The notes under the pieces were generated by a model. The model was not told the origin of the DNA. It saw only the letters and a program-made list of their open reading frames with translations, and did not search any database. 64,000 nucleotides of DNA from Parvibaculaceae bacterium (GTDB lineage: Bacteria > Pseudomonadota > Alphaproteobacteria > Parvibaculales > Parvibaculaceae): positions 868,001-932,000 of the forward strand of contig JAPWJY010000008.1 in the NCBI GenBank assembly GCA_028283765.1. Direction: 5' to 3'. Shown here piece after piece: positions 1 through 64,000 of this stretch. Both the position numbers and the translations under genes were made by a program. Position 1 is the stretch's first letter, and every line of letters begins with the position of its first letter.

Positions 1-2
1 TG

Positions 3-1659
3 CTGCTGCCGCTGGATGAAGCGGAAGTCGTTCGAATTGCCGCCGAGCTTCGCGAACGCAAGATTGAGGCGGCGGCCGTGTGTCTGCTGTGGTCGATCAT
101 GAACCCGGCGCACGAGCTGCGCGTGGCCGAAATTCTGAAGCGCGAATTGCCGGATCTTCCTGTCACCCTTTCCCACCAGATAAATCCCATTCTGCGCGAG
201 TACCGGCGCGCATCGTCGGCGGCGATAGACGCTTCTCTGAAGCCGCTCATGCAGCGTCATCTGCGTGAGATGGAAACGGACCTGAAAGGGAGCGGCTTTG
301 ACGGGCAACTTCTTGTCGGCACTTCGTTTGGCGGCGTCCTGAACGTGGAAGATGTGGCCGCCCGGCCGATCTATACCGTTAATTCGGCCCCTGCCATGGC
401 TCCGGTTGCCGGCCGCGCCAATGCACCGGATGAAGAAAGCATCATCGTATGTGACATGGGCGGTACCAGCTTCGACGTCTCGAATCGTGCGGGGCGGCTA
501 TATGAAGTTCACGCGCGAAACCTGGATAGGGGAGCAATACACCGGACATATGACCGGCCTGTCCGCGGTCGACATCAAGAACATCGGCGCGGGCGGCGGA
601 TCGATCGCCTGGATCGATTCAGGAGGATTGCTGCGGGTGGGGCCGCAGAGCGCCAAGTCGTTTCCGGGACCGGCCTGCTATGGACAAGGGGGAACGAAGG
701 CGACAGTCACCGATGCGAGCGTCGTTCTTGGCCATATCGATCCCGACTATTTTCTCGGAGGCCGGATCAGGCTCGATCACGGCGCGGCCGTTCGTGCGAT
801 CACGGACAATATTGCAAAGCCGCTCGGCATTTCGCTTTACAAGGCCGCGCATGCCATATTGGCGATCGCGACCGACAACATGGTCAATGCGATCCGCTCC
901 ATCACGGTCAACGAAGGACTGGATCCCCGCCAGTCGCTGCTGATCGCCGGCGGCGGCGCCGGCGGCATGACGATCGGCCGTATCGCCGAGCTGCTCGATG
1001 CCGATCGGGTTCTCGTGCCGCGCACAGCCGGAGCCCTTTCGGCCTCAGGCGGTCTGTTTTCTGACATCGTCACGGAGTTCAGCGTCAGCCGGAGGGCGGA
1101 TACCCGCAATTTCGACTATGACGGTATCAATGCCGATCTGGCGAAACTGGATGCCCAGATCGATACATTTTTCGAGCGGATAGGTACACCGGAGGATCAG
1201 CAGTTTCGGGAATTTTTCGTGGAAGCCCGTTATCCGCACCAGGTGTGGGAACTCGATGTGCCCTTGCGTGGATCGCGCTTCACTTCCCGTGACGATGTCG
1301 AGGCGATGATCGAAGGCTTCCACGCCGCTCACGAGCGCGTCTTCGCGGTCAGCGAGCCGGGACAGGGGCTGGAATGCATCTATTGGAAGGCTCGCGCGAT
1401 CGCGCGGCTGCCGAAGCCGAGCCTGCTCCGGCAGAGTTCCGCCGCTGCAGGCGCAGAGCCGTTGTCTGTGACGGATGCATGGTTCGGCAGCGACACGCCT
1501 GAGAAAACGCCACGATACGATGGTCCTTCCCTGGCTGAGGGGATGGTCTTGAAGGGGCCTTGCGTGATCCAGGAGCCGACCACGACCGTGGTCGTGTTCC
1601 CCGGGTGGAATGCCCTGGTCTTGCACAACGGTGACTACATGATGACGAAGGAGGCCTGA
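3..1659 (+). pseudogene. N-methylhydantoinase A / 5-oxoprolinase-type subunit, 5'-truncated and frameshifted
   Basis: The reading frame is open from the window edge (L-L-P-L-D-E-A-E) through CDMGGTSFDVS, the phosphate-binding motif of the HyuA/acetone carboxylase beta family. It then continues in a different frame with IVRGGYMKFTRETW, NIGAGGGSIAWIDSGG and GPACYGQGGT. Removing one A at about 483-484 restores the family sequence DVS-IVRGG, so this is a 1-nt insertion or a sequencing error. The family performs ATP-dependent ring opening of hydantoins, lactams or 5-oxoproline, or carboxylation of ketones, together with a B subunit. The stop lies 1 nt before the B-subunit start. If the shift is real, the product would lose most of its C-terminal half. 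Confidence 0.85.
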
Positions 1660-1660
1660 G

Positions 1661-3430
1661 ATGACGACCGAACCGCTTCTGCTTGCCATCCTGTCCAACA
1701 GGCTCGACCGAATCGTCCGTGAAATGACGAATACTCTGCTTCGAGCCGGCCGGTCGGCCGTGCTCAACACAGCGCGCGACTTCTCATGCTCCATCATCAC
1801 TTCGGAAAACGAACTTCTCGCGTCGGCCGAAGGGCTGCCGGTTCATGTCGTCGGGACCGAATTTCTCGCGAAGGCCATGACGGAACTTCACGACGATTTT
1901 CGCGAGGGCGACGCCTTCCTGCATAACGACCCATATCTCGGAAACACGCATCCCGCGGATCACGCGATACTGGTGCCCGTGTTTTTCGAAGGCGAACATA
2001 TGTTCACGGCGTGCGCCAAGGCACACCAGGCGGACTGCGGCAATGCGCTGCCGACAACCTACATGCCGGGTGCACGCGACATCTATGAGGAAGGCGCGCT
2101 CATCTTTCCGTGTGTACAGGTGCAGCGCGACTTCAAGGATGTCGGCGATGTCATCCGCATGTGCCGCCGCCGCATCCGCGTCCCGGACCAATGGTACGGC
2201 GATTATCTCGCCACTTTGGGTGCAGCACGAATTGCGGAGCGGCGCCTCAAGGAGCTTTGCCAGGAATATGGGCGCGATGTCGTGCGCACCTTCATCAGGG
2301 ACTGGTTCGACTACAGCGAACGGCGCATGATCGATGCGATCGGCAAGCTGCCGAGCGGCCTGATCGTCGGTGAGGCCCGGCACGATCCTTATCCGAACCT
2401 TCCTGAGGGAGTGCCGCTGAAGGTGACGGTCGCCATCGACAGCGCAGGCGGCAGGATCGACCTTGACCTGCGCGACAATCCCGACAACTACCCCGGCGGG
2501 CTGAATGAATCGGAGGCATGCGCGACAAACAACGTCATGACCGGTGTTTTCAACTCGATCGATCCGGACGTGCCCCACAATGCCGGCAGTTTCCGCCGTA
2601 TTTCCGTGCAACTGCGCGAAGGCTGCATTGCCGGCATCCCGAAGTTTCCGCATTCCTGCTCGATGGCCACGACCAACATCGCGGATCGCCTCGTCACCTT
2701 GACCCAGGCGGCGTTCGCCAACCTCGGCGAGGGGTTTGGTCTGGCTGAGGGCGCTCTGGGCATGGGAATATCCTATGGCGTCATCTCCGGCGAGGACGAG
2801 CGGTATAACAACGAGAGCTACGTGAACCAGATTTTCCTGGGTTCGACGGGCGGGCCGGGCGGTCCGGTCGCGGATGGCTGGCCGACCTACTATCTGCCCG
2901 TTGCCGCATCGCTGATGTACCACGACAGCACCGAGGTGGATGAGCAGAAATATCCGCTACAGGTCTGGGAGAAACGGCTCATTCCGAATTCCGAAGGTGC
3001 GGGACGGCAGCGCGGCGCACTCGGATCCAGGGTGGTCTACGGCTGCAAGAACAAGCCGATGATGGTGGCCTACACCTTCGATGGACACGAGAACCCTGCA
3101 CGGGGTGTGCGGGGAGGCATGACAGGCCAGGGGTCTGATGGCTGGAAGATAGACAAGGAAGGTAATCGCATCGCCATTCCGATGGCGGGCACGCAGGAGA
3201 TCGTGCCGGGAGAGCGTCTGGTGTCGATGACGGGAGGCGGCGGCGGTTACGGCAGCCCGCTCACCCGCTCCGCCGAACTTGTGGCGCATGATGTTTCGGA
3301 GGGGTGGGTATCTGCTGAGCGAGCCCGCGACATCTATGGGGTGGTTCTCACGGAGTCCGAAACCGAGAAGGGGTTTTGTCTGGTCGACGAAGAAGCGACG
3401 CGCAAACAGCGCGCCAGGCTTGGCGCCTGA
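1661..3430 (+). CDS. N-methylhydantoinase B / acetone carboxylase alpha-type subunit
   Basis: This 589-residue protein is close to full length for the HyuB family. It shows the family motif HNDPYLGNTHPADH at about residues 88-101 (likely metal/substrate site), a YNNESY segment, GSTGGPGGP, and the glycine-rich C-terminal GGGGGYGSP. It partners the A subunit in ATP-dependent hydrolysis of cyclic amides (hydantoin, 5-oxoproline, caprolactam) or in ketone carboxylation; the substrate cannot be read from sequence. GAGG at 1651-1654, 6 nt upstream of the ATG, is a good ribosome site. It lies in one operon with the A subunit and the following ABC importer genes. Confidence 0.92.
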   Translation: MTTEPLLLAILSNRLDRIVREMTNTLLRAGRSAVLNTARDFSCSIITSENELLASAEGLPVHVVGTEFLAKAMTELHDDFREGDAFLHNDPYLGNTHPADHAILVPVFFEGEHMFTACAKAHQADCGNALPTTYMPGARDIYEEGALIFPCVQVQRDFKDVGDVIRMCRRRIRVPDQWYGDYLATLGAARIAERRLKELCQEYGRDVVRTFIRDWFDYSERRMIDAIGKLPSGLIVGEARHDPYPNLPEGVPLKVTVAIDSAGGRIDLDLRDNPDNYPGGLNESEACATNNVMTGVFNSIDPDVPHNAGSFRRISVQLREGCIAGIPKFPHSCSMATTNIADRLVTLTQAAFANLGEGFGLAEGALGMGISYGVISGEDERYNNESYVNQIFLGSTGGPGGPVADGWPTYYLPVAASLMYHDSTEVDEQKYPLQVWEKRLIPNSEGAGRQRGALGSRVVYGCKNKPMMVAYTFDGHENPARGVRGGMTGQGSDGWKIDKEGNRIAIPMAGTQEIVPGERLVSMTGGGGGYGSPLTRSAELVAHDVSEGWVSAERARDIYGVVLTESETEKGFCLVDEEATRKQRARLGA

Positions 3431-3477
3431 AGCCAAACCTTGGCGCATTCATCCAACCACCGACATGGAGAATGAAA

Positions 3478-4485
3478 ATGTCGAAGACAGCAGGAAATAA
3501 ATCGAAAGCGCTGCGCGCCGTGCTCCTGGCGGCGGTGGCGGCAGTCTTGAGCACTACCGCGCATGCGGATGGTAGTCTCGCCGGAAAGACTGTCACGCTT
3601 GTGACATGCGGCACCTCGAACCCGTGGTGCAAAGTCTTCAATGACCAGATCACCAGCAAGCTGAAGGATGCGGGCGTGAAGGTGAATGTCCTGGAGAACG
3701 ACTTCGATGCCGTTCTCGAGGTTCAGCAGATGAACGAAGCGATTTCCCAGCAGCCCGATCTCATCATGGTCGAGCCGGCTGACGACAAGACGCTTGTCGG
3801 TTCGGCCAAGAAGGCCAAGGCTGCCGGCGTGCCTGTCCTTTATATGGATAGCCCGGCCGACCCTGCCATCATGGACGACATTGCATTTCAGGTGATTGCC
3901 GACAACGTCGCGCTTGGACGCTTCGCCGGACAGAACATCATCGACGGCTTGCGCGAACTGGGCCTGAAGAAGGCTAATGTCATCGTGATTTCCGGCACCA
4001 AGGGGTCGACCATGGTGCAGGACAGGCAGCGCGGCTTCGAGGAAGTCATGGCGACCGCGCCGGAATACAAGGTCATCGACGTGCAGGATGGCAATTGGGA
4101 TCCGGTGCTGAGCGGTAACATTGCACAGCAGCTTTTCGCAAAATACCAGTCGCAGGGCGGGATTCAGGCCGTGCGTGCGGAAGCCGACTATACCGCGATT
4201 CCGGTTATCCAGGCCGCACGGCAGGCCGGAATGAAGGTTGGCGTCGCGGAAGGCGGGTTGATCGTGTCCGGTACGAATTGCACGAAAGCGGGAATAGACT
4301 CGATCCGCGCCGGTGAGATGTACGGCACCGCGACGGAGGATGCCTTCACGCAGGGCGAGTATACGGTCGACGCCGCGTTGAAGTTCCTGCGGGGCGAGAA
4401 GGTCGAAAAGACGATTGTCGTGCCGGAATATCGCGTCACCAAGGCGACTCTGGGTCAATACTCGGAAGTCTGCTCGAAAGGATGA
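3478..4485 (+). CDS. Ribose-type ABC transporter periplasmic substrate-binding protein
   Basis: The 335-residue product starts with a clear Sec signal peptide (basic KSK region, then LRAVLLAAVAAVLSTTAHA, likely cleaved after AHA). The remainder is a type I periplasmic binding fold (Peripla_BP_4/RbsB family), with IMVEPADDKTLV and PVLYMDSP as typical hinge-side segments. The second ATG (3478) is preferred over the one at 3472 because GGAG ends at 3470, leaving a 7-nt spacer instead of 1 nt. It is followed by an ATPase and two permeases. The ligand is unknown; the linked ring-opening enzyme genes suggest a cyclic amide or related nitrogen compound rather than a sugar. Confidence 0.9.
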   Translation: MSKTAGNKSKALRAVLLAAVAAVLSTTAHADGSLAGKTVTLVTCGTSNPWCKVFNDQITSKLKDAGVKVNVLENDFDAVLEVQQMNEAISQQPDLIMVEPADDKTLVGSAKKAKAAGVPVLYMDSPADPAIMDDIAFQVIADNVALGRFAGQNIIDGLRELGLKKANVIVISGTKGSTMVQDRQRGFEEVMATAPEYKVIDVQDGNWDPVLSGNIAQQLFAKYQSQGGIQAVRAEADYTAIPVIQAARQAGMKVGVAEGGLIVSGTNCTKAGIDSIRAGEMYGTATEDAFTQGEYTVDAALKFLRGEKVEKTIVVPEYRVTKATLGQYSEVCSKG

Positions 4486-6029
4486 CCATGAGCGGGGCCT
4501 GCTCCATCGGTGGCGGAATGTCGCCATCTCTACTCGAAGTCGATCATGTCACGCGCAGCTTCGGGGCTGTTCGTGCCGTCGACGGAGTATCGTTCGATGT
4601 CAGGCCGGGTGAAGTCGTCGGACTTTGCGGCCACAACGGGGCAGGCAAGAGTACGATCGTAAAGATGCTGTCCGGCCAATTGAGGCCGGACAGCGGTCGG
4701 ATATTGCTTGCAGGCAACGAGTTAAAACTTGCTTCGCCGCGGCAAGCGCAGGCGGAAGGGATCGTGCTTGTCGATCAGGAACTGAGTCTGGTTCCCGCCC
4801 TCTCCGTTTTGGACAACCTTCAGTTGGGCAATTTCGATTCTACCTTCGTCCGGAAACCGTCATACGATTTCAACCGTGCGCGATCGCTCCTCGATGCGGT
4901 GGGATTGGCCCATGTCAATCCGGCCACTCCTCTCGAAGATCTGTCCATCGGGCAACGCCAGCTCATTGAAATCGCGCGGGCGCTTGGCAGGAAAGCAAGG
5001 CTGTTTCTTCTCGATGAACCGACGGCCACGCTGAGTAGCATCGACATCGAGCATGTATTCGCGGCAATCCGCCGGCTGACGGCAGCCGGCCACGGCGTGG
5101 TTTACGTGTCGCACCGCCTGGATGAGGTACTTCATCTCACCGACCGTGTGACAGTCGTTCGCGATGGCAGGCTGGTCGGCACGCGTGATACGAAAGCCAT
5201 CACCGGCAAGGAACTGGTGACGATGATGCTCGGCAAGCATGAGGAGCCGCCGCTCCGCGCCAGGGCGTCTGTCGCACAGGGCGGCGGCTCCACCCTGGCT
5301 GTGAGCGGACTTTTCGTCGGTGAGGGCGCGCGGGACGTCGCACTCACCGCGAAGGCAGGTCTGGTCTACGCGCTTGCCGGACAGGTCGGGTCGGGCACGA
5401 CGGAAGTGATCCGCGCCATTTCGGGGCTCGCACCGGATGCGCGTGGATCGGTTGTCCTCAACGGCAAACCGGTTCCGCTCGGTTCGATCCGTGCCGCGAC
5501 AAGGGCGGGCATCATTCTGGTTCCGGGAGACAGGAAAGGCGAAGGGCTTTTCCTCGGACAGAAGGTCGAGGACAATCTGACAGCCACTTCCCTGCCGCGT
5601 TACAGTCGATTTGGCGTCCTGAAGGCGGCTGGCCTCAGGAAACTGGCCCGAAAGCTTGCCGGGATTTGCGGCGTGGACGCCCGGCGGTTGCCGGATGCCG
5701 TTCGGGACCTGAGCGGTGGCAACCAGCAGAAAGTGCTGATAGGCCGCAGCCTCGAGCGGAAGGATACCAGGGTCCTGCTGTTCGATGAGCCGACGCGCGG
5801 TGTCGATGTCGGCGGCAGGGCGGACATCCACAAGCTGATCCGCTCCGTCGCTGATGGCGGCGCGATCGTTCTCTTCACGTCGACCGAGCTGCCTGAGATA
5901 CTTCATCTCGCGGATGTCATCGTCGCGATGCGTGGCGGCCGCATCGTGAGCGTGCGCGAGCGGGAACAGGTCGACTCGCACGAATTGCTCGCGGACATGA
6001 CCCATTCGTCTGCGCAGGAGGATGCATAG
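4482..6029 (+). CDS. Ribose-type ABC transporter ATP-binding protein (RbsA-like, two ATPase domains)
   Basis: This 515-residue tandem ATPase energises uptake. Domain 1 has Walker A GHNGAGKST, signature SIGQRQLIEIARAL and Walker B LFLLDEPTATL. Domain 2 has an altered Walker A (GQVGSGTTE, no lysine), signature LSGGNQQKVLIGRSL and Walker B VLLFDEPTRGVD. That pairing of one intact and one degenerate site is normal for RbsA/MglA/XylG proteins. The first ATG overlaps the upstream stop (ATGA at 4482-4485). An ATG at 4488 is 6 nt after AAAGG and may be the true start. It stands in the same operon as the binding protein and both permeases. Confidence 0.93.
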   Translation: MTMSGACSIGGGMSPSLLEVDHVTRSFGAVRAVDGVSFDVRPGEVVGLCGHNGAGKSTIVKMLSGQLRPDSGRILLAGNELKLASPRQAQAEGIVLVDQELSLVPALSVLDNLQLGNFDSTFVRKPSYDFNRARSLLDAVGLAHVNPATPLEDLSIGQRQLIEIARALGRKARLFLLDEPTATLSSIDIEHVFAAIRRLTAAGHGVVYVSHRLDEVLHLTDRVTVVRDGRLVGTRDTKAITGKELVTMMLGKHEEPPLRARASVAQGGGSTLAVSGLFVGEGARDVALTAKAGLVYALAGQVGSGTTEVIRAISGLAPDARGSVVLNGKPVPLGSIRAATRAGIILVPGDRKGEGLFLGQKVEDNLTATSLPRYSRFGVLKAAGLRKLARKLAGICGVDARRLPDAVRDLSGGNQQKVLIGRSLERKDTRVLLFDEPTRGVDVGGRADIHKLIRSVADGGAIVLFTSTELPEILHLADVIVAMRGGRIVSVREREQVDSHELLADMTHSSAQEDA

Positions 6030-6030
6030 G

Positions 6031-6987
6031 ATGGCGCAGGACGGTGAAGCGTTTCAGTTAAACAGAGGCCGGCCGATGACGATCGCAGCGGTGGGCGCCG
6101 TCGTCATCCTTGTTGCCGCAGCAGCTGCGACTACTCCCGGTTTTATCAGTATACAGAATTTTAGGGCGATCCTCGCCGCGACCACCTTTGTCGGCCTGAT
6201 CGCGGTGGGAATGACCGTGATCATGATCAGCGGCTCCTTCGTTTCGATGTCGCTGGGCACCATGGCGACCATCACAGCGATTTTCTTCATTTATGCGCTG
6301 AAGTTCGGCATTGCCGGGGCTATTCTTTCGACGCTGTTGCTGGGCGGCGTTCTGGGTCTCGTACAGGGGTTCCTCATCGGTGCCTGGGATGCCAATCCCA
6401 TTATCGTGACGATTGCCGCCGGCGCCCTGATGGAAGGTGTGAGCGTCGCATTGACCGGTGGCCAGGCCCTGTCTCCTCCGGACAACAATTATGCCTTCCT
6501 GAACACCACGCCCTGTGGAATTCCGGTAGGCACGTTCGTGCTGCTGCTGCTTGTCGCGGTGGTTGAGTTCCTCCTGCGCCGAACCCGCCTGGGCCGTGAG
6601 GTTTATATGCTTGGCGAAAGCCGGGCTGCTGCGCGTGCGGCTTCCCTGTCGCTGGGCGAAGTCGGATGCTGGGTGTTCATGCTGGCGGGATTTTCCGCAG
6701 CGCTGGCGGGGATATTCCTTGCCTCTTTCAATCACGGCGCGTCGCTTCTGCTCAATCGCGGAACATTGAACTATGACGCAATCGCCGCCACGCTCATTGG
6801 CGGCACGGCGATCGTGGGCGGCAGAGGATCCGTCTGGCGAACCCTGCTTGGCGTCATATTGATCGCCACGATCACCAATCTGGTCCTGCTGCGCGGCTAC
6901 AGTTTCGGGGCGCAGATATTCTTCAAGGGCGTTATCATGGCCGTGTTCGTTATTGTCATCCATCTGCGTTCACAAAGGGGACGCTGA
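6031..6987 (+). CDS. Ribose-type ABC transporter permease 1 (BPD_transp_2 family)
   Basis: This 318-residue inner-membrane permease of the RbsC/BPD_transp_2 family has about eight to ten hydrophobic segments, for example AVGAVVILVAAAAATTPGF near the N-terminus and VIMAVFVIVIHL at the end. It contains the family's GGTAIVGGRGSVWRTLLG segment near the C-terminus. The ATG at 6031 is chosen because AGGAGG (6016-6021) sits 9 nt upstream, whereas the in-frame ATG at 6022 would touch it. The stop overlaps the start of the second permease, so the two likely form a heterodimeric channel. Confidence 0.92.
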   Translation: MAQDGEAFQLNRGRPMTIAAVGAVVILVAAAAATTPGFISIQNFRAILAATTFVGLIAVGMTVIMISGSFVSMSLGTMATITAIFFIYALKFGIAGAILSTLLLGGVLGLVQGFLIGAWDANPIIVTIAAGALMEGVSVALTGGQALSPPDNNYAFLNTTPCGIPVGTFVLLLLVAVVEFLLRRTRLGREVYMLGESRAAARAASLSLGEVGCWVFMLAGFSAALAGIFLASFNHGASLLLNRGTLNYDAIAATLIGGTAIVGGRGSVWRTLLGVILIATITNLVLLRGYSFGAQIFFKGVIMAVFVIVIHLRSQRGR

Positions 6988-7979
6988 TGCCCGGAAAGTT
7001 GACGCTCGGTTACCCCTCGGCCCGGACGCTTCGTAAATCGCTGCCGCTTGTTGTCCTTGCGGTCGTGGTCGTGGCCCTGATCGCCTTGCCTCTTTATTCA
7101 AGTGCGCATGCGAGTGCGTTCAGCATCAACAATTCCTTGCAGAACGCCGCTTCGCTCGGTCTTCTGGCGCTGGGCGTGGGACTCACGATGATCATCGGGG
7201 AGTTCGATCTTTCCAGCCTTGGCGTCTACGCGATCGGGGGAATGATCGCTGTCAAATATGGAGCGGACTTCCCGGTCATGGGCATGCTGCTGGCGTTGGC
7301 GCTTGCCGTCGTCGTTGGCGGTGTCCAGGGCTGGATTATCGCGCGCACAGAGATCAGTTCCGTGCCGCTGACGCTCGGCGGCTATATCATTCTCCTCGGC
7401 GCCAGCCATCTCGTCAGCAACAGCCAGACCTTGGCTTATGCCAACTATGATGTCGGGATGTGGCTCGACGGGATTTTCGGCTTCGTCCTTTCTCCACGTA
7501 TCGCCATCGTGCTCGGTATATTTGTCCTCACCGCGGCTTTCATGGGGTGGACGCAGCTTGGCCGTGAAATACGTGCGGTTGGCGGCGATCGTCGCGCCAG
7601 CCGGGCTTCCGGGGTTCAGGTCGACCGGATCATTGTCGGAATATTCATCGCCTCGGCTTTTCTCTCCGCCTTGGGCGGTGCACTGTTCGCCTTGAGCAGC
7701 GCCGCGGCCAAGCCCGATCTCGGGCTTTCGCCTTTCATCTTTGCCGTCACGGCGGTGCTTCTGGGCGGTGTGTCGCTTGCTGGAGGGCGTGGAGGGGCAA
7801 TGGGTATTGTGGTGGGCGTCGTGTCGCTCAGCCTGCTTGAGACCCTGTTTTCTCTGCTGGGTACCCCGATCTACATGGTCAACGTGATTCGCGGCGCCCT
7901 GCTTTTGGTCGTGGTCGTCATCGAGGCGCCGGATTTGCGCCGGGCGCTGATTACTGTTCGACGAGCAAAATCTGCCTGA
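6987..7979 (+). CDS. Ribose-type ABC transporter permease 2 (BPD_transp_2 family)
   Basis: This 330-residue polytopic permease resembles RbsC, with N-terminal TM segment LPLVVLAVVVVALIALPLY and the conserved GGVSLAGGRGGAMGIVVG loop. It overlaps the preceding permease stop by one base (TGATG), indicating translational coupling. With the binding protein, the double ATPase and permease 1 it completes an importer. It is the last gene of the + strand run that begins at the left edge; a gene-free junction with repeated operator-like boxes follows. Confidence 0.92.
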   Translation: MPGKLTLGYPSARTLRKSLPLVVLAVVVVALIALPLYSSAHASAFSINNSLQNAASLGLLALGVGLTMIIGEFDLSSLGVYAIGGMIAVKYGADFPVMGMLLALALAVVVGGVQGWIIARTEISSVPLTLGGYIILLGASHLVSNSQTLAYANYDVGMWLDGIFGFVLSPRIAIVLGIFVLTAAFMGWTQLGREIRAVGGDRRASRASGVQVDRIIVGIFIASAFLSALGGALFALSSAAAKPDLGLSPFIFAVTAVLLGGVSLAGGRGGAMGIVVGVVSLSLLETLFSLLGTPIYMVNVIRGALLLVVVVIEAPDLRRALITVRRAKSA

Positions 7980-8095
7980 GCCACCGCCCAGGGGTATCTC
8001 CAGCCCTGCAAACCCGGCGACAGGCGTAGCCTGCCCCGTCATGCGCAGGTCGCCTGGTCAGGATAGATGGTGTTCCAAGGGGATGATGATGACGA

Positions 8096-8115
8096 CTACA
8101 TTAATATCGATGTAG
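8096..8115. promoter_or_regulatory. Inverted repeat CTACAT-N8-ATGTAG
   Basis: Perfect 6-bp arms CTACAT (8096-8101) and ATGTAG (8110-8115) flank TTAATATC-type AT-rich sequence. It lies 117 bp after the last importer gene and is a possible protein-binding site; no regulator gene is adjacent. Confidence 0.35.
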
Positions 8116-8253
8116 CGTCTGCGTTGACTTGTCATCGAAGGTTTCCGTCTCGTGATAAGAGCCATGCCCTTCCGCATGGCCAATGCGCGCGCCCGGTAAC
8201 CGCTGCTGCCATCCTTGCGTTAGCGCGGTAATCGTGCCCATGTCCGTTTCCCC

Positions 8254-8322
8254 ATCTGGTCTACGGATATCATATCTGGTCCATTGGACCAGATTCCGTG
8301 TTAAAATCACTGTATCTGGTCC
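8254..8322. promoter_or_regulatory. Phased ATCTGGTCC boxes, probable GntR/FCD-type operator
   Basis: ATCTGGTC occurs at 8254-8261, and ATCTGGTCC at 8274-8282 and 8314-8322. The middle copy is followed by ATT and then its exact inverse GGACCAGAT (8286-8294), making a perfect 21-nt palindrome. The third copy is followed by a partial inverse (GGACC, 8324-8328). Box starts are 20 and 40 nt apart, so roughly on one face of the helix. TGGTC-N-GACCA symmetry is typical of FCD-domain GntR repressors (known family trait); the assignment is inference. The last box ends 29 nt before the dusA start. Confidence 0.5.
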
Positions 8323-8351
8323 AGGACCGGCGCAGACCGTACAGAAAGAAA

Positions 8352-9389
8352 ATGCTCCAGAAGCCTGAGAAAAAAGAAAAATCCGGATATTTCAAAGCCC
8401 CGGTTTTTTCCGTCGCCCCCATGATGGACTGGACAGACCGCCACGATCGGTTCTTCCTGCGTCTCATTTCGGCGCGCGCCGTGCTTTACACCGAGATGGT
8501 CACCACCGGCGCGGTGCTGCATGGCAACCGCGAGCAGTTGCTGGGTTACGACGCGGCGGAGCATCCGCTGGTGCTGCAACTGGGTGGCTCCGATCCGGCG
8601 GCGCTCGCGCAGTCGGCGATGATCGCCGAAGACTATGGCTATGGCGCGGTCAATCTCAATGTCGGCTGCCCGTCCGACAGGGTGCAGTCCGGCCGCTTCG
8701 GCGCCTGTCTCATGCGCGAGCCGGAACTGGTGGCGGAATGCGTCGCGGCCATGGCGGCGGCGGTCTCCATTCCCGTCACGGTCAAGTGCAGGATCGGCGT
8801 CGATGAGCAGGACCCCGCCGAGGCGTTGCCCGCGATGGCCCATGCCGTCTCGCAGGCGGGCGTCCGTACCCTGATCGTCCACGCGCGCAAGGCCTGGCTC
8901 GAAGGCCTGTCGCCGAAGGAGAACCGCGAGGTCCCGCCGCTTGAGTATGCCCGCGTCCATGCCCTCAAGCAGGCCATGCCGCAGCTTGAGATCATCCTGA
9001 ACGGCGGGCTTGCGAATGTGGCGGCGGCGCTGCCCCACCTCGATGCGCTGGATGGCGTCATGTTCGGGCGCGCCGCCTATCAGTCGCCCTACATGCTGGC
9101 CGAGGTCGATCCGCTGCTGGGCCATGCGGGTCCGGTTTTGTCGCGCCATGAGGTGATCGAGAGCTTCATCCCCTATGTCGAGCGCCAGATGGCGTCGGGC
9201 ACCTCGTTCTACAGCATGGCCCGGCACATTCTGGGGCTCTATCAGGCCATGCCCGGCGCGAGGGCGTGGCGCAGGCTGTTGAGCGAGAAGGGACCGCGCG
9301 TCGGTCATGATGTGGCGGGCGCGCGCGCCTTGCTGGAGGAGGGGCTCACCCTCGTGCCGCGCTACCCTGAAGAGGCGGCGGCTGCATAA
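8352..9389 (+). CDS. dusA: tRNA-dihydrouridine(20/20a) synthase DusA
   Basis: This 345-residue FMN enzyme reduces uridine 20/20a in the tRNA D-loop. Diagnostic segments are SVAPMMDWTDRHDRFF near the N-terminus, NLNVGCPSDRVQ (with the catalytic cysteine), and VHARKAWLEGLSPKENREVPPL, which is characteristic of the DusA subfamily rather than DusB or DusC. The ATG at 8352 gives the short polar leader MLQKPEKKEK before the barrel; an upstream in-frame start at 8298 would run through the operator-like boxes and is less likely. The gene stands alone, convergent with the epimerase gene 12 nt downstream. Confidence 0.95.
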   Translation: MLQKPEKKEKSGYFKAPVFSVAPMMDWTDRHDRFFLRLISARAVLYTEMVTTGAVLHGNREQLLGYDAAEHPLVLQLGGSDPAALAQSAMIAEDYGYGAVNLNVGCPSDRVQSGRFGACLMREPELVAECVAAMAAAVSIPVTVKCRIGVDEQDPAEALPAMAHAVSQAGVRTLIVHARKAWLEGLSPKENREVPPLEYARVHALKQAMPQLEIILNGGLANVAAALPHLDALDGVMFGRAAYQSPYMLAEVDPLLGHAGPVLSRHEVIESFIPYVERQMASGTSFYSMARHILGLYQAMPGARAWRRLLSEKGPRVGHDVAGARALLEEGLTLVPRYPEEAAAA

Positions 9390-9401
9390 CCCCGCGTTTG
9401 C

Positions 9402-10382
9402 CTATCCCCAGAGCGCGGCGGGCGGCCGGTGCATCAGGCTGCCCTCATAGCGGATGCCCGGTTCGCGGTCCCGGGCCAGCAGCAGCGGGCCGTCGAGATC
9501 GACGAAGGCCGCGCCCTGCGCCACATAAAAGGCGGGGGCCATGGCAAGCGAGGTCGAAACCATGCAGCCCGCCATGATCTGGAAGCCGCGCGTGCGGGCA
9601 AGCCTTGCCAGTTCCAGCGCCTCGGTGAAGCCGCCGGTCTTGTCGAGCTTGATGTTGATCGCCTGATAAAGGCCGCGCAGGCGCTCAAGGCTCTCAATGC
9701 CGTGTGCGGATTCATCGGCGCAGAGCGTCACGGGGCAGTCGAGCCCGCGCAGGCTTTCATCGCCGCTGGCGGGCAGGGGCTGTTCGATGAGCGTGACGCC
9801 GAGCCGGTGGAGTTCGCGCGCGAGCGGCAGCACCTCGTCCGGCGACCAGGCTTCATTGGCGTCCACGATCAGCCTGGCCTGCGGCGCGCCCCGGCGCACG
9901 GCCTCCACGCGGGCAAGGTCCGCCCCGCCGCCCAGCTTCAGCTTCAGCAGCGGGCGCGCGCTCGCCCGGCGCGCGGCGTCCTCCATGGCATCCGGCTCGC
10001 CGAGGCTCAGGGTGAAGGCGGTGACGAGCGGAACGGGGGCGGGAAGCTGCGCCAGTTCCACGATGGAGCGTCCGCTGCGCCGGGCGGCAAGGTCCCACAA
10101 GGCGCAGTCGAGCGCGTTGCGCGCCGCGCCGGGCGCCAGCAGCGCCTGCAACGCCGCGATGCTGGCGCCATCGGCGATCTCGCGTTCCACCGAGCGGATC
10201 TGGGCGGTCACGCTTTCGATGGTTTCGCCGTAGCGGCCATAGGGCACGCATTCGCCCTGTCCGGCAAAGCCGTCTTCCCGGATGGTCACCAGCACCACCT
10301 CGGCGGATTTTTTCGAGCCGCGCGAGATGGTGAAGCCGCCCTCGATGGGCCAGGACTGGGGAACTGCTTCGAGCGTGCGCAT
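9402..10382 (-). CDS. Dipeptide epimerase, enolase superfamily (L-Ala-D/L-Glu epimerase or N-acetyl-D-Glu racemase type)
   Basis: This 326-residue muconate-lactonising-type enolase superfamily member carries the KxK base (LLKLKLGGG), metal ligands in DANEAW, EQPLP and CADES, and the opposite-face lysine in INIKLDKTGG. The layout matches dipeptide epimerases, which act on Ala-Glu released from peptidoglycan, and the related racemase DgcA. The ATG at 10382 begins MRTLEAVPQSWPIEGGF, and longer upstream extensions are antisense to nothing real. The gene starts 8 nt after the cytochrome c stop, so the two are probably co-transcribed, an odd functional pairing. Confidence 0.88.
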   Translation of the reverse strand: MRTLEAVPQSWPIEGGFTISRGSKKSAEVVLVTIREDGFAGQGECVPYGRYGETIESVTAQIRSVEREIADGASIAALQALLAPGAARNALDCALWDLAARRSGRSIVELAQLPAPVPLVTAFTLSLGEPDAMEDAARRASARPLLKLKLGGGADLARVEAVRRGAPQARLIVDANEAWSPDEVLPLARELHRLGVTLIEQPLPASGDESLRGLDCPVTLCADESAHGIESLERLRGLYQAINIKLDKTGGFTEALELARLARTRGFQIMAGCMVSTSLAMAPAFYVAQGAAFVDLDGPLLLARDREPGIRYEGSLMHRPPAALWG

Positions 10383-10390
10383 GGCGCGGT

Positions 10391-10846
10391 CTACTTCGCG
10401 GGTTCGCCCGCCGGAACCGTGCCGGTTATCTTGTTGGCCTGCGCCAGATAGGCGATCAGGTTGCGCCGGTCGTCGTCCCTGGCGAGGCCCGCGAACGACA
10501 TCATGGTGCCGGGTACATAGGCGCGCGGGCTCTTGAGATAGTCGAACAGGGTCTGCCCGCCCCAGACGAGGCCAGCCGCGCCCTTGGCCCGCATGGCGGA
10601 GGAATATTGGTAATCGGACACGGTGCCGGCCTTGCGGCCGAGAACGCCGGAAAGGTGGGGGCCGATCATGTTGGGCCCGCCTTCCGTCACCGTGTGGCAG
10701 GCGGCGCACTTCTTGAACACTTTCTCGCCCTTCACGGCGTCGCCGCCGGACCAGTCGTCCGCATGGGCAAGGGGAACGATGCCGGGCATGAGGCTGAGGC
10801 CAAGCAGGAGACAGAGGCTGGCGGAGGCTTTCAGGAGTGATTTCAT
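10391..10846 (-). CDS. Class I cytochrome c (cytochrome c2/c550 type)
   Basis: The 151-residue precursor has a Sec signal peptide (MKSLLKASASLCLLLGLSLMPGIVPLAHA), one haem motif CAACH, and the axial methionine segment GTMMSFAGLA, so it is a soluble periplasmic monohaem cytochrome. The YQYSSAM and GPHLSGVLGRKAG segments are typical of the mitochondrial/c2 class. Such proteins shuttle electrons between the bc1 complex and oxidases. It is the first gene of a two-gene minus-strand unit with the dipeptide epimerase. Confidence 0.94.
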   Translation of the reverse strand: MKSLLKASASLCLLLGLSLMPGIVPLAHADDWSGGDAVKGEKVFKKCAACHTVTEGGPNMIGPHLSGVLGRKAGTVSDYQYSSAMRAKGAAGLVWGGQTLFDYLKSPRAYVPGTMMSFAGLARDDDRRNLIAYLAQANKITGTVPAGEPAK

Positions 10847-11158
10847 CGGATTTCACCTCTCATGTTCAAATTTGCTGCGAGCCGGTGGTCCGGACTCTAG
10901 CGTCAGGCCCTTGCGCTGCCATGCGGCATACCCGCACGGACGGGTCCGCCCCTGCCTTCCACTTATCTGCCGTTTGTTCAGGTCTCTCAATCTGGTCATG
11001 TCTGGAAGAAGTAGCGGATCAGCAGGCTTGCTGCAAACCGGTCCATGCGGCACACTGGCGCGGTAGGGGCGAACCTGATTATGCTCAATCGGCGGCATTC
11101 CTGTTGTCGGCCTGATACAGGTGGATGGCTTCAGGTGCGATGACATGACAGCGGACAC
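10847..11158. other. Divergent intergenic region between cytochrome c and the MCE operon
   Basis: These 312 bases must hold promoters for the leftward cytochrome c unit and the rightward MCE/Mla operon. Apart from a short CAGCA-GGCT-TGCTG repeat at 11020-11033, I see no strong palindrome, RNA or coding sequence. Confidence 0.5.
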
Positions 11159-12301
11159 ATGACCACGCAAGATGCTGCGTCTTTCACATTCGATGAAGCG
11201 CCTGATGCCTTCCGCCTGACAGTGAAGGGCAACTGGTCGCTCGATCATATCCTGCCTCTGGACGATGGCCTGCGCTCGCTGGTGAAGAAGCCGCCGGAGA
11301 CGCGCAAGGTCGTGATCGATCTGGGCGATGTGTCGCGTCTCGATACGGCGGGCGCATGGCTTTTGTTCCGCACGGCGAGCGGTCTTGCGGAGCAGGAGAT
11401 CGAGGTCAGCTACGAAAATGTGAATGACCGCGTCAAAGCCATCTACGATCAGGTGTCGGGTGGCGATCCGCTGGATTTCTCGCAAAAACGCCAGCCCCCG
11501 ATCTATATCCAGGTTGCCGCCCGGATGGGCGATGCGGTGATCGCGGCCGGCCGGGAATTTATCGGCGGGCTCGCCTTTTTCGGCGAAGTGCTGATCACGC
11601 TGGGCCGGGCGATCCGCTCGCCCGGCCGCCTGCGCCTCACCCCGCTCATCCACCACATGGAAATGGCCGGATTCGATGCGCTGCCGCTGGTCTGCCTGCT
11701 GACGTTCCTTGTCGGCGCGGTGCTGGCGCAGCAGGGCGCAACCCAGCTCACCCAGTTCGGTGCGCAGGTGTTCACGGTCAATCTGGTCGCCATCGCCTTT
11801 CTGCGCGAGGTCGGCGTGCTGCTCACCGCCATCATCGTCGCGGGCCGTTCGGGCAGCGCCTTCACGGCGGAAATCGGCTCGATGAAGACGCGCGAGGAAA
11901 TCGACGCCATGCGCACGCTGGGCCTCGATCCCATGGAGATGCTGGTGCTGCCGCGCGTGCTGGCGCTGGTTTTCACCCTGCCGATGCTCACCTTCGCCGC
12001 GTCCATGATGGGTCTGCTCGGCGGCGCCTTCGTCTCGGTCTTCATGCTCGACATGACGCCTGCCGCCTATCTGTCGCGGGTCAAGGATGTAACCGGGTTC
12101 TGGACCTTCATGGTCGGCATCCTCAAGGCGCCGTTCATGGCGCTGGTCATCTCGCTCATCGGCTGCCGGTCGGGCCTTTCCGTCACGGGCAGCGCGGAAT
12201 CGGTGGGGCAGGAAACCACCCGCTCCGTGGTGCGTTCGATCTTCATGGTCATCGTGCTCGATGCGCTCTTCGCCATGTTCTTTTCAAAGATGGGGATCTG
12301 A
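11159..12301 (+). CDS. MlaE-family ABC permease with N-terminal STAS domain
   Basis: This 380-residue protein fuses two parts. Residues ~8-105 look like a STAS (MlaB-like) domain (KVVIDLGDVSRLDTAGAWLLF). Residues ~125-380 are the MlaE permease (LPLVCLLTFLVGAVLAQQG, IIVAGRSGSAFTAEIGSMKTREEIDAMRTLG), with about five membrane segments. It is the inner-membrane core of a lipid transporter that maintains outer-membrane asymmetry or imports lipids. In E. coli MlaB is a separate protein, so the regulator is built in here. It is first in an operon with ATPase, MCE and lipoprotein genes. Confidence 0.93.
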   Translation: MTTQDAASFTFDEAPDAFRLTVKGNWSLDHILPLDDGLRSLVKKPPETRKVVIDLGDVSRLDTAGAWLLFRTASGLAEQEIEVSYENVNDRVKAIYDQVSGGDPLDFSQKRQPPIYIQVAARMGDAVIAAGREFIGGLAFFGEVLITLGRAIRSPGRLRLTPLIHHMEMAGFDALPLVCLLTFLVGAVLAQQGATQLTQFGAQVFTVNLVAIAFLREVGVLLTAIIVAGRSGSAFTAEIGSMKTREEIDAMRTLGLDPMEMLVLPRVLALVFTLPMLTFAASMMGLLGGAFVSVFMLDMTPAAYLSRVKDVTGFWTFMVGILKAPFMALVISLIGCRSGLSVTGSAESVGQETTRSVVRSIFMVIVLDALFAMFFSKMGI

Positions 12302-12304
12302 GCC

Positions 12305-13171
12305 ATGTCTCCCGTCGAGAAGCCCCCGGTCAGGACGTCCCCCGTCAGGATCACGCCCGCCGGGGCGGGAGCCGTTTCTGCCGCCAAGAACGGCTCCGGC
12401 AATGAAGATCCGGACAACATCATCGAGGTGCGTGGCCTCATCAACCAGTTCGGCGAGCACCGGGTGCATGACGGGCTCGATCTCGATGTGCGCCGCGGCG
12501 AGATACTGGGCATCGTCGGGGGCTCGGGCACCGGCAAGTCGGTGCTGCTGCGCTCTATCGTCGGCCTGCGCCGTCCGCAGGCAGGCGTCATCCGGGTGTT
12601 CGGCCAGGACATCGAGAGCATGGACGAGGCCGGGCGCAGCGCCATCGAGAAGCGCTGGGGCGTGCTGTTTCAGGATGGCGCGCTGTTTTCCTCGCTGACC
12701 GTGGCGGAAAATATTCAGGTCGCCTATCGCGAGCATCTGCATATGGGGGGCGAGCTGATGGAAGAGCTTGCCGCCCTCAAGGTCAAGCTGGTCGGTCTCA
12801 GGGCGGCGGCGGGTGATCTTTTCCCTTCGGAGCTTTCAGGCGGCATGCGCAAGCGCGCGGGGCTTGCCCGCGCCATCGCGCTCGATCCCGACATTCTCTT
12901 TCTTGACGAGCCGACGGCGGGGCTCGATCCCATCGGGGCGGCGGCGTTCGACGAACTCGTCAAGACGCTGCGCGATACGCTGGGCCTGTCCATCTTTCTG
13001 GTGACGCACGATCTCGATACGCTCTATGCGACCTGCGACCGGATTGCGGTGCTGGCCGATCAGAAGGTCATCCTGAGCGGTACGCTCGCCGATATGGAAA
13101 AGAGCGACCATCCCTGGGTCCGCGAATATTTCCACGGACCGCGCGCACGCGCGGCCTTTCACGAGGAATGA
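12305..13171 (+). CDS. MlaF-family ABC transporter ATP-binding protein
   Basis: This 288-residue ATPase has Walker A GGSGTGKSVLLRS, signature LSGGMRKRAGLARAI (the MlaF/Ttg2A form with GGMRKR), Walker B ILFLDEPTAGLDP and switch histidine VTHDL. An N-terminal ~35-residue proline- and alanine-rich stretch precedes the fold (IIEVRGLINQFGEHRVHDGL) and may mean the true start is further in. It energises the MlaE permease, and begins 3 nt after the permease stop. Confidence 0.94.
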   Translation: MSPVEKPPVRTSPVRITPAGAGAVSAAKNGSGNEDPDNIIEVRGLINQFGEHRVHDGLDLDVRRGEILGIVGGSGTGKSVLLRSIVGLRRPQAGVIRVFGQDIESMDEAGRSAIEKRWGVLFQDGALFSSLTVAENIQVAYREHLHMGGELMEELAALKVKLVGLRAAAGDLFPSELSGGMRKRAGLARAIALDPDILFLDEPTAGLDPIGAAAFDELVKTLRDTLGLSIFLVTHDLDTLYATCDRIAVLADQKVILSGTLADMEKSDHPWVREYFHGPRARAAFHEE

Positions 13172-13174
13172 TCC

Positions 13175-14095
13175 ATGGAGATCAAATCGAACAATGTTCT
13201 GGTCGGCACCTTCGCCCTTCTGGCGGTGCTGGGCATTTTCGGCTTTCTGCTCTGGCTGGGGCAGTTGCAGGTGAACAAGAGCTATTCCTACTACGAGGTG
13301 GTCTTTCAGGGTTCGGTCTCGGGTCTCAAGACGTCTTCCGCCGTGCAGTACAACGGTCTGCCGATTGGCACGGTCACGGATCTGCATCTGTCCGAGGATG
13401 ATCCCAACAAGGTCGTCGCCCTGTTGCAGATCGACCCGCGCACGCCGGTCAAGACGGATTCGATCGCCCGGCTCCAGATGTCCGGCATCACCGGCGTCGC
13501 CCAGATCGAGATCACCGGCGGCAGCCCGGAATCGGGTCCTCTCCTTGCGCATGAGGAGGGGCATTATCCGGTCATCCAGTCCGCGCAGTCCGCCTTGCAG
13601 GAATTGCAGACGACCGGCCCGGAGATGATCCAGAACGCCAACAAGCTGATCCTGCAGATAAGCGCGCTGGTGGAGCAGAATCAGGAAGCGGTGAAGGCGA
13701 GCCTCGATCATCTGGATGCGATCACGGGAACGGTGGCGGCCAACACCGGCCAGATCACCGAGGCCATCGCCAGCCTGAACGAGGCGTCGAAAAATTTCGA
13801 CACGCTGACGAAGAACACCAACCAGCTCGTCAATGTCGATGCGCATGCGCTCGTCGCCGAGGCCCGGCAGGCGGTGGACAATTACAATCAGGTGGCGACG
13901 AGTCTCGATGCGCTGGTCAGGCGCAACGGCCCGGCCCTCGACCAGTTCTCGGATGCGGGCCTTTCCCAGGTGCCGCTGCTGATCCAGCAGACGCGCCAGA
14001 CGATCGCGGTGCTGGACCGGCTGGTCAGCAGGGCCCAGCAGAATCCGTCGGGTTTCCTCGTCGGCAACAGTTTACCAGAGGTGAAGGCGAAATGA
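13175..14095 (+). CDS. MlaD-family MCE-domain lipid-binding protein
   Basis: The 306-residue product has one N-terminal membrane anchor (about residues 6-30, VLVGTFALLAVLGIFGFLLWLG). It is followed by an MCE domain (~38-115) with VVFQGSVSGLKTSSAVQYNGLPIGTV and a long helical C-terminal part rich in Gln, Asn and Ala. MCE proteins form periplasmic rings or tubes that pass lipids between membranes. It is 3 nt downstream of the ATPase, and its stop overlaps the lipoprotein start by four bases. Confidence 0.93.
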   Translation: MEIKSNNVLVGTFALLAVLGIFGFLLWLGQLQVNKSYSYYEVVFQGSVSGLKTSSAVQYNGLPIGTVTDLHLSEDDPNKVVALLQIDPRTPVKTDSIARLQMSGITGVAQIEITGGSPESGPLLAHEEGHYPVIQSAQSALQELQTTGPEMIQNANKLILQISALVEQNQEAVKASLDHLDAITGTVAANTGQITEAIASLNEASKNFDTLTKNTNQLVNVDAHALVAEARQAVDNYNQVATSLDALVRRNGPALDQFSDAGLSQVPLLIQQTRQTIAVLDRLVSRAQQNPSGFLVGNSLPEVKAK

Positions 14096-14763
14096 GCATT
14101 GTTCTTCCCGTTCTCAGGCGCTGGGCGCCGCTATTGGTGCTTTCGGTCCTGCTCGGGGGATGTTCGCTGTCGAGCTTGATCTCGAGCGGTCCCGCGCCCG
14201 ATCTCTACACCCTCACGCCCGCGACGCCGGATGCGGGCGCGCTTGCCGCGACCCGCGCCCAGCTCGTGGTCATGCCGTTCAGCACCGCGGGCGCGCTCGA
14301 TACCGACCGGATCGCGCTTCAGCCGAATCCGCTGGAACTCAAATATTACGCCGACGCGCGCTGGAACGACACGGTGCCGCTGCTGGTCCAGTCGCTCACC
14401 GTCGCCTCGTTGCAGAACATGAACCGCTTCGGCGGCGTCTCGCGTCTCGCGACCGCGCTGCGGGCGGATTATGCGATCAGCGGCGACATCCGCGCCTTCG
14501 CCATCGACCGCTCGCAGGGCGGGACTGGCGTCGCCAGGCTTGAGGTTCTGGTTTCCCTTTCCGGGCAGAACGATCTGCGCACGGTGGCGACCCGCGATTT
14601 CACCTCCTCCGTCAGGGTCGGGGGGGAGGGCAAGATGCTTGATGTGGTCACCGCCTATAATCAGGCGCTGACCCCCATGCTCAACGACATTTCCCTGTGG
14701 ACGCTGGGCGAGATCTCGAAGGATCAGGCGGCCCATCCGCTTGATCGCACCAGCAGCAGGTAG
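14092..14763 (+). CDS. ABC-type transport auxiliary lipoprotein (ABC_trans_aux / PqiC-like)
   Basis: The 223-residue product has a lipoprotein signal ending in LLGGC and a body of the ABC_trans_aux type (YTLTPATPDAG, MPFSTAGALDTDRIAL, YADARWNDTVPLLVQSL). Homologues in MCE operons (PqiC-like) sit in the outer membrane and partner the MCE protein. Start ATGA overlaps the upstream stop. Its last 40 bases overlap the 3' end of the convergent coiled-coil gene, so transcription from the two sides collides here. Confidence 0.9.
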   Translation: MSIVLPVLRRWAPLLVLSVLLGGCSLSSLISSGPAPDLYTLTPATPDAGALAATRAQLVVMPFSTAGALDTDRIALQPNPLELKYYADARWNDTVPLLVQSLTVASLQNMNRFGGVSRLATALRADYAISGDIRAFAIDRSQGGTGVARLEVLVSLSGQNDLRTVATRDFTSSVRVGGEGKMLDVVTAYNQALTPMLNDISLWTLGEISKDQAAHPLDRTSSR

Positions 14764-16601
14764 AGCTTGCCGAGGTCCGAGGTCAGGTAAATCTCGACCA
14801 GCAGCGTGTTTGCCCGCTCCGTGGCGAGGTTGGAAAGGGCGCTGTCGAAACTGGCGATGAAGCGGTCCGCTTCCGCGCGGAAGCTGGCGTCGCTCCGCCG
14901 CAGGCCGCTCAGGAGCCGGATGGCGTTGCCGGTCGCAGCCGGAATGGCGGCGCTTCCTGCCGGCGCGCGGCCGTTTCTGACAAGTCCGGCGGGTATGGGG
15001 TCGGCAAGGGCGCTGTCCAGAACGGCGGCGTGGGGCTTCAGCGTCTCCAGCAGGTCGCGCGCGTCGGCTGACGCCGGTTCATGCGTGCCGCCGCGCAGCG
15101 CCGAGGCGATGGCCGCAAGCTCCGTCAATCCCCAGTAGCCGCTGTTGTCGCCCGCGCGCGAGGCCGCCGCCTCGCTCATCGCGGCAGCAAGTCCGGCCGG
15201 CGCGGCAAGCGCCGCGAAATGATCTTCGAGCAGGCGCGCCAGATCGCGCGCGCGTTCATCCCCCGCCGCCACCAGCGTGCGCATGGTCTGCTGGAGGTTC
15301 CGGGACGCCCCTTCCAGATATTCGCTCACCGTTTGCGCCGCGCCGCCCATCTCCAGCATCGTCTTGCTGAACGAGCCGTTGGCCTGCGTGAAATCGATGA
15401 GGCCCGCGGCCAGCGCGGCGCGGACGTCGGCGAGCACGGCCATCAGTTCGTTGCGGTTCTTTTCCCACGCGTCGTGCATCAGCGTCCGGGTGCGCGCCTC
15501 GCTTGCCTGAAAATCCTCCGCCGACGCACGAACGCTCCCGGCTGCCATGCGCGCCGAGGCGTCTACGGTCCTCGCCGCGTTCTCGGCGGCGTTGACCATG
15601 CTGGTCACCTCGCTGGAGAATTTGCGTCCAAGCTGGCCTGCGCGCTGTTCGGCGACGTCGAGCGCGCCCTCGATCCGGGCCGCCATCTCGATCGCCGAGC
15701 GCGACAGCGCCGCGCCGCGCTCCTCCATGCCGCCCGCCAGCGCATCGAGACGGGTGGCGTTCTTCGCGAACCGGGCGTTGAGATCGTCATGGGCCCTGGA
15801 CAGGCGCGCGGCGGTGTCGTCCATGAGCTTGTGCTGGTTCTTGTAGCTCTCCCCGATGCCGTCGATGAGCGCGCTTGCGCCGCCCGCCGTCTGTTCGAGC
15901 CTCGTCGTTTCGCGGGCGAGGGCCTCGCTGGTGGCGGTCGCGCTCGCCTCGGCCTTTCCGGCCGCCGCGCTGAGCCGCGCCGCGCCTTTCTCGATGTCGC
16001 CGGACAATTGCTCCAGATCGTTGCGGGCGCGCGCGCTGACGGTGCGCAATTCATCGATCCGGCCGCCGAGCGCCGCGCCCGCCCGGCTTTCCTCGCCCGC
16101 CAGCGCGTCGGCGATCTCCTTCATGGAAGCCTGATGCCCTTCCATGAGTTGCCCGAAACTCACCAGCCTTTGTTCCGTCCGCCCGGTCGATTGCTCCATC
16201 GCCTCGAGGTCGCGGCTCAGTTGCTCGCGCAGCCGGCCCGCCTGGCGCAGGCTGATTTCAAGGCTCTTGCTCATGCGTTGCAGGTCGCGCTCCACCGCCT
16301 CGGCGCTTTCGATCCTTGCGGGGGCGGGTTCGGGGGGCGGCGCGGCAAGGCGCGCCCGGGTCATGCGCAGGTCGCGCTCGAGGGCGATCAGCGCGCCCGC
16401 GAGCCAGATGATGACGGGTGGGCAGAGCCATACCGCGACGAGTCCCGAAAGCGGACCGATCGGCATGCCCGCTTTCAGCGCCTCGCCATGGTGCAGCCAC
16501 AGCCATGCGCCGGTCAGCACCAGCAGCATCACGGCTGCGACGGGGAAAAGCAGGAGAAAGCGGGCCTTGTGCGGGGTCGGCCGGGCATTTGTGGAGGCCA
16601 T
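14724..16601 (-). CDS. Membrane-anchored long coiled-coil protein, unknown function
   Basis: This 625-residue protein has two N-terminal membrane segments (about residues 12-32, FLLLFPVAAVMLLVLTGAWL, and 44-68). These are followed by some 400 residues of Ala/Glu/Arg-rich heptad-like sequence and a C-terminal helical tail. No enzymatic motif is visible. It superficially resembles chemoreceptor cytoplasmic regions but lacks the conserved hairpin tip. ATG 16601 (MASTNARPTPHK) is preferred; a longer version from 16673 adds a poorly conserved leader. It may be a structural or envelope-spanning factor; its convergence with the MCE operon may or may not be meaningful. Confidence 0.7.
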   Translation of the reverse strand: MASTNARPTPHKARFLLLFPVAAVMLLVLTGAWLWLHHGEALKAGMPIGPLSGLVAVWLCPPVIIWLAGALIALERDLRMTRARLAAPPPEPAPARIESAEAVERDLQRMSKSLEISLRQAGRLREQLSRDLEAMEQSTGRTEQRLVSFGQLMEGHQASMKEIADALAGEESRAGAALGGRIDELRTVSARARNDLEQLSGDIEKGAARLSAAAGKAEASATATSEALARETTRLEQTAGGASALIDGIGESYKNQHKLMDDTAARLSRAHDDLNARFAKNATRLDALAGGMEERGAALSRSAIEMAARIEGALDVAEQRAGQLGRKFSSEVTSMVNAAENAARTVDASARMAAGSVRASAEDFQASEARTRTLMHDAWEKNRNELMAVLADVRAALAAGLIDFTQANGSFSKTMLEMGGAAQTVSEYLEGASRNLQQTMRTLVAAGDERARDLARLLEDHFAALAAPAGLAAAMSEAAASRAGDNSGYWGLTELAAIASALRGGTHEPASADARDLLETLKPHAAVLDSALADPIPAGLVRNGRAPAGSAAIPAATGNAIRLLSGLRRSDASFRAEADRFIASFDSALSNLATERANTLLVEIYLTSDLGKLYLLLVRSSGWAA

Positions 16602-16708
16602 CGTGCCGTCTGATCCATCATGTCTGTCGCAAACAACGCCGTTCAGACTGACGAGTGCACAAGGACACGTCAACTATTGCGCATTTTAATGGAAAGGATC
16701 GTTTTATT

Positions 16709-18559
16709 CTAAAGCGGCCGGTCGGCGCGGGCGAACAGGTCCTGCTCGCCCAGTTCGGCGCTGCGCTTGCGCTCCAGCGCCATGGTGTAGCGGCGCAATG
16801 CGTAAGCCTCGGTCAGATAGCCGATGACGGTCCGCCGGTCCCGCGCCGCCAGCACCGGCAGCGTCTCGGCGGCGCTGTCCTCGAAGCGCAGCAGCGCGAT
16901 TCTCACATTCTCGTCCTGAAGCAGGAACATGTGCGCGTTATGGGCAAGGTCGCTGGCCACCAGGGTCGGCGCGGCGGCGTCGAGATCGGCGTCATGGATC
17001 GCCGCGACGTCGATCATCCCGGCATAATTGCCTTCTTCATCCACGGCGAAGATCCGGCTCGTGCTGCCGAGCGGAAACTGGCGGCGCAACTGCTCCAGCG
17101 GCAGGTTCAGCGGCGCAAGGCGCACGTCGGTCCGCATCATGCTGCCGACGGTCAGATCGGCGATCCAGCCGATGTCGTGCGCGCCCCTGATGCCGAGCCC
17201 GCGCAGGTGGAAGCGCCAGGTCGAGAAGGAATAGCCGAAGGTCAGCCGCACGATGGTCGATGAAATGACCACGCCCGCCAGCACGCCCATGGTGATCGGA
17301 AAATCGCCCGTCGATTCGAGCACGAGGAACACCATGGTGATCGGCGCGCCGATGATGGCGGCGGCGACCGAGCCCATGCCCACCAGCATGAAGGCGGTGC
17401 GGTAGCCCTCGATGGAGGGATCGAAGATCGCGGCGGTCTGCGCGAAGGTGGTGCCGAACAGGCAGCCGATGAACAGGGCGGAGCTGAACAGGCCGCCGCG
17501 CAGTCCCGCGCCGAGCGAGATGGCCGAGGCGACGATCTTGCCGATAAGCAAGGCCGCCACCGCATAAAGCGGCCATTCCATTTCGAGGTGATACTGGATC
17601 GCGCCATGGCCGGAGCCGAGGATCTGCGGCGAGCCGAGCGCGCACAGGCTCAGCAGCAGCCCGCCCACGCCGGGGCGCATCCATTCGGGCAGCGGCAGGC
17701 TTTTCAGCCCGCGTTCGATCCAGGTCACGCTTTTCATGGTCAGCACGGCAATGCCCGCCGCGCCCACGCCGATCAGGCAGAACAGCACATAGAACCAGGG
17801 AATGAAGCGGATATTGGTGGTGATGGTGAACAGCGGGTCGGGATCGGCGAACACGCGCGACACCAGCGCGCCGACCAGCGCCGCCACCGCGATCGGGGCC
17901 AGCGTCTTGGGCGTATAGCTGCCATGCACCAGCTCATAGCCGTAAAAGGCCCCCGCCAGCGGCGCGTTGAAGGCGGCGGCGATGGCGGCCGCCGCGCCCG
18001 CCGTCACGAACATGCGCTCGTCGTCGCGGCGCAATCTCATCTTCGCGCCGATCCAGGAAAAGATGCCCGAGCCCATCTGCGTATAGCCCGCTTCCATGCC
18101 GAGCGAGGCGCCCGAGCCGTTGGAAATGATCGTGGCCAGCGTCAGCCGCACGCTTTCGCGCAGCGACATGCGCCCGCCATGGAGCGCGTTGGCTTCCACC
18201 GGGTCCACGATGTCGGCGGCCCGCATCCGGCGCACCCAGAGCGCGAGCAGGCCGAACAGCAGCCCGCCGATGGGCGGCACCAGCATCATCAGCGTGAAGT
18301 TGAGGTGGGTCTGGGCGCTCAGATAGGTGCCCTGGGGAAGCTGGAACACCCATTCATGGAGCTTGTAGACGAATTCGCGCAGCGCCATTACCAGCATGCC
18401 GACGAAAGCGCCGACCCCGGCGCAGGCGAGGATGCGGGCCGATTCCTCGTTCCGGAAGGCGCGCAGCCGGGCCATCGAGCGCACACGCAGGGTGCGGATA
18501 AGATAGCGGAAGCGTTTCGTCTTCCGGTCTGCCGGTGGCGGCTGCAAGCTGGAACTCAT
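16709..18559 (-). CDS. ClC-family chloride channel/transporter with CBS-like C-terminal domains
   Basis: This 616-residue polytopic protein carries ClC signature loops: NGSGASLGMEAG (the gating-glutamate loop, with Met where GREGP is usual) and GAGLRGGLFSSALFIG (equivalent to GGIFAP). The ~150-residue cytoplasmic C-terminus resembles paired CBS modules (RIFAVDEEGNYAGMIDVAAI and TLPVLAARDRRTVIGYLTEAY). Such proteins conduct or exchange chloride, and CBS modules usually sense nucleotides. A single gene, with about 107 bases separating it from the coiled-coil gene downstream. Confidence 0.92.
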   Translation of the reverse strand: MSSSLQPPPADRKTKRFRYLIRTLRVRSMARLRAFRNEESARILACAGVGAFVGMLVMALREFVYKLHEWVFQLPQGTYLSAQTHLNFTLMMLVPPIGGLLFGLLALWVRRMRAADIVDPVEANALHGGRMSLRESVRLTLATIISNGSGASLGMEAGYTQMGSGIFSWIGAKMRLRRDDERMFVTAGAAAAIAAAFNAPLAGAFYGYELVHGSYTPKTLAPIAVAALVGALVSRVFADPDPLFTITTNIRFIPWFYVLFCLIGVGAAGIAVLTMKSVTWIERGLKSLPLPEWMRPGVGGLLLSLCALGSPQILGSGHGAIQYHLEMEWPLYAVAALLIGKIVASAISLGAGLRGGLFSSALFIGCLFGTTFAQTAAIFDPSIEGYRTAFMLVGMGSVAAAIIGAPITMVFLVLESTGDFPITMGVLAGVVISSTIVRLTFGYSFSTWRFHLRGLGIRGAHDIGWIADLTVGSMMRTDVRLAPLNLPLEQLRRQFPLGSTSRIFAVDEEGNYAGMIDVAAIHDADLDAAAPTLVASDLAHNAHMFLLQDENVRIALLRFEDSAAETLPVLAARDRRTVIGYLTEAYALRRYTMALERKRSAELGEQDLFARADRPL

Positions 18560-18669
18560 GATCGAGCAATAGTCGGTTCAGGTTTTGCGCCGGACACATG
18601 TCGCGCGCAACAGATGTTGTCTCTTGATAAACGCATCGGCCGGTGGCAGGAAGCAAAATCCGAAGCCGA

Positions 18670-19800
18670 TTACATATTTTGGGACAGAAGCGCCGTCACC
18701 TCCCGCGCCAGTGCGAGACTCGATGTCAGGCCCGGGCTTTCGATCCCGTAGAGGTTGACGAGCCCGGCAAGGCCGTGGCTTTCGGGCCCCTGAAGCACGA
18801 AATCCTCTTCCGCGCCGGGGGCGAGTTTCAGCTTGGGCCTCACGCCAGCATAGCCCGCCTGCAGGGCCCCGTCGGCAAGGCCGGGCCAGTAGCGCCGGAC
18901 GGCGGCATAGAAGCGCTCGCCGCGCGCCGGGTCCACGGCATAATCCGGCGCATCGACCCATTCCACATCGGGACCGAATTTCGCCTGTCCGCCCAGATCG
19001 AGCGTGAGGTGGACGCCGAGCCCGCCGGGCTCCGGCACCGGATAGATCAGCCGGGTGAAGGGCGCGCGTCCGGCAAGGGTGAAATAATTGCCCTTGGCGA
19101 ACAGCGGTTCGGGCACATGCGCGGCATCGAGCCCCTCGATCCGCCGGGCGACACCGGTTGCGGAAAGCCCGGCTGAATTGATCAGCCAGCGGCAATCGAG
19201 CGCCATCGGGGCATCGCCCCCCACATGCACGCGAAAGCCGTCCCCGCGCCGCTCCGCGCGTTGAAAGGGCGCTTCATAGGCGATCGCGCCGCCATGGTCC
19301 GCGATCTCGCCTGCATAGCTCAGCATCAGCCCATGGCTGTCCACGATCCCGGTGGAGGGCGAAATGAGCGCGGCGGCGCAGGCGGGCGAAAGCGCGGGTT
19401 CAAGCGCGCGCGCCGCATCGCCCGTCATTTCCGCCAGATCGTCGACGCCATTGGCGCGCGCGCGGCTCGCAATCGCGCCGAGCCCCGCCGCCTGTTCATC
19501 GCTCGTCGCGACGATCAGCTTGCCGCAGCGCCGGTAATTGAGCCCCCGGCTTTCCAGATATTGATAAAGCAGATGCCGCCCCTCGACGCAGAACCGCGCC
19601 TTGAGGCTGTCACGGGCATAATAGATGCCCGCATGAATGACCTCGCTGTTGCGCGCCGAGGTTTCGGTGCCGAAGGCGTTATGGCGTTCAAGCACGATCA
19701 CCTCGTGCCCGGCCCGCGCCACCTCCCGAGCCACCGCCAGCCCCACCACCCCCGCGCCGACAACCACGCAGTCCGTTTTGTCGATGTCAGTCATGGTCAT
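18670..19800 (-). CDS. FAD-dependent oxidoreductase, L-2-hydroxyglutarate oxidase/DAO family
   Basis: The 376-residue protein begins with a Rossmann FAD motif ([21 protein letters not shown]). It has [12 protein letters not shown], which is typical of the LhgO/YgaF branch of DAO oxidases, and a C-terminal [15 protein letters not shown] segment that closes the FAD site. Family members oxidise L-2-hydroxyglutarate or related 2-hydroxy acids at the membrane; the substrate here is not proven. ATG at 19800, with an alternative two codons in. It is divergent from the ferredoxin gene. Confidence 0.9.
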
Positions 19801-19992
19801 GGCTCAGGCGGGTATCCGTTTCTCAGTCGGCAAAGACTGTTTATAGCCATGCCGGCGGGAAATAAACATTGGCCATCGCAGTATAAGGGGTGGGTGTGGC
19901 CCGCTTGCTGCGAGGGCACAGGGCTTGCCCCGTGCCCGCCCCTTATGCTACTTGCCCCCGGCGGGTCCGGACGGCAGGGCCCGGCGGTTTGA

Positions 19993-20334
<342 letters not shown>

Positions 20335-20356
20335 CCGGCGCTCTGCCTTCTTCCAT

Positions 20357-20382
20357 CCCCCTCGCTCCTCCGGGGTGAGGGG
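20357..20382. terminator. Possible terminator hairpin between ferredoxin and TetR genes
   Basis: CCCCTC (20358-20363) pairs with GAGGGG (20377-20382), and inner GC pairs leave a 3-nt loop. Only TTCT follows, so factor-independent termination would be weak. It sits 23 nt after the ferredoxin stop, in a convergent gap. Confidence 0.4.
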
Positions 20383-20426
20383 TTCTGAGTCGAATGTATA
20401 CGGAACATACCGCGCCAATACACGCC

Positions 20427-21323
20427 TCAAATAATCCGTACACTCATGATATTGTTCCCCTTGCCCTTGTGATCGAGGCTTTCACCCTTCGGTGACAGCG
20501 TCGCCGTCAGCATCTGGCGCATGATGTTCATCGACGAAAACGCCGAGACATTGATCGGCGCATCGGCCTTGATCGTGTAGCTGCGCGCCTCGAAGGGCAG
20601 GGCGGGGAAGCCGATGCCGGTGACGGTGCCCTCGAACTCTTTGCCGAGATAGGTGCCGCGCACGCGCGCGCCATAGGGGATCCATGCGGGGGGCGTCATG
20701 TCGCTCTCTTCATAGTTTCTGTAGGCCGGCGCGTAGATGCCGCGGCTCACCACCACTTCCGTCAACTCGCGCAGGCGGGCAAAGCTGATGCGCCCGGTCA
20801 GGTTGCCGGTGAGATGCAGGGAAATCAGGCCGTGGAGCGCCGAGTGCAGCAGCAGCCCCAGTTCCCTGACATCGCCGCGCACCTGTCCCTGCGCCTTCGC
20901 CGCGTGAAGGGGCGCGTCGGCGGCGGCGCGGTAGGCGTCGATGGCGGCCGTGAGTTCAGGCGTCCGCTCCGCGCGGCCCTGCGGCGAGCCGGTCAGCAGG
21001 AAATAGAGGTCCGGGTCTTCAAGGGCGAACGCCACATGGCTTTCGGCGATGGCGTGAATTTGCGCGGCGATGTCCGGTGCCTTTTCCAGCGCCGCTTTCG
21101 TCTGCGCCGTCAGCCGCTCCTGCGCCGCGATCCGCACGGCGGTCAGGATCGCGGTCTTGTCCCTGAAATAGCGGTAGGGCGTCGAGCGGCTGCATCCGGT
21201 TTCGGCGGCGAGGTTGCGCAGGCTCACCGCCTCGACGCCGTCGCGGCGAAAAAGTTTCGTGGCGGCCTCGACAAGTTGTCCCCGGAAATCGGCGATGTCG
21301 CGATCTGACAGTTTCTGGTTCAT
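20427..21323 (-). CDS. TetR-family regulator with an extra ~90-residue C-terminal domain
   Basis: The 298-residue product has a TetR DNA-binding domain at ~10-60 (AVSLRNLAAETGCSRSTPYRYFRDKTAIL) and a helical ligand domain to ~205. An additional segment follows at about 208-298 (PYGARVRGTYLGKEFEGTVTG, DAPINVSAFSSMN, TATLSPKG), rich in beta-type sequence. TetR proteins are usually 190-220 residues, so the tail is unusual. ATG 21323 fits the domain start; a longer frame to 21437 would run through the operator palindromes. Two adjacent 13-bp palindromes lie just upstream, suggesting autoregulation. Confidence 0.85.
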   Translation of the reverse strand: MNQKLSDRDIADFRGQLVEAATKLFRRDGVEAVSLRNLAAETGCSRSTPYRYFRDKTAILTAVRIAAQERLTAQTKAALEKAPDIAAQIHAIAESHVAFALEDPDLYFLLTGSPQGRAERTPELTAAIDAYRAAADAPLHAAKAQGQVRGDVRELGLLLHSALHGLISLHLTGNLTGRISFARLRELTEVVVSRGIYAPAYRNYEESDMTPPAWIPYGARVRGTYLGKEFEGTVTGIGFPALPFEARSYTIKADAPINVSAFSSMNIMRQMLTATLSPKGESLDHKGKGNNIMSVRII

Positions 21324-21345
21324 GGAGGCATCTTGCCTCACACCG

Positions 21346-21371
21346 TTGACACTGTCAATTGACGCCGTCAG
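21346..21371. promoter_or_regulatory. Tandem 13-bp palindromes upstream of the TetR gene
   Basis: TTGACA-C-TGTCAA (21346-21358) is a perfect palindrome. It abuts TTGACG-C-CGTCAG (21359-21371), which matches in five of six pairs. They lie 23-48 bp upstream of the TetR start codon, the classic place for an autoregulatory operator. The left copy also supplies TTGACA-like -35 sequence. Confidence 0.6.
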
Positions 21372-21390
21372 CGGTTGGCGGCGGGGCAAA

Positions 21391-21419
21391 CAAAAACCCC
21401 CGGCGCGGACGCCGGGGGC
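21391..21419 (-). terminator. Rho-independent terminator of the SDR gene
   Basis: On the minus strand CCCCCGGCG (complement of 21410-21418) forms a perfect 9-bp stem with CGCCGGGGG (complement of 21397-21405) around a 4-nt loop. TTTTTG follows (complement of 21391-21396). It lies about 50 bases beyond the SDR stop and 70 bases upstream of the TetR gene, insulating the two. Confidence 0.88.
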
Positions 21420-21467
21420 TGGATCGGAGGCTGCCAAAAGCGGGCCTTGACCTGTCTTAATCGGCTC

Positions 21468-22379
21468 TTAATCGACCGGTTTGCCGGACGCGAGGGTGAA
21501 GAATTTGCCGGTCTGCTCGCCGCCCTGGAAATAGGGGGTGGCGTTGGAGAAGTCGGTGATCTTCGCCCAGTGCGCGGCGACCTTCTCGGCGCTGAGGCCG
21601 TCGCGGCCGAGATAGAGGCCGGCGGATTCCTCGATGCGGGCGGCGGCGAAGACGCCGGCCCCGGCGCACAGGATCTGGCCGGTCGGGGCGTCCTCGGACA
21701 CCAGATAGATGACGCCGGGCGTCACGCTTTCAGGCGTCAGCATCTGCTCGGCTTCCGGCGGCATCAGGTCGGCGGTCATGCGCGTATAGGCGACCGGCGC
21801 GAGCGCGTTGCAATGGATGTTGTCCTTCTGGCCTTCGAGCTTCAGCGTGTTGATGAAGCCGACGACGCCGAGTTTCGCCGCGCCGTAATTGGTCTGGCCG
21901 AAGTTGCCGTAAAGGCCCGACGAGGAGGAGGTGACGACGATACGGCCGTATTTCTGCTCGCGCATGATCGGCCAGACTGCCTTGGTGGGCTTGACGGTGC
22001 CGAAAAGGTGAACGTCTACAACGAGTTCGAAGTCGCCGAACTCCATCTTGGTGAACGACTTGTCGCGCAGGATGCCGGCGTTGTTGATCAGGATGTCGAT
22101 CCGGCCGAAGGCGTCGATGGTCTCCTTGACCATGTGCTCGACGCCTGCGTCGTCCGTTACCGACGAGCCGTTGGCGATGGCTTCGCCGCCGAGCGCCTTG
22201 ATTTCATCGACCACGGCCTTCGCCGCGTCCGATGAGCCGCCCTTGCCGTCGCGCGAACCGCCGAGATCGTTGACCACGACCTTCGCGCCGCGCCGTGCGA
22301 GTTCAAGAGCATGGCTGCGGCCAAGCCCGCCGCCCGCGCCGGTGACAATGGCGACTTTGCCGTCGAAACGAATACTCAT
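21468..22379 (-). CDS. SDR-family dehydrogenase, MFE-2-like 3-hydroxyacyl-CoA dehydrogenase type
   Basis: This 303-residue short-chain dehydrogenase has the cofactor motif TGAGGGLGR, NNAG at the strand end and YGAAK active-site Tyr/Lys. The N-terminal segment with VVVNDLGGSRDGKGGS closely matches the dehydrogenase part of peroxisomal multifunctional enzyme 2 and related steroid or fatty-acid beta-oxidation enzymes. A role in oxidising 3-hydroxyacyl-CoA or a hydroxysteroid-like compound is inferred. The start at 22379 gives MSIRFDGKVAIVTG. It is divergent from an MFS transporter across a palindromic operator and ends in a clean terminator. Confidence 0.9.
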   Translation of the reverse strand: MSIRFDGKVAIVTGAGGGLGRSHALELARRGAKVVVNDLGGSRDGKGGSSDAAKAVVDEIKALGGEAIANGSSVTDDAGVEHMVKETIDAFGRIDILINNAGILRDKSFTKMEFGDFELVVDVHLFGTVKPTKAVWPIMREQKYGRIVVTSSSSGLYGNFGQTNYGAAKLGVVGFINTLKLEGQKDNIHCNALAPVAYTRMTADLMPPEAEQMLTPESVTPGVIYLVSEDAPTGQILCAGAGVFAAARIEESAGLYLGRDGLSAEKVAAHWAKITDFSNATPYFQGGEQTGKFFTLASGKPVD

Positions 22380-22507
22380 GGCTCTTCTTCTCCGTTTGTG
22401 GATTGGGTATGGCGGCTGCACTGGCGTCTTTGTGCCCAATGGCGGTGCGGGGGTCAAGCGCCGCCGGGTCGCAACGCGGTTGCCAAGTCCGCATTCAACT
22501 CGTAAAA

Positions 22508-22523
22508 CTTATTAACTAATAAG
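22508..22523. promoter_or_regulatory. Perfect inverted repeat CTTATTA-AC-TAATAAG
   Basis: Seven-base arms with a 2-nt centre lie 22 bp upstream of the MFS start and 129 bp from the divergent SDR start. The layout is that of a repressor operator shared by the pair. No regulator is directly adjacent, but TetR genes lie on both sides. Confidence 0.55.
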
Positions 22524-22545
22524 ACACCCAGGGAGGGGTTGCCAT

Positions 22546-24009
22546 ATGAGTGTCACGACGGGCGTGCGCGCTGTCGAGCGAACAGCCATGAATACACGTC
22601 TGGAAGGGGACACGAAGGCGCTCTCCACATGGCAACTCGTGGCCTATGGGCAGGTCGTGGTGCCGCTCGCCATCATCGGATTGCCCCTCGCGATCTATAT
22701 TCCGCCGTTTTATTCGCAGACTCTGGGGCTCGATCTCGCCTCGGTCGGCTTCATCCTGCTGATAGCGCGGCTGGCGGATGTGTTCATCGACCCGATGGTG
22801 GGCCATTTCAGCGACAGCACGCATACGCGCTGGGGCCGGCGGCGTCCCTGGGTTCTGGCGGGCGTGCCGGTCATGATGGTCTCGGCCTTCATGCTGCTGG
22901 TGCCGCAGGGGGAGGTTACCAACCTCTATCTGTTCATCTGGATCTGCGCGATCTATCTGGGCTTCACGCTGATCACCATTCCCTACGGGGCGTGGGGAGC
23001 GGAACTCTCCGGCGATTATCACGAGCGCAACCGGATCACCGGCAGCCGCGAAATATTCCTGCTGGTCGGGCTGCTGATGGCGATCACGGCGCCCATTCTT
23101 GGCGGCTATCAGAGCGGCGCGGATGCCGCGCCAAAAGCGGCCTTTCACGCCATGGCGGCGCTGGGCTGGATGACGGTCATCCTGACGCCCGTCGGCGCTT
23201 TCTTTCTGCTTCTCTTCGTGCCGGAACCCTATTCGAAAAAAGTATTCCGCATGTCGTTGCGCAAGGGATTAAGGATCGCCATGCGCAATGGCCCGTTCCG
23301 GCTCATTCTCTACACGACGATTCTGGGTTCCTTCGCCGGATCGCTGAATGCCTCGGTCGCCATTTTCTTCTTCGATCACATCGCCAACCTCGGCAAGAGC
23401 GCCTCGGCCCTGATTTTCGTGCTGTTTCTTTCCGGCGTGATCGGATCGCCCTTCTGGGTTCGCATCGGGGGGCGGATCGGCAAGCACAAGGCCATCGTCA
23501 TTGCCGGCACGGTCAGCATGGTGGCCTTCGCCGCCGTGCCGGTGCTCATTTATGTGGTGCGCCCGGTTGCGCCCGATCTCGTTATCTGGGGCATGTTCGC
23601 GATAACGATCATTCAGGGGCTGAGCATCGGCGCCGCACCCATTCTCGGCCAGTCCATGATGGCGGATGTGGTCGATCTCGATACGCTGAAAAGCGGGGAG
23701 CAGCGGGCGGGATTCATGATCGCGTTCGTCTCCATGCTCAGAAAGGCCTTCGAGGCGGCGGGGCTCGTGGCCCTGCCTATTCTGGCCTGGGCCGGTTTCG
23801 ACCCGATGAGCTATAACAATACGCCCGCCGCCAATTTTACGCTGCTCGCCATGTATTGTCTGGCGCCGATGGCGCTCTGGAGCATCACGATCGTTCTGAT
23901 CTCCCGCTATCCGATCACGCAGGAGCGCCAGGTCCGCCTGCGTCTCGCACTGGAAAAGAAGCTCGTCCGCAAACGGGCCGCCGCCCTGGCACTGGAACAG
24001 GAAGTCTGA
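22546..24009 (+). CDS. MFS transporter, GPH (glycoside-pentoside-hexuronide:cation symporter) family
   Basis: This 487-residue protein has twelve predicted membrane segments. It carries the GPH hallmark RLADVFIDPMVGHFSDSTHTRWGRRRPW in loop 2-3 and MMADVVDLDTLKSGEQRAG in the second half, with a basic C-terminal tail. GPH family members import sugars and other solutes with Na+ or H+. Linkage to an MFE-2-like dehydrogenase suggests a hydrophobic carboxylate or steroid-like substrate instead (inference). AGGGAGG a few bases upstream supports ATG 22546. Confidence 0.9.
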   Translation: MSVTTGVRAVERTAMNTRLEGDTKALSTWQLVAYGQVVVPLAIIGLPLAIYIPPFYSQTLGLDLASVGFILLIARLADVFIDPMVGHFSDSTHTRWGRRRPWVLAGVPVMMVSAFMLLVPQGEVTNLYLFIWICAIYLGFTLITIPYGAWGAELSGDYHERNRITGSREIFLLVGLLMAITAPILGGYQSGADAAPKAAFHAMAALGWMTVILTPVGAFFLLLFVPEPYSKKVFRMSLRKGLRIAMRNGPFRLILYTTILGSFAGSLNASVAIFFFDHIANLGKSASALIFVLFLSGVIGSPFWVRIGGRIGKHKAIVIAGTVSMVAFAAVPVLIYVVRPVAPDLVIWGMFAITIIQGLSIGAAPILGQSMMADVVDLDTLKSGEQRAGFMIAFVSMLRKAFEAAGLVALPILAWAGFDPMSYNNTPAANFTLLAMYCLAPMALWSITIVLISRYPITQERQVRLRLALEKKLVRKRAAALALEQEV

Positions 24010-24039
24010 ATAGCCCTCCTGACAGACAAGGGGGGCGTC

Positions 24040-24459
24040 CTATCCCCGGACTTTCTTGATGATGCCACTGTAGTTGAGCAGGACGCGCGCGCCGGTTACG
24101 ATCTGGCCGCGGACGAAGACCATGCTGCCGGTCTCGCGCACGACGTCACCTTTGGCCTCGATGAAATCGCCGGCGCCCGCCGTGCCGATGAATTCGGAAT
24201 TGAACGAGATGGTGACGCCAAAACCGTTGATCTGGTCTCTGGCGATCATGAACAGCGAATAATCGGCGAAGGTCATCAGCATGCCGCCATGGAGCGAGCC
24301 ATGCGCATTGCAATGATGCGGGGCGGCTTCAAAAGCCGCCTCATAGCCTCCCGATGGCGATTTCCTGAAATAGAAGGGGCCCGCATGGTCCTCGAACGGG
24401 TCCGTTCCCCCATCCCAGCTCTGATAGCCTTCAAGCCGGCCAACCGGTATGCCGCTCAT
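24040..24459 (-). CDS. PaaI-family hotdog thioesterase
   Basis: This 139-residue single hotdog domain carries the family motif HGSLHGGMLMTFADYS, with NAHG supplying the catalytic-site region, and SFNSEFIGTAGAGDFIEA strands. It probably hydrolyses acyl-CoA or aryl-CoA esters. ATG 24459 follows AGGTGA; an upstream GTG at 24468 would add three residues. It is convergent with the MFS gene (30-nt gap) and lies downstream of, and on the same strand as, a TetR regulator. Confidence 0.87.
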   Translation of the reverse strand: MSGIPVGRLEGYQSWDGGTDPFEDHAGPFYFRKSPSGGYEAAFEAAPHHCNAHGSLHGGMLMTFADYSLFMIARDQINGFGVTISFNSEFIGTAGAGDFIEAKGDVVRETGSMVFVRGQIVTGARVLLNYSGIIKKVRG

Positions 24460-24555
24460 GTCACTCACCTGTCTGATTGGAGACTGGCGGGGTCATAACA
24501 GCATAAAAGGAGGGACGAAACCCGTGATCGGTCCGATACCGGCAGATGGCGGAAA

Positions 24556-25191
24556 TCAGGAGAGATGGAGATCGAGATAGGCGATCTGCATCTTGATGAT
24601 CTCGGCGGTGATTTCCGGATGCCGGTATGCCAGGGTCCGCCCCGTATTATCGGACTCGAATATGCTTTCCCCTGTTGCGACAATCGTCCTGGACAGCATG
24701 TTCGGCAGGGTCATGTCACTTGCTGAAAGACGGCGGCGCAGCCCCTCAGAGATGAACCGGGCAATGCCGGTGCCGACCCGCCTGTCGAAATTCACGAAAT
24801 TGGGATCGGCCTCGATGGCCTTGCGAATGGCGAGGGAACCCTTGCGGCCGGTGCCGGCTACGATCAGCCTGTAAATGTAATCCGTATAGACCGCGCGCCA
24901 GTCCGCAGCCCACGCAAATTCATCGGGAAAGCTTGCGTAAATCTGCTGGTACTCATGGATCATCCGATCCGCGAGCGCCATCACCACGGCCTGCTTGTTC
25001 GGAAAATATTGATAGAGGGAGGCGATATTCACCTCGGCCCGGTCGGCAATGTGATTGGTTGTCAAGCCCACGGAACCACGTTCTTCAAGCAATTCGGCTG
25101 TTGCCTCAAGAATCCTGGACACTCTCTGGCGCGCACGCTCTTGTACAGGCCGTTTGCGCGGCTGCACTTCCAAGGCGATCGATGCCTCCAT
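24556..25191 (-). CDS. TetR-family transcriptional regulator
   Basis: The 211-residue protein has an N-terminal basic arm (QPRKRPVQERARQRV), then a TetR helix-turn-helix (VGLTTNHIADRAEVNIASLYQYFPNKQAVV) and a helical effector domain. ATG 25191 (MEASIALEVQ) is favoured; a longer frame would read through the operator palindrome. It is divergent from the acyl-CoA dehydrogenase gene 400 bases away, which is its likely target along with the thioesterase. Confidence 0.9.
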   Translation of the reverse strand: MEASIALEVQPRKRPVQERARQRVSRILEATAELLEERGSVGLTTNHIADRAEVNIASLYQYFPNKQAVVMALADRMIHEYQQIYASFPDEFAWAADWRAVYTDYIYRLIVAGTGRKGSLAIRKAIEADPNFVNFDRRVGTGIARFISEGLRRRLSASDMTLPNMLSRTIVATGESIFESDNTGRTLAYRHPEITAEIIKMQIAYLDLHLS

Positions 25192-25219
25192 ATTCCACCC
25201 ATTCCCCGCAAAAAAACCA

Positions 25220-25241
25220 TCATTCTGCCATGGGAGAATGA
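25220..25241. promoter_or_regulatory. Near-perfect 22-bp palindrome, probable TetR operator
   Basis: Arms TCATTCT (25220-25226) and AGAATGA (25235-25241) flank a central CCATGG with one mismatched G/G pair. It is 29 bp upstream of the TetR start codon, the usual position for autoregulation. Confidence 0.6.
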
Positions 25242-25285
25242 GGTCAAATTGGTATGGTGACAATATAAATAAGCCCCGCCTTTGG

Positions 25286-25304
25286 AAAAATTTAATAAAT
25301 TTTT
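25286..25304. promoter_or_regulatory. AT-only palindrome AAAAATTTA-A-TAAATTTTT
   Basis: A perfect 9-bp inverted repeat around one A, composed only of A and T in a GC-rich genome. It could be an operator or a nucleoid-protein/UP-element site for the divergent promoters. It has no T-run context relative to any gene end, so it is not a terminator. Confidence 0.4.
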
Positions 25305-25592
25305 ATGGCTATATTTTAAGGGCATCGGAAACAGCAGAGACAGATTGCTTGTGTCCCGCTTCCCATTCCAGAGTGATTGATCTTTCGCCTGAGCCCCTGA
25401 TCTGCCGGCAGGGACTCCCGGAATCAGGACCGCGACGGCCGGCCTTTCCGTATGGACGCAAAGGCAAGATGCTTCGCCATGCCGGCAGAAAACCGGCGCA
25501 GGCAAATTTTTATGAAGAACCGGATTCTCTTTTGCCGGTCATGTTCTAAAGTCGCCCCTTGAACCGTGTAGAAAAACAAGAGATCTGATCCC

Positions 25593-26744
25593 ATGGCCTA
25601 TGACGCCGAGACCCGCGAACAACTCATTTCAACGATCCGCCGCTTCGTGACGGAACGTCTGCGCCCGCTGGAGGAGCAGGTCTCCGAAAACGATGAAGTG
25701 CCGGCCGACGTGGTCCAGGAAATGAAGGATCTGGGGCTTTTCGGCATCTCGATCCCTGCGGAATATGGCGGGCTTGGCCTCAATATGGAGGAAGAATGCC
25801 TGCTCATGTTCGAGATGGGGCGCACCTCGCCAGCCTTCCGCTCGGTGTTCGGCACCAATGTCGGCATCGGCAGCCAGGGCATCGTCATGCACGGCCGCCC
25901 CGACCAGAAGGAATATTGGCTGCCCAGGGTGGCGAGCGGCGAAGTCATCACCAGCTTTGCCCTGACGGAGCCTGAGGCGGGATCGGACGCGGCATCCTTG
26001 CGCACCACGGCCATCCGCGACGGCGACCATTATGTGATCAACGGCACCAAGCGCTTCATCACCAACGCCAACAAGGCCCATGCCTTCACGCTGATGGCCC
26101 GCACGGACCCCAGGACGCCGGGCGCAAAGGGCGTTTCCGCCTTTATCGTGCCCCGGGATACGCCCGGCATCAGCATCGGCAAGCCCGACAAGAAGATGGG
26201 CCAGCAGGGCGCTCATATCTGCGACGTGATTTTTGAAAATGCGCGGATTCCGGCCGATTGCCTGCTGGGCGAGCAGGAGGGCAAGGGCTTCATCACCGCC
26301 ATGCAGGTGCTGGAGCGCGGCCGTCTGCATATTTCGGCCATCTGTGTGGGCGTAGCCGAGCGGCTGATCGAGGATTCGACCCGCTATGCCGCCGAGCGCC
26401 GCCAGTTCGGCGCGCCCATCGGCAATCTGCAACTGGTGCAGGCCATGCTGGCGGACTGCAAGACCGAGGCCTATGCGGCGCGCTGCATGGTCATGGATGC
26501 CGCCCGCCGCCGCGATCTGGGCGAGGACGTCGGCACCGAAAGCTCCTGCACCAAGCTCTTCGCTTCCGAAGCGGTGGGCCGCATTGCCGACCGGGCCGTG
26601 CAGATTCATGGTGGCGCGGGCTATGTGGCGGATTACGGCATCGAGCGCTTCTATCGAGATGTGCGCATTTTCCGCATCTATGAGGGCACCAGCCAGGTGC
26701 AGCAGGTCATCATCGCCCGCAACATGCTGAAGGAATTTGCCTGA
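25593..26744 (+). CDS. Acyl-CoA dehydrogenase
   Basis: This 383-residue FAD enzyme introduces a 2,3-double bond into acyl-CoA. It shows FALTEPEAGSDAASLRT (FAD-binding signature 1), GGAGYVADYGIERFYRDVRIFRIYEGTSQVQQ (signature 2), and the catalytic glutamate in YEGTS near the C-terminus. Electrons would pass to ETF. It is followed 3 nt later by a UDG-family gene, with which it is probably co-transcribed although the functions look unrelated. Likely controlled by the divergent TetR protein. Confidence 0.95.
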   Translation: MAYDAETREQLISTIRRFVTERLRPLEEQVSENDEVPADVVQEMKDLGLFGISIPAEYGGLGLNMEEECLLMFEMGRTSPAFRSVFGTNVGIGSQGIVMHGRPDQKEYWLPRVASGEVITSFALTEPEAGSDAASLRTTAIRDGDHYVINGTKRFITNANKAHAFTLMARTDPRTPGAKGVSAFIVPRDTPGISIGKPDKKMGQQGAHICDVIFENARIPADCLLGEQEGKGFITAMQVLERGRLHISAICVGVAERLIEDSTRYAAERRQFGAPIGNLQLVQAMLADCKTEAYAARCMVMDAARRRDLGEDVGTESSCTKLFASEAVGRIADRAVQIHGGAGYVADYGIERFYRDVRIFRIYEGTSQVQQVIIARNMLKEFA

Positions 26745-26747
26745 AGC

Positions 26748-27356
26748 GTGAGCACCCGTTCCATCGAGAGGCTGGAAGCCGAGATCAGAGCCTGCCGGAT
26801 CTGTGTTGAAAGGCCTCTGGGCAGCCCCCTGCCGCAGGAGCCCCGGCCCGTGGTCCGGCTTTCGTCGTGTGCGCGCATCTGCGTGGCCGGGCAGGCCCCG
26901 GGCACGCGGGTGCAGGCCTCGGGCGTGCCTTTCAGCGATCCTTCGGGCGAGCGGCTGAGAGACTGGATGGGGATCGGGCCGGAATTGTTCTACGACACGG
27001 ACAGGGTTGCGATCGTGCCGATGGGTTTCTGCTTTCCCGGACTCGACGCCAGCGGCAGCGACCGGCCGCCGCGGCGCGAGTGCCGGGAGGCATGGCATGA
27101 GCGGGTGTTCGGGCAGATGCCCCAGCTTGAACTGATCCTGCCCATCGGCGTCTATGCGCAGCGGTTCCATCTGGGCGCGCATAACCGCAAAAGCGTTTCG
27201 GAAACCGTGGCGCACTGGCGGGACTTCCTGCCGGGCTATCTGCCATTGCCGCACCCATCATGGCGCAACAGCGGCTGGCTCAAGCGCAATCCCTGGTTCG
27301 AGGCCGAAGTTCTGCCTTATTTACGTACCGAAGTACGTCGCCTGATAGCGTCATGA
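26748..27356 (+). CDS. Uracil-DNA glycosylase-superfamily protein
   Basis: This 202-residue protein has the glycosylase-fold motif A (AGQAPGTRVQASGVPFSDPSGERL, equivalent to GExPG...G.PF) and the C-terminal LPHPSWRNSGW (equivalent to HPSP). N-terminal CRIC and later cysteines might bind an Fe-S cluster as in family 4 enzymes, but the spacing is not canonical. It may excise uracil or be a diverged relative of unknown base preference. GTG start at 26748, immediately behind the acyl-CoA dehydrogenase stop. Confidence 0.82.
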   Translation: MSTRSIERLEAEIRACRICVERPLGSPLPQEPRPVVRLSSCARICVAGQAPGTRVQASGVPFSDPSGERLRDWMGIGPELFYDTDRVAIVPMGFCFPGLDASGSDRPPRRECREAWHERVFGQMPQLELILPIGVYAQRFHLGAHNRKSVSETVAHWRDFLPGYLPLPHPSWRNSGWLKRNPWFEAEVLPYLRTEVRRLIAS

Positions 27357-27363
27357 GCCTTTT

Positions 27364-28458
27364 ATGAAGCGAGCCATCAGAGTTTTGCAGCAGATGCGGA
27401 TAGTTCTTTCGATCCTGACGCTGTTCATCGGGCTGGGAGCCTGCGCGCCCCGGCTGATGGCGACCGGCTATGACGTCTATCCGGCGAAGTTCGAGCAGAA
27501 GAGCGCGGCCATGGCCGATGCCGCGCGGCTGCCTTTGCGCATCTGGAGCGCGGCACAGCCCCGCGCCGTGATCGTGGCGCTTCATGGCATGAACGATTAT
27601 TCCAACGCCTTTGCCGAGCCGGGCCCGGGCCCGTGGTTCGCCGCCCGGGGCCTCACCGTTTATGCCTATGACCAGCGCGGCTTCGGCGGTGCGCCCGGGC
27701 GCGGCCTGTGGGCGGGCACGCCCCGGATGGTGCGGGATCTCGACACGGTGATCGCCCTTGCGCGTCAGGCTCATCCTGGCCTGCCGGTCTATGTGCTGGG
27801 CGAGAGCATGGGGGGCGCGGTGGCGCTGGCGGCCATGGGCCGGCCCGACGCGCCGAAGGTGGACGGGATCATTCTGGCCGCTCCCGCCGTCTGGGGCTGG
27901 AAAACCATGAATCCGGTCTATGAGATGGTGTTGTGGGCAAGTGCCCATACCGCGCCGGGCATGGAACTGACGGGCGGCGGCCTCAATATTCAGCCCTCAG
28001 ACAATATCCCCATGCTGCGCGCGCTGGGCAAGGATCCGATGGTGATCAAGGGCACCCAGATCGGTACGATCTATGGCCTCGTCAATCTGATGGATGACGC
28101 CTTTGTCGCCGCGCCCGGCGTGAAAGCGCCGGTCCTGCTTCTCTATGGCGAGAACGATCATGTCGTGCCTGCGGGGCCGGTCGGCCGTACGGTCGGGGCC
28201 ATGGAAGCCGCCGGCGCCGATCTGACCGTCGCCTGCTATCCAGACGGCTGGCACATGCTGCTGCGCGACCTCAAGCGGGAGACTGTCTGGAACGATGTGC
28301 TTTCATGGATCGGCGACAGGCATGCGCCACTCCCCTCCGGCGACGTGGATCTGGGCCCGTGCAAATTCGATCAGCAGGCGGCTCCGCCCGCAGCTGCGGA
28401 GGCCGCGGACGCGCTCTCCAAATTTCTTGCTGTTCCGCCGCCGTCAGGCGGCCAGTAA
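27364..28458 (+). CDS. Alpha/beta-hydrolase lipoprotein, monoacylglycerol lipase-like
   Basis: The 364-residue product starts with a lipoprotein-type signal (ILTLFIGLGAC, cysteine ~27). The hydrolase fold has VIVALHGMNDY (oxyanion loop), nucleophile serine in LGESMGGAV, an acid in LLYGENDHVVP and histidine in DGWHMLLRD. YAYDQRGFGGAPGRG is characteristic of monoglyceride lipase/lysophospholipase-type enzymes. It is predicted to be membrane-anchored and to face the periplasm. It starts 7 nt after the UDG-family gene and converges on the patatin gene. Confidence 0.88.
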   Translation: MKRAIRVLQQMRIVLSILTLFIGLGACAPRLMATGYDVYPAKFEQKSAAMADAARLPLRIWSAAQPRAVIVALHGMNDYSNAFAEPGPGPWFAARGLTVYAYDQRGFGGAPGRGLWAGTPRMVRDLDTVIALARQAHPGLPVYVLGESMGGAVALAAMGRPDAPKVDGIILAAPAVWGWKTMNPVYEMVLWASAHTAPGMELTGGGLNIQPSDNIPMLRALGKDPMVIKGTQIGTIYGLVNLMDDAFVAAPGVKAPVLLLYGENDHVVPAGPVGRTVGAMEAAGADLTVACYPDGWHMLLRDLKRETVWNDVLSWIGDRHAPLPSGDVDLGPCKFDQQAAPPAAAEAADALSKFLAVPPPSGGQ

Positions 28459-28471
28459 GCGAGGCTGATAT

Positions 28472-30913
28472 TCAGCGAGAGGGATTTTCCCTGTGGCGGG
28501 CGTCGCGCTTCGTGATTTCTTCGTCAAGGCTCGCGAGCAGGGCGTCGGACTCCTTGAGATGCAGGCGTTCGGTTTCAATAATCGCGCGAAAGAGCCTGAC
28601 CTTGTAGTCCCATGGGTCGATGGTGCCGGCGGGCATGTCGGCGGAGATGGAACTCATGACAATATCGACCAGCCGGTCGGCGGCATGGAGCCGTCCCCAC
28701 AGATAATCGTTCTCGCGCACGGTGCGGCTGAAGAAGCCCGCGAAGCGGCCAAGATCGCGGCCCTTGAGCATGGCGCGGCCCGTGTCGCGGATGCCGCGCG
28801 CATCTTCGGGGCTGATGCGGTCTACGAGCACGCTGTCGATTTCGTCGATCTCGCGGTCGTTGTTGAGCGTGAAGGTGATCACGTCGAAGAACGCGAAGCC
28901 GACATAGGCGCCGACCAGTTCCTGACGGAAAACCGTCGGCAGGAAGGTGCCGGCCGTCAGGGAAAACAGCCGGTCGACGATCCGGTCAGCCTCGGGCAGA
29001 TCCATGAGGTCGCCCAGCAGGGTGATGAAACTGTCAAGCGTGGCGGGATCGGGAATTTCCTCGCCCGCGAGCTGGCCCGCCAGCACATCGATATGGTCGC
29101 GATCCGTGCGCTCCTGCTGCGAGCGCTCGTAAAGAAGCTCAAGCCCCTCGTAGAGCGACCCCTTGAACTCGTCGAGACGCGATGAATCCGACGGGTCCAG
29201 CGGATGGGCCGGATCGGTTTCATAGAGTTCGTTCAGGCGGCGGATGACGAAATAGAGGCGGCGCAACCGGTAATTGATGTCGAAACGGCGCAGGAAGGTG
29301 AGCCATGGTTCGGTTTCAGCCTTTTCCTCTCCTTCGCGGGCCTCAGGCGTCAGCCAGTTGACCGGGAAAATCAGCTTCTCGCGCGCCCAGTTTTCCAGCG
29401 CCCGTTGCAGGCGCTGCTCGTGGCGGCGCTCGACCTGAATGCCCGCGAGCCGGATGATGATCTGGGCGATCTGGCGCAGCACCGACAATACCTTGGACTG
29501 CACATAGCCGTCATAGGCGAAGCCCGATTCCTGGGCTGCGCGCTTGCTGGCGATGTCGCGCCATTCCCTCAGTTTCTCCGGCATCGGCGACATTTCCGTC
29601 TCATGGCCGAGCAGGCCCTTGATGCGGGCATCGACATGGGGGCGGCTTGCGCGCACCACATCGCGGTAATGCCGGACCCGCTCGGAAAACTGGTAGATCG
29701 AATCCAGATCGTCGCGCACCGGCTGGTTGCGCGGAATATCCGAAAGCGCGGCGCGCAGCGTCATGAAGAAGCCGGGCAGGCGCTCGGGCCGGTCGATCTG
29801 GCCTGTGTTCGGGTCCGGGTCGATATAGACGATGCGCCGGTCCACCTGCCGGAAGGCGGAACGCTTGCGCAGCGCCGCGACTGCCTCCGCGAACGGCTTG
29901 TTGTTGAGCACGCTGCCATCGATGAAATAGGCATTGTCGGGATTAATGTCGCCCGCCAGCATTGGCGCGAAATTGCGGGCGATGAAGGCGTCGCGGTCGC
30001 CCCACAGCATGCCGCGCTCAGCCACCAGTTCATCGATTTCGCCGATATGGGCAGCCGGGAACGCGCCGGGAAAGCATGAGGTGGCGCGCGCGGCGAAGAC
30101 GAGGCCCGGAATATTGGCATCGCCCAGTTCAGAGCTGTGGCGCTCTATGGCATGATGGGTGGCGGTGAAGCGGAACAGATGGCGATGTTCGCGCTCCCGG
30201 ATCATCGGCGGGTCGTGGAGCGGAATATCCTGCGCATAGCCGCGATAATCCGTGACGGAGACGGCGAGTTCCAGCCGGATGCCGCGCGGCAGCAGCGAGG
30301 GCATGGTTTCCGGCGAAACACCCATGCTGGAGCAGGCGTCCATCAGCATGTCGGACATGAGCTTGCCCGAGAAGGGCGGCTCGAACCAGCGCGAGCGCAT
30401 GAAGGTCAGGAGCTTCGTGCGCATTTCCAGATCGGGCACATGGCGATCGAGCCAGCCGCTGTTGAAGCGCGAGAAGAAGGGCATCAGGAAGAGCTTGCTC
30501 CAGCGGCCGGGCGTGTGGTCCTCGTCCATGAGCGCGGTCGTATCCGCGCATTCGAGCCACATGCGCCGATGGTCATCGATGCTCAGATTATGGGCAATGG
30601 CGCGCGCCAGCAGCACGCCGTTGATGCCGCCGGCCGAAGCGCCGGTGATTGTGTCGATGATGACGCGCAGATCGACATATGTGTTGATGGCCTTGAGCAG
30701 ATCGAAAAAGACGGCTTCCGTATCGCATTCGCGTTCGGGTGAGACATTGACGCCGGCATAGGTGGCTGCCGCCTTGTCGCCGTCGGGCACAAGCTGGAAA
30801 GCGGCCGAGGCGCGCACCAGCTTCAGGATCTCCCGGGTCACGCCATGCATGTAAACAGCGAGGGAAACGCCACCGTAACAGACCAGGGCGAGCCTGAGTT
30901 CCTTTTCCTTCAT
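28472..30913 (-). CDS. Patatin-like phospholipase-domain protein (DUF3376-type)
   Basis: This 813-residue protein has a patatin core: oxyanion region CYGGVSLAVYMHG (12-24), nucleophile motif GASAG with Ser93, and the dyad aspartate in FIDGSVLNNKPF. The ~450-residue C-terminal region is helical and lacks a familiar enzyme motif; the overall size fits the patatin-DUF3376 group. Patatins hydrolyse acyl chains from phospholipids. There is no signal peptide, so it is cytosolic or peripheral. Single gene with a strong hairpin upstream. Confidence 0.88.
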   Translation of the reverse strand: MKEKELRLALVCYGGVSLAVYMHGVTREILKLVRASAAFQLVPDGDKAAATYAGVNVSPERECDTEAVFFDLLKAINTYVDLRVIIDTITGASAGGINGVLLARAIAHNLSIDDHRRMWLECADTTALMDEDHTPGRWSKLFLMPFFSRFNSGWLDRHVPDLEMRTKLLTFMRSRWFEPPFSGKLMSDMLMDACSSMGVSPETMPSLLPRGIRLELAVSVTDYRGYAQDIPLHDPPMIREREHRHLFRFTATHHAIERHSSELGDANIPGLVFAARATSCFPGAFPAAHIGEIDELVAERGMLWGDRDAFIARNFAPMLAGDINPDNAYFIDGSVLNNKPFAEAVAALRKRSAFRQVDRRIVYIDPDPNTGQIDRPERLPGFFMTLRAALSDIPRNQPVRDDLDSIYQFSERVRHYRDVVRASRPHVDARIKGLLGHETEMSPMPEKLREWRDIASKRAAQESGFAYDGYVQSKVLSVLRQIAQIIIRLAGIQVERRHEQRLQRALENWAREKLIFPVNWLTPEAREGEEKAETEPWLTFLRRFDINYRLRRLYFVIRRLNELYETDPAHPLDPSDSSRLDEFKGSLYEGLELLYERSQQERTDRDHIDVLAGQLAGEEIPDPATLDSFITLLGDLMDLPEADRIVDRLFSLTAGTFLPTVFRQELVGAYVGFAFFDVITFTLNNDREIDEIDSVLVDRISPEDARGIRDTGRAMLKGRDLGRFAGFFSRTVRENDYLWGRLHAADRLVDIVMSSISADMPAGTIDPWDYKVRLFRAIIETERLHLKESDALLASLDEEITKRDARHRENPSR

Positions 30914-31053
30914 GACGGCTTTCTCACGCGGTGCTCTTCATGGCTTTTCGGGCGGATGGCAAAGCGGGCGCAGTCTAGAGCGCGATCAGGGAAAGCGTAA
31001 GTATTTTGTGCTTCATGTCCGGGCCGCGCAGACTTTGTCAAAAGCCGGACACG

Positions 31054-31087
31054 GCAAGGGCCGGGGCATTGCCGCCCCGGCCCTTGC
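31054..31087 (-). terminator. Long hairpin terminator downstream of the receiver-MarR gene
   Basis: GCAAGGGCCGGGGC (31054-31067) and its exact complement GCCCCGGCCCTTGC (31074-31087) form a perfect 14-bp stem with loop ATTGCC. It lies 48 bases past the stop of the minus-strand receiver-MarR gene. The downstream T-run on that strand is short (CTTTTG, 15 nt away), so efficiency is uncertain. Confidence 0.65.
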
Positions 31088-31135
31088 TGATTTCACGAGC
31101 AGGCTTGCCCGATGAAGAGAGGTATCGCCGCCCGT

Positions 31136-32029
31136 TTACTGGGCGGCGGCTGCCGCGGCGGCGAGCGCCGCGTTGGCGGCCTCCGTCACGAGGCGTTTCG
31201 ACAGGGTCTGCACATCGGTTTCGAGGCCCTGCACCGAGGTCAGGCCCCGGGAGGTGAGGGTGAGATTGATCTGCCGCCCGTCGGAATGGTCCCGCTGGCG
31301 CGAGACGAGTCCCTGTGTTTCGAGCTTGCGCAGGCGCCGGTGGGCTGTCGCGAGCGGCGCACCGGAGCCGAACGCCAGCGCGGTAACGGAAACAGGCCGG
31401 TTGTTGCTCATGTGCCAGGCAAGATCGATCAGCATGTTGAGTTCGATTTCATCGACGCCGGACCTTTCGCGATGCCGGCTCTTGAGGCGCTCAAGGCCGA
31501 CCAGAAGGCGAAGCGCCGTCACCTCGTCGATACGGTTGAGCGCGTCCTGCGGCCGGACGGGCCGGGCCTGGGGTGATGGCGCCACCTTGCCGGCTTCGCC
31601 GGTCGACATGCGCTCGCCCTCCAGTTCCAGGGTCTGCCGGGCAATGGCGCGCTCGACAGCGCTGACGATGTCGCCGTCACCGGTGGGCTTGACCAGAAAA
31701 TCGACGACGCCGAGCCGGAGCATTTCGATGATCGCTTCCGGCGAATTCTGCTCCGATATGACGATGACATCCATGTGCCTGTTGACGAATCCGAACCTCA
31801 ATTCCCGGATGACACGGTAGCCCTGCGCCCCAAGGGCCGAGAGATCGACCAGCGCCACCCGGATGCGGGCGTTATTGCGGACCTGATCGACCGGATTGTT
31901 GAGCGACGTTACATAAACGCAGTCAAATCCCCGGCTGATCAGAGCGCCTGAAAGTGATCTCGACCGGGATTCGTCCCCGCCGAGGATCAGGAGAGCCGGC
32001 AAGACCGGCTGCGGCTGAGCGGTAGCCAT
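31136..32029 (-). CDS. Receiver-MarR fusion transcription regulator
   Basis: This 297-residue protein joins a CheY-like receiver (about residues 8-130) to a MarR-type winged helix (~180-285). In the receiver I see acidic GGDE, the phospho-acceptor position in RVALVDLSALG, a serine at the fourth strand (VIVISEQNS) and the lysine in FLVKPTG, so it looks phosphorylatable. The winged helix has SGAPLATAHRRLRKLETQGLVSRQRDHSDGRQINLTLTSRG. The protein ends in an alanine-rich tail. A MarR output on a receiver is uncommon. ATG 32029 gives MATAQPQPVLP. Confidence 0.83.
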   Translation of the reverse strand: MATAQPQPVLPALLILGGDESRSRSLSGALISRGFDCVYVTSLNNPVDQVRNNARIRVALVDLSALGAQGYRVIRELRFGFVNRHMDVIVISEQNSPEAIIEMLRLGVVDFLVKPTGDGDIVSAVERAIARQTLELEGERMSTGEAGKVAPSPQARPVRPQDALNRIDEVTALRLLVGLERLKSRHRERSGVDEIELNMLIDLAWHMSNNRPVSVTALAFGSGAPLATAHRRLRKLETQGLVSRQRDHSDGRQINLTLTSRGLTSVQGLETDVQTLSKRLVTEAANAALAAAAAAAQ

Positions 32030-32429
32030 GGTTTGGTTTCCCTCTTGATGTAACCCTGAATTTCTGTGGATACACACGAATGAAACGCGACAAAGCGGCA
32101 TGAACAGGTGAGGGTGACTTGGCGCTTTCCTGTGCCGGCCCCTTTCCGGCGCAGGGAAATCATGGCAAAAATAAAACATCCTGATTAGGCAATATGGTTA
32201 TTAATATATAGCCATATTGATCTATTAATGCTGAAAAAAGAAAGGGGGATGCTCGTCCGCCGTCCGGAATTTTTAACCGGCCATGTAGAGGGAAAAGACC
32301 GGGAAGGCCCATATATAGATGGTAAAATTTTAGAATAAACAAATTTCTACAATATGTAGTGTATTTTTGCTGCGCTAATACAGGGCGAAGCGGGCATGAA
32401 ATTACCCCGCAAAGCGGAATCATTTATGG
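32030..32429. other. AT-rich intergenic region upstream of the receiver-MarR gene
   Basis: These 400 bases, between terC (which ends here) and the receiver-MarR gene (which starts here), are clearly richer in A and T than their surroundings. Apart from the inverted repeat at 32190-32219, I find no gene or RNA. A short CCGC-AAA-GCGG hairpin (32407-32417) just beyond the terC stop could contribute to termination. Confidence 0.5.
32190..32219. promoter_or_regulatory. Inverted repeat CAATATGG-N14-CCATATTG
   Basis: Perfect 8-bp arms (32190-32197 and 32212-32219) flank an AT-rich 14-nt spacer that is itself partly symmetric. It lies 160-190 bp upstream of the receiver-MarR start and could be that regulator's binding site, since MarR proteins bind AT-rich palindromes. 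Confidence 0.45.
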
Positions 32430-33416
32430 TTAACACTCATGCCTTTGCCCCTCATTCCGGCTGCGCCACAGGCTGTAGAGGACGCCTCCGGCGAGAACGG
32501 CGACAGTGATGCCCAGACTGAGCAGGGGATCGACCTTGCCGAAAATGTCATTCCAGAAGATTTTTCCGCCAATGAAGACGAGAACGATGGCCAGCGCCGT
32601 CTTGAGATAGGCGAAGCGGCGGATGACGGCGGCAAGGGCGAAATAGAGGGCCCGCAGGCCGAGCACCGCGAATATGTTGCTCGTGAAAACGATGAACGGG
32701 TCTGTCGTGATCGCGAAGATCGCGGGCACGCTGTCGACGGCAAAAATCAGATCGGCCGTTTCCACCATGAGCAGCGCCAGCAAAAGCGGGGTGGCCACGC
32801 GCCGCAACCGGCCCGAGGCGTCCCGCTCCCTGGTCACAAAATGGTGGCCGTCCAGTTTTTCGGACACGCGCAGATGGCGCTTGAAAAAGCATAAAAGGCG
32901 GCTGTCAGCGGGGTCGCTTGCCATTTCCCCGGAAAAGAACATCCGGATCGCGGTGAAAATGAGAAAGGCGCCGAACAGCCACAAAACCCAGTGAAATTCG
33001 GTCACAAGCGCCGTGCCGACGCCGATGAGGATGCCACGCAGGATAATGACGCCAATGATGCCCCAGACCAGCACCCGGTGCTGATAGAGCGCGGGGATGC
33101 CAAGTACGCCGAAGATGAGCGAGATGACGAAGATATTGTCGAGCGAAAGGCTTTTCTCGATCAGCAGGCCGGTGGTGAACTCGATGGCCTTGGTCGCGCC
33201 TTCCATCTGCCAGATGAACACGGCAAAGCACAGGCCGACGGACAGATAGAAGGCGGAGAGCAGCAGGCTCTCTCGCGCGCCGATCACATGGTCCTTCCGG
33301 TTGAGGACGCCCAGATCCAGCGCCATCAGGCTTGCGATCACGGCAAAAAACACAACCCAGAACCAGAGAGGGGTTCCCAGCAGTGGCGATAAAGCCACTG
33401 TTTCGAACGTGCCCAT
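32430..33416 (-). CDS. TerC/Alx-family membrane protein, probable metal exporter
   Basis: This 328-residue protein has about eight to nine membrane segments and the TerC signature acids: SLSLDNIFVISLIF, and ETADLIFAVDSVPAIFAIT in the second half. The Alx subgroup exports manganese in other bacteria; tellurite resistance is the older family name. The start at 33416 follows a leader of ~490 bases with stable hairpins, so post-transcriptional control is possible. Confidence 0.92.
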   Translation of the reverse strand: MGTFETVALSPLLGTPLWFWVVFFAVIASLMALDLGVLNRKDHVIGARESLLLSAFYLSVGLCFAVFIWQMEGATKAIEFTTGLLIEKSLSLDNIFVISLIFGVLGIPALYQHRVLVWGIIGVIILRGILIGVGTALVTEFHWVLWLFGAFLIFTAIRMFFSGEMASDPADSRLLCFFKRHLRVSEKLDGHHFVTRERDASGRLRRVATPLLLALLMVETADLIFAVDSVPAIFAITTDPFIVFTSNIFAVLGLRALYFALAAVIRRFAYLKTALAIVLVFIGGKIFWNDIFGKVDPLLSLGITVAVLAGGVLYSLWRSRNEGQRHEC

Positions 33417-33908
33417 CGTTTACTCCAGATGCCTTTCGCGCTGCGTCAGCGCCCAGCAGATGAAGAATCCGACATCATGGCTGACGCCTCAGCCACCAGA
33501 GGGGCCCGGATCCGGGATTAAGCGAAATCTGGGGATTCCCATGGCCCCGATCAAGAGCCGGGGCTGCGACAGAGAGGCGGGATGATATGCAAATGTGCCG
33601 GCGGCGTAATGGCCCCGCCACATATCGGGCCTAGACTGAAGCAATTGAAGCAAGGTGATATAAAAATAAAAATCATTTAATCCGCCCCGAATTTTCACAG
33701 CCATCCTGGCCATATTCAGGCCATTCCGGAACGACAGGACAGATGGCGGCCCCCGGTTTCATCGGTGGGCCGCTATCGGGATGGCATCCCTGCCGGGTGC
33801 GCGGAAGGCGCATGGGCCAATCCAGGGCGCTCTTGCCGCATGTCTAAAACAACCGTATGATCGTTCCCATAAAAAGCAGTATACGAATGAATCCGGGGGC
33901 GTGCGGCC
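33417..33908. other. Divergent leader region of terC and the carboxylase operon
   Basis: No gene is supported in these 492 bases. On the terC side there are hairpins GCGCTG-CGT-CAGCGC (33438-33452) and GGCTGA-CGCC-TCAGCC-type (33479-33494), plus the palindrome CCCGGATCCGGG (33505-33516). Together they could fold as a structured 5' leader of terC. The conserved GGGGAGUAG of yybP-ykoY manganese riboswitches is not visible. The half towards the carboxylase gene is AT-richer and featureless. Confidence 0.5.
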
Positions 33909-35516
33909 GTGGCTATCCTGAAAACCGGCATTAATGTTCATGATGCCCGCTTCAAGGCAAATGCCGGAACGATGGCGGCTCTTGTGGCCGATTTGCAGGA
34001 GGAACGCGCGAAGGCGGCGCTGGGAGGCGACCAGCGGTCACGCGAGCGTCATGTTTCCCGTGGCAAGCTGCTTCCCCGCGAGCGGGTCCATGGCCTTGTC
34101 GATCCCGGCACGCCCTTCCTCGAACTGTCGTCCATGGCCGCCCACGGCATGTATGGCGAGGCCATAAACGGCGCGGGGCTGATCACCGGGATCGGACGCA
34201 TCGCCGGGCAGGAATGCATGATCGTCTGCAACGATGCGACGATCAAGGGCGGCACCTATTATCCGGTCACGGTGAAAAAGCATCTGCGGGCGCAGGAAAT
34301 CGCGCTGGAAAACAATCTGCCGTGCTTTTATCTGGTCGATTCAGGGGGCGCGAACCTGCCGAACCAGGCCGATATTTTCCCCGACCGCGATCATTTCGGC
34401 CGCATCTTCTATAATCAGGCGCGCATGTCGGGCAAGGGCATTCCCCAGATTGCCGTTGTCATGGGGTCCTGCACCGCAGGCGGGGCCTATGTTCCCGCCA
34501 TGTCGGACGAGACCATCATCGTGCGCAAGCAGGGCACGATCTTTCTGGGCGGGCCGCCTCTGGTCAAGGCCGCCACCGGTGAGATCGTTACGGCGGAAGA
34601 TCTGGGCGGTGCGGACGTGCATTCGCGCAAATCGGGCGTGACGGACCATTATGCGATGGATGACGGTCATGCGCTGGCATTGGCCCGCCAGATCGCGGGC
34701 ACGCTCAACCGGAAGAAATCCATCGATATGCCGCTGACCGAGCCGCGCGCGCCGCTCTACGATGCGGGCGAACTCGATGGCATCGTTCCCTCGTCGCTGT
34801 CGGTGCAATATGACGTGCGCGAGGTGATCGCGCGGCTGGTCGACGGCTCCGACTTTGCGGAATTCAAGCAGCTTTACGGGACCACGCTGGTGACAGGCTT
34901 TGCCCATATTCACGGGATGCCGGTCGGCGTGATTGCGAACAATGGCATTCTCTTTTCGGAGTCCGCGCTCAAGGGCGCTCATTTCATCGAGCTGTGCTGC
35001 CAGCGGCGTATTCCGCTGCTCTTCCTCCAGAATATTTCCGGTTTCATGGTCGGCCGCGAATATGAAACGGGTGGCATCGCCAAGGACGGGGCCAAGCTCG
35101 TGACCGCGGTGGCGAGCGCCAATGTGCCCAAGATCACGCTGATCATCGGCGGCTCCTATGGCGCGGGCAATTATGGCATGTGCGGACGGGCCTATTCACC
35201 CCGGTTCCTGTTTACATGGCCTAATGCCCGGATTTCCGTGATGGGGGGCGAGCAGGCCGCAAGCGTGCTCGCCACGGTAAAGCGCGAAGGCATGGAAGCG
35301 CGGGGCGAAGCATGGAGCGCGGATGAAGAATCCGCCTTCAAGGCCCCGATCCGCGCGCGCTATGACGAGGAGGGCCATCCCTATTATGCCACCGCCCGGC
35401 TCTGGGACGATGGCATCATCACGCCTTCAGAAACGCGCCGGGTGCTGGCGCTTGCTTTTTCGACGACGCTCAACGCGCCCGTGCCGGAAACGGCCTTCGG
35501 CGTTTTCAGGATGTGA
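33909..35516 (+). CDS. Acyl-CoA carboxylase carboxyltransferase (beta) subunit, methylcrotonyl/geranyl-CoA type
   Basis: The 535-residue carboxyltransferase matches the length of MCC beta. It has both crotonase-like halves: [26 protein letters not shown] and [28 protein letters not shown] in the N-domain, and [32 protein letters not shown] and [10 protein letters not shown] in the C-domain. It transfers carboxyl from biotin to 3-methylcrotonyl-CoA (leucine catabolism) or geranyl-CoA (acyclic terpenes). It starts with GTG and overlaps the alpha subunit region downstream, forming a two-gene operon. Confidence 0.93.
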
Positions 35517-35524
35517 GCCGATCC

Positions 35525-37498
35525 ATGTTCCGTACACTCCTGATCGCCAATCGTGGCGAGATCGCCGTTCGCATCATCCGCACAGCGCGCGCGATGAGCC
35601 TGAAAACCGTGGCCGTCTATTCGGATGCGGACAGGGACGCTTATCATGTGGCTGTTGCCGATGAAGCCTGGCATATCGGCGCGGCCCCGGCCGGGGAAAG
35701 CTATCTGCGCGGGGAGGCGATCATCGATGCCGCCCTGCGCGCCGGTGCGGACGCCATTCATCCGGGCTACGGCTTTCTCTCCGAGAATGCGGCTTTCGCC
35801 GAGGCCTGCGAAAAGGCGGGGCTTGTTTTCGTCGGTCCGCCTGCAGGCGCCATCCGCGCCATGGGGTTGAAGGACGCGGCCAAGGCGTTGATGGAAAAGG
35901 CCGGGGTGCCGGTGGTGCCTGGCTATCATGGCGACAATCAGGAGGCGGCCTTTCTTGCGGAGATGGCGGCGAAAACCGGCTATCCGGTGCTGATCAAGGC
36001 GGTTGCGGGCGGCGGCGGCAAGGGAATGCGCAAGGTTGAGGCGCCGGCAGATTTCGCCGGGGCGCTGGCGGCGGCGCAACGCGAGGCGATGGCCGCGTTC
36101 GGCGACGGGCGCGTCCTGATCGAGAAATATGTCTCCAGCCCCCGGCATGTGGAAATCCAGGTCTTTGCCGACGGGCAGGGCCATGCGGTGGCGCTGCACG
36201 AGCGCGATTGCTCGCTGCAGCGGCGTCACCAGAAAGTGATCGAGGAAGCGCCCGCGCCGGGCATGCCGTCCGGGATGCGCCGGGCCATGGGAGAGGCTGC
36301 GGTCGCTGCCGCAAAGGCGGTGGGCTATCGCGGCGCGGGCACGGTGGAGTTCATCGCGGACTCGAGCGATGGACTCAGGTCCGATGCGTTCTGGTTCATG
36401 GAAATGAACACGCGGCTTCAGGTGGAGCATCCGGTGACGGAAGCCATCACCGGGCTCGATCTGGTGGAATGGCAGTTGCGCGTCGCCGCCGGTGAACCCC
36501 TGCCGCTGACGCAGGATCAGATCCCTCTTGATGGCCATGCTGTGGAAGTGCGGCTTTATGCCGAGGACCCGCAGAACAGTTTTCTGCCCTCGACCGGCCG
36601 TCTGCTGCGCTTGCGCGCGCCCGCCCATGCGTCCGGTGTGCGCATGGACATGGGGGTGCGGGAAGGGGATGAGGTCAGCATGTTCTATGACCCCATGATC
36701 GGCAAGATCATCGCCCATGCGCCTGCGCGCGAGCAGGCTATTGGCCGTTTACGGCATTTTCTGTCCGCCATGGAAATAGCGGGGCCTAAAACCAATCTCG
36801 CCTTTCTTGCGCAGGTGATGGGCCATGATGCCTTTATCGCAGGCGAAATCGATACGGGCTTTATCGAGCGCCATATGGATGCGCTGGTTTCCCGGGCCGG
36901 GCCTGATTCCGGCGCGCTCGCGCTGGCTGGGGCGGTCTACCGGACCCTCCGTGGAAACGAGTTGCGGGCGGTGCAGGCGGAGACCGCCGAGCCTCATTCT
37001 CCATGGTCTGCGAATGACGGATGGGTGCTGGGCGGCGTCCGCTCCGGGATTGCAAAATTTTCATGCGACGGGGAACCCGTTTCCCTTGAGCTTGCCCCGG
37101 AAAGCGGGGATAGCTGTGCGATCGGCCCGGATGGAGAGGTTCGCGCAGTGATCGGGGGGACGAGCCTGCATGCGGCCTGTGTCGTCCGAGAGCGGGGTTT
37201 CATCCTCATTCACGGGGGAGCAGCGCGGGAATTCACGCCGGCCGATCCGCTCGACGTGGATGTGGCGGGTGATGCCGGCGGGGGCGCGCTCAAGGCGCCC
37301 ATGCCGGGCAAGATCATTCAGGTGCTGGCGCAGGCGGGCGCGCAGGTTGCGCGCGGTGCGCCGCTCATCGTGATGGAGGCGATGAAGATGGAGCAGACCC
37401 TGCTCGCGGTGGCGGACGGGAGGATCGGCTCGGTGACGGTGGTGGAGGGTGAGCAGGTCGGGGCCGGGCAGGCGCTTGTCCTCTTTGAAATACCATAA
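35525..37498 (+). CDS. Acyl-CoA carboxylase biotin-carboxylase/BCCP (alpha) subunit
   Basis: This 657-residue alpha subunit has a biotin carboxylase domain (MFRTLLIANRGEIAVRII, HPGYGFLSENAAFA, ATP-loop AVAGGGGKGMR, FMEMNTRLQVEHPVTE), a linker, and a C-terminal biotinyl domain with the acceptor Lys621 in EAMKMEQ. It carboxylates biotin with ATP and bicarbonate for the beta subunit encoded just upstream. ATG 35525 matches the family N-terminus; a GTG at 35513 overlapping the beta stop would add four residues. Leucine-pathway partners (isovaleryl-CoA dehydrogenase, AUH, HMG-CoA lyase) are not beside it. Confidence 0.93.
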   Translation: MFRTLLIANRGEIAVRIIRTARAMSLKTVAVYSDADRDAYHVAVADEAWHIGAAPAGESYLRGEAIIDAALRAGADAIHPGYGFLSENAAFAEACEKAGLVFVGPPAGAIRAMGLKDAAKALMEKAGVPVVPGYHGDNQEAAFLAEMAAKTGYPVLIKAVAGGGGKGMRKVEAPADFAGALAAAQREAMAAFGDGRVLIEKYVSSPRHVEIQVFADGQGHAVALHERDCSLQRRHQKVIEEAPAPGMPSGMRRAMGEAAVAAAKAVGYRGAGTVEFIADSSDGLRSDAFWFMEMNTRLQVEHPVTEAITGLDLVEWQLRVAAGEPLPLTQDQIPLDGHAVEVRLYAEDPQNSFLPSTGRLLRLRAPAHASGVRMDMGVREGDEVSMFYDPMIGKIIAHAPAREQAIGRLRHFLSAMEIAGPKTNLAFLAQVMGHDAFIAGEIDTGFIERHMDALVSRAGPDSGALALAGAVYRTLRGNELRAVQAETAEPHSPWSANDGWVLGGVRSGIAKFSCDGEPVSLELAPESGDSCAIGPDGEVRAVIGGTSLHAACVVRERGFILIHGGAAREFTPADPLDVDVAGDAGGGALKAPMPGKIIQVLAQAGAQVARGAPLIVMEAMKMEQTLLAVADGRIGSVTVVEGEQVGAGQALVLFEIP

Positions 37499-37568
37499 GC
37501 CGTCCGTTGAAGGCCGGGATCGTGATTCAGCTATGGTCAGGAAAGAAAATATCGGATAGCCCAACGGA

Positions 37569-37583
37569 ATCCCGGTTCGGGAT
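37569..37583. promoter_or_regulatory. Inverted repeat ATCCCG-GTT-CGGGAT upstream of the RND operon
   Basis: Perfect 6-bp arms lie 84 bp before the first gene of the efflux operon. A further half-site ATCCCG is at 37602-37607, and CGGGATCGT recurs at 37515-37523 and 37578-37586. This clustering suggests an operator or activator site; no regulator gene is adjacent. Confidence 0.45.
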
Positions 37584-37666
37584 CGTTTATGAGCGCAGGG
37601 TATCCCGAAGGTTGGTAATTTTCTCAGGGCCCGGACCTGAGGGCATATTCAAGGGCGGATGGACGA

Positions 37667-39127
37667 TTGTTGGCAGGCTATCGCTGTTTCAAGGCTCCGG
37701 GCCGGGTTCTGGGTGCCTCGGCCCTGTTTTTGACAGTGGCCGCCTGTACGCTTTCGCCCAATGTGCCGGATCCCAAAGTGTCGGCCCCCGTCAGTTTCAA
37801 AGAGGCGACGCCTGCGATGTCGGCCGTCTGGCCTGAACTGGGCTGGTGGCAGGGCTTCGGTTCGCCGGAACTCGACCGGCTGATGGCGCAAACCCAGGAT
37901 TCGAACCTCGACATTGCCGCTGCCATCGCCCGCATCGAGCAGGCGGATGCCCAGATCAAGGTGTCCGGCTCCTCGCTTTATCCCTCGCTTTCCGCCAGCG
38001 GACAGGGGGAGCGGTCGCGCCGCGGCACGGGCGGTTCAAATTCAGGGTTGGGGGACATCTATCAGGGCAGCAATTCGCGCATCTCCAACAGCTATAATGC
38101 GGGCCTGACCGCGAGCTATGAGCTGGACTTCTGGGGCGGCAACCGCGCGGCGCTCGAATCCGCCCGCCAGAGCGCCCTTGCCAGCCGCTACGACAAGGAA
38201 ACCGTGGCGCTGACGGCGACCACGAGCACGGCGACCACCTATTTCGCCATTCTCGCGGCGCAGGACCGGCTGGCGCTGGCCCGGGACAATCTCCGGATCG
38301 CCGAGCAGACGCTCGATGTCATCAAGGCCCGCAGCAGGGTGGGCGTGGCGACGGAACTGGATCTGGCCAACCAGGAGACGATCGTGGCCCAGCAGCGCGC
38401 CGCAATTCCGCCGCTGGAGCTTGACCTGACCCAGAACATCAATGCGCTGGCCATTCTGACCGGTCACGCCCCGGAAGAAGTGCAGGTGACCGGCGGCAAG
38501 CTGGCCGGACTGAAGACGCCTGTGGTGGTCCCGGGGTTGCCCTCCGAGCTTCTGGCCCGGCGGCCCGACGTGCGCGAGGCCGAGGCAAATCTGTCTGCCG
38601 CGCGGGCCAACGTGCAGGTGGCGCGCGCGGCCATGTTCCCGAACATTACGCTGACGGCGACAGGCGGCTATGAAAGCTCGGCCCTGAGCCAGCTTTTCAC
38701 CCCCGGTGGTTTTTTCTCCTCGTTGACGGGCGGGCTGACCCAGCCCCTGTTCGAGGGCTTCGCCCTGCAGGGGCAGCTTGAGGCCAACAAGGCCGCCTAT
38801 CGCGAATTGATGGCGACCTACCAGAAAACTATCATCTCGGCCTTTTCCGATGTGGACGATGCGCTGGCCTCGATCCGGCGTACCACCGAGCAGGAGCAGC
38901 AGCAGGAGCTTGTCGTTGCGTCCGCGCAGCGCGCCTATGACATCGCACAGGCGCAGTTGCGGGTGGGCGTGGTCGACATCACGGATGTCCTCAACGCCGA
39001 GCAGACCCTTTTTTCGGACCGGGACGCGCTTGCCCAGGTCCGGCTGTCGCGCATCAATGCCGTCGTGAGCCTGTTCCAGGCGCTGGGCGGCGGCTGGACC
39101 GAGCCAACCCAGATCAGCGCCAAATGA
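37667..39127 (+). CDS. RND efflux outer-membrane lipoprotein (NodT/OprM family)
   Basis: The 486-residue TolC-like channel has a lipoprotein signal ending in LTVAAC and two outer-membrane efflux repeats with long coiled coils. Typical segments are ASYELDFWGGNRAALESARQ, LLARRPDVREAEANLSAARANVQVARAAMFPNITL and LRVGVVDITDVLNAEQTLF. It forms the exit duct for the pumps encoded next. The start is unusual: the best-fitting codons are TTG at 37667 or 37670, since no in-frame ATG or GTG precedes the signal peptide. It is the first gene of a four-gene efflux operon. Confidence 0.93.
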   Translation: MLAGYRCFKAPGRVLGASALFLTVAACTLSPNVPDPKVSAPVSFKEATPAMSAVWPELGWWQGFGSPELDRLMAQTQDSNLDIAAAIARIEQADAQIKVSGSSLYPSLSASGQGERSRRGTGGSNSGLGDIYQGSNSRISNSYNAGLTASYELDFWGGNRAALESARQSALASRYDKETVALTATTSTATTYFAILAAQDRLALARDNLRIAEQTLDVIKARSRVGVATELDLANQETIVAQQRAAIPPLELDLTQNINALAILTGHAPEEVQVTGGKLAGLKTPVVVPGLPSELLARRPDVREAEANLSAARANVQVARAAMFPNITLTATGGYESSALSQLFTPGGFFSSLTGGLTQPLFEGFALQGQLEANKAAYRELMATYQKTIISAFSDVDDALASIRRTTEQEQQQELVVASAQRAYDIAQAQLRVGVVDITDVLNAEQTLFSDRDALAQVRLSRINAVVSLFQALGGGWTEPTQISAK

Positions 39128-39139
39128 CCGGAAGGCCTC

Positions 39140-40309
39140 ATGACGAACTTGCCTCATAACCCGCCACGCAAATCCCGCAGGGGACTTCTGATCGGTATCG
39201 CCGTCATTGTGGTTGGGCTGGTTCTCTGGTTCACCCTGCATCATGGCGGGCGCAGGACCGCCTTCATGGGCGACGAGGCGATCCCCGTGGCGGCAGGCGA
39301 GGTGGCGCTCGCCGATGTGCCCGTCTATGCACAGGGGGTCGGCACCGTGCAGGCCTTCAAGACGGTGACGATGCGGGCCCAGGTCAGCGGGCAACTGGTC
39401 AAGGTGCCGTTCGTGGAAGGGCAGGAGGTCAAGAAGGGCGACCTTCTCGCCCTCATCGACAAGGCGACCTATCAGGCGACCTACGATCAGGCGGTGGCGA
39501 AGAAGGCGCAGGATCAGGCGCTGCTCGACAACGCCATCCGCGATCTCGCGCGCTATGAGGAACTTGCCCGCACCAACTATTCCTCGCATCAGCAGGCCGA
39601 CACGCAGAAATCGACCGTGGCCCAGTACCGGGCGCAACTGCAGTCGGATCAGGCCGCCATCGAGAGCGCGAAGGCGACGCTGGATTATTGCACCATCGTT
39701 TCTCCCATCGACGGCCGCACCGGCGTGCGGCTGGTGGACGAGGGCAATCTGGTGAGTTCCGGCGATACGACCGGCATCGTCGTCGTGACCGAGACGAAAC
39801 CGATCTCCGTCGTCTTCACCTTGCCGCAGCAGCAGCTTGAAGATGTCATGGCGGCGACAAGGGCGGGCCAGGTGACGGCGGACGCGCTGGGCGGCGACGG
39901 CACGAGCGTGCTCGACACGGGCGTGCTGGCGGTTGTCGACAATGAGATCGACCAGGCTACCGGGACGCTGAAACTGAAGGCCACTTTCCCCAATCTGGAT
40001 GAAAAACTGTGGCCCGGCGCCTTCGTCAATGTGCGGCTGCGGCTGAAGACGCTTGAAAAGGCGCTGGTGGTGCCTTCCGCTGCCGTGCAGCAGGGGGCGA
40101 GCGGTCCCTATGTCTTCGTCATCAAGGACGACAAGACCGTTACCCAGCAGAACGTAACCCTGCTGCAATCCGATGATACGCAGGCCGTGCTCGGCGCGGG
40201 CGTGACGGCGGGACAGAAAATCGTCACCACCGGTTTTGCCCAGTTGAAGGAGGGCAGCAAGATATCCCTGGGGGATGAGGTCAAGCCCGCCGCGACGGAC
40301 GCGCCATGA
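39140..40309 (+). CDS. RND efflux periplasmic adaptor subunit (MdtA-like)
   Basis: The 389-residue membrane-fusion protein has an N-terminal membrane anchor (about residues 14-32), a lipoyl/barrel-sandwich segment (VQAFKTVTMRAQVSGQLVKVPFVEGQEVKKGD), a coiled-coil hairpin and a beta-barrel part (LDYCTIVSPIDGRTGVRLVDEGNLV). It bridges the inner-membrane pumps and the outer-membrane channel. Its stop overlaps the first pump gene by four bases. Confidence 0.95.
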   Translation: MTNLPHNPPRKSRRGLLIGIAVIVVGLVLWFTLHHGGRRTAFMGDEAIPVAAGEVALADVPVYAQGVGTVQAFKTVTMRAQVSGQLVKVPFVEGQEVKKGDLLALIDKATYQATYDQAVAKKAQDQALLDNAIRDLARYEELARTNYSSHQQADTQKSTVAQYRAQLQSDQAAIESAKATLDYCTIVSPIDGRTGVRLVDEGNLVSSGDTTGIVVVTETKPISVVFTLPQQQLEDVMAATRAGQVTADALGGDGTSVLDTGVLAVVDNEIDQATGTLKLKATFPNLDEKLWPGAFVNVRLRLKTLEKALVVPSAAVQQGASGPYVFVIKDDKTVTQQNVTLLQSDDTQAVLGAGVTAGQKIVTTGFAQLKEGSKISLGDEVKPAATDAP

Positions 40310-43300
40310 GCGTTTCCGGCCCCTTTATCGAGCGCCCGATTGCGACATCGCTGCTGGCGATCGCGATTCTGCTCGCGGGCCTGCTGGGCTATCGGGGATT
40401 GGCGATTTCCTCGCTGCCGCAGGTCGATTTTCCGACCATTCAGGTGACGACCCAGTTGCCCGGCGCAAGCCCGGACACGATGGCCTCGCTCGTCACGGCT
40501 TCGCTGGAGCGGCAATTCGGGCAGATCTCGTCGCTGGAGACGATGACCTCGTCCAGTTCCTTCGGCATCAGCCGCATCACATTGCAGTTCACCCTGGACC
40601 GCAATATCGATGATGCCGCGCAGGATGTGCAGGCGGCAATCAATGCGGCCAATTCGACCCTGCCCGCGAACCTGCCTTACCCGCCGACCTATTCCAAGGT
40701 CAATCCCGCCGATACGGCCGTCGTCACCATCGCGCTGACCTCCGACACGCTGTCGCTGACGAAGATGAGCGATTTCGCCGACACTTTGCTGGCGCAGAAA
40801 CTGGCGCAGGTCAGCGGCGTCGGCCATGTGTCGGTGGAGGGTGGGCTCAAGCCCGCAGTGCGCATTCAGGCGGACATTGCCCGGCTTGCCGGATATGGCC
40901 TCGGGCTCGACAGCATCCGCACCGCGATCGCCGCCGCCAATGTGGCCGGCGCGAAAGGCACGCTCAACGGCACCAGCCAGAGCTATACGATCGCCGCGAA
41001 CGATCAGCTTGAGGATGCCGACGCCTATCGCAATCTTATCGTCGCCTACGTCAACAGTGCGCCGGTGCATCTGAGCGATGTGGCGACCGTCGTCGACGAT
41101 CTGGAAAACAACCGGACGGCAGGCTGGTATCAGGGCAAGCCTGCCGTGGTGCTCGACATCCAGCGCCAGCCCGGCGCGAACATCGTGGAGACGGTGGCCG
41201 GCATCAAGCAGGCGCTGCCGGCGCTTGAAAGCACCTTGCCGAAGGGCGTCGATCTCGTCGTCGTCAATGACCGGACCGCGACCATCAACGCCTCGGTCGC
41301 CGACGTCCAGTTCACACTGGTGCTCAGCGTCGCCCTCGTGGTCATGGTCGTGCTTTTGTTCCTGCGCACCTTCAGGGCCACCCTCATCGTCGGCGTGGCG
41401 CTGCCCTTGTCGCTGATCGCGACCTTCGCCGTCATGTGGCTCAGCAGTTTCAGTCTCGACAATCTCTCGCTGATGGCGCTGACCATCGGCACGGGCTTTG
41501 TCGTCGATGACGCCATCGTCATGATCGAAAACATCGTCCGGCACATCGAGAACGGGGAAAAGCCGCTGGATGCGGCCCGCAAGGGCGCGCGGGAAATCGG
41601 CTTCACCGTCATATCGCTGACCATGTCGCTGATTGCCGTGTTCATTCCCCTGCTGTTCATGAGCGGCATTGTCGGGCGGCTGTTTCAGGAATTCGCGCTC
41701 ACCCTGACTATTGCGGTCGTGACCTCGGCCATCGTTTCGCTGACCCTTACGCCCATGATGGCGTCGCGCCTGTTGCAACCCGCAGAAGCTGAAAAGCATG
41801 GCCGCATCATCGTGGAGTTCGACCGTTTCTTTGCCTGGATGCAGGGGGGCTATGCCCGCAGCCTGGGCTGGGTGCTGCGTCATGAGCGGATGACTCTGCT
41901 GGTCGCCGGGCTGACGCTTGTGCTGACCATCCTGATGTACATCTGGATTCCCAAGGGATTTCTGCCCCAGCAGGACACGGGCCTCATCACGATCATCACC
42001 GAGGGCGGGCAGGACGTTTCATTTTCGGAAATGAGCCGGTTGCAGCAGCAGGTCGCCGCCATCGTGCAGAAGGATCCCGATGTGGCGGGCGTCGTTTCGC
42101 TGGTCGGCGTCAGCACAACCAATCTGACGCCGAATTCCGGCCATCTTGCCGTGACGCTGAAACCCCAGAGCGAGCGGGGCTCTTCCGCCAACGAGATCAT
42201 CGACCGGTTGAGGCCGGCAGTCGCCGCCGTGGCCGGGCTTTCGGCCTATTATCAGCCTGTGCAGGATGTCCAGATCAGCACGCAGGTGAGCCGCACCCAG
42301 TATCAATATACGTTGATCGACAGCGATGCGGCGGATCTTTCCACGTGGACGAGGAAGCTCCTGACCGGGCTTCAGCAATCGACGATCCTGCGCCATGTCA
42401 CCAGCGATCTGCAGGACAATGGCCTGGAGATCATGGTCAATGTGGACCGGGAAAAGGCGGGCCGCCTCGGCGTGACCATGCAGAATGTGAACGATGCGCT
42501 CTATGATGCGTTCGGTCAGCGCCAGATTTCCACCATTTATACCCAGGCGAACCAGTACCGGGTCGTGCTGGAAGCACAGGCCCGTTATCTGATCGGCATG
42601 GATGCGCTGTCCATTCTCCATGTGCCTTCATCGGGTGGCGATCAGGTGCCGCTGGGCGCCATCGCAACCTTCACCCGGGGTACGACGCCGCTTGTCATCA
42701 CCCATCTGGCGCAGTTCCCGGCGGTCACGATCAGCTTCGATCTGGCCAAGGGAGCCTCGCTCAGCGAAGCCATCGAGGAGATCGCCCGCATTGAACAGGA
42801 TCTGGGCAAGCCATCGACGGTGGCGGGCGCCTATTCCGGCGATGCGGCGGAATTTTCCGCGTCTCTCTCTCATGAGCCGCTGCTCATCCTCGCGGCCGTC
42901 ATCGTCATCTATATCGTGCTCGGCGTTCTTTATGAAAGCGCCATTCATCCGCTGACCATCCTTTCCACGCTGCCATCGGCGGGCGTCGGTGCCTTGCTGG
43001 CGCTTGTCGTCTGTGGGCTGGACCTGTCGCTCGTGGCGCTCATCGGCATCATCCTGCTCATGGGCATCGTGAAGAAGAACGCGATCATGATGATCGACTT
43101 CGCCATCGAGGCGCGGCGCGAGGAGGGGCTGGATGCCCGCGCCGCCATCATCAAGGCCTGCAATCTGCGCTTCCGCCCGATCATGATGACCACGCTCGCG
43201 GCCCTGCTGGGCGCATTGCCTCTCGCCTTCGCCCATGGCACGGGTGCGGAACTGCGGGTGCCGCTTGGCGTCACCATTGTCGGCGGTCTGCTGGTCAGCC

Positions 43301-43410
43301 AGGCGCTCACGCTTTACACCACGCCCGTCATTTATCTGGGGATGGAAAGCCTGATCGCCCGCTTCCACGCACGTAAGGGCAGGCGGGCATCGCAAACGGG
43401 GCCGAGATGA
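40306..43410 (+). CDS. RND multidrug efflux permease (MdtB-like)
   Basis: This 1034-residue proton-driven pump has twelve membrane segments and two large periplasmic loops. N-terminal PFIERPIATSLLAIAILLAG, GTGFVVDDAIVMIENIVRHIE (TM4 aspartate pair) and the KGFLPQQDTG loop are classic HAE-1/MdtB features. With the next gene it likely forms an MdtBC-type heterotrimer, in which the two pumps differ in proton coupling and drug binding. Substrates in that subgroup include bile salts and novobiocin in E. coli; here they are unknown. Confidence 0.95.
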   Translation: MSVSGPFIERPIATSLLAIAILLAGLLGYRGLAISSLPQVDFPTIQVTTQLPGASPDTMASLVTASLERQFGQISSLETMTSSSSFGISRITLQFTLDRNIDDAAQDVQAAINAANSTLPANLPYPPTYSKVNPADTAVVTIALTSDTLSLTKMSDFADTLLAQKLAQVSGVGHVSVEGGLKPAVRIQADIARLAGYGLGLDSIRTAIAAANVAGAKGTLNGTSQSYTIAANDQLEDADAYRNLIVAYVNSAPVHLSDVATVVDDLENNRTAGWYQGKPAVVLDIQRQPGANIVETVAGIKQALPALESTLPKGVDLVVVNDRTATINASVADVQFTLVLSVALVVMVVLLFLRTFRATLIVGVALPLSLIATFAVMWLSSFSLDNLSLMALTIGTGFVVDDAIVMIENIVRHIENGEKPLDAARKGAREIGFTVISLTMSLIAVFIPLLFMSGIVGRLFQEFALTLTIAVVTSAIVSLTLTPMMASRLLQPAEAEKHGRIIVEFDRFFAWMQGGYARSLGWVLRHERMTLLVAGLTLVLTILMYIWIPKGFLPQQDTGLITIITEGGQDVSFSEMSRLQQQVAAIVQKDPDVAGVVSLVGVSTTNLTPNSGHLAVTLKPQSERGSSANEIIDRLRPAVAAVAGLSAYYQPVQDVQISTQVSRTQYQYTLIDSDAADLSTWTRKLLTGLQQSTILRHVTSDLQDNGLEIMVNVDREKAGRLGVTMQNVNDALYDAFGQRQISTIYTQANQYRVVLEAQARYLIGMDALSILHVPSSGGDQVPLGAIATFTRGTTPLVITHLAQFPAVTISFDLAKGASLSEAIEEIARIEQDLGKPSTVAGAYSGDAAEFSASLSHEPLLILAAVIVIYIVLGVLYESAIHPLTILSTLPSAGVGALLALVVCGLDLSLVALIGIILLMGIVKKNAIMMIDFAIEARREEGLDARAAIIKACNLRFRPIMMTTLAALLGALPLAFAHGTGAELRVPLGVTIVGGLLVSQALTLYTTPVIYLGMESLIARFHARKGRRASQTGPR

Positions 43411-46400
43411 ATATTTCCGCCCCTTTCATCCACAGGCCCATCGGCACCATATTGCTGTCGATCGGCGTGATGCTGGCGGGCATCGTGGCCTATATCCTGC
43501 TGCCGGTCGCAAGCCTGCCCTCTGTCGATTTTCCCACGATCAGCGTGCAGGCGAGCCGGCCCGGCGCCGATCCCGAAACCATGGCATCGACGGTCGCGGC
43601 ACCGCTGGAGCGGCGGCTGGGCGAGATTGCGGGCGTTACGGAGCTGACCTCGGAGAGCGCGCTGGGGAGCACACGCATTTCGATCCAGTTCGATCTGAGC
43701 CGAGACGTCGAAAGCGCCGCGCAGGACGTGCAGGCGGCGATCAATGCGGCGATGACCGATCTCCCCGGCGACCTGCCGAACCGTCCCACTTTCCGCAAGC
43801 TCAATTCAGCTGCGACCCCGATCATCATTCTGGCGATGACCTCCGATCATCTGCCCATGGACCGGGTTTACGATGCGGCCGACACGGTGGTGGCGCAACG
43901 CATCGCGCAGGTGAGCGGTGTGGCGCAGGTGCAGGTGAGTGGCGCGCAGCAGCCTGCAGTCCGGGTCGAGGTCAATCCGGCACGGCTAGCCGCCATGGGG
44001 CTTGGCCTTGCCGATGTCGCGACCGCGATCCGCAGCGCCAACAACATGGCGGCGGTGGGCCGGCTCGATGGCTCGCGGCAATCCAGCATCCTGGCCTCGA
44101 ACGGACAGCTTTCGCAGGCGAAGGATTATGCGCCCATCGTGGTGCGCATGACAGACGGCACCGTCGTGCGCCTGAGCGACATCGCCCATGTCTACAGCGG
44201 CACGGTCAACAAATATTCCGCAGGCTGGTTCAACACCCAACCCGCCGTTCTGCTCATCGTCAGCAAGCAGGCCGGGGCCAATGTCATCCAGACGGTCAAT
44301 GCCATCCGGGCGCTTCTGCCCCAGCTTCACGAATGGGTGCCCGCCGGGGTCGATATTTCGATCCTGACCGACCGGACGAACACCATCCAGGCCAGCATCA
44401 ATGAGCTTGAGGCCACCAGCCTTGTCACCATCCTTCTGGTGATGCTGGTTGTTTTTTTCTTTCTGCGCCGCGTGCCGCCGACGCTGGCGGCGGGCATAAC
44501 GGTGCCGCTCTCGCTCGCGGGCACATTGGGCGGCATGTATCTGCTGGGCTTCTCCATCGACAATCTGTCGCTCATGGCGCTCATCGTCTCCATCGGCTTT
44601 GTCGTCGACGACGCCATCGTGATGACGGAAAACGCCTTCCGCAATCTGGAAAAAGGCATGACGCCGCTTGAGGCGGCGCTTGCGGGATCAAAGCAGATCG
44701 GCTTCACGGTCGTCTCCATCAGCCTGTCGCTGGTGGCGGCCTTCATTCCGATCCTGTTCATGGGCGGCATCATCGGCCGGCTGTTTTCCGAGTTTGCGGT
44801 CACCATCACACTCGCCATTCTCATTTCAGCAGTGATGTCGCTGACCGTGACGCCGATGATCTGCGCGCGTTTCATGCGGGCCGATCATGCCGCGCCGGCC
44901 ACCTCGCGGTTCAGCCAGAGCATCGAGCATTTTCTCAAGCGGCTGGTGGATGGCTATGCGCGCAGCCTTCGCTGGACCCTGGGCCACGAGCGGCTGATGC
45001 TCTGCGTCATGCTTCTCACGGTCGTCTCTACCGTGATGTTGTTCCGGACGGTTCCCAAGGGGTTCATCCCGCAGGATGACACGGGCCTGATCATGGCTTC
45101 CTCCGAGGCGGCGACCACGACCTCGTTCGATGCGATGAAGGATCTTCAGCAGCAGGCCGCGAGGATCATTCTGTCGGATCCCGCCGTCGAGAATCTGGGC
45201 TCGTTCATGGGAACCGGCAGCAACACATCGCTCAATCAGGGGCGCATGTTCATCAGCCTGAAGACGATGGGCGCGCGCAAGGCCAGCGCCGATGTTGTCG
45301 TGAATCGTCTGCGCAGGAAACTGGCGAATCTCAAGGGCATTCGCGTGTTCCTGACGGCTGCGCAGGACATCCGGATCGGCGCGCGCTCCTCCAAGGCGAA
45401 CTATCAGTTCACCCTCTGGGCGCCGGATATGGACGAGCTGTCGCAATGGGCGCCCAAGGTGGTTCTGGCTCTCCAGAAGGTGCCGGGCCTTGTCGATGTC
45501 AGCACGGACCGGGAGCAGGGCGGCTTGCAGGCCAACCTCGTCATTGACCGCGTGGCGGCGGCGCGCCTTGGCGCCAGCATCGATGACATAGACCGGGCAT
45601 TGGGTTCGGCGTTCGGCCAGAGCCAGATTTCCACGATTTATGGCGCGCGCAACCAGTACAAGGTGGTGCTGGCCGTCGCCGATGAATTCCAGCGCGATCC
45701 GGGCGCGCTCAGGGCCATCTATGTGCCGGGAGCGGATGGGCAGGTGCCCTTGTCGTCGCTCGCCCATTTCGAGCGCTCGCTCACCCCGCTTTCGATCAAC
45801 CATCAGGGGCAGTTTCCCTCGGTCACGCTGACCTATTCGCTGGAGGACGGGGTTTCGCTTGACAAGGCGCAGGCCGCGATAAAATCGGCCATTGCCGAAG
45901 CGCACCTGCCGGACGATCTCCATGCGGAATTCGCGGGCACAGCGAAGGCCTTCACGGACAGTCTCAAGCAGCAGCCCATTCTCATTGTCACGGCGCTGCT
46001 TGCCATCTACATCGTGCTGGGTGTGCTTTATGAGAGCCTCATTCATCCGCTGACCATTCTCTCCACCCTGCCTTCAGCAGGGCTGGGGGCGTTGCTGGCC
46101 CTGCTCGCCACGGGCACGCCGCTCGATCTCATCGGCATGATCGGCATTATCCTTCTCATCGGTATCGTCAAGAAAAACGGCATCATGCTGGTCGATTTCG
46201 CCATCGAGGCGGAGCGGGCGCGTAATCTGGATCCCCGGGAGGCTATCTATGAGGCTTGCCTTACCCGCTTCCGCCCGATCCTGATGACGAGCTGCGCAGC
46301 GCTCTTCGGTGCCTTGCCGCTGGCGCTGGTGTCGGGTATTGGATCGGAGCTGCGTCAGCCGCTCGGCATCACCATTGTCGGCGGCCTCCTCGTTTCGCAA

Positions 46401-46514
46401 TTGCTCACGCTCTACACGACGCCCGCCATCTATCTTTATCTCGACCGCAAGGCGCGCAGGCGGCGTGAACGCAGGTCGTTGCGGCAAGCGCAGCGGCTTC
46501 GTGGAAATACTTGA
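43407..46514 (+). CDS. RND multidrug efflux permease (MdtC-like)
   Basis: This 1035-residue second pump starts with MNISAPFIHRPIGTILLSIG, contains VSIGFVVDDAIVMTENAFRNLEKG in TM4, the FIPQDDTGLIMA loop, and ends in a short basic tail. It overlaps the MdtB-like stop by four bases, so the four efflux genes are tightly coupled. The pairing of two nonidentical pumps is the MdtABC arrangement rather than AcrAB. Confidence 0.95.
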   Translation: MNISAPFIHRPIGTILLSIGVMLAGIVAYILLPVASLPSVDFPTISVQASRPGADPETMASTVAAPLERRLGEIAGVTELTSESALGSTRISIQFDLSRDVESAAQDVQAAINAAMTDLPGDLPNRPTFRKLNSAATPIIILAMTSDHLPMDRVYDAADTVVAQRIAQVSGVAQVQVSGAQQPAVRVEVNPARLAAMGLGLADVATAIRSANNMAAVGRLDGSRQSSILASNGQLSQAKDYAPIVVRMTDGTVVRLSDIAHVYSGTVNKYSAGWFNTQPAVLLIVSKQAGANVIQTVNAIRALLPQLHEWVPAGVDISILTDRTNTIQASINELEATSLVTILLVMLVVFFFLRRVPPTLAAGITVPLSLAGTLGGMYLLGFSIDNLSLMALIVSIGFVVDDAIVMTENAFRNLEKGMTPLEAALAGSKQIGFTVVSISLSLVAAFIPILFMGGIIGRLFSEFAVTITLAILISAVMSLTVTPMICARFMRADHAAPATSRFSQSIEHFLKRLVDGYARSLRWTLGHERLMLCVMLLTVVSTVMLFRTVPKGFIPQDDTGLIMASSEAATTTSFDAMKDLQQQAARIILSDPAVENLGSFMGTGSNTSLNQGRMFISLKTMGARKASADVVVNRLRRKLANLKGIRVFLTAAQDIRIGARSSKANYQFTLWAPDMDELSQWAPKVVLALQKVPGLVDVSTDREQGGLQANLVIDRVAAARLGASIDDIDRALGSAFGQSQISTIYGARNQYKVVLAVADEFQRDPGALRAIYVPGADGQVPLSSLAHFERSLTPLSINHQGQFPSVTLTYSLEDGVSLDKAQAAIKSAIAEAHLPDDLHAEFAGTAKAFTDSLKQQPILIVTALLAIYIVLGVLYESLIHPLTILSTLPSAGLGALLALLATGTPLDLIGMIGIILLIGIVKKNGIMLVDFAIEAERARNLDPREAIYEACLTRFRPILMTSCAALFGALPLALVSGIGSELRQPLGITIVGGLLVSQLLTLYTTPAIYLYLDRKARRRRERRSLRQAQRLRGNT

Positions 46515-46572
46515 ACAGCGGACCTGCACATGTTTATAGGTGGGGCAAGCCTGCCAACCTGCGAGGTGTTCC

Positions 46573-47724
46573 GTGACCCAAAGCCATCCCGAAATCCGCG
46601 ATTCCGTGCGCCGTCTCTGCGCTCAATTTCCCGGAACCTACTGGCAGGCGCTGGACCGGGAGCGCGCTTACCCTACGGAATTCGTGCAGACCTTGACGAA
46701 GGAAGGCTTCCTCTCGGTGCTGATCCCGGAGGAATATGGCGGCTCGGGGCTGGGGCTCGGCGCGGCGACCGCGATTCTGGAGGAAATACACCGGTCCGGC
46801 TGCAATGGCGGCGCATGCCACGCCCAGATGTACACCATGGGCACGCTCCTGCGCCATGGCAGCGCCGCGCAGAAGGCGCAATATCTGCCGAAGATCGCAA
46901 GCGGTGAATTGCGTCTTCAGGCTTTCGGCGTGACCGAGCCCACCAGCGGCACCGATACGACCCGCATCCGCACGTTCGCGAAACGCGAAGGCGACAAATA
47001 TGTCGTCAACGGCCAGAAGGTCTGGATCTCGCGCGCAGAACATTCAGACCTGATGGTGCTGCTCGTGCGCACGACCCCGCGCGAGGAGACAAAAAAGCCT
47101 ACGGACGGCATGAGCGTGCTGCTGGTCGACATGAAGGCGGCGGTGGGAAAGGGGCTCACCATCCGTCCGATCCGGACCATGCTCAATCATGCGACGACGG
47201 AGCTTTTCTTCGATAATCTGGAAGTGCCCGCCGAAAATCTGATTGGCGAGGAAAACAAGGGGTTCAAATATATCATCGACGGCATGAATGCCGAACGCAT
47301 CCTGATCGCCAGCGAGTGCATCGGCGACGGACGCTTCTTCATCGACCGGGCCAGCGCCTATGCGAAGGAGCGCTCCGTCTTCGGCCGTCCGATCGGTGAG
47401 AACCAGGCGATCCAGTTCCCCATCGCGCGCGCCTATGTGCAGGTGTCGGCGGCGGCGGCCATCGTTGAAAAGGCGCAAGGCCTGTTCGACGCGGGCGAGC
47501 CTTGCGGCACGGAAGCCAACATGGCGAAGATGCTGGCGTCGGAAGCTTCATGGTTTGCCGCCGATATGTGCCTGCAGACCCATGGGGGTTTCGGCTTTGC
47601 CGAGGAATATGACATCGAGCGCAAGTTCCGCGAGACGCGTCTCTATCAGGTCGCGCCGATTTCGACGAACCTCATCCTTTCCCATGTCGGCACCCATGTG
47701 CTCGGCATGCCCAAGTCTTTCTGA
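46573..47724 (+). CDS. Acyl-CoA dehydrogenase family protein lacking the usual C-terminal catalytic glutamate
   Basis: This 383-residue ACAD fold has FGVTEPTSGTDTTRIRT (FAD signature) and QTHGGFGFAEEYDIERKFRETRLYQVAPIS. The position normally held by Glu in YEGTS is Pro362 (VAPIS). Glu241 in GMNAERILIA sits where isovaleryl-CoA dehydrogenase carries its base, so activity may be retained with branched substrates (inference). GTG 46573 follows GAGG. It is first in a five-gene operon; the stop overlaps the CoA-transferase start by one base (TGATG). Confidence 0.9.
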   Translation: MTQSHPEIRDSVRRLCAQFPGTYWQALDRERAYPTEFVQTLTKEGFLSVLIPEEYGGSGLGLGAATAILEEIHRSGCNGGACHAQMYTMGTLLRHGSAAQKAQYLPKIASGELRLQAFGVTEPTSGTDTTRIRTFAKREGDKYVVNGQKVWISRAEHSDLMVLLVRTTPREETKKPTDGMSVLLVDMKAAVGKGLTIRPIRTMLNHATTELFFDNLEVPAENLIGEENKGFKYIIDGMNAERILIASECIGDGRFFIDRASAYAKERSVFGRPIGENQAIQFPIARAYVQVSAAAAIVEKAQGLFDAGEPCGTEANMAKMLASEASWFAADMCLQTHGGFGFAEEYDIERKFRETRLYQVAPISTNLILSHVGTHVLGMPKSF

Positions 47725-48845
47725 TGACTGGCCCTTTAAAGGACATTCTGGTCGTGGCGCTGGAGCAGGCCGTCGCCGCGCCGTTCTGCACCTCGCGGCT
47801 GGCCGATGCCGGTGCGCGGGTCATCAAGGTCGAGCGCGCGGACGGCGACTTCGCGCGCGGCTACGATCATGTCGCCCATGGTGAAAGCGCCTATTTCGTC
47901 TGGCTCAACCGGGGCAAGGAATCCCTTGTGCTCGACATCAAGAAGGAGGCTGATCTTCTTCTCCTTGAGCGGATGATCGACAAGGCCGATGTCTTTATCC
48001 AGAACCTTGCGCCAGGAGCCGCAGCCAGAGCGGGTTTCAGCGTGGAAGCGCTGAGGACACGCAATCCCCGCCTGATCTGCTGCGATATTTCCGGCTATGG
48101 CGAGGAGGGCCCCTATCGCGACATGAAGGCCTATGACCTGCTGGTGCAGTGTGAGACGGGTCTTGCCTCGGTGACGGGAACGCCGGACGGCCCGGGGCGT
48201 GTGGGAGTCTCCATCGCCGACATCGCCTGTGGCATGTATGCCCATGCAGCGATCCTGCAGGCGCTCTATGCCCGGGAGCAGACCGGCGAGGGGGCGGCTC
48301 TTTCCATATCGCTCTTCGATGCGCTGGCGGACTGGATGACGGTGCCGCTGCTGCATCAGGAATATGGCGGCAAGGCGCCCTTGCGCGTCGGCCTCAATCA
48401 CCCTTCCATTGCGCCTTATGGTGCCTATGTTGCCGGAGATGGCCGGCAGGTGGTGCTCGCCATCCAGAACGAGCGCGAATGGCGAGCCTTCTGCGCCGTC
48501 GTCCTGAAAAAGGATGATCTTGCCGCCGACCCGCGCTTCTCCGGCAATAGCGCCCGCGTGGCGAACCGCCCCGCTCTCGACGCTGAAATCAACGCTGTCT
48601 TCCAGCACCTGACATTGGCGGACGTGACCGGCAGGCTGAACGAGGCGAAAGTCGCCTGGGGTGCCGTCAATTCGGTGGCGGATCTCTCGCGTCATCCGCA
48701 ATTACGCCGGGTTGACGTCGAAACCGGCAGCGGCCCGGTCAACCTCGTTGCGCCGCCGGTGCGCTGGCGGGGGGAGCCGTTCGAGGCGCGCGCAGTGCCG
48801 GATCTGGGAAGCGACAGCGAACGGTTGCGAAAGGAATTCGGCTGA
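47724..48845 (+). CDS. Class III CoA transferase (CaiB/BaiF family)
   Basis: The 373-residue family III transferase carries VVALEQAVAAPFCTSRLADAGARVIKVER at the N-terminus, LNRGKESLVLDIK, and the active-site aspartate in MKAYDLLVQ (Asp138). It would activate a free acid using a CoA donor such as succinyl-CoA. In an operon with a hydratase and a CitE-like lyase, an itaconate- or mesaconate-type acid is a plausible substrate (inference). It overlaps both neighbours by one base. Confidence 0.93.
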   Translation: MTGPLKDILVVALEQAVAAPFCTSRLADAGARVIKVERADGDFARGYDHVAHGESAYFVWLNRGKESLVLDIKKEADLLLLERMIDKADVFIQNLAPGAAARAGFSVEALRTRNPRLICCDISGYGEEGPYRDMKAYDLLVQCETGLASVTGTPDGPGRVGVSIADIACGMYAHAAILQALYAREQTGEGAALSISLFDALADWMTVPLLHQEYGGKAPLRVGLNHPSIAPYGAYVAGDGRQVVLAIQNEREWRAFCAVVLKKDDLAADPRFSGNSARVANRPALDAEINAVFQHLTLADVTGRLNEAKVAWGAVNSVADLSRHPQLRRVDVETGSGPVNLVAPPVRWRGEPFEARAVPDLGSDSERLRKEFG

Positions 48846-49702
48846 TGGATGCCGGGCAGCTGAAGGCATGGATCGGGCGCACCGAAACCCTGACGGATCA
48901 TGCGGACAGGGGTGTCTATGCGCGTCTCGCGGCCCTGCTCGATTATCCTGCGCCGGATCATGGATTTGCCCCCGCAGGCACCATGCCGCCGCTCGGTCAC
49001 TGGTTGAATTTTCTGCCGACGGCAAGGCAATCTGAAATCGACAGGGACGGTCATCCTTTCAGGGGAGGGTTTCTCCCGCCGGTGCCGTTGCCGCGACGCA
49101 TGTGGGCTGGAGGCCGTCTCACCTTTGTCCGTCCCGCTGCCGACAGCGGCAGGCTGACCCGCCGTTCCACTATTCTCGATGTGGTCGAGAAAACAGGCTC
49201 CTCCGGACGCATGGTCTTTGTGACCGTGCATCATGAGATTTCGGACGAGGCAGGTCTTGCCCTGAGTGAGGAGCAGGACATCGTTTATCGCGATATGCCG
49301 GCTGAGGGCTCGACGCCCAGGCCTGCTCCCGCTCCGGAAAAGCCGCGCATGCCGGATGCCACCCGAAGCGTCACGCCTGATCCGGTGCTGCTGTTTCGCT
49401 ATTCCGCGCTGACTTTCAATGCGCATCGCATTCACTATGACCGGGACTATTGCCGCGAGGTCGAGGGCTATCCGGGGCTGGTCGTTCATGGTCCTCTGAT
49501 CGCGACGCTCTTGCTCGATCATTTTCGCCGCGAGACACCGGGTGTCGAGATTGCAGACTTCAGTTTCAGGGCGCAGCGGCCATTGTTCGATGGTTCACCC
49601 TTCTTGCTCTGCATGGCACGGACCGGCACGGGGGCTGATTTGTGGAGCGAGGACAGCGAAGGCCACGTCACCATGACGGCAAGGCTGGAGGTGCGCCCAT
49701 GA
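48845..49702 (+). CDS. FAS1-like dehydratase / mesaconyl- or itaconyl-CoA hydratase-type protein
   Basis: The 285-residue double-hotdog protein has an N-terminal FAS1-like dehydratase half and a C-terminal half with the hydratase residues in LFRYSALTFNAHRIHYDRDYCRE and GLVVHGPLIA. Relatives hydrate mesaconyl-C4-CoA in the 3-hydroxypropionate bicycle and itaconyl-CoA in Pseudomonas. It would make citramalyl-CoA from itaconyl- or mesaconyl-CoA for the next enzyme (inference from operon order). Its stop overlaps the lyase start by four bases. Confidence 0.9.
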   Translation: MDAGQLKAWIGRTETLTDHADRGVYARLAALLDYPAPDHGFAPAGTMPPLGHWLNFLPTARQSEIDRDGHPFRGGFLPPVPLPRRMWAGGRLTFVRPAADSGRLTRRSTILDVVEKTGSSGRMVFVTVHHEISDEAGLALSEEQDIVYRDMPAEGSTPRPAPAPEKPRMPDATRSVTPDPVLLFRYSALTFNAHRIHYDRDYCREVEGYPGLVVHGPLIATLLLDHFRRETPGVEIADFSFRAQRPLFDGSPFLLCMARTGTGADLWSEDSEGHVTMTARLEVRP

Positions 49703-50550
49703 GCCTTTCCTCGCCGCGATGGCGCTCCTTGCTGTTCGTACCTGGCGATAATCTGAAGCATCTGGAAAAGGTGCATGAACGCGGCGCGGATGCCGTCATC
49801 ATCGATTTCGAGGATGCTGTCGCGCCGGAGGCAAAACCCCGCGCCCGTGAGATTTTTCGCGATGTCGCGCCGGTGCTGGCGGCTCAGGGCGTGGATGTGC
49901 TTGTGCGCCTCAATGCGGAATGGCGGCTGGCTTTTGCCGATCTCGATGCGGTTGTCTCAAGCGATCTCAGGGCTCTTGTCGTGCCGAAGGTGGAGGGCCC
50001 GGAGCGGCTTCTCGCGCTTGGTGAACTGATCGGTGAATTCGAGGCGGAACGGGGGCTCAGGCCCGGGGCGATTGGCCTTGTCGCGCTCATCGAGTCGCCC
50101 GCTTCGCTTGCTCGGCTTGCCGCAATTGCCGCCGTTCCCCGCGTCATCGGCCTCGCGCTAGGCAGCGAGGATTTTTCACTGGGGCTCGGGGTCGCTCCCA
50201 CCTCTGCCTCCCTCGATCTTCCCTGCCGCCTTATTGCGCTGGCGGCGGCTTCGCAAAGCCTGATGGCGCTTGGACTGCCCATTTCGATCGGCGAGTTCCG
50301 CCGCCTCGATGCTTACCGCGAGGCGGCTCTTGCAGCCCGTGCAGCGGGACTTACCGGCGCTCTTTGCATCCATCCGGCGCAGGTGGCCGTCATCAATGAA
50401 GTCTTCGCGCCGGGTGCGGCAGAGCGGGCGAGAGCACAGCGCATCGTCGAGGCGTGGGATGCGTCGGGTGGCAAAGCCGTGTTGCAGATAGATGGCGCGA
50501 TGGTCGATCTGCCCGTTGTGCTGCGCGCGCGCCGTATTCTGGCCTGTTGA
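49699..50550 (+). CDS. CitE-type CoA-ester lyase (HpcH/HpaI family), citramalyl-CoA lyase-like
   Basis: The 283-residue TIM-barrel lyase has RSLLFVPGDNLKHLEK, FEDAV, the Mg ligand glutamate in VALIESP, GSEDF, and CIHPAQV near the C-terminus, all standard for CitE/malyl-CoA/citramalyl-CoA lyases. The expected reaction is retro-aldol cleavage of a hydroxyacyl-CoA to acetyl-CoA plus pyruvate or glyoxylate. It is the fourth gene of the CoA operon. Confidence 0.92.
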   Translation: MSLSSPRWRSLLFVPGDNLKHLEKVHERGADAVIIDFEDAVAPEAKPRAREIFRDVAPVLAAQGVDVLVRLNAEWRLAFADLDAVVSSDLRALVVPKVEGPERLLALGELIGEFEAERGLRPGAIGLVALIESPASLARLAAIAAVPRVIGLALGSEDFSLGLGVAPTSASLDLPCRLIALAAASQSLMALGLPISIGEFRRLDAYREAALAARAAGLTGALCIHPAQVAVINEVFAPGAAERARAQRIVEAWDASGGKAVLQIDGAMVDLPVVLRARRILAC

Positions 50551-50569
50551 TTTACTGAAAGGGTTTCCT

Positions 50570-51355
50570 ATGTCCGATGACAAGAGCGCACGTCCGCAAA
50601 GCTATATCAGCACGCACACGAACGAGGCGATCTACGTCCGCGATGCGAGTCTGGTGGATGAACTGATCGGCAAGGTCAGCTTCACCGACATGATCTTTTT
50701 CCATGTCATGGGCCGCCGTCCCACCCGGGCCGATACCGTCATTCTCGATGCGGTTCTCGTCACGCTGATGGAACATGGCTTCACGCCCAGCGTTATCGCC
50801 ACGCGCATGATCGCCATGTCCTCGCCCGAGGCGTTGCAGGCCGCCGTGGCGGCGGGTCTGCTGGCCGTCGGCAGCCAGTTCGTCGGCACGATGGAGGAGG
50901 CGGCCACCGTCATTCAGGAAATTCTGGAAGCGCCGGAAGGGGTCGATGCTCACGCCCGCGTGGTCGCCCAGCGGTTCCGGACCGAGAAGAAACCCTTGCC
51001 GGGCTTCGGTCATCATTTGCACCGGCCGGATGATCCGCGCACCCCGCGCCTGTTCGAGGTGGCCCGCAGCGTCGGCGTGCCGGGCAAGCATATCGAGGCG
51101 CTGCAAGCCTTGTCGCATCATGTCGACGAGGTGTATGGCCGCCATATCACCATCAATGCCACGGGTGGCATTGCGGCCATTCTGGGTGAAATCGGCATCC
51201 CGGCGGAGATCATGCGCGGCATGGCCGTGATCAGCCGCTGTGCGGGCCTTGTCGGCCATATCCGGGAAGAGCAGGCAATGCCCACGGGCCGCAAGCTCTG
51301 GGATCACGTCGAGCACTATGTGGAATATGCGGGCGAGGCGCCGTTCAAACCCTGA
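50570..51355 (+). CDS. Citryl-CoA lyase-like protein, citrate synthase superfamily
   Basis: The 261-residue protein is about two thirds of citrate synthase length and corresponds to its CoA-binding/catalytic part, as in the lyase domain of ATP-citrate lyase. His148 lies in LPGFGHHLHRPDDPR and His230 in GLVGHIREEQ. The segment aligned with NVDG reads NATGG (196-200), so the catalytic aspartate position seems occupied by Thr. GAAAGGG lies 6 nt upstream of the ATG. As the last gene of the CoA operon it may cleave or form a second hydroxyacyl-CoA. Confidence 0.85.
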   Translation: MSDDKSARPQSYISTHTNEAIYVRDASLVDELIGKVSFTDMIFFHVMGRRPTRADTVILDAVLVTLMEHGFTPSVIATRMIAMSSPEALQAAVAAGLLAVGSQFVGTMEEAATVIQEILEAPEGVDAHARVVAQRFRTEKKPLPGFGHHLHRPDDPRTPRLFEVARSVGVPGKHIEALQALSHHVDEVYGRHITINATGGIAAILGEIGIPAEIMRGMAVISRCAGLVGHIREEQAMPTGRKLWDHVEHYVEYAGEAPFKP

Positions 51356-51375
51356 AACTGGCAAATCCTGAAAAC

Positions 51376-51416
51376 CGGGGATTTTTCTCCCCGCTTCCGG
51401 CCATCGGGAGCGGGGA
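51376..51416. terminator. Overlapping hairpins between convergent lyase and thioesterase genes
   Basis: TCCCCGCT (51388-51395) pairs with AGCGGGGA (51409-51416), extended by three inner pairs. TCCCCG (51388-51393) can instead pair with CGGGGA (51376-51381) across TTTTTC. The alternatives exclude each other. Neither is followed by a good T-run, so termination is only probable from the convergent position. Confidence 0.4.
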
Positions 51417-51429
51417 ATGAGCACTGGAG

Positions 51430-52218
51430 TCAGAAGAAGATAGCGACGTTCTGGCGGGCCACGAGGATGGGTTTTCCGTCCGCATTCCAGATGTTCATGG
51501 CCTGGCTGGAATAGCCTCCCTGTGCCGTTTCCGCGGCGCTGCGGATCAGCCATCTGCCGTCCGTCGTCGAGGGCTTGTCCGTTAGCATGTCGAGGGTCCA
51601 GGTCATGGTGCTGATCGGGGCAGGGGCCGAAAACAGGACCATGGCGGCAGGTGGCGGCGCATCGGCCAGCGCGACCAGAGCCACCGCATTGTCCGGCGTA
51701 TCGGCGTCGCGGTGGCGGAACCAGAGCAGCATCTCCGGCTCGGCGTCCGGCGTCATGGGGCGGGCACCCCCGGCGATCCGGGATTCAAAATGCTGGGAAA
51801 AGTTGGGAGCCGGGCGGTCGCCGAAAAACGAGGGGCTCTCGTCCCAGCCCAGCACGTCCGGGGCAGGTATGTTTTCGTGGTCAAGCGCGGAAGGCCGCGG
51901 CATTCCAAAGCACAGGATCGCCCGCGTTGCGAGCCCTGCCTCACCTGTGACGTCGACACCCATGAATATGGTGGACTTGCCTTTGCGCAGCACGGAAGGG
52001 GTGATGGTCAGTTGCCCCGCGGCCGGGCCGATGAAGGAGAACTGGGCGCTCCTGAGTGGCGGTAGATCGGTGGCATATCGGGTCGCGGCCTCAAGGCACA
52101 GGGCGGCGGAAAGCCCGCCATAGGCGGTGCGGCCCTGAAGCCAGTCCGGAGAGAGGGAAACGGTGAAATCGTTACCGTCGCGACCTATCGAGGAGAGCAG
52201 ATGGGAAAAGGGGATCAT
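51430..52218 (-). CDS. TesB-like acyl-CoA thioesterase (double hotdog)
   Basis: The 262-residue protein starts MIPFSHLLSS and has the first hotdog (LSPDWLQGRTAYGGLSAALCLEAA) and second hotdog (MTWTLDMLTD, LIRSAAETAQGGYSSQAMNIWNADG). The latter is diagnostic of the acyl-CoA thioesterase 8/TesB-type and related fungal-like thioesterases. It hydrolyses acyl-CoA to free acid and CoA. It is downstream of a TetR gene on the same strand, and both face the P450 genes, so may share regulation. Confidence 0.86.
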   Translation of the reverse strand: MIPFSHLLSSIGRDGNDFTVSLSPDWLQGRTAYGGLSAALCLEAATRYATDLPPLRSAQFSFIGPAAGQLTITPSVLRKGKSTIFMGVDVTGEAGLATRAILCFGMPRPSALDHENIPAPDVLGWDESPSFFGDRPAPNFSQHFESRIAGGARPMTPDAEPEMLLWFRHRDADTPDNAVALVALADAPPPAAMVLFSAPAPISTMTWTLDMLTDKPSTTDGRWLIRSAAETAQGGYSSQAMNIWNADGKPILVARQNVAIFF

Positions 52219-52322
52219 GGAGGGAACCGTTACAGGAATAGAATGATGAATGACAGCTATTCCCGTTTCTACCACAGGCCGGGCTTCTTTGAAGACTGGT
52301 TCGAAAGACAGGGCTGTGCCGG

Positions 52323-52949
52323 TCAGCGCTGAAGGCTCATGCGGAGCGACATCAGGCTGGTCTCGCGGATTGGTTCCAGATCAAGGCTTGGGTCGAGCAG
52401 GGTCTGCATGCTCAGCCCGAACAGCAGGGCACCCACCATCAGGGCCGCTGCATCGGGATCGATGCCCTGACGCACGGAGCCGTCGGCCAGCCCACGCAGA
52501 AACTGGGCTTCCAGCTTGATCTCCACGTCCTTGTGGGCTGCTGCGAATGTTGCCCGCAAATCCGAGATTTCCGCGACGGCCCCTGCCGTCACGATGAAAT
52601 AGGCTCGCAGCTCGCTGTCGCTCGCCAGATTGCCAAGATAGACGTCGACGAAGGTGAGGACGGATTCGAGCCCGCTGACTGAATCAATATCGCGTTCATC
52701 CAGCAGGCTCTGGAGCCGCGCCTGCAGGCGGGCGATCAGGGCTTCGATCAGGCCTTGTTTGGAGCCAAACTTCTGGGTGGCGAGGCCACGGCTGTAGCCG
52801 GCCCGGAGGCCGATGTTTTCGAAAGTGGCGGCAGCGAGGCCACGCTCGACGATCAGGCTGGCGGCGGCCTGCAACAGTCCGTTTTCCGACTCGCTGCGGC
52901 GCTCGGCCTGATTGCGGCGTTTTGGCTGTTTTCCCGTCTGGATGTTCAT
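52323..52949 (-). CDS. TetR-family transcriptional regulator
   Basis: The 208-residue regulator has a basic N-terminus (KQPKRRNQAERR) and a helix-turn-helix around LAAATFENIGLRAGYSRGLATQKFGSKQGLIEAL. A helical effector domain follows. ATG 52949 (MNIQTGKQ) is used because a longer frame would overlap the P450 gene. It is divergent from the P450-rubredoxin genes with a palindrome between, so it probably represses them and itself. Confidence 0.9.
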   Translation of the reverse strand: MNIQTGKQPKRRNQAERRSESENGLLQAAASLIVERGLAAATFENIGLRAGYSRGLATQKFGSKQGLIEALIARLQARLQSLLDERDIDSVSGLESVLTFVDVYLGNLASDSELRAYFIVTAGAVAEISDLRATFAAAHKDVEIKLEAQFLRGLADGSVRQGIDPDAAALMVGALLFGLSMQTLLDPSLDLEPIRETSLMSLRMSLQR

Positions 52950-52965
52950 CTTGCAATCTCTACAA

Positions 52966-52980
52966 ACTTGTTGGACAACT
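52966..52980. promoter_or_regulatory. Palindrome ACTTGT-TGG-ACAACT, probable TetR operator
   Basis: Six-base arms match in five of six positions. It lies 17 bp from the TetR start and 58 bp from the P450 start, so one bound repressor could control both divergent promoters. Confidence 0.5.
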
Positions 52981-53037
52981 AGCAAATAGAAAAATGTCCG
53001 GGGCTGCCAAAAGGCACCGGGGAGGAGGAGACATATC

Positions 53038-54312
53038 GTGACCATTCCATTGGACGTGGCAAACACCATCGTCGATCCCAAGGCCTATGCGGACGGGGAT
53101 CGCGTCGATCAGGCATTCGCGTGGCTGCGCCGTGAAGCGCCATTGGCGCAGGCCCAGCCCGAGGGATTCGATCCTTTCTGGGTTGTGACTCGCCATGCCG
53201 ACATTCTCGAGGTCGAGCGATTGAACGATCTCTATCACAATGGCGACCGGGCCACGGTGGTGACCACCATCGAGGCGGACCGCAAGGTGCGCGAAATGAT
53301 GGGGGGCTCACCCCATCTGGTCCGTTCGCTGGTGCAGATGGACGGCAGCGATCACCGGGGCTATCGCCGTTTGACCCAGGCATCCTTCATGCCCCAGAAC
53401 CTGCGGGTCCTGGAGGCCCGTATCCGCGAGATCGCCAAGGGGTTCATCGACCGGATGCTGGAGCATGACGGGCGTTGTGACTTTGCGCGCGACGTCGCTT
53501 TTCTCTATCCGCTCCATGTGGTCATGGAGGTGATCGGCGTACCTGAAAGCGATGAGCCGCGGATGCTGAAGCTCACCCAGGAACTGTTCGGCAGCGCGGA
53601 CCCGGAACTGAACCGGACCGGCTCCGAAGTGGTGGATGTCAATGAGGGTGTCGATACGGTGCAGTCGGTGGTGCTGGATTTCATGACCTATTTCAACGGC
53701 ATCACCGAGGACAGAAGAGCCCGGCCCCGGCAGGATCTTGCCAGCGTCATCGCCAATGGCACCGTCGACGGGCAGCCGCTGGGCTATCTGGAGGCCATGA
53801 GCTACTATATCATCGCCGCGACGGCAGGGCATGACACGACGTCGGCCTCGACCGCCGGTGGCATGTGGGCGCTGGCGGAAAACCCCGACCAGTTCGCCCG
53901 GCTCAAGGCCGATCCTTCCCTGATCAGCGGGCTGATCGAGGAATCGATCCGCTGGGTGACGCCGGTGAAGCATTTCATGCGCAGCGCGACGGACGATGCC
54001 GAATTATCGGGCCAGAAGATCGCCAAGGGGGACTGGCTGTTCCTCTCCTATGCCTCGGGGAACCGTGACGAGGCCGTGTTCGACGCGCCGTTCAGCTTCG
54101 ACATAAGCCGCTCGCCCAACAAGCATGTCGCCTTCGGATATGGGGCGCATGTCTGCCTTGGCCAGCATCTGGCGCGGATGGAGATGCGCATCCTGTGGGA
54201 GGAGCTGCTGTCGCGCGTCGAGTCCGTGGAGCTTGATGGCGCTCCGAAGCGGATGGCGGCCAATTTTGTCTGCGGCCCCAAGTCCGTTCCCATCCGTTTC
54301 AAGGTGCACTGA
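53038..54312 (+). CDS. Cytochrome P450 (bacterial class I type)
   Basis: This 424-residue soluble P450 has the oxygen-binding I-helix AGHDTTS, the ExxR pair in EESIR, and the haem loop [17 protein letters not shown] with ligand Cys373. It inserts one oxygen atom into an organic substrate, which is unknown here, and needs an external electron donor. GTG start at 53038. Its stop overlaps the rubredoxin ATG by one base, strongly linking the two. The divergent TetR gene probably controls expression. Confidence 0.95.
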
Positions 54313-54488
54313 TGGCGGAACCCTTCAAGGTCTGGCAATGCCGTACCTGCGGGTACATTTATGACGAAGCGGAAGGCGATCCCGGCGAGGGGTTGGCGCC
54401 GGGAACCCGGTGGGATGACCTGCCAGATGACTGGCTGTGCCCGCTCTGCGGTACGCCCAAGGATGATTTCGACATGATTGAGATCTGA
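54312..54488 (+). CDS. Rubredoxin
   Basis: This 58-residue one-iron protein has cysteines 10, 13, 43 and 46 in [17 protein letters not shown] and [10 protein letters not shown], with the invariant [14 protein letters not shown] between. Rubredoxins carry one electron at a time; AlkG-type forms feed alkane hydroxylases. Here the start overlaps the P450 stop (TGATG), suggesting it delivers electrons to that P450, an uncommon pairing. The gene is followed by a clear terminator. Confidence 0.96.
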
Positions 54489-54499
54489 AAACCGGGGAT

Positions 54500-54540
54500 A
54501 AATAAAAGAAGCCCGGAGGATCATGTTCTCCGGGCTTTCG
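54500..54540. terminator. Bidirectional terminator between rubredoxin and symporter genes
   Basis: AGCCCGGAG (54510-54518) and CTCCGGGCT (54528-54536) form a perfect 9-bp stem with a 9-nt loop. TTTCG follows on the + strand, and an A-rich run (54500-54510) gives U-rich sequence on the minus strand. It lies between genes that end facing each other. Confidence 0.85.
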
Positions 54541-54568
54541 TATAGGGATCAACTTGGATGCGCGTCCG

Positions 54569-56098
54569 TCAGGGGCAGCCTTCCAGCGCCCGGCCCTTCG
54601 ATCCCGGCGCCACCATGTTGAACAGGGGCGTGAGGATAATGGCGACGGCCAGATTGATGATCACGGAATAGAGCGCGGCATAGCCGGGCAGGGTATAGCC
54701 CAGAATGTCGAGCGGATAGATCGAGCCCTTGAAGCCGAGGCTCGCCGCCATGCCGGTGCCGATGACGATGCCCGCCGCCCAGCCAGCCAGCAGCGCCCAG
54801 CCGTTGAGCCAGCGGGTGAACAGGCCGATCATGACAGCCGGGAGCGTCTGGATGATCCAGATGCCGCCCAGAAGCTGGAACTGGATCGCGAACTGCTTGT
54901 CGAGACTGAGCACGAAGACAAGCGCCCCCGCCTTCACGATCAGGGAGATCAGCTTCGCCATCCGCGACTCCTGCGCGTCCGTGCAGCGGGGATTGATATA
55001 TTCCTTGTAGATATTGCGGGTGAACAGGTTTGCACAGGCGATCGACATGATCGCGGCGGGCACCAGAGCGCCGATGGCGATGGCGGCGAAGGCAACTCCC
55101 ACGAACCATGAAGGAAAAGACTCGAGGAAAAGTGCGGGCACCGAGAAATTCGCGCCGAATTCGGCAAATCCGGCCGCATAGGCGGGGTTCGACTGCACGC
55201 CCGCCGCAATCGCCATGAAGCCGAGGAGGGCGAGGAGGCCGAGCAGAAAGGAATAGGTGGGCAGGATCGCCGCGTTGCGCCGGATCACCTGCCGGCTTGA
55301 TGAACTGAGCAGGGCGGTGAGCGAGTGGGGGTAAAGGAAGAGAGCGAGGGCGGAGCCGAGCGCCAGCGTGGCATAGGCGCTGTAGCCGCCCAGAGAAGCC
55401 CCCTCGGGATGCGGCAGGATCAGCTTCTCCGGGGAAATGGAGGCAAATATTTTACCATAGCCGCCGAGCTTCATGGGAATGATGATGACAGCCGCGATAA
55501 CCGCCACATAGATCAGCATGTCCTTGACGACCGCGATCATCGCGGGCGCGCGCAGACCGCTGGCATAGGTGAAGGCCGCCAGCACGATGAAGGCGATGAT
55601 GAGGGGCAGCTCACTCCAGAAGCCGCTCAGATGCATCCCAAGCGCGGCAATGATGACCTCCATGCCGACCAGTTGAAGGGCGATATAGGGCATGGTCGCG
55701 ACAAGGCCGGTGAGCGCTATGGCGAGCGCCAACGGACGGTTCTCGAACCGCCCCTTCACGAAGTCGGCCGCCGTTATGTAGCCATTGCGATGAGCCACGT
55801 CCCACATGCGCGGGAAGATCATGAACAGGATCGGGTAGATCAGGATCGTGTAGGGCACCGCGAAGAAACCGACAGCCCCGGCTCCGAACATGAGGGCGGG
55901 CACGGCCACGAAAGTGTAGGCTGTATAGAGATCGCCGCCGAGCAGGAACCAGGTGATGAGCGTGCCGAACCGGCGCCCGCCCAGGCCCCACTCATGCAAC
56001 TGGTCGAGGTCGCCGGAACGCCAGCGCCCGGCGAAAAAGCCGATCACGGTGACCAGCAGGAACAGGCCTGTGAAAACGCCAATCGCGGTATAATCCAT
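54569..56098 (-). CDS. Sodium:solute symporter (SSS family), MctP-like
   Basis: This 509-residue transporter has about thirteen membrane segments, including LITWFLLGGDLYTAYTFVAVPALMFGAGAVGFFAVPY and ALGSALALFLYPHSLTALLSSSSRQVIRRNA, typical of SSS monocarboxylate permeases. These import monocarboxylates (lactate, pyruvate, propionate or amino acids in MctP). It follows a DUF3311 gene by 17 nt, a conserved pairing that supports the assignment. Confidence 0.93.
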   Translation of the reverse strand: MDYTAIGVFTGLFLLVTVIGFFAGRWRSGDLDQLHEWGLGGRRFGTLITWFLLGGDLYTAYTFVAVPALMFGAGAVGFFAVPYTILIYPILFMIFPRMWDVAHRNGYITAADFVKGRFENRPLALAIALTGLVATMPYIALQLVGMEVIIAALGMHLSGFWSELPLIIAFIVLAAFTYASGLRAPAMIAVVKDMLIYVAVIAAVIIIPMKLGGYGKIFASISPEKLILPHPEGASLGGYSAYATLALGSALALFLYPHSLTALLSSSSRQVIRRNAAILPTYSFLLGLLALLGFMAIAAGVQSNPAYAAGFAEFGANFSVPALFLESFPSWFVGVAFAAIAIGALVPAAIMSIACANLFTRNIYKEYINPRCTDAQESRMAKLISLIVKAGALVFVLSLDKQFAIQFQLLGGIWIIQTLPAVMIGLFTRWLNGWALLAGWAAGIVIGTGMAASLGFKGSIYPLDILGYTLPGYAALYSVIINLAVAIILTPLFNMVAPGSKGRALEGCP

Positions 56099-56115
56099 GA
56101 TGATCGGTCCCGGCT

Positions 56116-56331
56116 TCAGCGTTCGTCGGCGAGGTAAATGAACAGCGTCAGGGCTGAAGTGATCAGGATCCAGAGCATCTGATACCAGTAGAAGAAGGGT
56201 ATGCCGTAAAACGCCGGCTCTATCCGGTCATAGGAAGAGACCCAGAACATGGCGATGAAAGGCAGGGCAAACAGAAGATAAAGGGGACGCCATCGGCGGC
56301 CTTTTGGTTTTGGCTCCTGTGCATCCGGCAT
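56116..56331 (-). CDS. DUF3311 small membrane protein, symporter partner
   Basis: The 71-residue protein has two membrane segments (LYLLFALPFIAMFWVSSY and FFYWYQMLWILITSALTLFIY). DUF3311 proteins are typically encoded directly upstream of SSS symporters and are thought to be accessory subunits; a precise role is not known. ATG 56331 follows GGGGGAAG and is favoured over an upstream ATG at 56346. Confidence 0.88.
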   Translation of the reverse strand: MPDAQEPKPKGRRWRPLYLLFALPFIAMFWVSSYDRIEPAFYGIPFFYWYQMLWILITSALTLFIYLADER

Positions 56332-56463
56332 CGGCTTCCCCCACATGGCTCGATATTGGCAAGGTAAGCCGCTTTCATCATGGCGGACCCTTGATTCTGG
56401 ATAAAATGCCCCGGCGGATGGACGTCCGCAAGCTGCATCGCTATATCAGAAGGCCATCCTGTA

Positions 56464-57081
56464 TCAGAACGGCAACCACTCGCGGCCTTCCGTATATTTG
56501 AGATAGCCGACCGAGGCTCCGAGCCTGAGGCCCACGCCAGAGCGCATGGGGGCCAGCACGATGTCACCGCGCTGCTGATAGTTGAGCCCGATCCCGCCGA
56601 TGAAATAGGCGCTGCCCTCGACGCCGGGGAAGCGCTGGAAGATCGCCTTGGTATCGGGGAGATTATAGACGAGCGTAAAGACCTTGACGGCGTTGCCGCC
56701 AAAGTCCCAGCCGGCAGTTGGTCCCTGCCAGTAGACGTCGGAGCGGTCACCGCTTTTCATCACCAGCGTGCCGCCGCCATAACGCAGGCCAAGGATAAAG
56801 GCGCCACCGCCTTCTTCGCCCGAAATATAGGCATTGGGCTGACCATAATCGGAGAAAACCTTGTGCACGGCTTCAGCCATGCCCTTTGAGGTATCTCCGA
56901 AGAAGCCGCTTGCCGCCGTGACGATTTCATCTTCCGTAAAGGTGTCCTTACTCGGCGAGGTCTTGACGGAAGGGGCTTGCGAGTCGGTGGCACAGGCGAT
57001 GGATGTGCCAAGTGCGAGACCGCTTGCCAACAGGGACAGGGCGAAACTGCACAACAGGAAAAGCCGGACAAGCCTGTGCAT
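56464..57081 (-). CDS. eipA: DUF1134 envelope protein, EipA-type
   Basis: This 205-residue product has a signal peptide (MHRLVRLFLLCSFALSLLASGLALG) and the DUF1134 body (GMAEAVHKVFSDYGQPNAYISGEEGGGAFILGLRYGGGTL, GPTAGWDFGGNAVKVFTLVYNL, GIGLNYQQRG). In Brucella and Caulobacter-related bacteria this periplasmic protein (EipA) supports cell-envelope integrity; the name here is by family. Start ATG 57081; it follows cysQ by 50 bases on the same strand. Confidence 0.88.
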   Translation of the reverse strand: MHRLVRLFLLCSFALSLLASGLALGTSIACATDSQAPSVKTSPSKDTFTEDEIVTAASGFFGDTSKGMAEAVHKVFSDYGQPNAYISGEEGGGAFILGLRYGGGTLVMKSGDRSDVYWQGPTAGWDFGGNAVKVFTLVYNLPDTKAIFQRFPGVEGSAYFIGGIGLNYQQRGDIVLAPMRSGVGLRLGASVGYLKYTEGREWLPF

Positions 57082-57131
57082 TGCAAGATGCCTTCTTTCT
57101 AAATCTACCGGGACGAACCACATGCAATATT

Positions 57132-57974
57132 CTATCGGGAGGGAGCAGCGCCGCGGGCCACAAAAAATGGGTTGTCCAGACCTCGCTCGGTCTTGCCATA
57201 GAGCAGGGGCGTGCCATCGAGTTGGGTGACGCTGCCTCCTGCCGCAGCAAGGACGGCATGGCCGGCGGCCGTGTCCCATTCCATGGTGCGTCCGTGGCGA
57301 GGGTAGAGATCCGCTTCGCCAGCGGCAACAAGGCAGAATTTCAGGGAGGAGCCTGCCGCCAGAAATTCCTTCACCGTATACATATTGAGATATTCGTCGG
57401 TCTTTTGATCGCGATGCGTCCGGCTTGCGATGATGACAAGGCCATCAGAGGCCGGGGTGCGCGCGGTTATGCGTTGCGGCGTCGAGCCTGCATGGATGTC
57501 TCCGCCTGCGCTGGGTTCGATGGATTGTTCATAGGCGCCCTGCCCGGCGATGCCATAAAACATGCGCGCCTTGGCTGGCGCATAGACCACGCCCGCGATG
57601 GGTATGCCATGCTCTATGAGCGCGATGTTGACGGTGAATTCACCATTCTTATGCAGGAATTCCTTCGTGCCATCGAGGGGGTCGACCAGGAAAAAAAGAG
57701 TGCCGATCTCGGTCCGGTAGCCAGCTGCGTGCTGTTCTTCCGATACGATTGGGATATGGGGCACGGCCCTGGCAAGACCTGCAAGAATGATGGCTTCCGC
57801 ATCATTGTCCGCAGCCGTCACCGGGGAGTCGTCCTCCTTGCGACTGACGGCCACATCCGTCTCATAATGGTTCATGATGGAATGGCCTGCCTGAAGCGAA
57901 AGACGCCTCAGCTCATCCACCAGCTTTCGCAGGGCCTCTTCATCATTCAACAAATGCTTCACCTTTCGCAACAT
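57132..57974 (-). CDS. cysQ: 3'(2'),5'-bisphosphate nucleotidase CysQ
   Basis: This 280-residue inositol-monophosphatase-fold enzyme has the Li-sensitive phosphatase motifs DPLDGTKEF (metal binding) and WDTAAGHAVLAAAGG (second motif), with VSEE upstream. It converts 3'-phosphoadenosine 5'-phosphate to AMP, removing the by-product of sulfate assimilation. Divergent from the chpT-type gene across 125 bases, which should hold both promoters. Confidence 0.94.
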   Translation of the reverse strand: MLRKVKHLLNDEEALRKLVDELRRLSLQAGHSIMNHYETDVAVSRKEDDSPVTAADNDAEAIILAGLARAVPHIPIVSEEQHAAGYRTEIGTLFFLVDPLDGTKEFLHKNGEFTVNIALIEHGIPIAGVVYAPAKARMFYGIAGQGAYEQSIEPSAGGDIHAGSTPQRITARTPASDGLVIIASRTHRDQKTDEYLNMYTVKEFLAAGSSLKFCLVAAGEADLYPRHGRTMEWDTAAGHAVLAAAGGSVTQLDGTPLLYGKTERGLDNPFFVARGAAPSR

Positions 57975-58099
57975 GACGGTCGCACAACAACAAGCGGGAC
58001 CGTTCAGGTCAAGCGTACCGGAAACAGTTCCTGTCGAAGTTTTATATTCTTTGATGTTACGCAGGAGAAGTTTTAGCTGAGAATCGGCGGAGGGGCTGG

Positions 58100-58756
58100 A
58101 TGGGTTCTGAAACGATGGACGATCCGGGGGAACTGGCCGCTCTGGTCATCGGGCAGATGTGTCATGACCTCGCGGGCCCGGTCGGGGCCATCCTGAACGG
58201 AGCAGAGATGCTTCAGGATACGCGAATCGATTCGGGTGAGATTATTGGTATTTTGTCCCGGACCGCCGGGACGGTGGGGACAATCCTGCAATTCTACAGG
58301 CTTGCCTGTGGCTCTGCCACAATGCAGCCCGGCATGCAGGAGGCTGAGACCATCGAACAGCTTGCCACCGATTTTCTCTCCGGAAGACGCATCGCGTTTG
58401 GCATGACGTTGCAACCGCAGCGCCTTCCCAATGACGCGGTGCGTTTGCTTCTGGGCACCCTCTATCTGGCCTCAAAAGCCTTGCCAAGGGGCGGGTGTAT
58501 CTCCGTCAATATGGGGGAGCTGGAGGACAAGCCGGAAAAGCAGGCGCTCGCCCTGGATTTTATGCTTGAGGGGGAGCGGTGCGGTTCGGTACGGGCATTG
58601 CTGGCATCCCTCGACACCGGAAGTGAAGCCCACGATGCGATATCGCGGCCTGATGCTTTGGGACGGCTCATTCAATGGCAATATCAGCGTCTTGGGACAG
58701 ACATTCACGAAGAATGGTCTGAGGGGAAGCTTCATCTGGGGCTTCGCACCTTATGA
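58100..58756 (+). CDS. chpT: Histidine phosphotransferase ChpT-type protein
   Basis: This 218-residue protein resembles ChpT, the single-purpose phosphotransfer protein that carries phosphoryl groups from CckA to CtrA and CpdR. The phosphorylated histidine is His22 in QMCHDLAGPVGAILNGAEML, and LQFYRLACGSA matches the ChpT QF-R-A-G segment. A degenerate GHKL-like C-terminal half follows. GAGGGG precedes the ATG. It is convergent with ctrA, which would place phosphodonor and response regulator side by side. Confidence 0.82.
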   Translation: MGSETMDDPGELAALVIGQMCHDLAGPVGAILNGAEMLQDTRIDSGEIIGILSRTAGTVGTILQFYRLACGSATMQPGMQEAETIEQLATDFLSGRRIAFGMTLQPQRLPNDAVRLLLGTLYLASKALPRGGCISVNMGELEDKPEKQALALDFMLEGERCGSVRALLASLDTGSEAHDAISRPDALGRLIQWQYQRLGTDIHEEWSEGKLHLGLRTL

Positions 58757-58778
58757 TGGGCGTTTGCCCGGCGGCTGG

Positions 58779-59507
58779 CTATGAGCCTCCTGGCCGGTCT
58801 GCTTCCTCTCTGGGGAGACGCGATCCCTGATGTTGTGGATCCCTGAGCATGTAGCCACGCCCCCAGATCGTTTCGATATAACGGTCGCCAGATGTCGCCA
58901 TCGCCAGTTTTTTTCTCAGTTTGCAGATGAAGACATCAATGATCTTGAGTTCCGGCTCGTCGATTCCGCCGTAAAGATGATTGAGGAACATTTCCTTGGT
59001 GAGGGTGGAGCCCTTGCGCAAAGAAAGCAGTTCCAGCATCTGATATTCCTTGCCCGTCAAATGCACGCGCTCACCCTCGGCTTCGACGGTTTTGGCATCC
59101 AGATTGATGGTCAGCTTGCCGGTCGTGATGACTGACTGGGCGTGCCCTTTGGATCTGCGCACGACAGCGTGTATGCGAGCGACAAGTTCCTCGCGGTGAA
59201 AGGGTTTTGTGACGTAGTCATCGGCCCCGTCTTCGAGGCCTTTGATCTTCTCGTCAAGCTCGCCATGGCCCGACAATATAACGATGGGTGTGGATATTTT
59301 GCTTTTTCGCAGAGTCTTCAGAACCTCATACCCGCTCATATCCGGCAGGGTCAGATCAAGTAGAATCGCGTCGTAATCATAGAGTCTTCCAAGGTCTATC
59401 CCTTCTTCGCCATAGGAAGTGCTGTAAACATTGAAGCCATCGGATTTAAGCATCAATTCAATGCTGTTGGCAGTTGCTTCATCATCTTCAATTACCAGAA
59501 TACGCAT
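58779..59507 (-). CDS. ctrA: Cell-cycle response regulator CtrA
   Basis: This 242-residue OmpR-type regulator has phospho-acceptor Asp51 ([16 protein letters not shown]), acidic D8/D9, and Lys104 in [25 protein letters not shown]. The C-terminal winged helix ([56 protein letters not shown]) is almost identical to CtrA proteins. CtrA controls cell division, DNA methylation, motility and replication start. It is transcribed leftward from a 400-base upstream region containing two GANTC methylation sites. Confidence 0.96.
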
Positions 59508-59907
59508 GATGCCTCTCTAACGTGGGCTTTCGCCGCTCTCCAAAATTCAAGCAACTAATCCTAAAGTATATAGAAAAAACAGACCTTCGGGACAGGATTC
59601 TGATGGCTGGTGGAAAGGATCGTGAGTAGGGGATTTTTATATGTCTCAGTTTGATGCGTTCTGTTTTGGCGCAGAATGCCTGGGGCAGGTTTGATAGTTT
59701 TTATGAAAAAGAGAATTATTTTACGCTGCGTTAGAATAATTATTCAAATATGGGGCAGATTAGAGTCTGTAACAGAGACTTATACTTGCCATGCTCTTGT
59801 GCCAGGCAGTGTTCATTTAGCTCTGCGCATAATCTATCCGATTATGTGGGCTGACAATAGACATGCGGAGGGCAGCTCATGGGACGCGCAACCGGAGAAC
59901 CCGGCGC
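59508..59907. other. ctrA upstream region with GANTC sites and a CtrA-like box
   Basis: These 400 bases contain GATTC (59596-59600) and GAGTC (59763-59767), both CcrM (GANTC) sites. An inverted repeat AATTATT-N14-AATAATT (59714-59741) encloses TTTA-N7-TTAG (59720-59734), a degenerate match to the CtrA box TTAA-N7-TTAA. In Caulobacter, ctrA transcription depends on the methylation state of such a site; here this is inference. No gene is seen. Confidence 0.5.
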
Positions 59908-60234
59908 ATGAAGATAAAAAAATCACGCCTTGAAATGATGAAATACGAACTTCAGGAAAGCATGAAGAGTGTGGCGCATATGGAAATGCTATTGCATGAC
60001 TTAAGGATAACGCATGGAGAAATCGAGCAGCAGGTTCAAAAACCCATACATGCTTCAGGCAGTCACAGCGGTTATTTTGCCGGCGAATTTTATGAAAAAT
60101 CGTTGACTATGCGCTGCGACAATCTGAAAAAGACAATCAGTGAACTCTCCCATTCTCTTGATGCAAGACGTTCAAGGATGATGTATCTGCGAAAGGCTAT
60201 TGGCTGTCTGCAGCAGGCGAGGAAGAAGAAATAA
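59908..60234 (+). CDS. Small coiled-coil protein, FliJ-like
   Basis: The 108-residue basic protein is almost wholly helical with heptad-like Leu/Met/Lys/Glu spacing (KIKKSRLEMMKYELQESMKSV, LKKTISELSHSLDARRSRMMYLRKAIG). Length and composition fit FliJ-type flagellar export chaperones, which sit near ctrA or sciP in several alphaproteobacteria, but no unambiguous FliJ motif is visible. GGAG 10 nt upstream supports ATG 59908. If it is flagellar, the rest of the flagellar genes must lie elsewhere. Confidence 0.6.
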   Translation: MKIKKSRLEMMKYELQESMKSVAHMEMLLHDLRITHGEIEQQVQKPIHASGSHSGYFAGEFYEKSLTMRCDNLKKTISELSHSLDARRSRMMYLRKAIGCLQQARKKK

Positions 60235-60348
60235 TGCCAATCGACCTCATCGAAGCGATGTAATCCATCTTCCCCTGAATAAACGACCCACATGCCATTT
60301 TATAATTATTAACAGGGATCTGTGCGAGGCCGATCGGATATTTGAATC

Positions 60349-60621
60349 TTATCGATAATACTGGATGCGCGTGGTCCGGAGTCCGGGCAGGCCATAGGTT
60401 TCAATAGAATGTTGCCAGCTCATGAATTCTTCCACGGTCAGAGTGTATCGTTTGCAGGCTTCATCAAGGCTTATGAGGCCTCCATCAATGGCGGCGACGA
60501 CAATGGCTTTGCGTCGTATAACCCATCGTTTTGTGTTGGAGGGAGGAAGGTCGGCGATCGTAATAGGGATGCTGTCCGGCCCAAGAATATAGCAATCTTT
60601 CTTCATGTATGAATTGTTCAT
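60349..60621 (-). CDS. sciP: SciP-type CtrA inhibitor (DUF1153)
   Basis: This 90-residue helix-turn-helix protein has the DUF1153 signature YILGPDSIPITIADLPPSNTKRWVIRRKAIVVAAIDGG and ISLDEACKRYTLTVEEFMSWQ, ending in GLPGLRTTRIQYYR. SciP in Caulobacter binds CtrA and blocks its activation of G1-phase targets. GGGAG lies 10 nt before ATG 60621. Linkage to mnmA on its right is widely conserved for this family (known trait), supporting the assignment. Confidence 0.92.
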   Translation of the reverse strand: MNNSYMKKDCYILGPDSIPITIADLPPSNTKRWVIRRKAIVVAAIDGGLISLDEACKRYTLTVEEFMSWQHSIETYGLPGLRTTRIQYYR

Positions 60622-60989
60622 TTTCGCTATTCTCCCAATATTATCGGCATAATGATATGGGAAATGTTTCGAGAATGTGAAAATTCACCGATTATTTCTT
60701 GGGGTTACAGTTTTATGCATCGATGTAATGGTGATTTACGCTAATTACTCCCATCCTTATTGACGAAAATTGACGGAGCCAGAAGGGATTGTCTTAAAAA
60801 TATCTGGTTCATGTTTTTCGGCTTCATCATAGGGCATGTCTGGTATGGCTTGCGTTTAAGAGTTGTCCGCGCCACATATTGCGATGAAGCAGATCAAGCA
60901 GGGCTGGCGGCGGCGCGGTATTTTCAAGCAGTTTTACCGTTTGCCCTGAACATGCCTCCGGCTATGAGGGTTTCCGCTTCCTTGATTTT
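60622..60989. other. Divergent intergenic region between sciP and mnmA
   Basis: No gene is supported in these 368 bases. They hold the promoters for leftward sciP and rightward mnmA. Notable short repeats are TTTACGCT at 60735-60742 (also found in the ctrA upstream box) and two copies of ATTGACG between 60759 and 60776. Confidence 0.5.
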
Positions 60990-62174
60990 ATGCGGTGGTT
61001 GTCAGTGAACAGGTATGCTTTCCAAAACAGCCTAGATCTACCGGGGCGTCCTGAAGACAACCGGGTTGTCGTCGCCATGTCCGGTGGCGTCGATTCCTCG
61101 GTCACAGCTGCCTTGCTGAAGGAGGAGGGCTTTGATGTCGTTGGCATCACCCTCCAGCTCTATGATCAGGGTGAGGCGGTTGCCCGCAAAGGGGCCTGTT
61201 GCGCCGGTCAGGACATTCGCGACGCAAGACGGGTGGCCGAGAAAATCGGCATTCCCCACTATGTGCTCGATTATGAATCCCGCTTCCGTCAGGAAGTGAT
61301 TGATGAGTTCGCGGATGCCTATGCCCGCGGTGAAACGCCCATCCCGTGTGTGCGCTGCAATGAGAAAGTGAAATTTCGCGATCTTCTAGAGGCCGCCCGC
61401 GATCTGGGAGCGGCGGCTCTCGCAACTGGCCATTATGTGGTGAGCCGGAGGGGCGCGCAGGGCAGGGAAATGCATCGTCCCGCCGATCTAGACCGGGACC
61501 AGAGCTATTTCATGTTCACGACAACGCCCGAGCAGCTGGATTTTCTGCGATTCCCGCTCGGTCATCTCACCAAGACCGAAGCGCGCGCCATCGCCGCGAA
61601 GTTCGAGCTTTCCGTCGCTGAAAAGCCCGACAGTCAGGACATCTGCTTCGTTCCGGAAGGCCGCTATGCCGCGATTGTGGAAAAGCTCCGGCCGGATGCG
61701 GCGGAACCGGGCAATATTGTCCATCTCGATGGTCGGGTGCTGGGGCGTCATCAGGGCGTGCTCCATTACACCATCGGCCAGCGCCGTGGTCTTGGCATTG
61801 CGGCCGGTGATCCCCTGTTCGTGGTGGCCATCGACGCGACGCGGCGCGAGGTGCTTGTCGGGCCGAAAGAGGCATTGCGCACACACCGGCTCGATCTCAA
61901 GGAGGTGAACTGGCTGGGCGAGGCTTTGCCTGCCGACTGGCCGCTTGCAGGCATCGAGGTGCTCGTCAAGGTGCGCTCCACCCATGCCCCGCGCCCTGCC
62001 CGCCTGTGGCTCAATGCGCTTGGGCAGGGGGTGGTCGAGATGGTCGAGGGGGAGGACGGTGTCGCCCCCGGTCAGGCGTGTGTTTTCTACGATCCGGCTG
62101 ATGGTGGCAGCCGTGTGCTCGGGGGAGGATGGATTGCCCGGGCTGTCCGCCGCGTTGCGGAAAATGCGGCATGA
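60990..62174 (+). CDS. mnmA: tRNA 2-thiouridine(34) synthase MnmA
   Basis: The 394-residue ATP pyrophosphatase has the PP-loop [13 protein letters not shown] and thiolation cysteines in NPCVRCN-equivalent [12 protein letters not shown] and in [13 protein letters not shown]. It also carries [17 protein letters not shown] in the central domain. MnmA transfers sulfur to uridine 34 of Glu, Gln and Lys tRNAs. The start is uncertain: ATG 60990 has no ribosome site, and a GTG at 61005 (MNRYAFQNS) is about as likely. It lies next to sciP, a common alphaproteobacterial order. Confidence 0.93.
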
Positions 62175-62271
62175 TCCGGTTTCATCAGGCCGATTTGCCG
62201 AGGCTAGGGCAAGGTATCTGAGCTGTTTCCGCCTGCCCTTAAGCAAAACAGGCTCCTTCAGGCGACGTCGC

Positions 62272-62300
62272 TTGACAGCACCGAAGCTCGCCCCTTATAT
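62272..62300 (+). promoter_or_regulatory. Sigma-70-type promoter of the tRNA-Met gene
   Basis: TTGACA (62272-62277), then 17 nt, then TTATAT (62295-62300). A perfect -35 box at consensus spacing, 62 nt upstream of the tRNA, makes this the clearest housekeeping promoter in the window. Confidence 0.7.
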
Positions 62301-62361
62301 CCCCTGACTATCGGCGGGCCAGAAATATCAGGAACCGTCGAGGCCCTCGTGGACCTCCCGG

Positions 62362-62438
62362 GGCGAAGTAGCTCAGCTGGTTAGAGCAGCGGAATCATAA
62401 TCCGCGTGTCGGGGGTTCGAGTCCCTCCTTCGCTACCA
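62362..62438 (+). tRNA. Elongator tRNA-Met (anticodon CAT)
   Basis: The 77-nt gene has acceptor stem GGCGAAG paired with CTTCGCT, D-arm GCTCAGCTGGTTAGAGC, anticodon stem GCGGA/TCCGC with CAT at 62396-62398, T-arm with GTTCGAGTC and encoded CCA. The first pair is G-U, as in other alphaproteobacterial elongator Met tRNAs I know. It lacks initiator features (three GC pairs in the anticodon stem with an unpaired first base). Lysidine-modified tRNA-Ile2 has the same anticodon but a different body. Confidence 0.96.
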
Positions 62439-62477
62439 TCAATTCCCCGTTCCGCTCATGGCGTGTATTCATCTCCT

Positions 62478-63677
62478 TCAGTGTGTTGATGTGTGAATTG
62501 GCGTGGGACGAAGTGCCGGTTGGGCCAGAATGAAGGCGATGATGGCGCAGACCGCAATGCCGCCTACCATGGGAAGGGCGGTGCCGTTCGCGAACAAGCC
62601 TGAGATCGCCATGGCGACGGCGCCAGTGATCATCTGGATTGCGCCGCCGAGCGCCGAGGCTGTCCCGGCGATATCCCCGTGGTTTTCCAGAGACAATACT
62701 CCCGTGGTCGGAACGATCAGGCCGAGGAAGCCGTACCCGATGAAAAGCAGGACGGCGATGGTGTCCAGCCGGTCGATGCCGATGGCGACGGTCACGAACG
62801 CCACGCTCATGGCGAGCGCGAATCCTGCCACCGCTATTTTGACGACGGCGACAAGGCCATGGCGCCGGGTCAGCCAGCCGGTCAGCTGCGCTGCGCCAAA
62901 GAACGAGACTGCATTGAGAGCGAAGAACAGGCTGTAGGCGGAAGGGGAGAGTCCATAGTGATTGATCAGCACGAAAGACGAGTTGGCGAGATAGACGAAG
63001 AAGGCTGAAATGCTGAAGGCGCCAACGAAGGTAAGGCCCATGAATGACCGGTCGGCCAGCAGTTTTCGATAGCCGGCGAGGGCGCTCGTCCAGTTGCTTT
63101 GCCGGCGCGCCGCCCGTGGTCGTGTTTCATTGAGTTGGGTGGTGACGAGAACAAGTCCGATCAGGGCCGCTCCTGTCACGGTCCAGAATATGCCGCGCCA
63201 GCCCGCTATTTCGATGACAAGGCTTCCGGTCAGCGGCGCAAGAATGGGGGAGATGGAGAAAACCAGCATCAGCATCGACATGAGCCGCGTGGCTTCCGCG
63301 CCGGTATGGAGATCTCGCACGATGGCGCGCGGGATGACCATGCCTGCACATGCGCCAATGGCTTCAAGGATGCGGAATGCGATCAATACCTCGATCGTCG
63401 GGGCCAGCGCGCAGCCGATGCTTCCGAGAATGAAGATGCCCAGACCGAAATAGATGGGCAGCTTGCGGCCGATAATATCCGAAAGTGGCCCATAGAAGAG
63501 CTGGCTGAGCCCGAGTGTGATGAAAAACCCCATCAGGCTCATCTGCACGGCGCCGGGACTGGCGGCAAGGCTTGCTCCGATGGAGGGCAGGGCTGGCAGG
63601 TACATATCGATGGCAAAGGGACCGATAGCCGAAATCAGCCCGAGGATGAGGGCTGTGCGGAAAAAGGAACTGGTCAT
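62478..63677 (-). CDS. Bcr/CflA-family multidrug MFS transporter
   Basis: This 399-residue protein has twelve membrane segments. MTSSFFRTALILGLISAIGPFAIDMYLPALPSI is the typical Bcr/CflA N-terminus, followed by GPLSDIIGRKLPIYFGL (motif A) and RILEAIGACAGMVIPRAIVRDLH. The group exports bicyclomycin, chloramphenicol and other drugs with protons. ATG 63677 is preferred over an upstream in-frame TTG at 63716. Confidence 0.93.
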   Translation of the reverse strand: MTSSFFRTALILGLISAIGPFAIDMYLPALPSIGASLAASPGAVQMSLMGFFITLGLSQLFYGPLSDIIGRKLPIYFGLGIFILGSIGCALAPTIEVLIAFRILEAIGACAGMVIPRAIVRDLHTGAEATRLMSMLMLVFSISPILAPLTGSLVIEIAGWRGIFWTVTGAALIGLVLVTTQLNETRPRAARRQSNWTSALAGYRKLLADRSFMGLTFVGAFSISAFFVYLANSSFVLINHYGLSPSAYSLFFALNAVSFFGAAQLTGWLTRRHGLVAVVKIAVAGFALAMSVAFVTVAIGIDRLDTIAVLLFIGYGFLGLIVPTTGVLSLENHGDIAGTASALGGAIQMITGAVAMAISGLFANGTALPMVGGIAVCAIIAFILAQPALRPTPIHTSTH

Positions 63678-64000
63678 GGATGCTGTCTGTGTCCGTGTGG
63701 AAGACGGCGGGCGCAAGCTTGGAGGTGGCGGGTCTGCCTGCCGGTGTCTTGATGTAGGCTTTTTCCCGAAATCTCGCGAGTCTATTCAGCCCTGGCCATC
63801 GCTCGTCACCCTGTTCAGCGGGGGGAAACAGGCGGGAAATGGGCAGTCCTTCAAGGTAAATCATTGTTATGGTGCGAACGGTCGCATTGCTGGCGGCAAA
63901 TTTGCCTTGAGGGCTAAGAACTCAATGTTTTCAATGCGTTTTCGATATTTATGACAATTCCACAAATATCTCAGAAAACGTATTTGACATGGAGATTTTG
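63678..64000. other. Right-end intergenic sequence
   Basis: Nothing coding is supported here. A TTGACA (63984-63989) at the very end may be a -35 box whose -10 lies outside the window. Confidence 0.4.

Follow-up and report, generated by a model that had tools for sequence, protein, structure and literature searches.

A receiver-MarR protein of Parvibaculaceae with glycines in place of the acidic pair, probably an orphan atypical response regulator

The receiver-MarR gene and its neighbours

The DNA analysed here, a stretch of 64,000 nucleotides from a Parvibaculaceae genome (hereafter the window), carries on its minus strand a gene for a 297-residue protein that joins a receiver to a MarR-type DNA-binding domain. 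The mechanical open reading frame extends to 32179. The ATG at 32029 was taken as the start because in the sister species (G001, the named record L034; 91% identical) the reading frame is blocked one codon upstream of this ATG. The gene is built as follows.

31136-32029, minus strand: gene of the receiver-MarR protein, 297 residues, stop codon within the span (open reading frame and Pfam)
31634-31999, minus strand: receiver domain, residues 11-132 (Pfam, AlphaFold2, VIA-align)
31526-31633, minus strand: residues 133-168, the last part of the long helix (118-144) followed by a low-confidence linker (AlphaFold2, pLDDT below 50 at 145-165)
31139-31525, minus strand: MarR-type winged helix and C-terminal helix, residues 169-297 (Pfam, AlphaFold2, Foldseek)

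The fusion had been proposed in an earlier note, and Pfam, AlphaFold2 and Foldseek all recover both of its domains in this one gene. Pfam detects a receiver (PF00072) at residues 24-125 (3.5e-9; 37.3 bits, cut-off 30.2), the match beginning at profile position 12, i.e. past the acidic pair, and MarR (PF01047) at residues 208-254 (5.7e-7; 29.8 bits, cut-off 24.6). The AlphaFold2 model (15 sequences, mean pLDDT 82.7) shows a receiver and a MarR-type winged helix: strands and helices alternate from residue 12, followed by the long helix, the low-confidence linker, the winged helix and a C-terminal helix (260-296). A structural prediction lacking the receiver fold had been named as the outcome that would speak against the fusion; AlphaFold2 and VIA-align display the (beta-alpha)5 fold, and VIA-align ranks the HupR receiver best for the front domain (Z 18.9, 1.8 A across 135 residues). 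Foldseek likewise matches the front domain to receivers, and the back domain to DNA-bound MepR, MexR and MarR. Membership of the MarR family is further indicated by the wing residues Asp250 and Arg252, which are invariant in all 20 receiver-MarR proteins aligned. The fold and these conserved residues are shared with MarR, MexR and MepR, which are, however, single-domain proteins, whereas here a receiver and a long helix precede the winged helix.

Receiver-MarR fusions are a known, rare kind of protein. Rarity had also been suspected in the earlier note, and few MarR-output regulators were indeed encountered, both in our genome searches and in a survey of Azospirillum. With a single sequence as query, at least 4 of 385 genomes of the class matched at E <= 1e-12; with a six-row profile, at least 13 of 385 had a row spanning both domains. 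A search of the phylum gave at least 6 of 398 genomes with a both-domain row among the matches listed, all from the same class. The own genome is included in each count, and all are lower bounds, since the best five to six candidates per genome were scored. The order-level genome set consists of the same 40 genomes as the family-level set. In the Azospirillum survey, MarR is listed as a response-regulator class with 0, 1, 2 and 0 members in four genomes (PMC4618731, Table 5); as classed there, those proteins resemble ours in fusing a receiver to a MarR-type DNA-binding domain. Nor does the fusion appear to be a common annotated family, as no NCBIfam model fits the whole protein above its cut-off. 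In open-licence PubMed Central, we found no paper on a pseudo-receiver version of this architecture and none using the phrase "MarR output domain", and the term MarR is absent from the main text of a review of pseudo-receivers (PMC12632262).

Several features surround the gene. Upstream lies a TerC/Alx gene starting at 33416, directly preceded by a terC RNA (Rfam RF03067; 33460-33517, minus strand; 56.5 bits, gathering threshold 39.9). Linkage of the regulator to TerC was considered and rejected: TerC matches (E <= 1e-30) occur in 11 of the 40 family genomes, and in the closest relative outside the genus (G013) TerC is located on a different contig from the receiver-MarR gene. Downstream, a patatin-like protein (TIGR03607, 627 bits) is encoded at 28472-30913 on the minus strand, and this order is the same in the sister species. 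A second receiver-containing frame of 245 residues is found at 58782-59516 (minus strand), with no kinase match within the 64 kb. At 37667-40309 on the plus strand, two adjacent frames resemble, by eye, an outer-membrane efflux channel and a membrane-fusion protein.

The AT-rich upstream region

The TerC stop codon and the ATG are separated by 400 bases with a G+C content of 44%, against 62% for the window. Three features were distinguished there.

32190-32219: inverted repeat CAATATGG/CCATATTG, with 12 of its 15 pairs symmetric (8 of 15 in the sister species)
32186-32225: best conserved 40-column intergenic block (88% against 65% overall), a possible promoter or self-binding site
32204-32359, minus strand: three CTAYATAT octamers (32204-32211, 32311-32318, 32352-32359), also in the sister species at matching distances

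The inverted repeat had been put forward as a ready binding-site candidate, and it is present, with perfect arms of 8 bases. The idea of the 30-base palindrome as a conserved operator is not supported: 26 of its 30 bases are identical in the sister species, yet the symmetric pairs drop from 12 to 8 of 15. Moreover, dinucleotide shuffling of the intergenic region gave perfect arms of at least 8 bases around a spacer of 3-20 bases in 69 of 500 cases, and an arm pair matching at 11 of 12 positions in 9 of 300. Allowing up to three mismatches, the 30-base pattern occurs once in the whole window (0.12 expected). A regulon built on the same motif was also rejected, as the 16-base core (up to two mismatches) has one site in each of the two genomes, the sister genome being 68% complete, and a reversed control pattern has one in each as well. 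What survives is a weaker form of the proposal. The AT-rich block around the repeat is conserved to a degree equalled in 40 of 1000 permutations, a modest significance, and may tentatively be regarded as a candidate promoter or self-regulatory sequence.

The window has no CTAYATAT octamer besides these three, whose positions are -330, -289 and -182; in the sister species the corresponding positions are -332, -291 and -185. Three copies were obtained in 0 of 3000 shuffles in either species; the motif was, however, chosen after looking, and some octamer occurs three times within one mismatch in 59 of 60 shuffles. The 700 bases upstream of the G013 relative contain none of CTAYATAT, ATATAG, CAATATG, CATATTG and TAACC, and a sigma-70 scan of 31000-32500 returned nothing (0.5 expected).

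Phosphorylation pocket, kinase context and selection

The five pocket residues of receivers are designated DD, D, T and K (Bourret et al. 2025, PMC12632262). Their counterparts in the 297-residue protein, together with its cysteine, are encoded at the following positions.

31976-31981, minus strand: Gly17-Gly18, replacing the acidic metal-binding pair (20-protein alignment)
31844-31846, minus strand: Asp62, the aspartate that is phosphorylated in canonical receivers (20-protein alignment)
31754-31756, minus strand: Ser92, T position (20-protein alignment)
31688-31690, minus strand: Lys114, K position (20-protein alignment)
31919-31921, minus strand: Cys37, the sole cysteine of the protein (sequence)

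The pocket was read in an alignment of 20 receiver-MarR proteins, two from this genus and 18 from other genera, in which row L051 (G066) is included; alignments A3 and A4 exclude it. The acidic pair is Gly-Gly in both species of the genus and acidic in all 18 proteins of other genera. Position D+4 is Leu, as opposed to Pro in 17 of the 18, and T+1 is Glu where all 18 have Gly, Ala or Ser. K-3 is Phe (Phe111), and the Y-T coupling residues are intact. The statement that the receiver keeps its key residues is thus true of Asp62, Ser92 and Lys114, and wrong for the acidic pair, D+4 and T+1. With G, G, D, S and K, the protein does not have all five residues of a phospho-competent response regulator. 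A pseudo-receiver is defined in section 3 of the review as a domain recognised as a receiver and missing any one of the five (PMC12632262), and with glycine at both DD positions the protein is, by this definition, an atypical response regulator with a pseudo-receiver. G178, one of the 18, likewise qualifies as a pseudo-receiver, having Ala at T while keeping the acidic pair; its Pfam receiver score is 45 bits, and those of three other relatives with intact pairs are 80, 72 and 74 bits.

No sensor kinase had been noticed beside the gene, and wider searches agree. Neither HisKA nor HATPase_c has a match within the 64-kb window, nor do the two seed kinases used for the relatives. On the 2.08-Mb contig, no HisKA or HATPase_c match comes closer to the gene than about 254 kb, so that a partner kinase encoded nearby, as expected of a phospho-competent response regulator, is missing; elsewhere in the genome there are 11 HisKA matches above the cut-off.

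Kinase frames near the relatives were sought with the two seeds, which were taken from two of those loci. A histidine-kinase frame is present in the fetched region of 9 of 13 relatives (G013, G176, G316, G223, G219, G411, G166, G234 and G197, in the last about 4.7 kb from the receiver-MarR gene) and was not seen in the fetched regions of the other four (G160, G386 on a 7.9-kb contig, G178 and G066). As these four also have intact pairs, a missing neighbour alone does not imply loss of phosphorylation. Among the kinase-near loci, G176 and G411 share one gene order on a single strand: receiver-MarR, receiver, receiver, kinase. In G013, a second receiver adjoins the receiver-MarR gene and the kinase is on the opposite strand. 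Clusters in which a receiver-MarR gene is joined by a large kinase and by one or two single receivers (L069 in G013, 6349-10733; L070 in G176, 5636-10152) look like a recurrent module.

G013 belongs to the same family, is about one third identical, has an intact pocket and groups with this genus at 100/99 in an output-domain tree with long branches. One family therefore holds both a pseudo-receiver (G000, the genome described here) and an intact relative that lies near a kinase and has an output domain of the same kind, which would allow a direct comparison of what the loss has changed.

The protein is nonetheless well preserved. By a simple count on the two sequences, the two species differ in the receiver at a dN/dS of 0.091, in the linker at 0.205 and in residues 169-280 at 0.018. 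In the last segment 109 of 112 residues are identical, making the winged helix the most conserved part. As judged from these sequences, both domains are under purifying selection and the pseudo-receiver is maintained.

Proposed mode of action, alternatives and related losses

Two recognisable folds, the loss of the acidic pair, the lack of a kinase nearby, relatives that are intact and mostly close to a kinase, and purifying selection form the basis of our main reading. We consider the 297-residue protein to be an orphan atypical response regulator with MarR output, whose receiver has turned into a pseudo-receiver, and assign to this a probability of about 0.65. Retention of D, T and K, with Phe still at K-3, counts against it. 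The protein probably works without phosphorylation, because the metal-binding part of its pocket has been lost and no kinase lies beside the gene, yet the protein is well preserved. The suggestion that phosphorylation may drive the MarR domain is left unsupported: the aspartate is there, and both metal-holding acidic residues are glycine in both species. Given the Gly-Gly pair, and since the protein is an orphan with a pseudo-receiver, phosphorylation is unlikely to be its main switch. The domain-level reading, in which a receiver plus MarR means that phosphorylation drives MarR, can mislead; the acidic pair should be checked, not the aspartate alone.

In this protein, the receiver would no longer switch by phosphotransfer and would instead serve as a dimerisation or docking module, the receiver and the long helix holding the dimer. 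Phosphate would not be needed for DNA binding by the MarR domain, whose targets probably include the AT-rich promoter region of its own gene, and output might follow the protein level (autoregulation) or some partner, ligand or redox input. The three pocket residues that are retained (Asp, Ser and Lys) may have a role in the dimer, by analogy with the D residue of GlnR and RamR.

The output domain of GlnR is of the OmpR type, unlike the MarR type found here. In other respects, GlnR-type regulators as described in section 18 of PMC12632262 resemble the 297-residue protein: they are orphans, keep the Asp in an incomplete pocket and are active without its phosphorylation, as we propose here. The same section assigns the D residue of GlnR and RamR to the dimer. 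Of the 20 bacterial atypical regulators described in sections 5 and 18 of that review, only two are non-orphan, and many dimerise without phosphate; the review, from 2025, calls the switching of bacterial pseudo-receivers a mystery. Our protein differs from the receiver-MarR proteins of other genera, 18 of which keep the acidic pair and 9 of 13 of which are near a kinase; neither applies to it.

Three other explanations deserve attention. The protein could be a working but slow regulator, in which an unlinked kinase phosphorylates Asp62, other groups (e.g. Asp19) hold the metal and phosphate controls the MarR domain. Asp62, Ser92, Lys114 and Phe111 at K-3 are all kept, the 11 HisKA matches elsewhere in the genome offer possible donors, and changes at DD need not abolish phosphorylation, weak activity being allowed for in section 20 of PMC12632262. 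The pocket, however, combines loss of the acidic pair with a bulky Glu at T+1 and no Pro at D+4, a triple unseen in the 18 relatives from other genera, and we judge this explanation unlikely.

Somewhat less likely still is a redox switch, in which an inter-subunit disulfide through Cys37 would alter DNA binding, as reported for HP1021-type atypical regulators. Cys37 is the sole cysteine in both species. Section 20 of PMC12632262 places the redox cysteine of Hp1021, Cj1608 and Abu0127 at DD+19, and Cys37 is at Gly18 + 19, a correspondence that holds if one counts from the second residue of the pair, which is our own reading of the numbering in that review. C27 of HP1021 is the one cysteine conserved in its homologues, according to PMC8266642. 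Thus HP1021, Cj1608 and Abu0127 share with our protein an orphan pseudo-receiver and a cysteine at the corresponding alpha1-beta2 place; they differ in the output domain, and HP1021 has six cysteines instead of one. On the other hand, a cysteine is found at this place in 7 of the 18 relatives with intact pairs and hence is not tied to loss of the pocket, and PMC8266642 leaves the reactive cysteine of HP1021 undefined and reports no inter-subunit bridges in vivo. For these reasons Cys37, the one hint of an input, is a weak hint.

A ligand-sensing MarR protein with a passive receiver, binding a small molecule in the MarR domain as ordinary MarR proteins do, would suit the fold close to that of ligand-binding MepR and MexR (Foldseek) and the strong conservation of the winged helix, but is improbable, as purifying selection on the receiver (the dN/dS of 0.091) speaks against passivity and the neighbours (TerC, whose G013 counterpart is unlinked, and the patatin-like protein) suggest no ligand.

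Returning to the orphan pseudo-receiver, related proteins of two other lineages have also lost pocket residues. In a genus of the same family (g4) and in another family (f12), a related winged helix is found in proteins roughly 310-380 residues long; three of the g4 frames lack a front domain. The Pfam receiver model detected none of the six proteins scanned, three per group. Nevertheless, one g4 protein, when modelled (mean pLDDT 75.9), shows the topology of a receiver and matches receivers at Z 13.3. Front domains undetected by Pfam occur at L008 (910-1944) in g4 and at L089 and L096 in f12, the modelled receiver fold being that of the g4 protein.

The g4 and f12 rows were compared with a profile built from the 18 receivers whose pair is intact, many alignments being too weak to trust singly. 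With this reservation, among the rows that reach the K position, 12 of 13 in g4 and all 6 in f12 have a residue other than Lys there. In f12, all 6 rows that reach DD1 lack an acidic residue at it, while DD2 is Asp in all 7. On the output-domain tree (53 rows, L051 from G066 included), the state of lacking at least one of the five residues requires three changes over the 37 rows read, or four with G178; the tree has no inferred root, and several of its long branches are receiver-MarR rows. Pocket residues were thus probably lost separately in these two lineages. Their proteins resemble ours in having a related output domain and a pocket with residues lost; unlike ours, their front domain is beyond Pfam, and mainly K and DD1 are lost rather than the whole acidic pair.

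It is conceivable, though we hold it only tentatively, that receivers of alphaproteobacterial MarR-output response regulators became pseudo-receivers several times, with a new input arising in this genus, e.g. redox sensing through one cysteine. The routes would be loss of the acidic pair here, drift past Pfam detection in g4 and f12, and loss of the Ser/Thr in G178. If this is true, these proteins form a natural series leading from kinase-driven to kinase-free control of one output domain.
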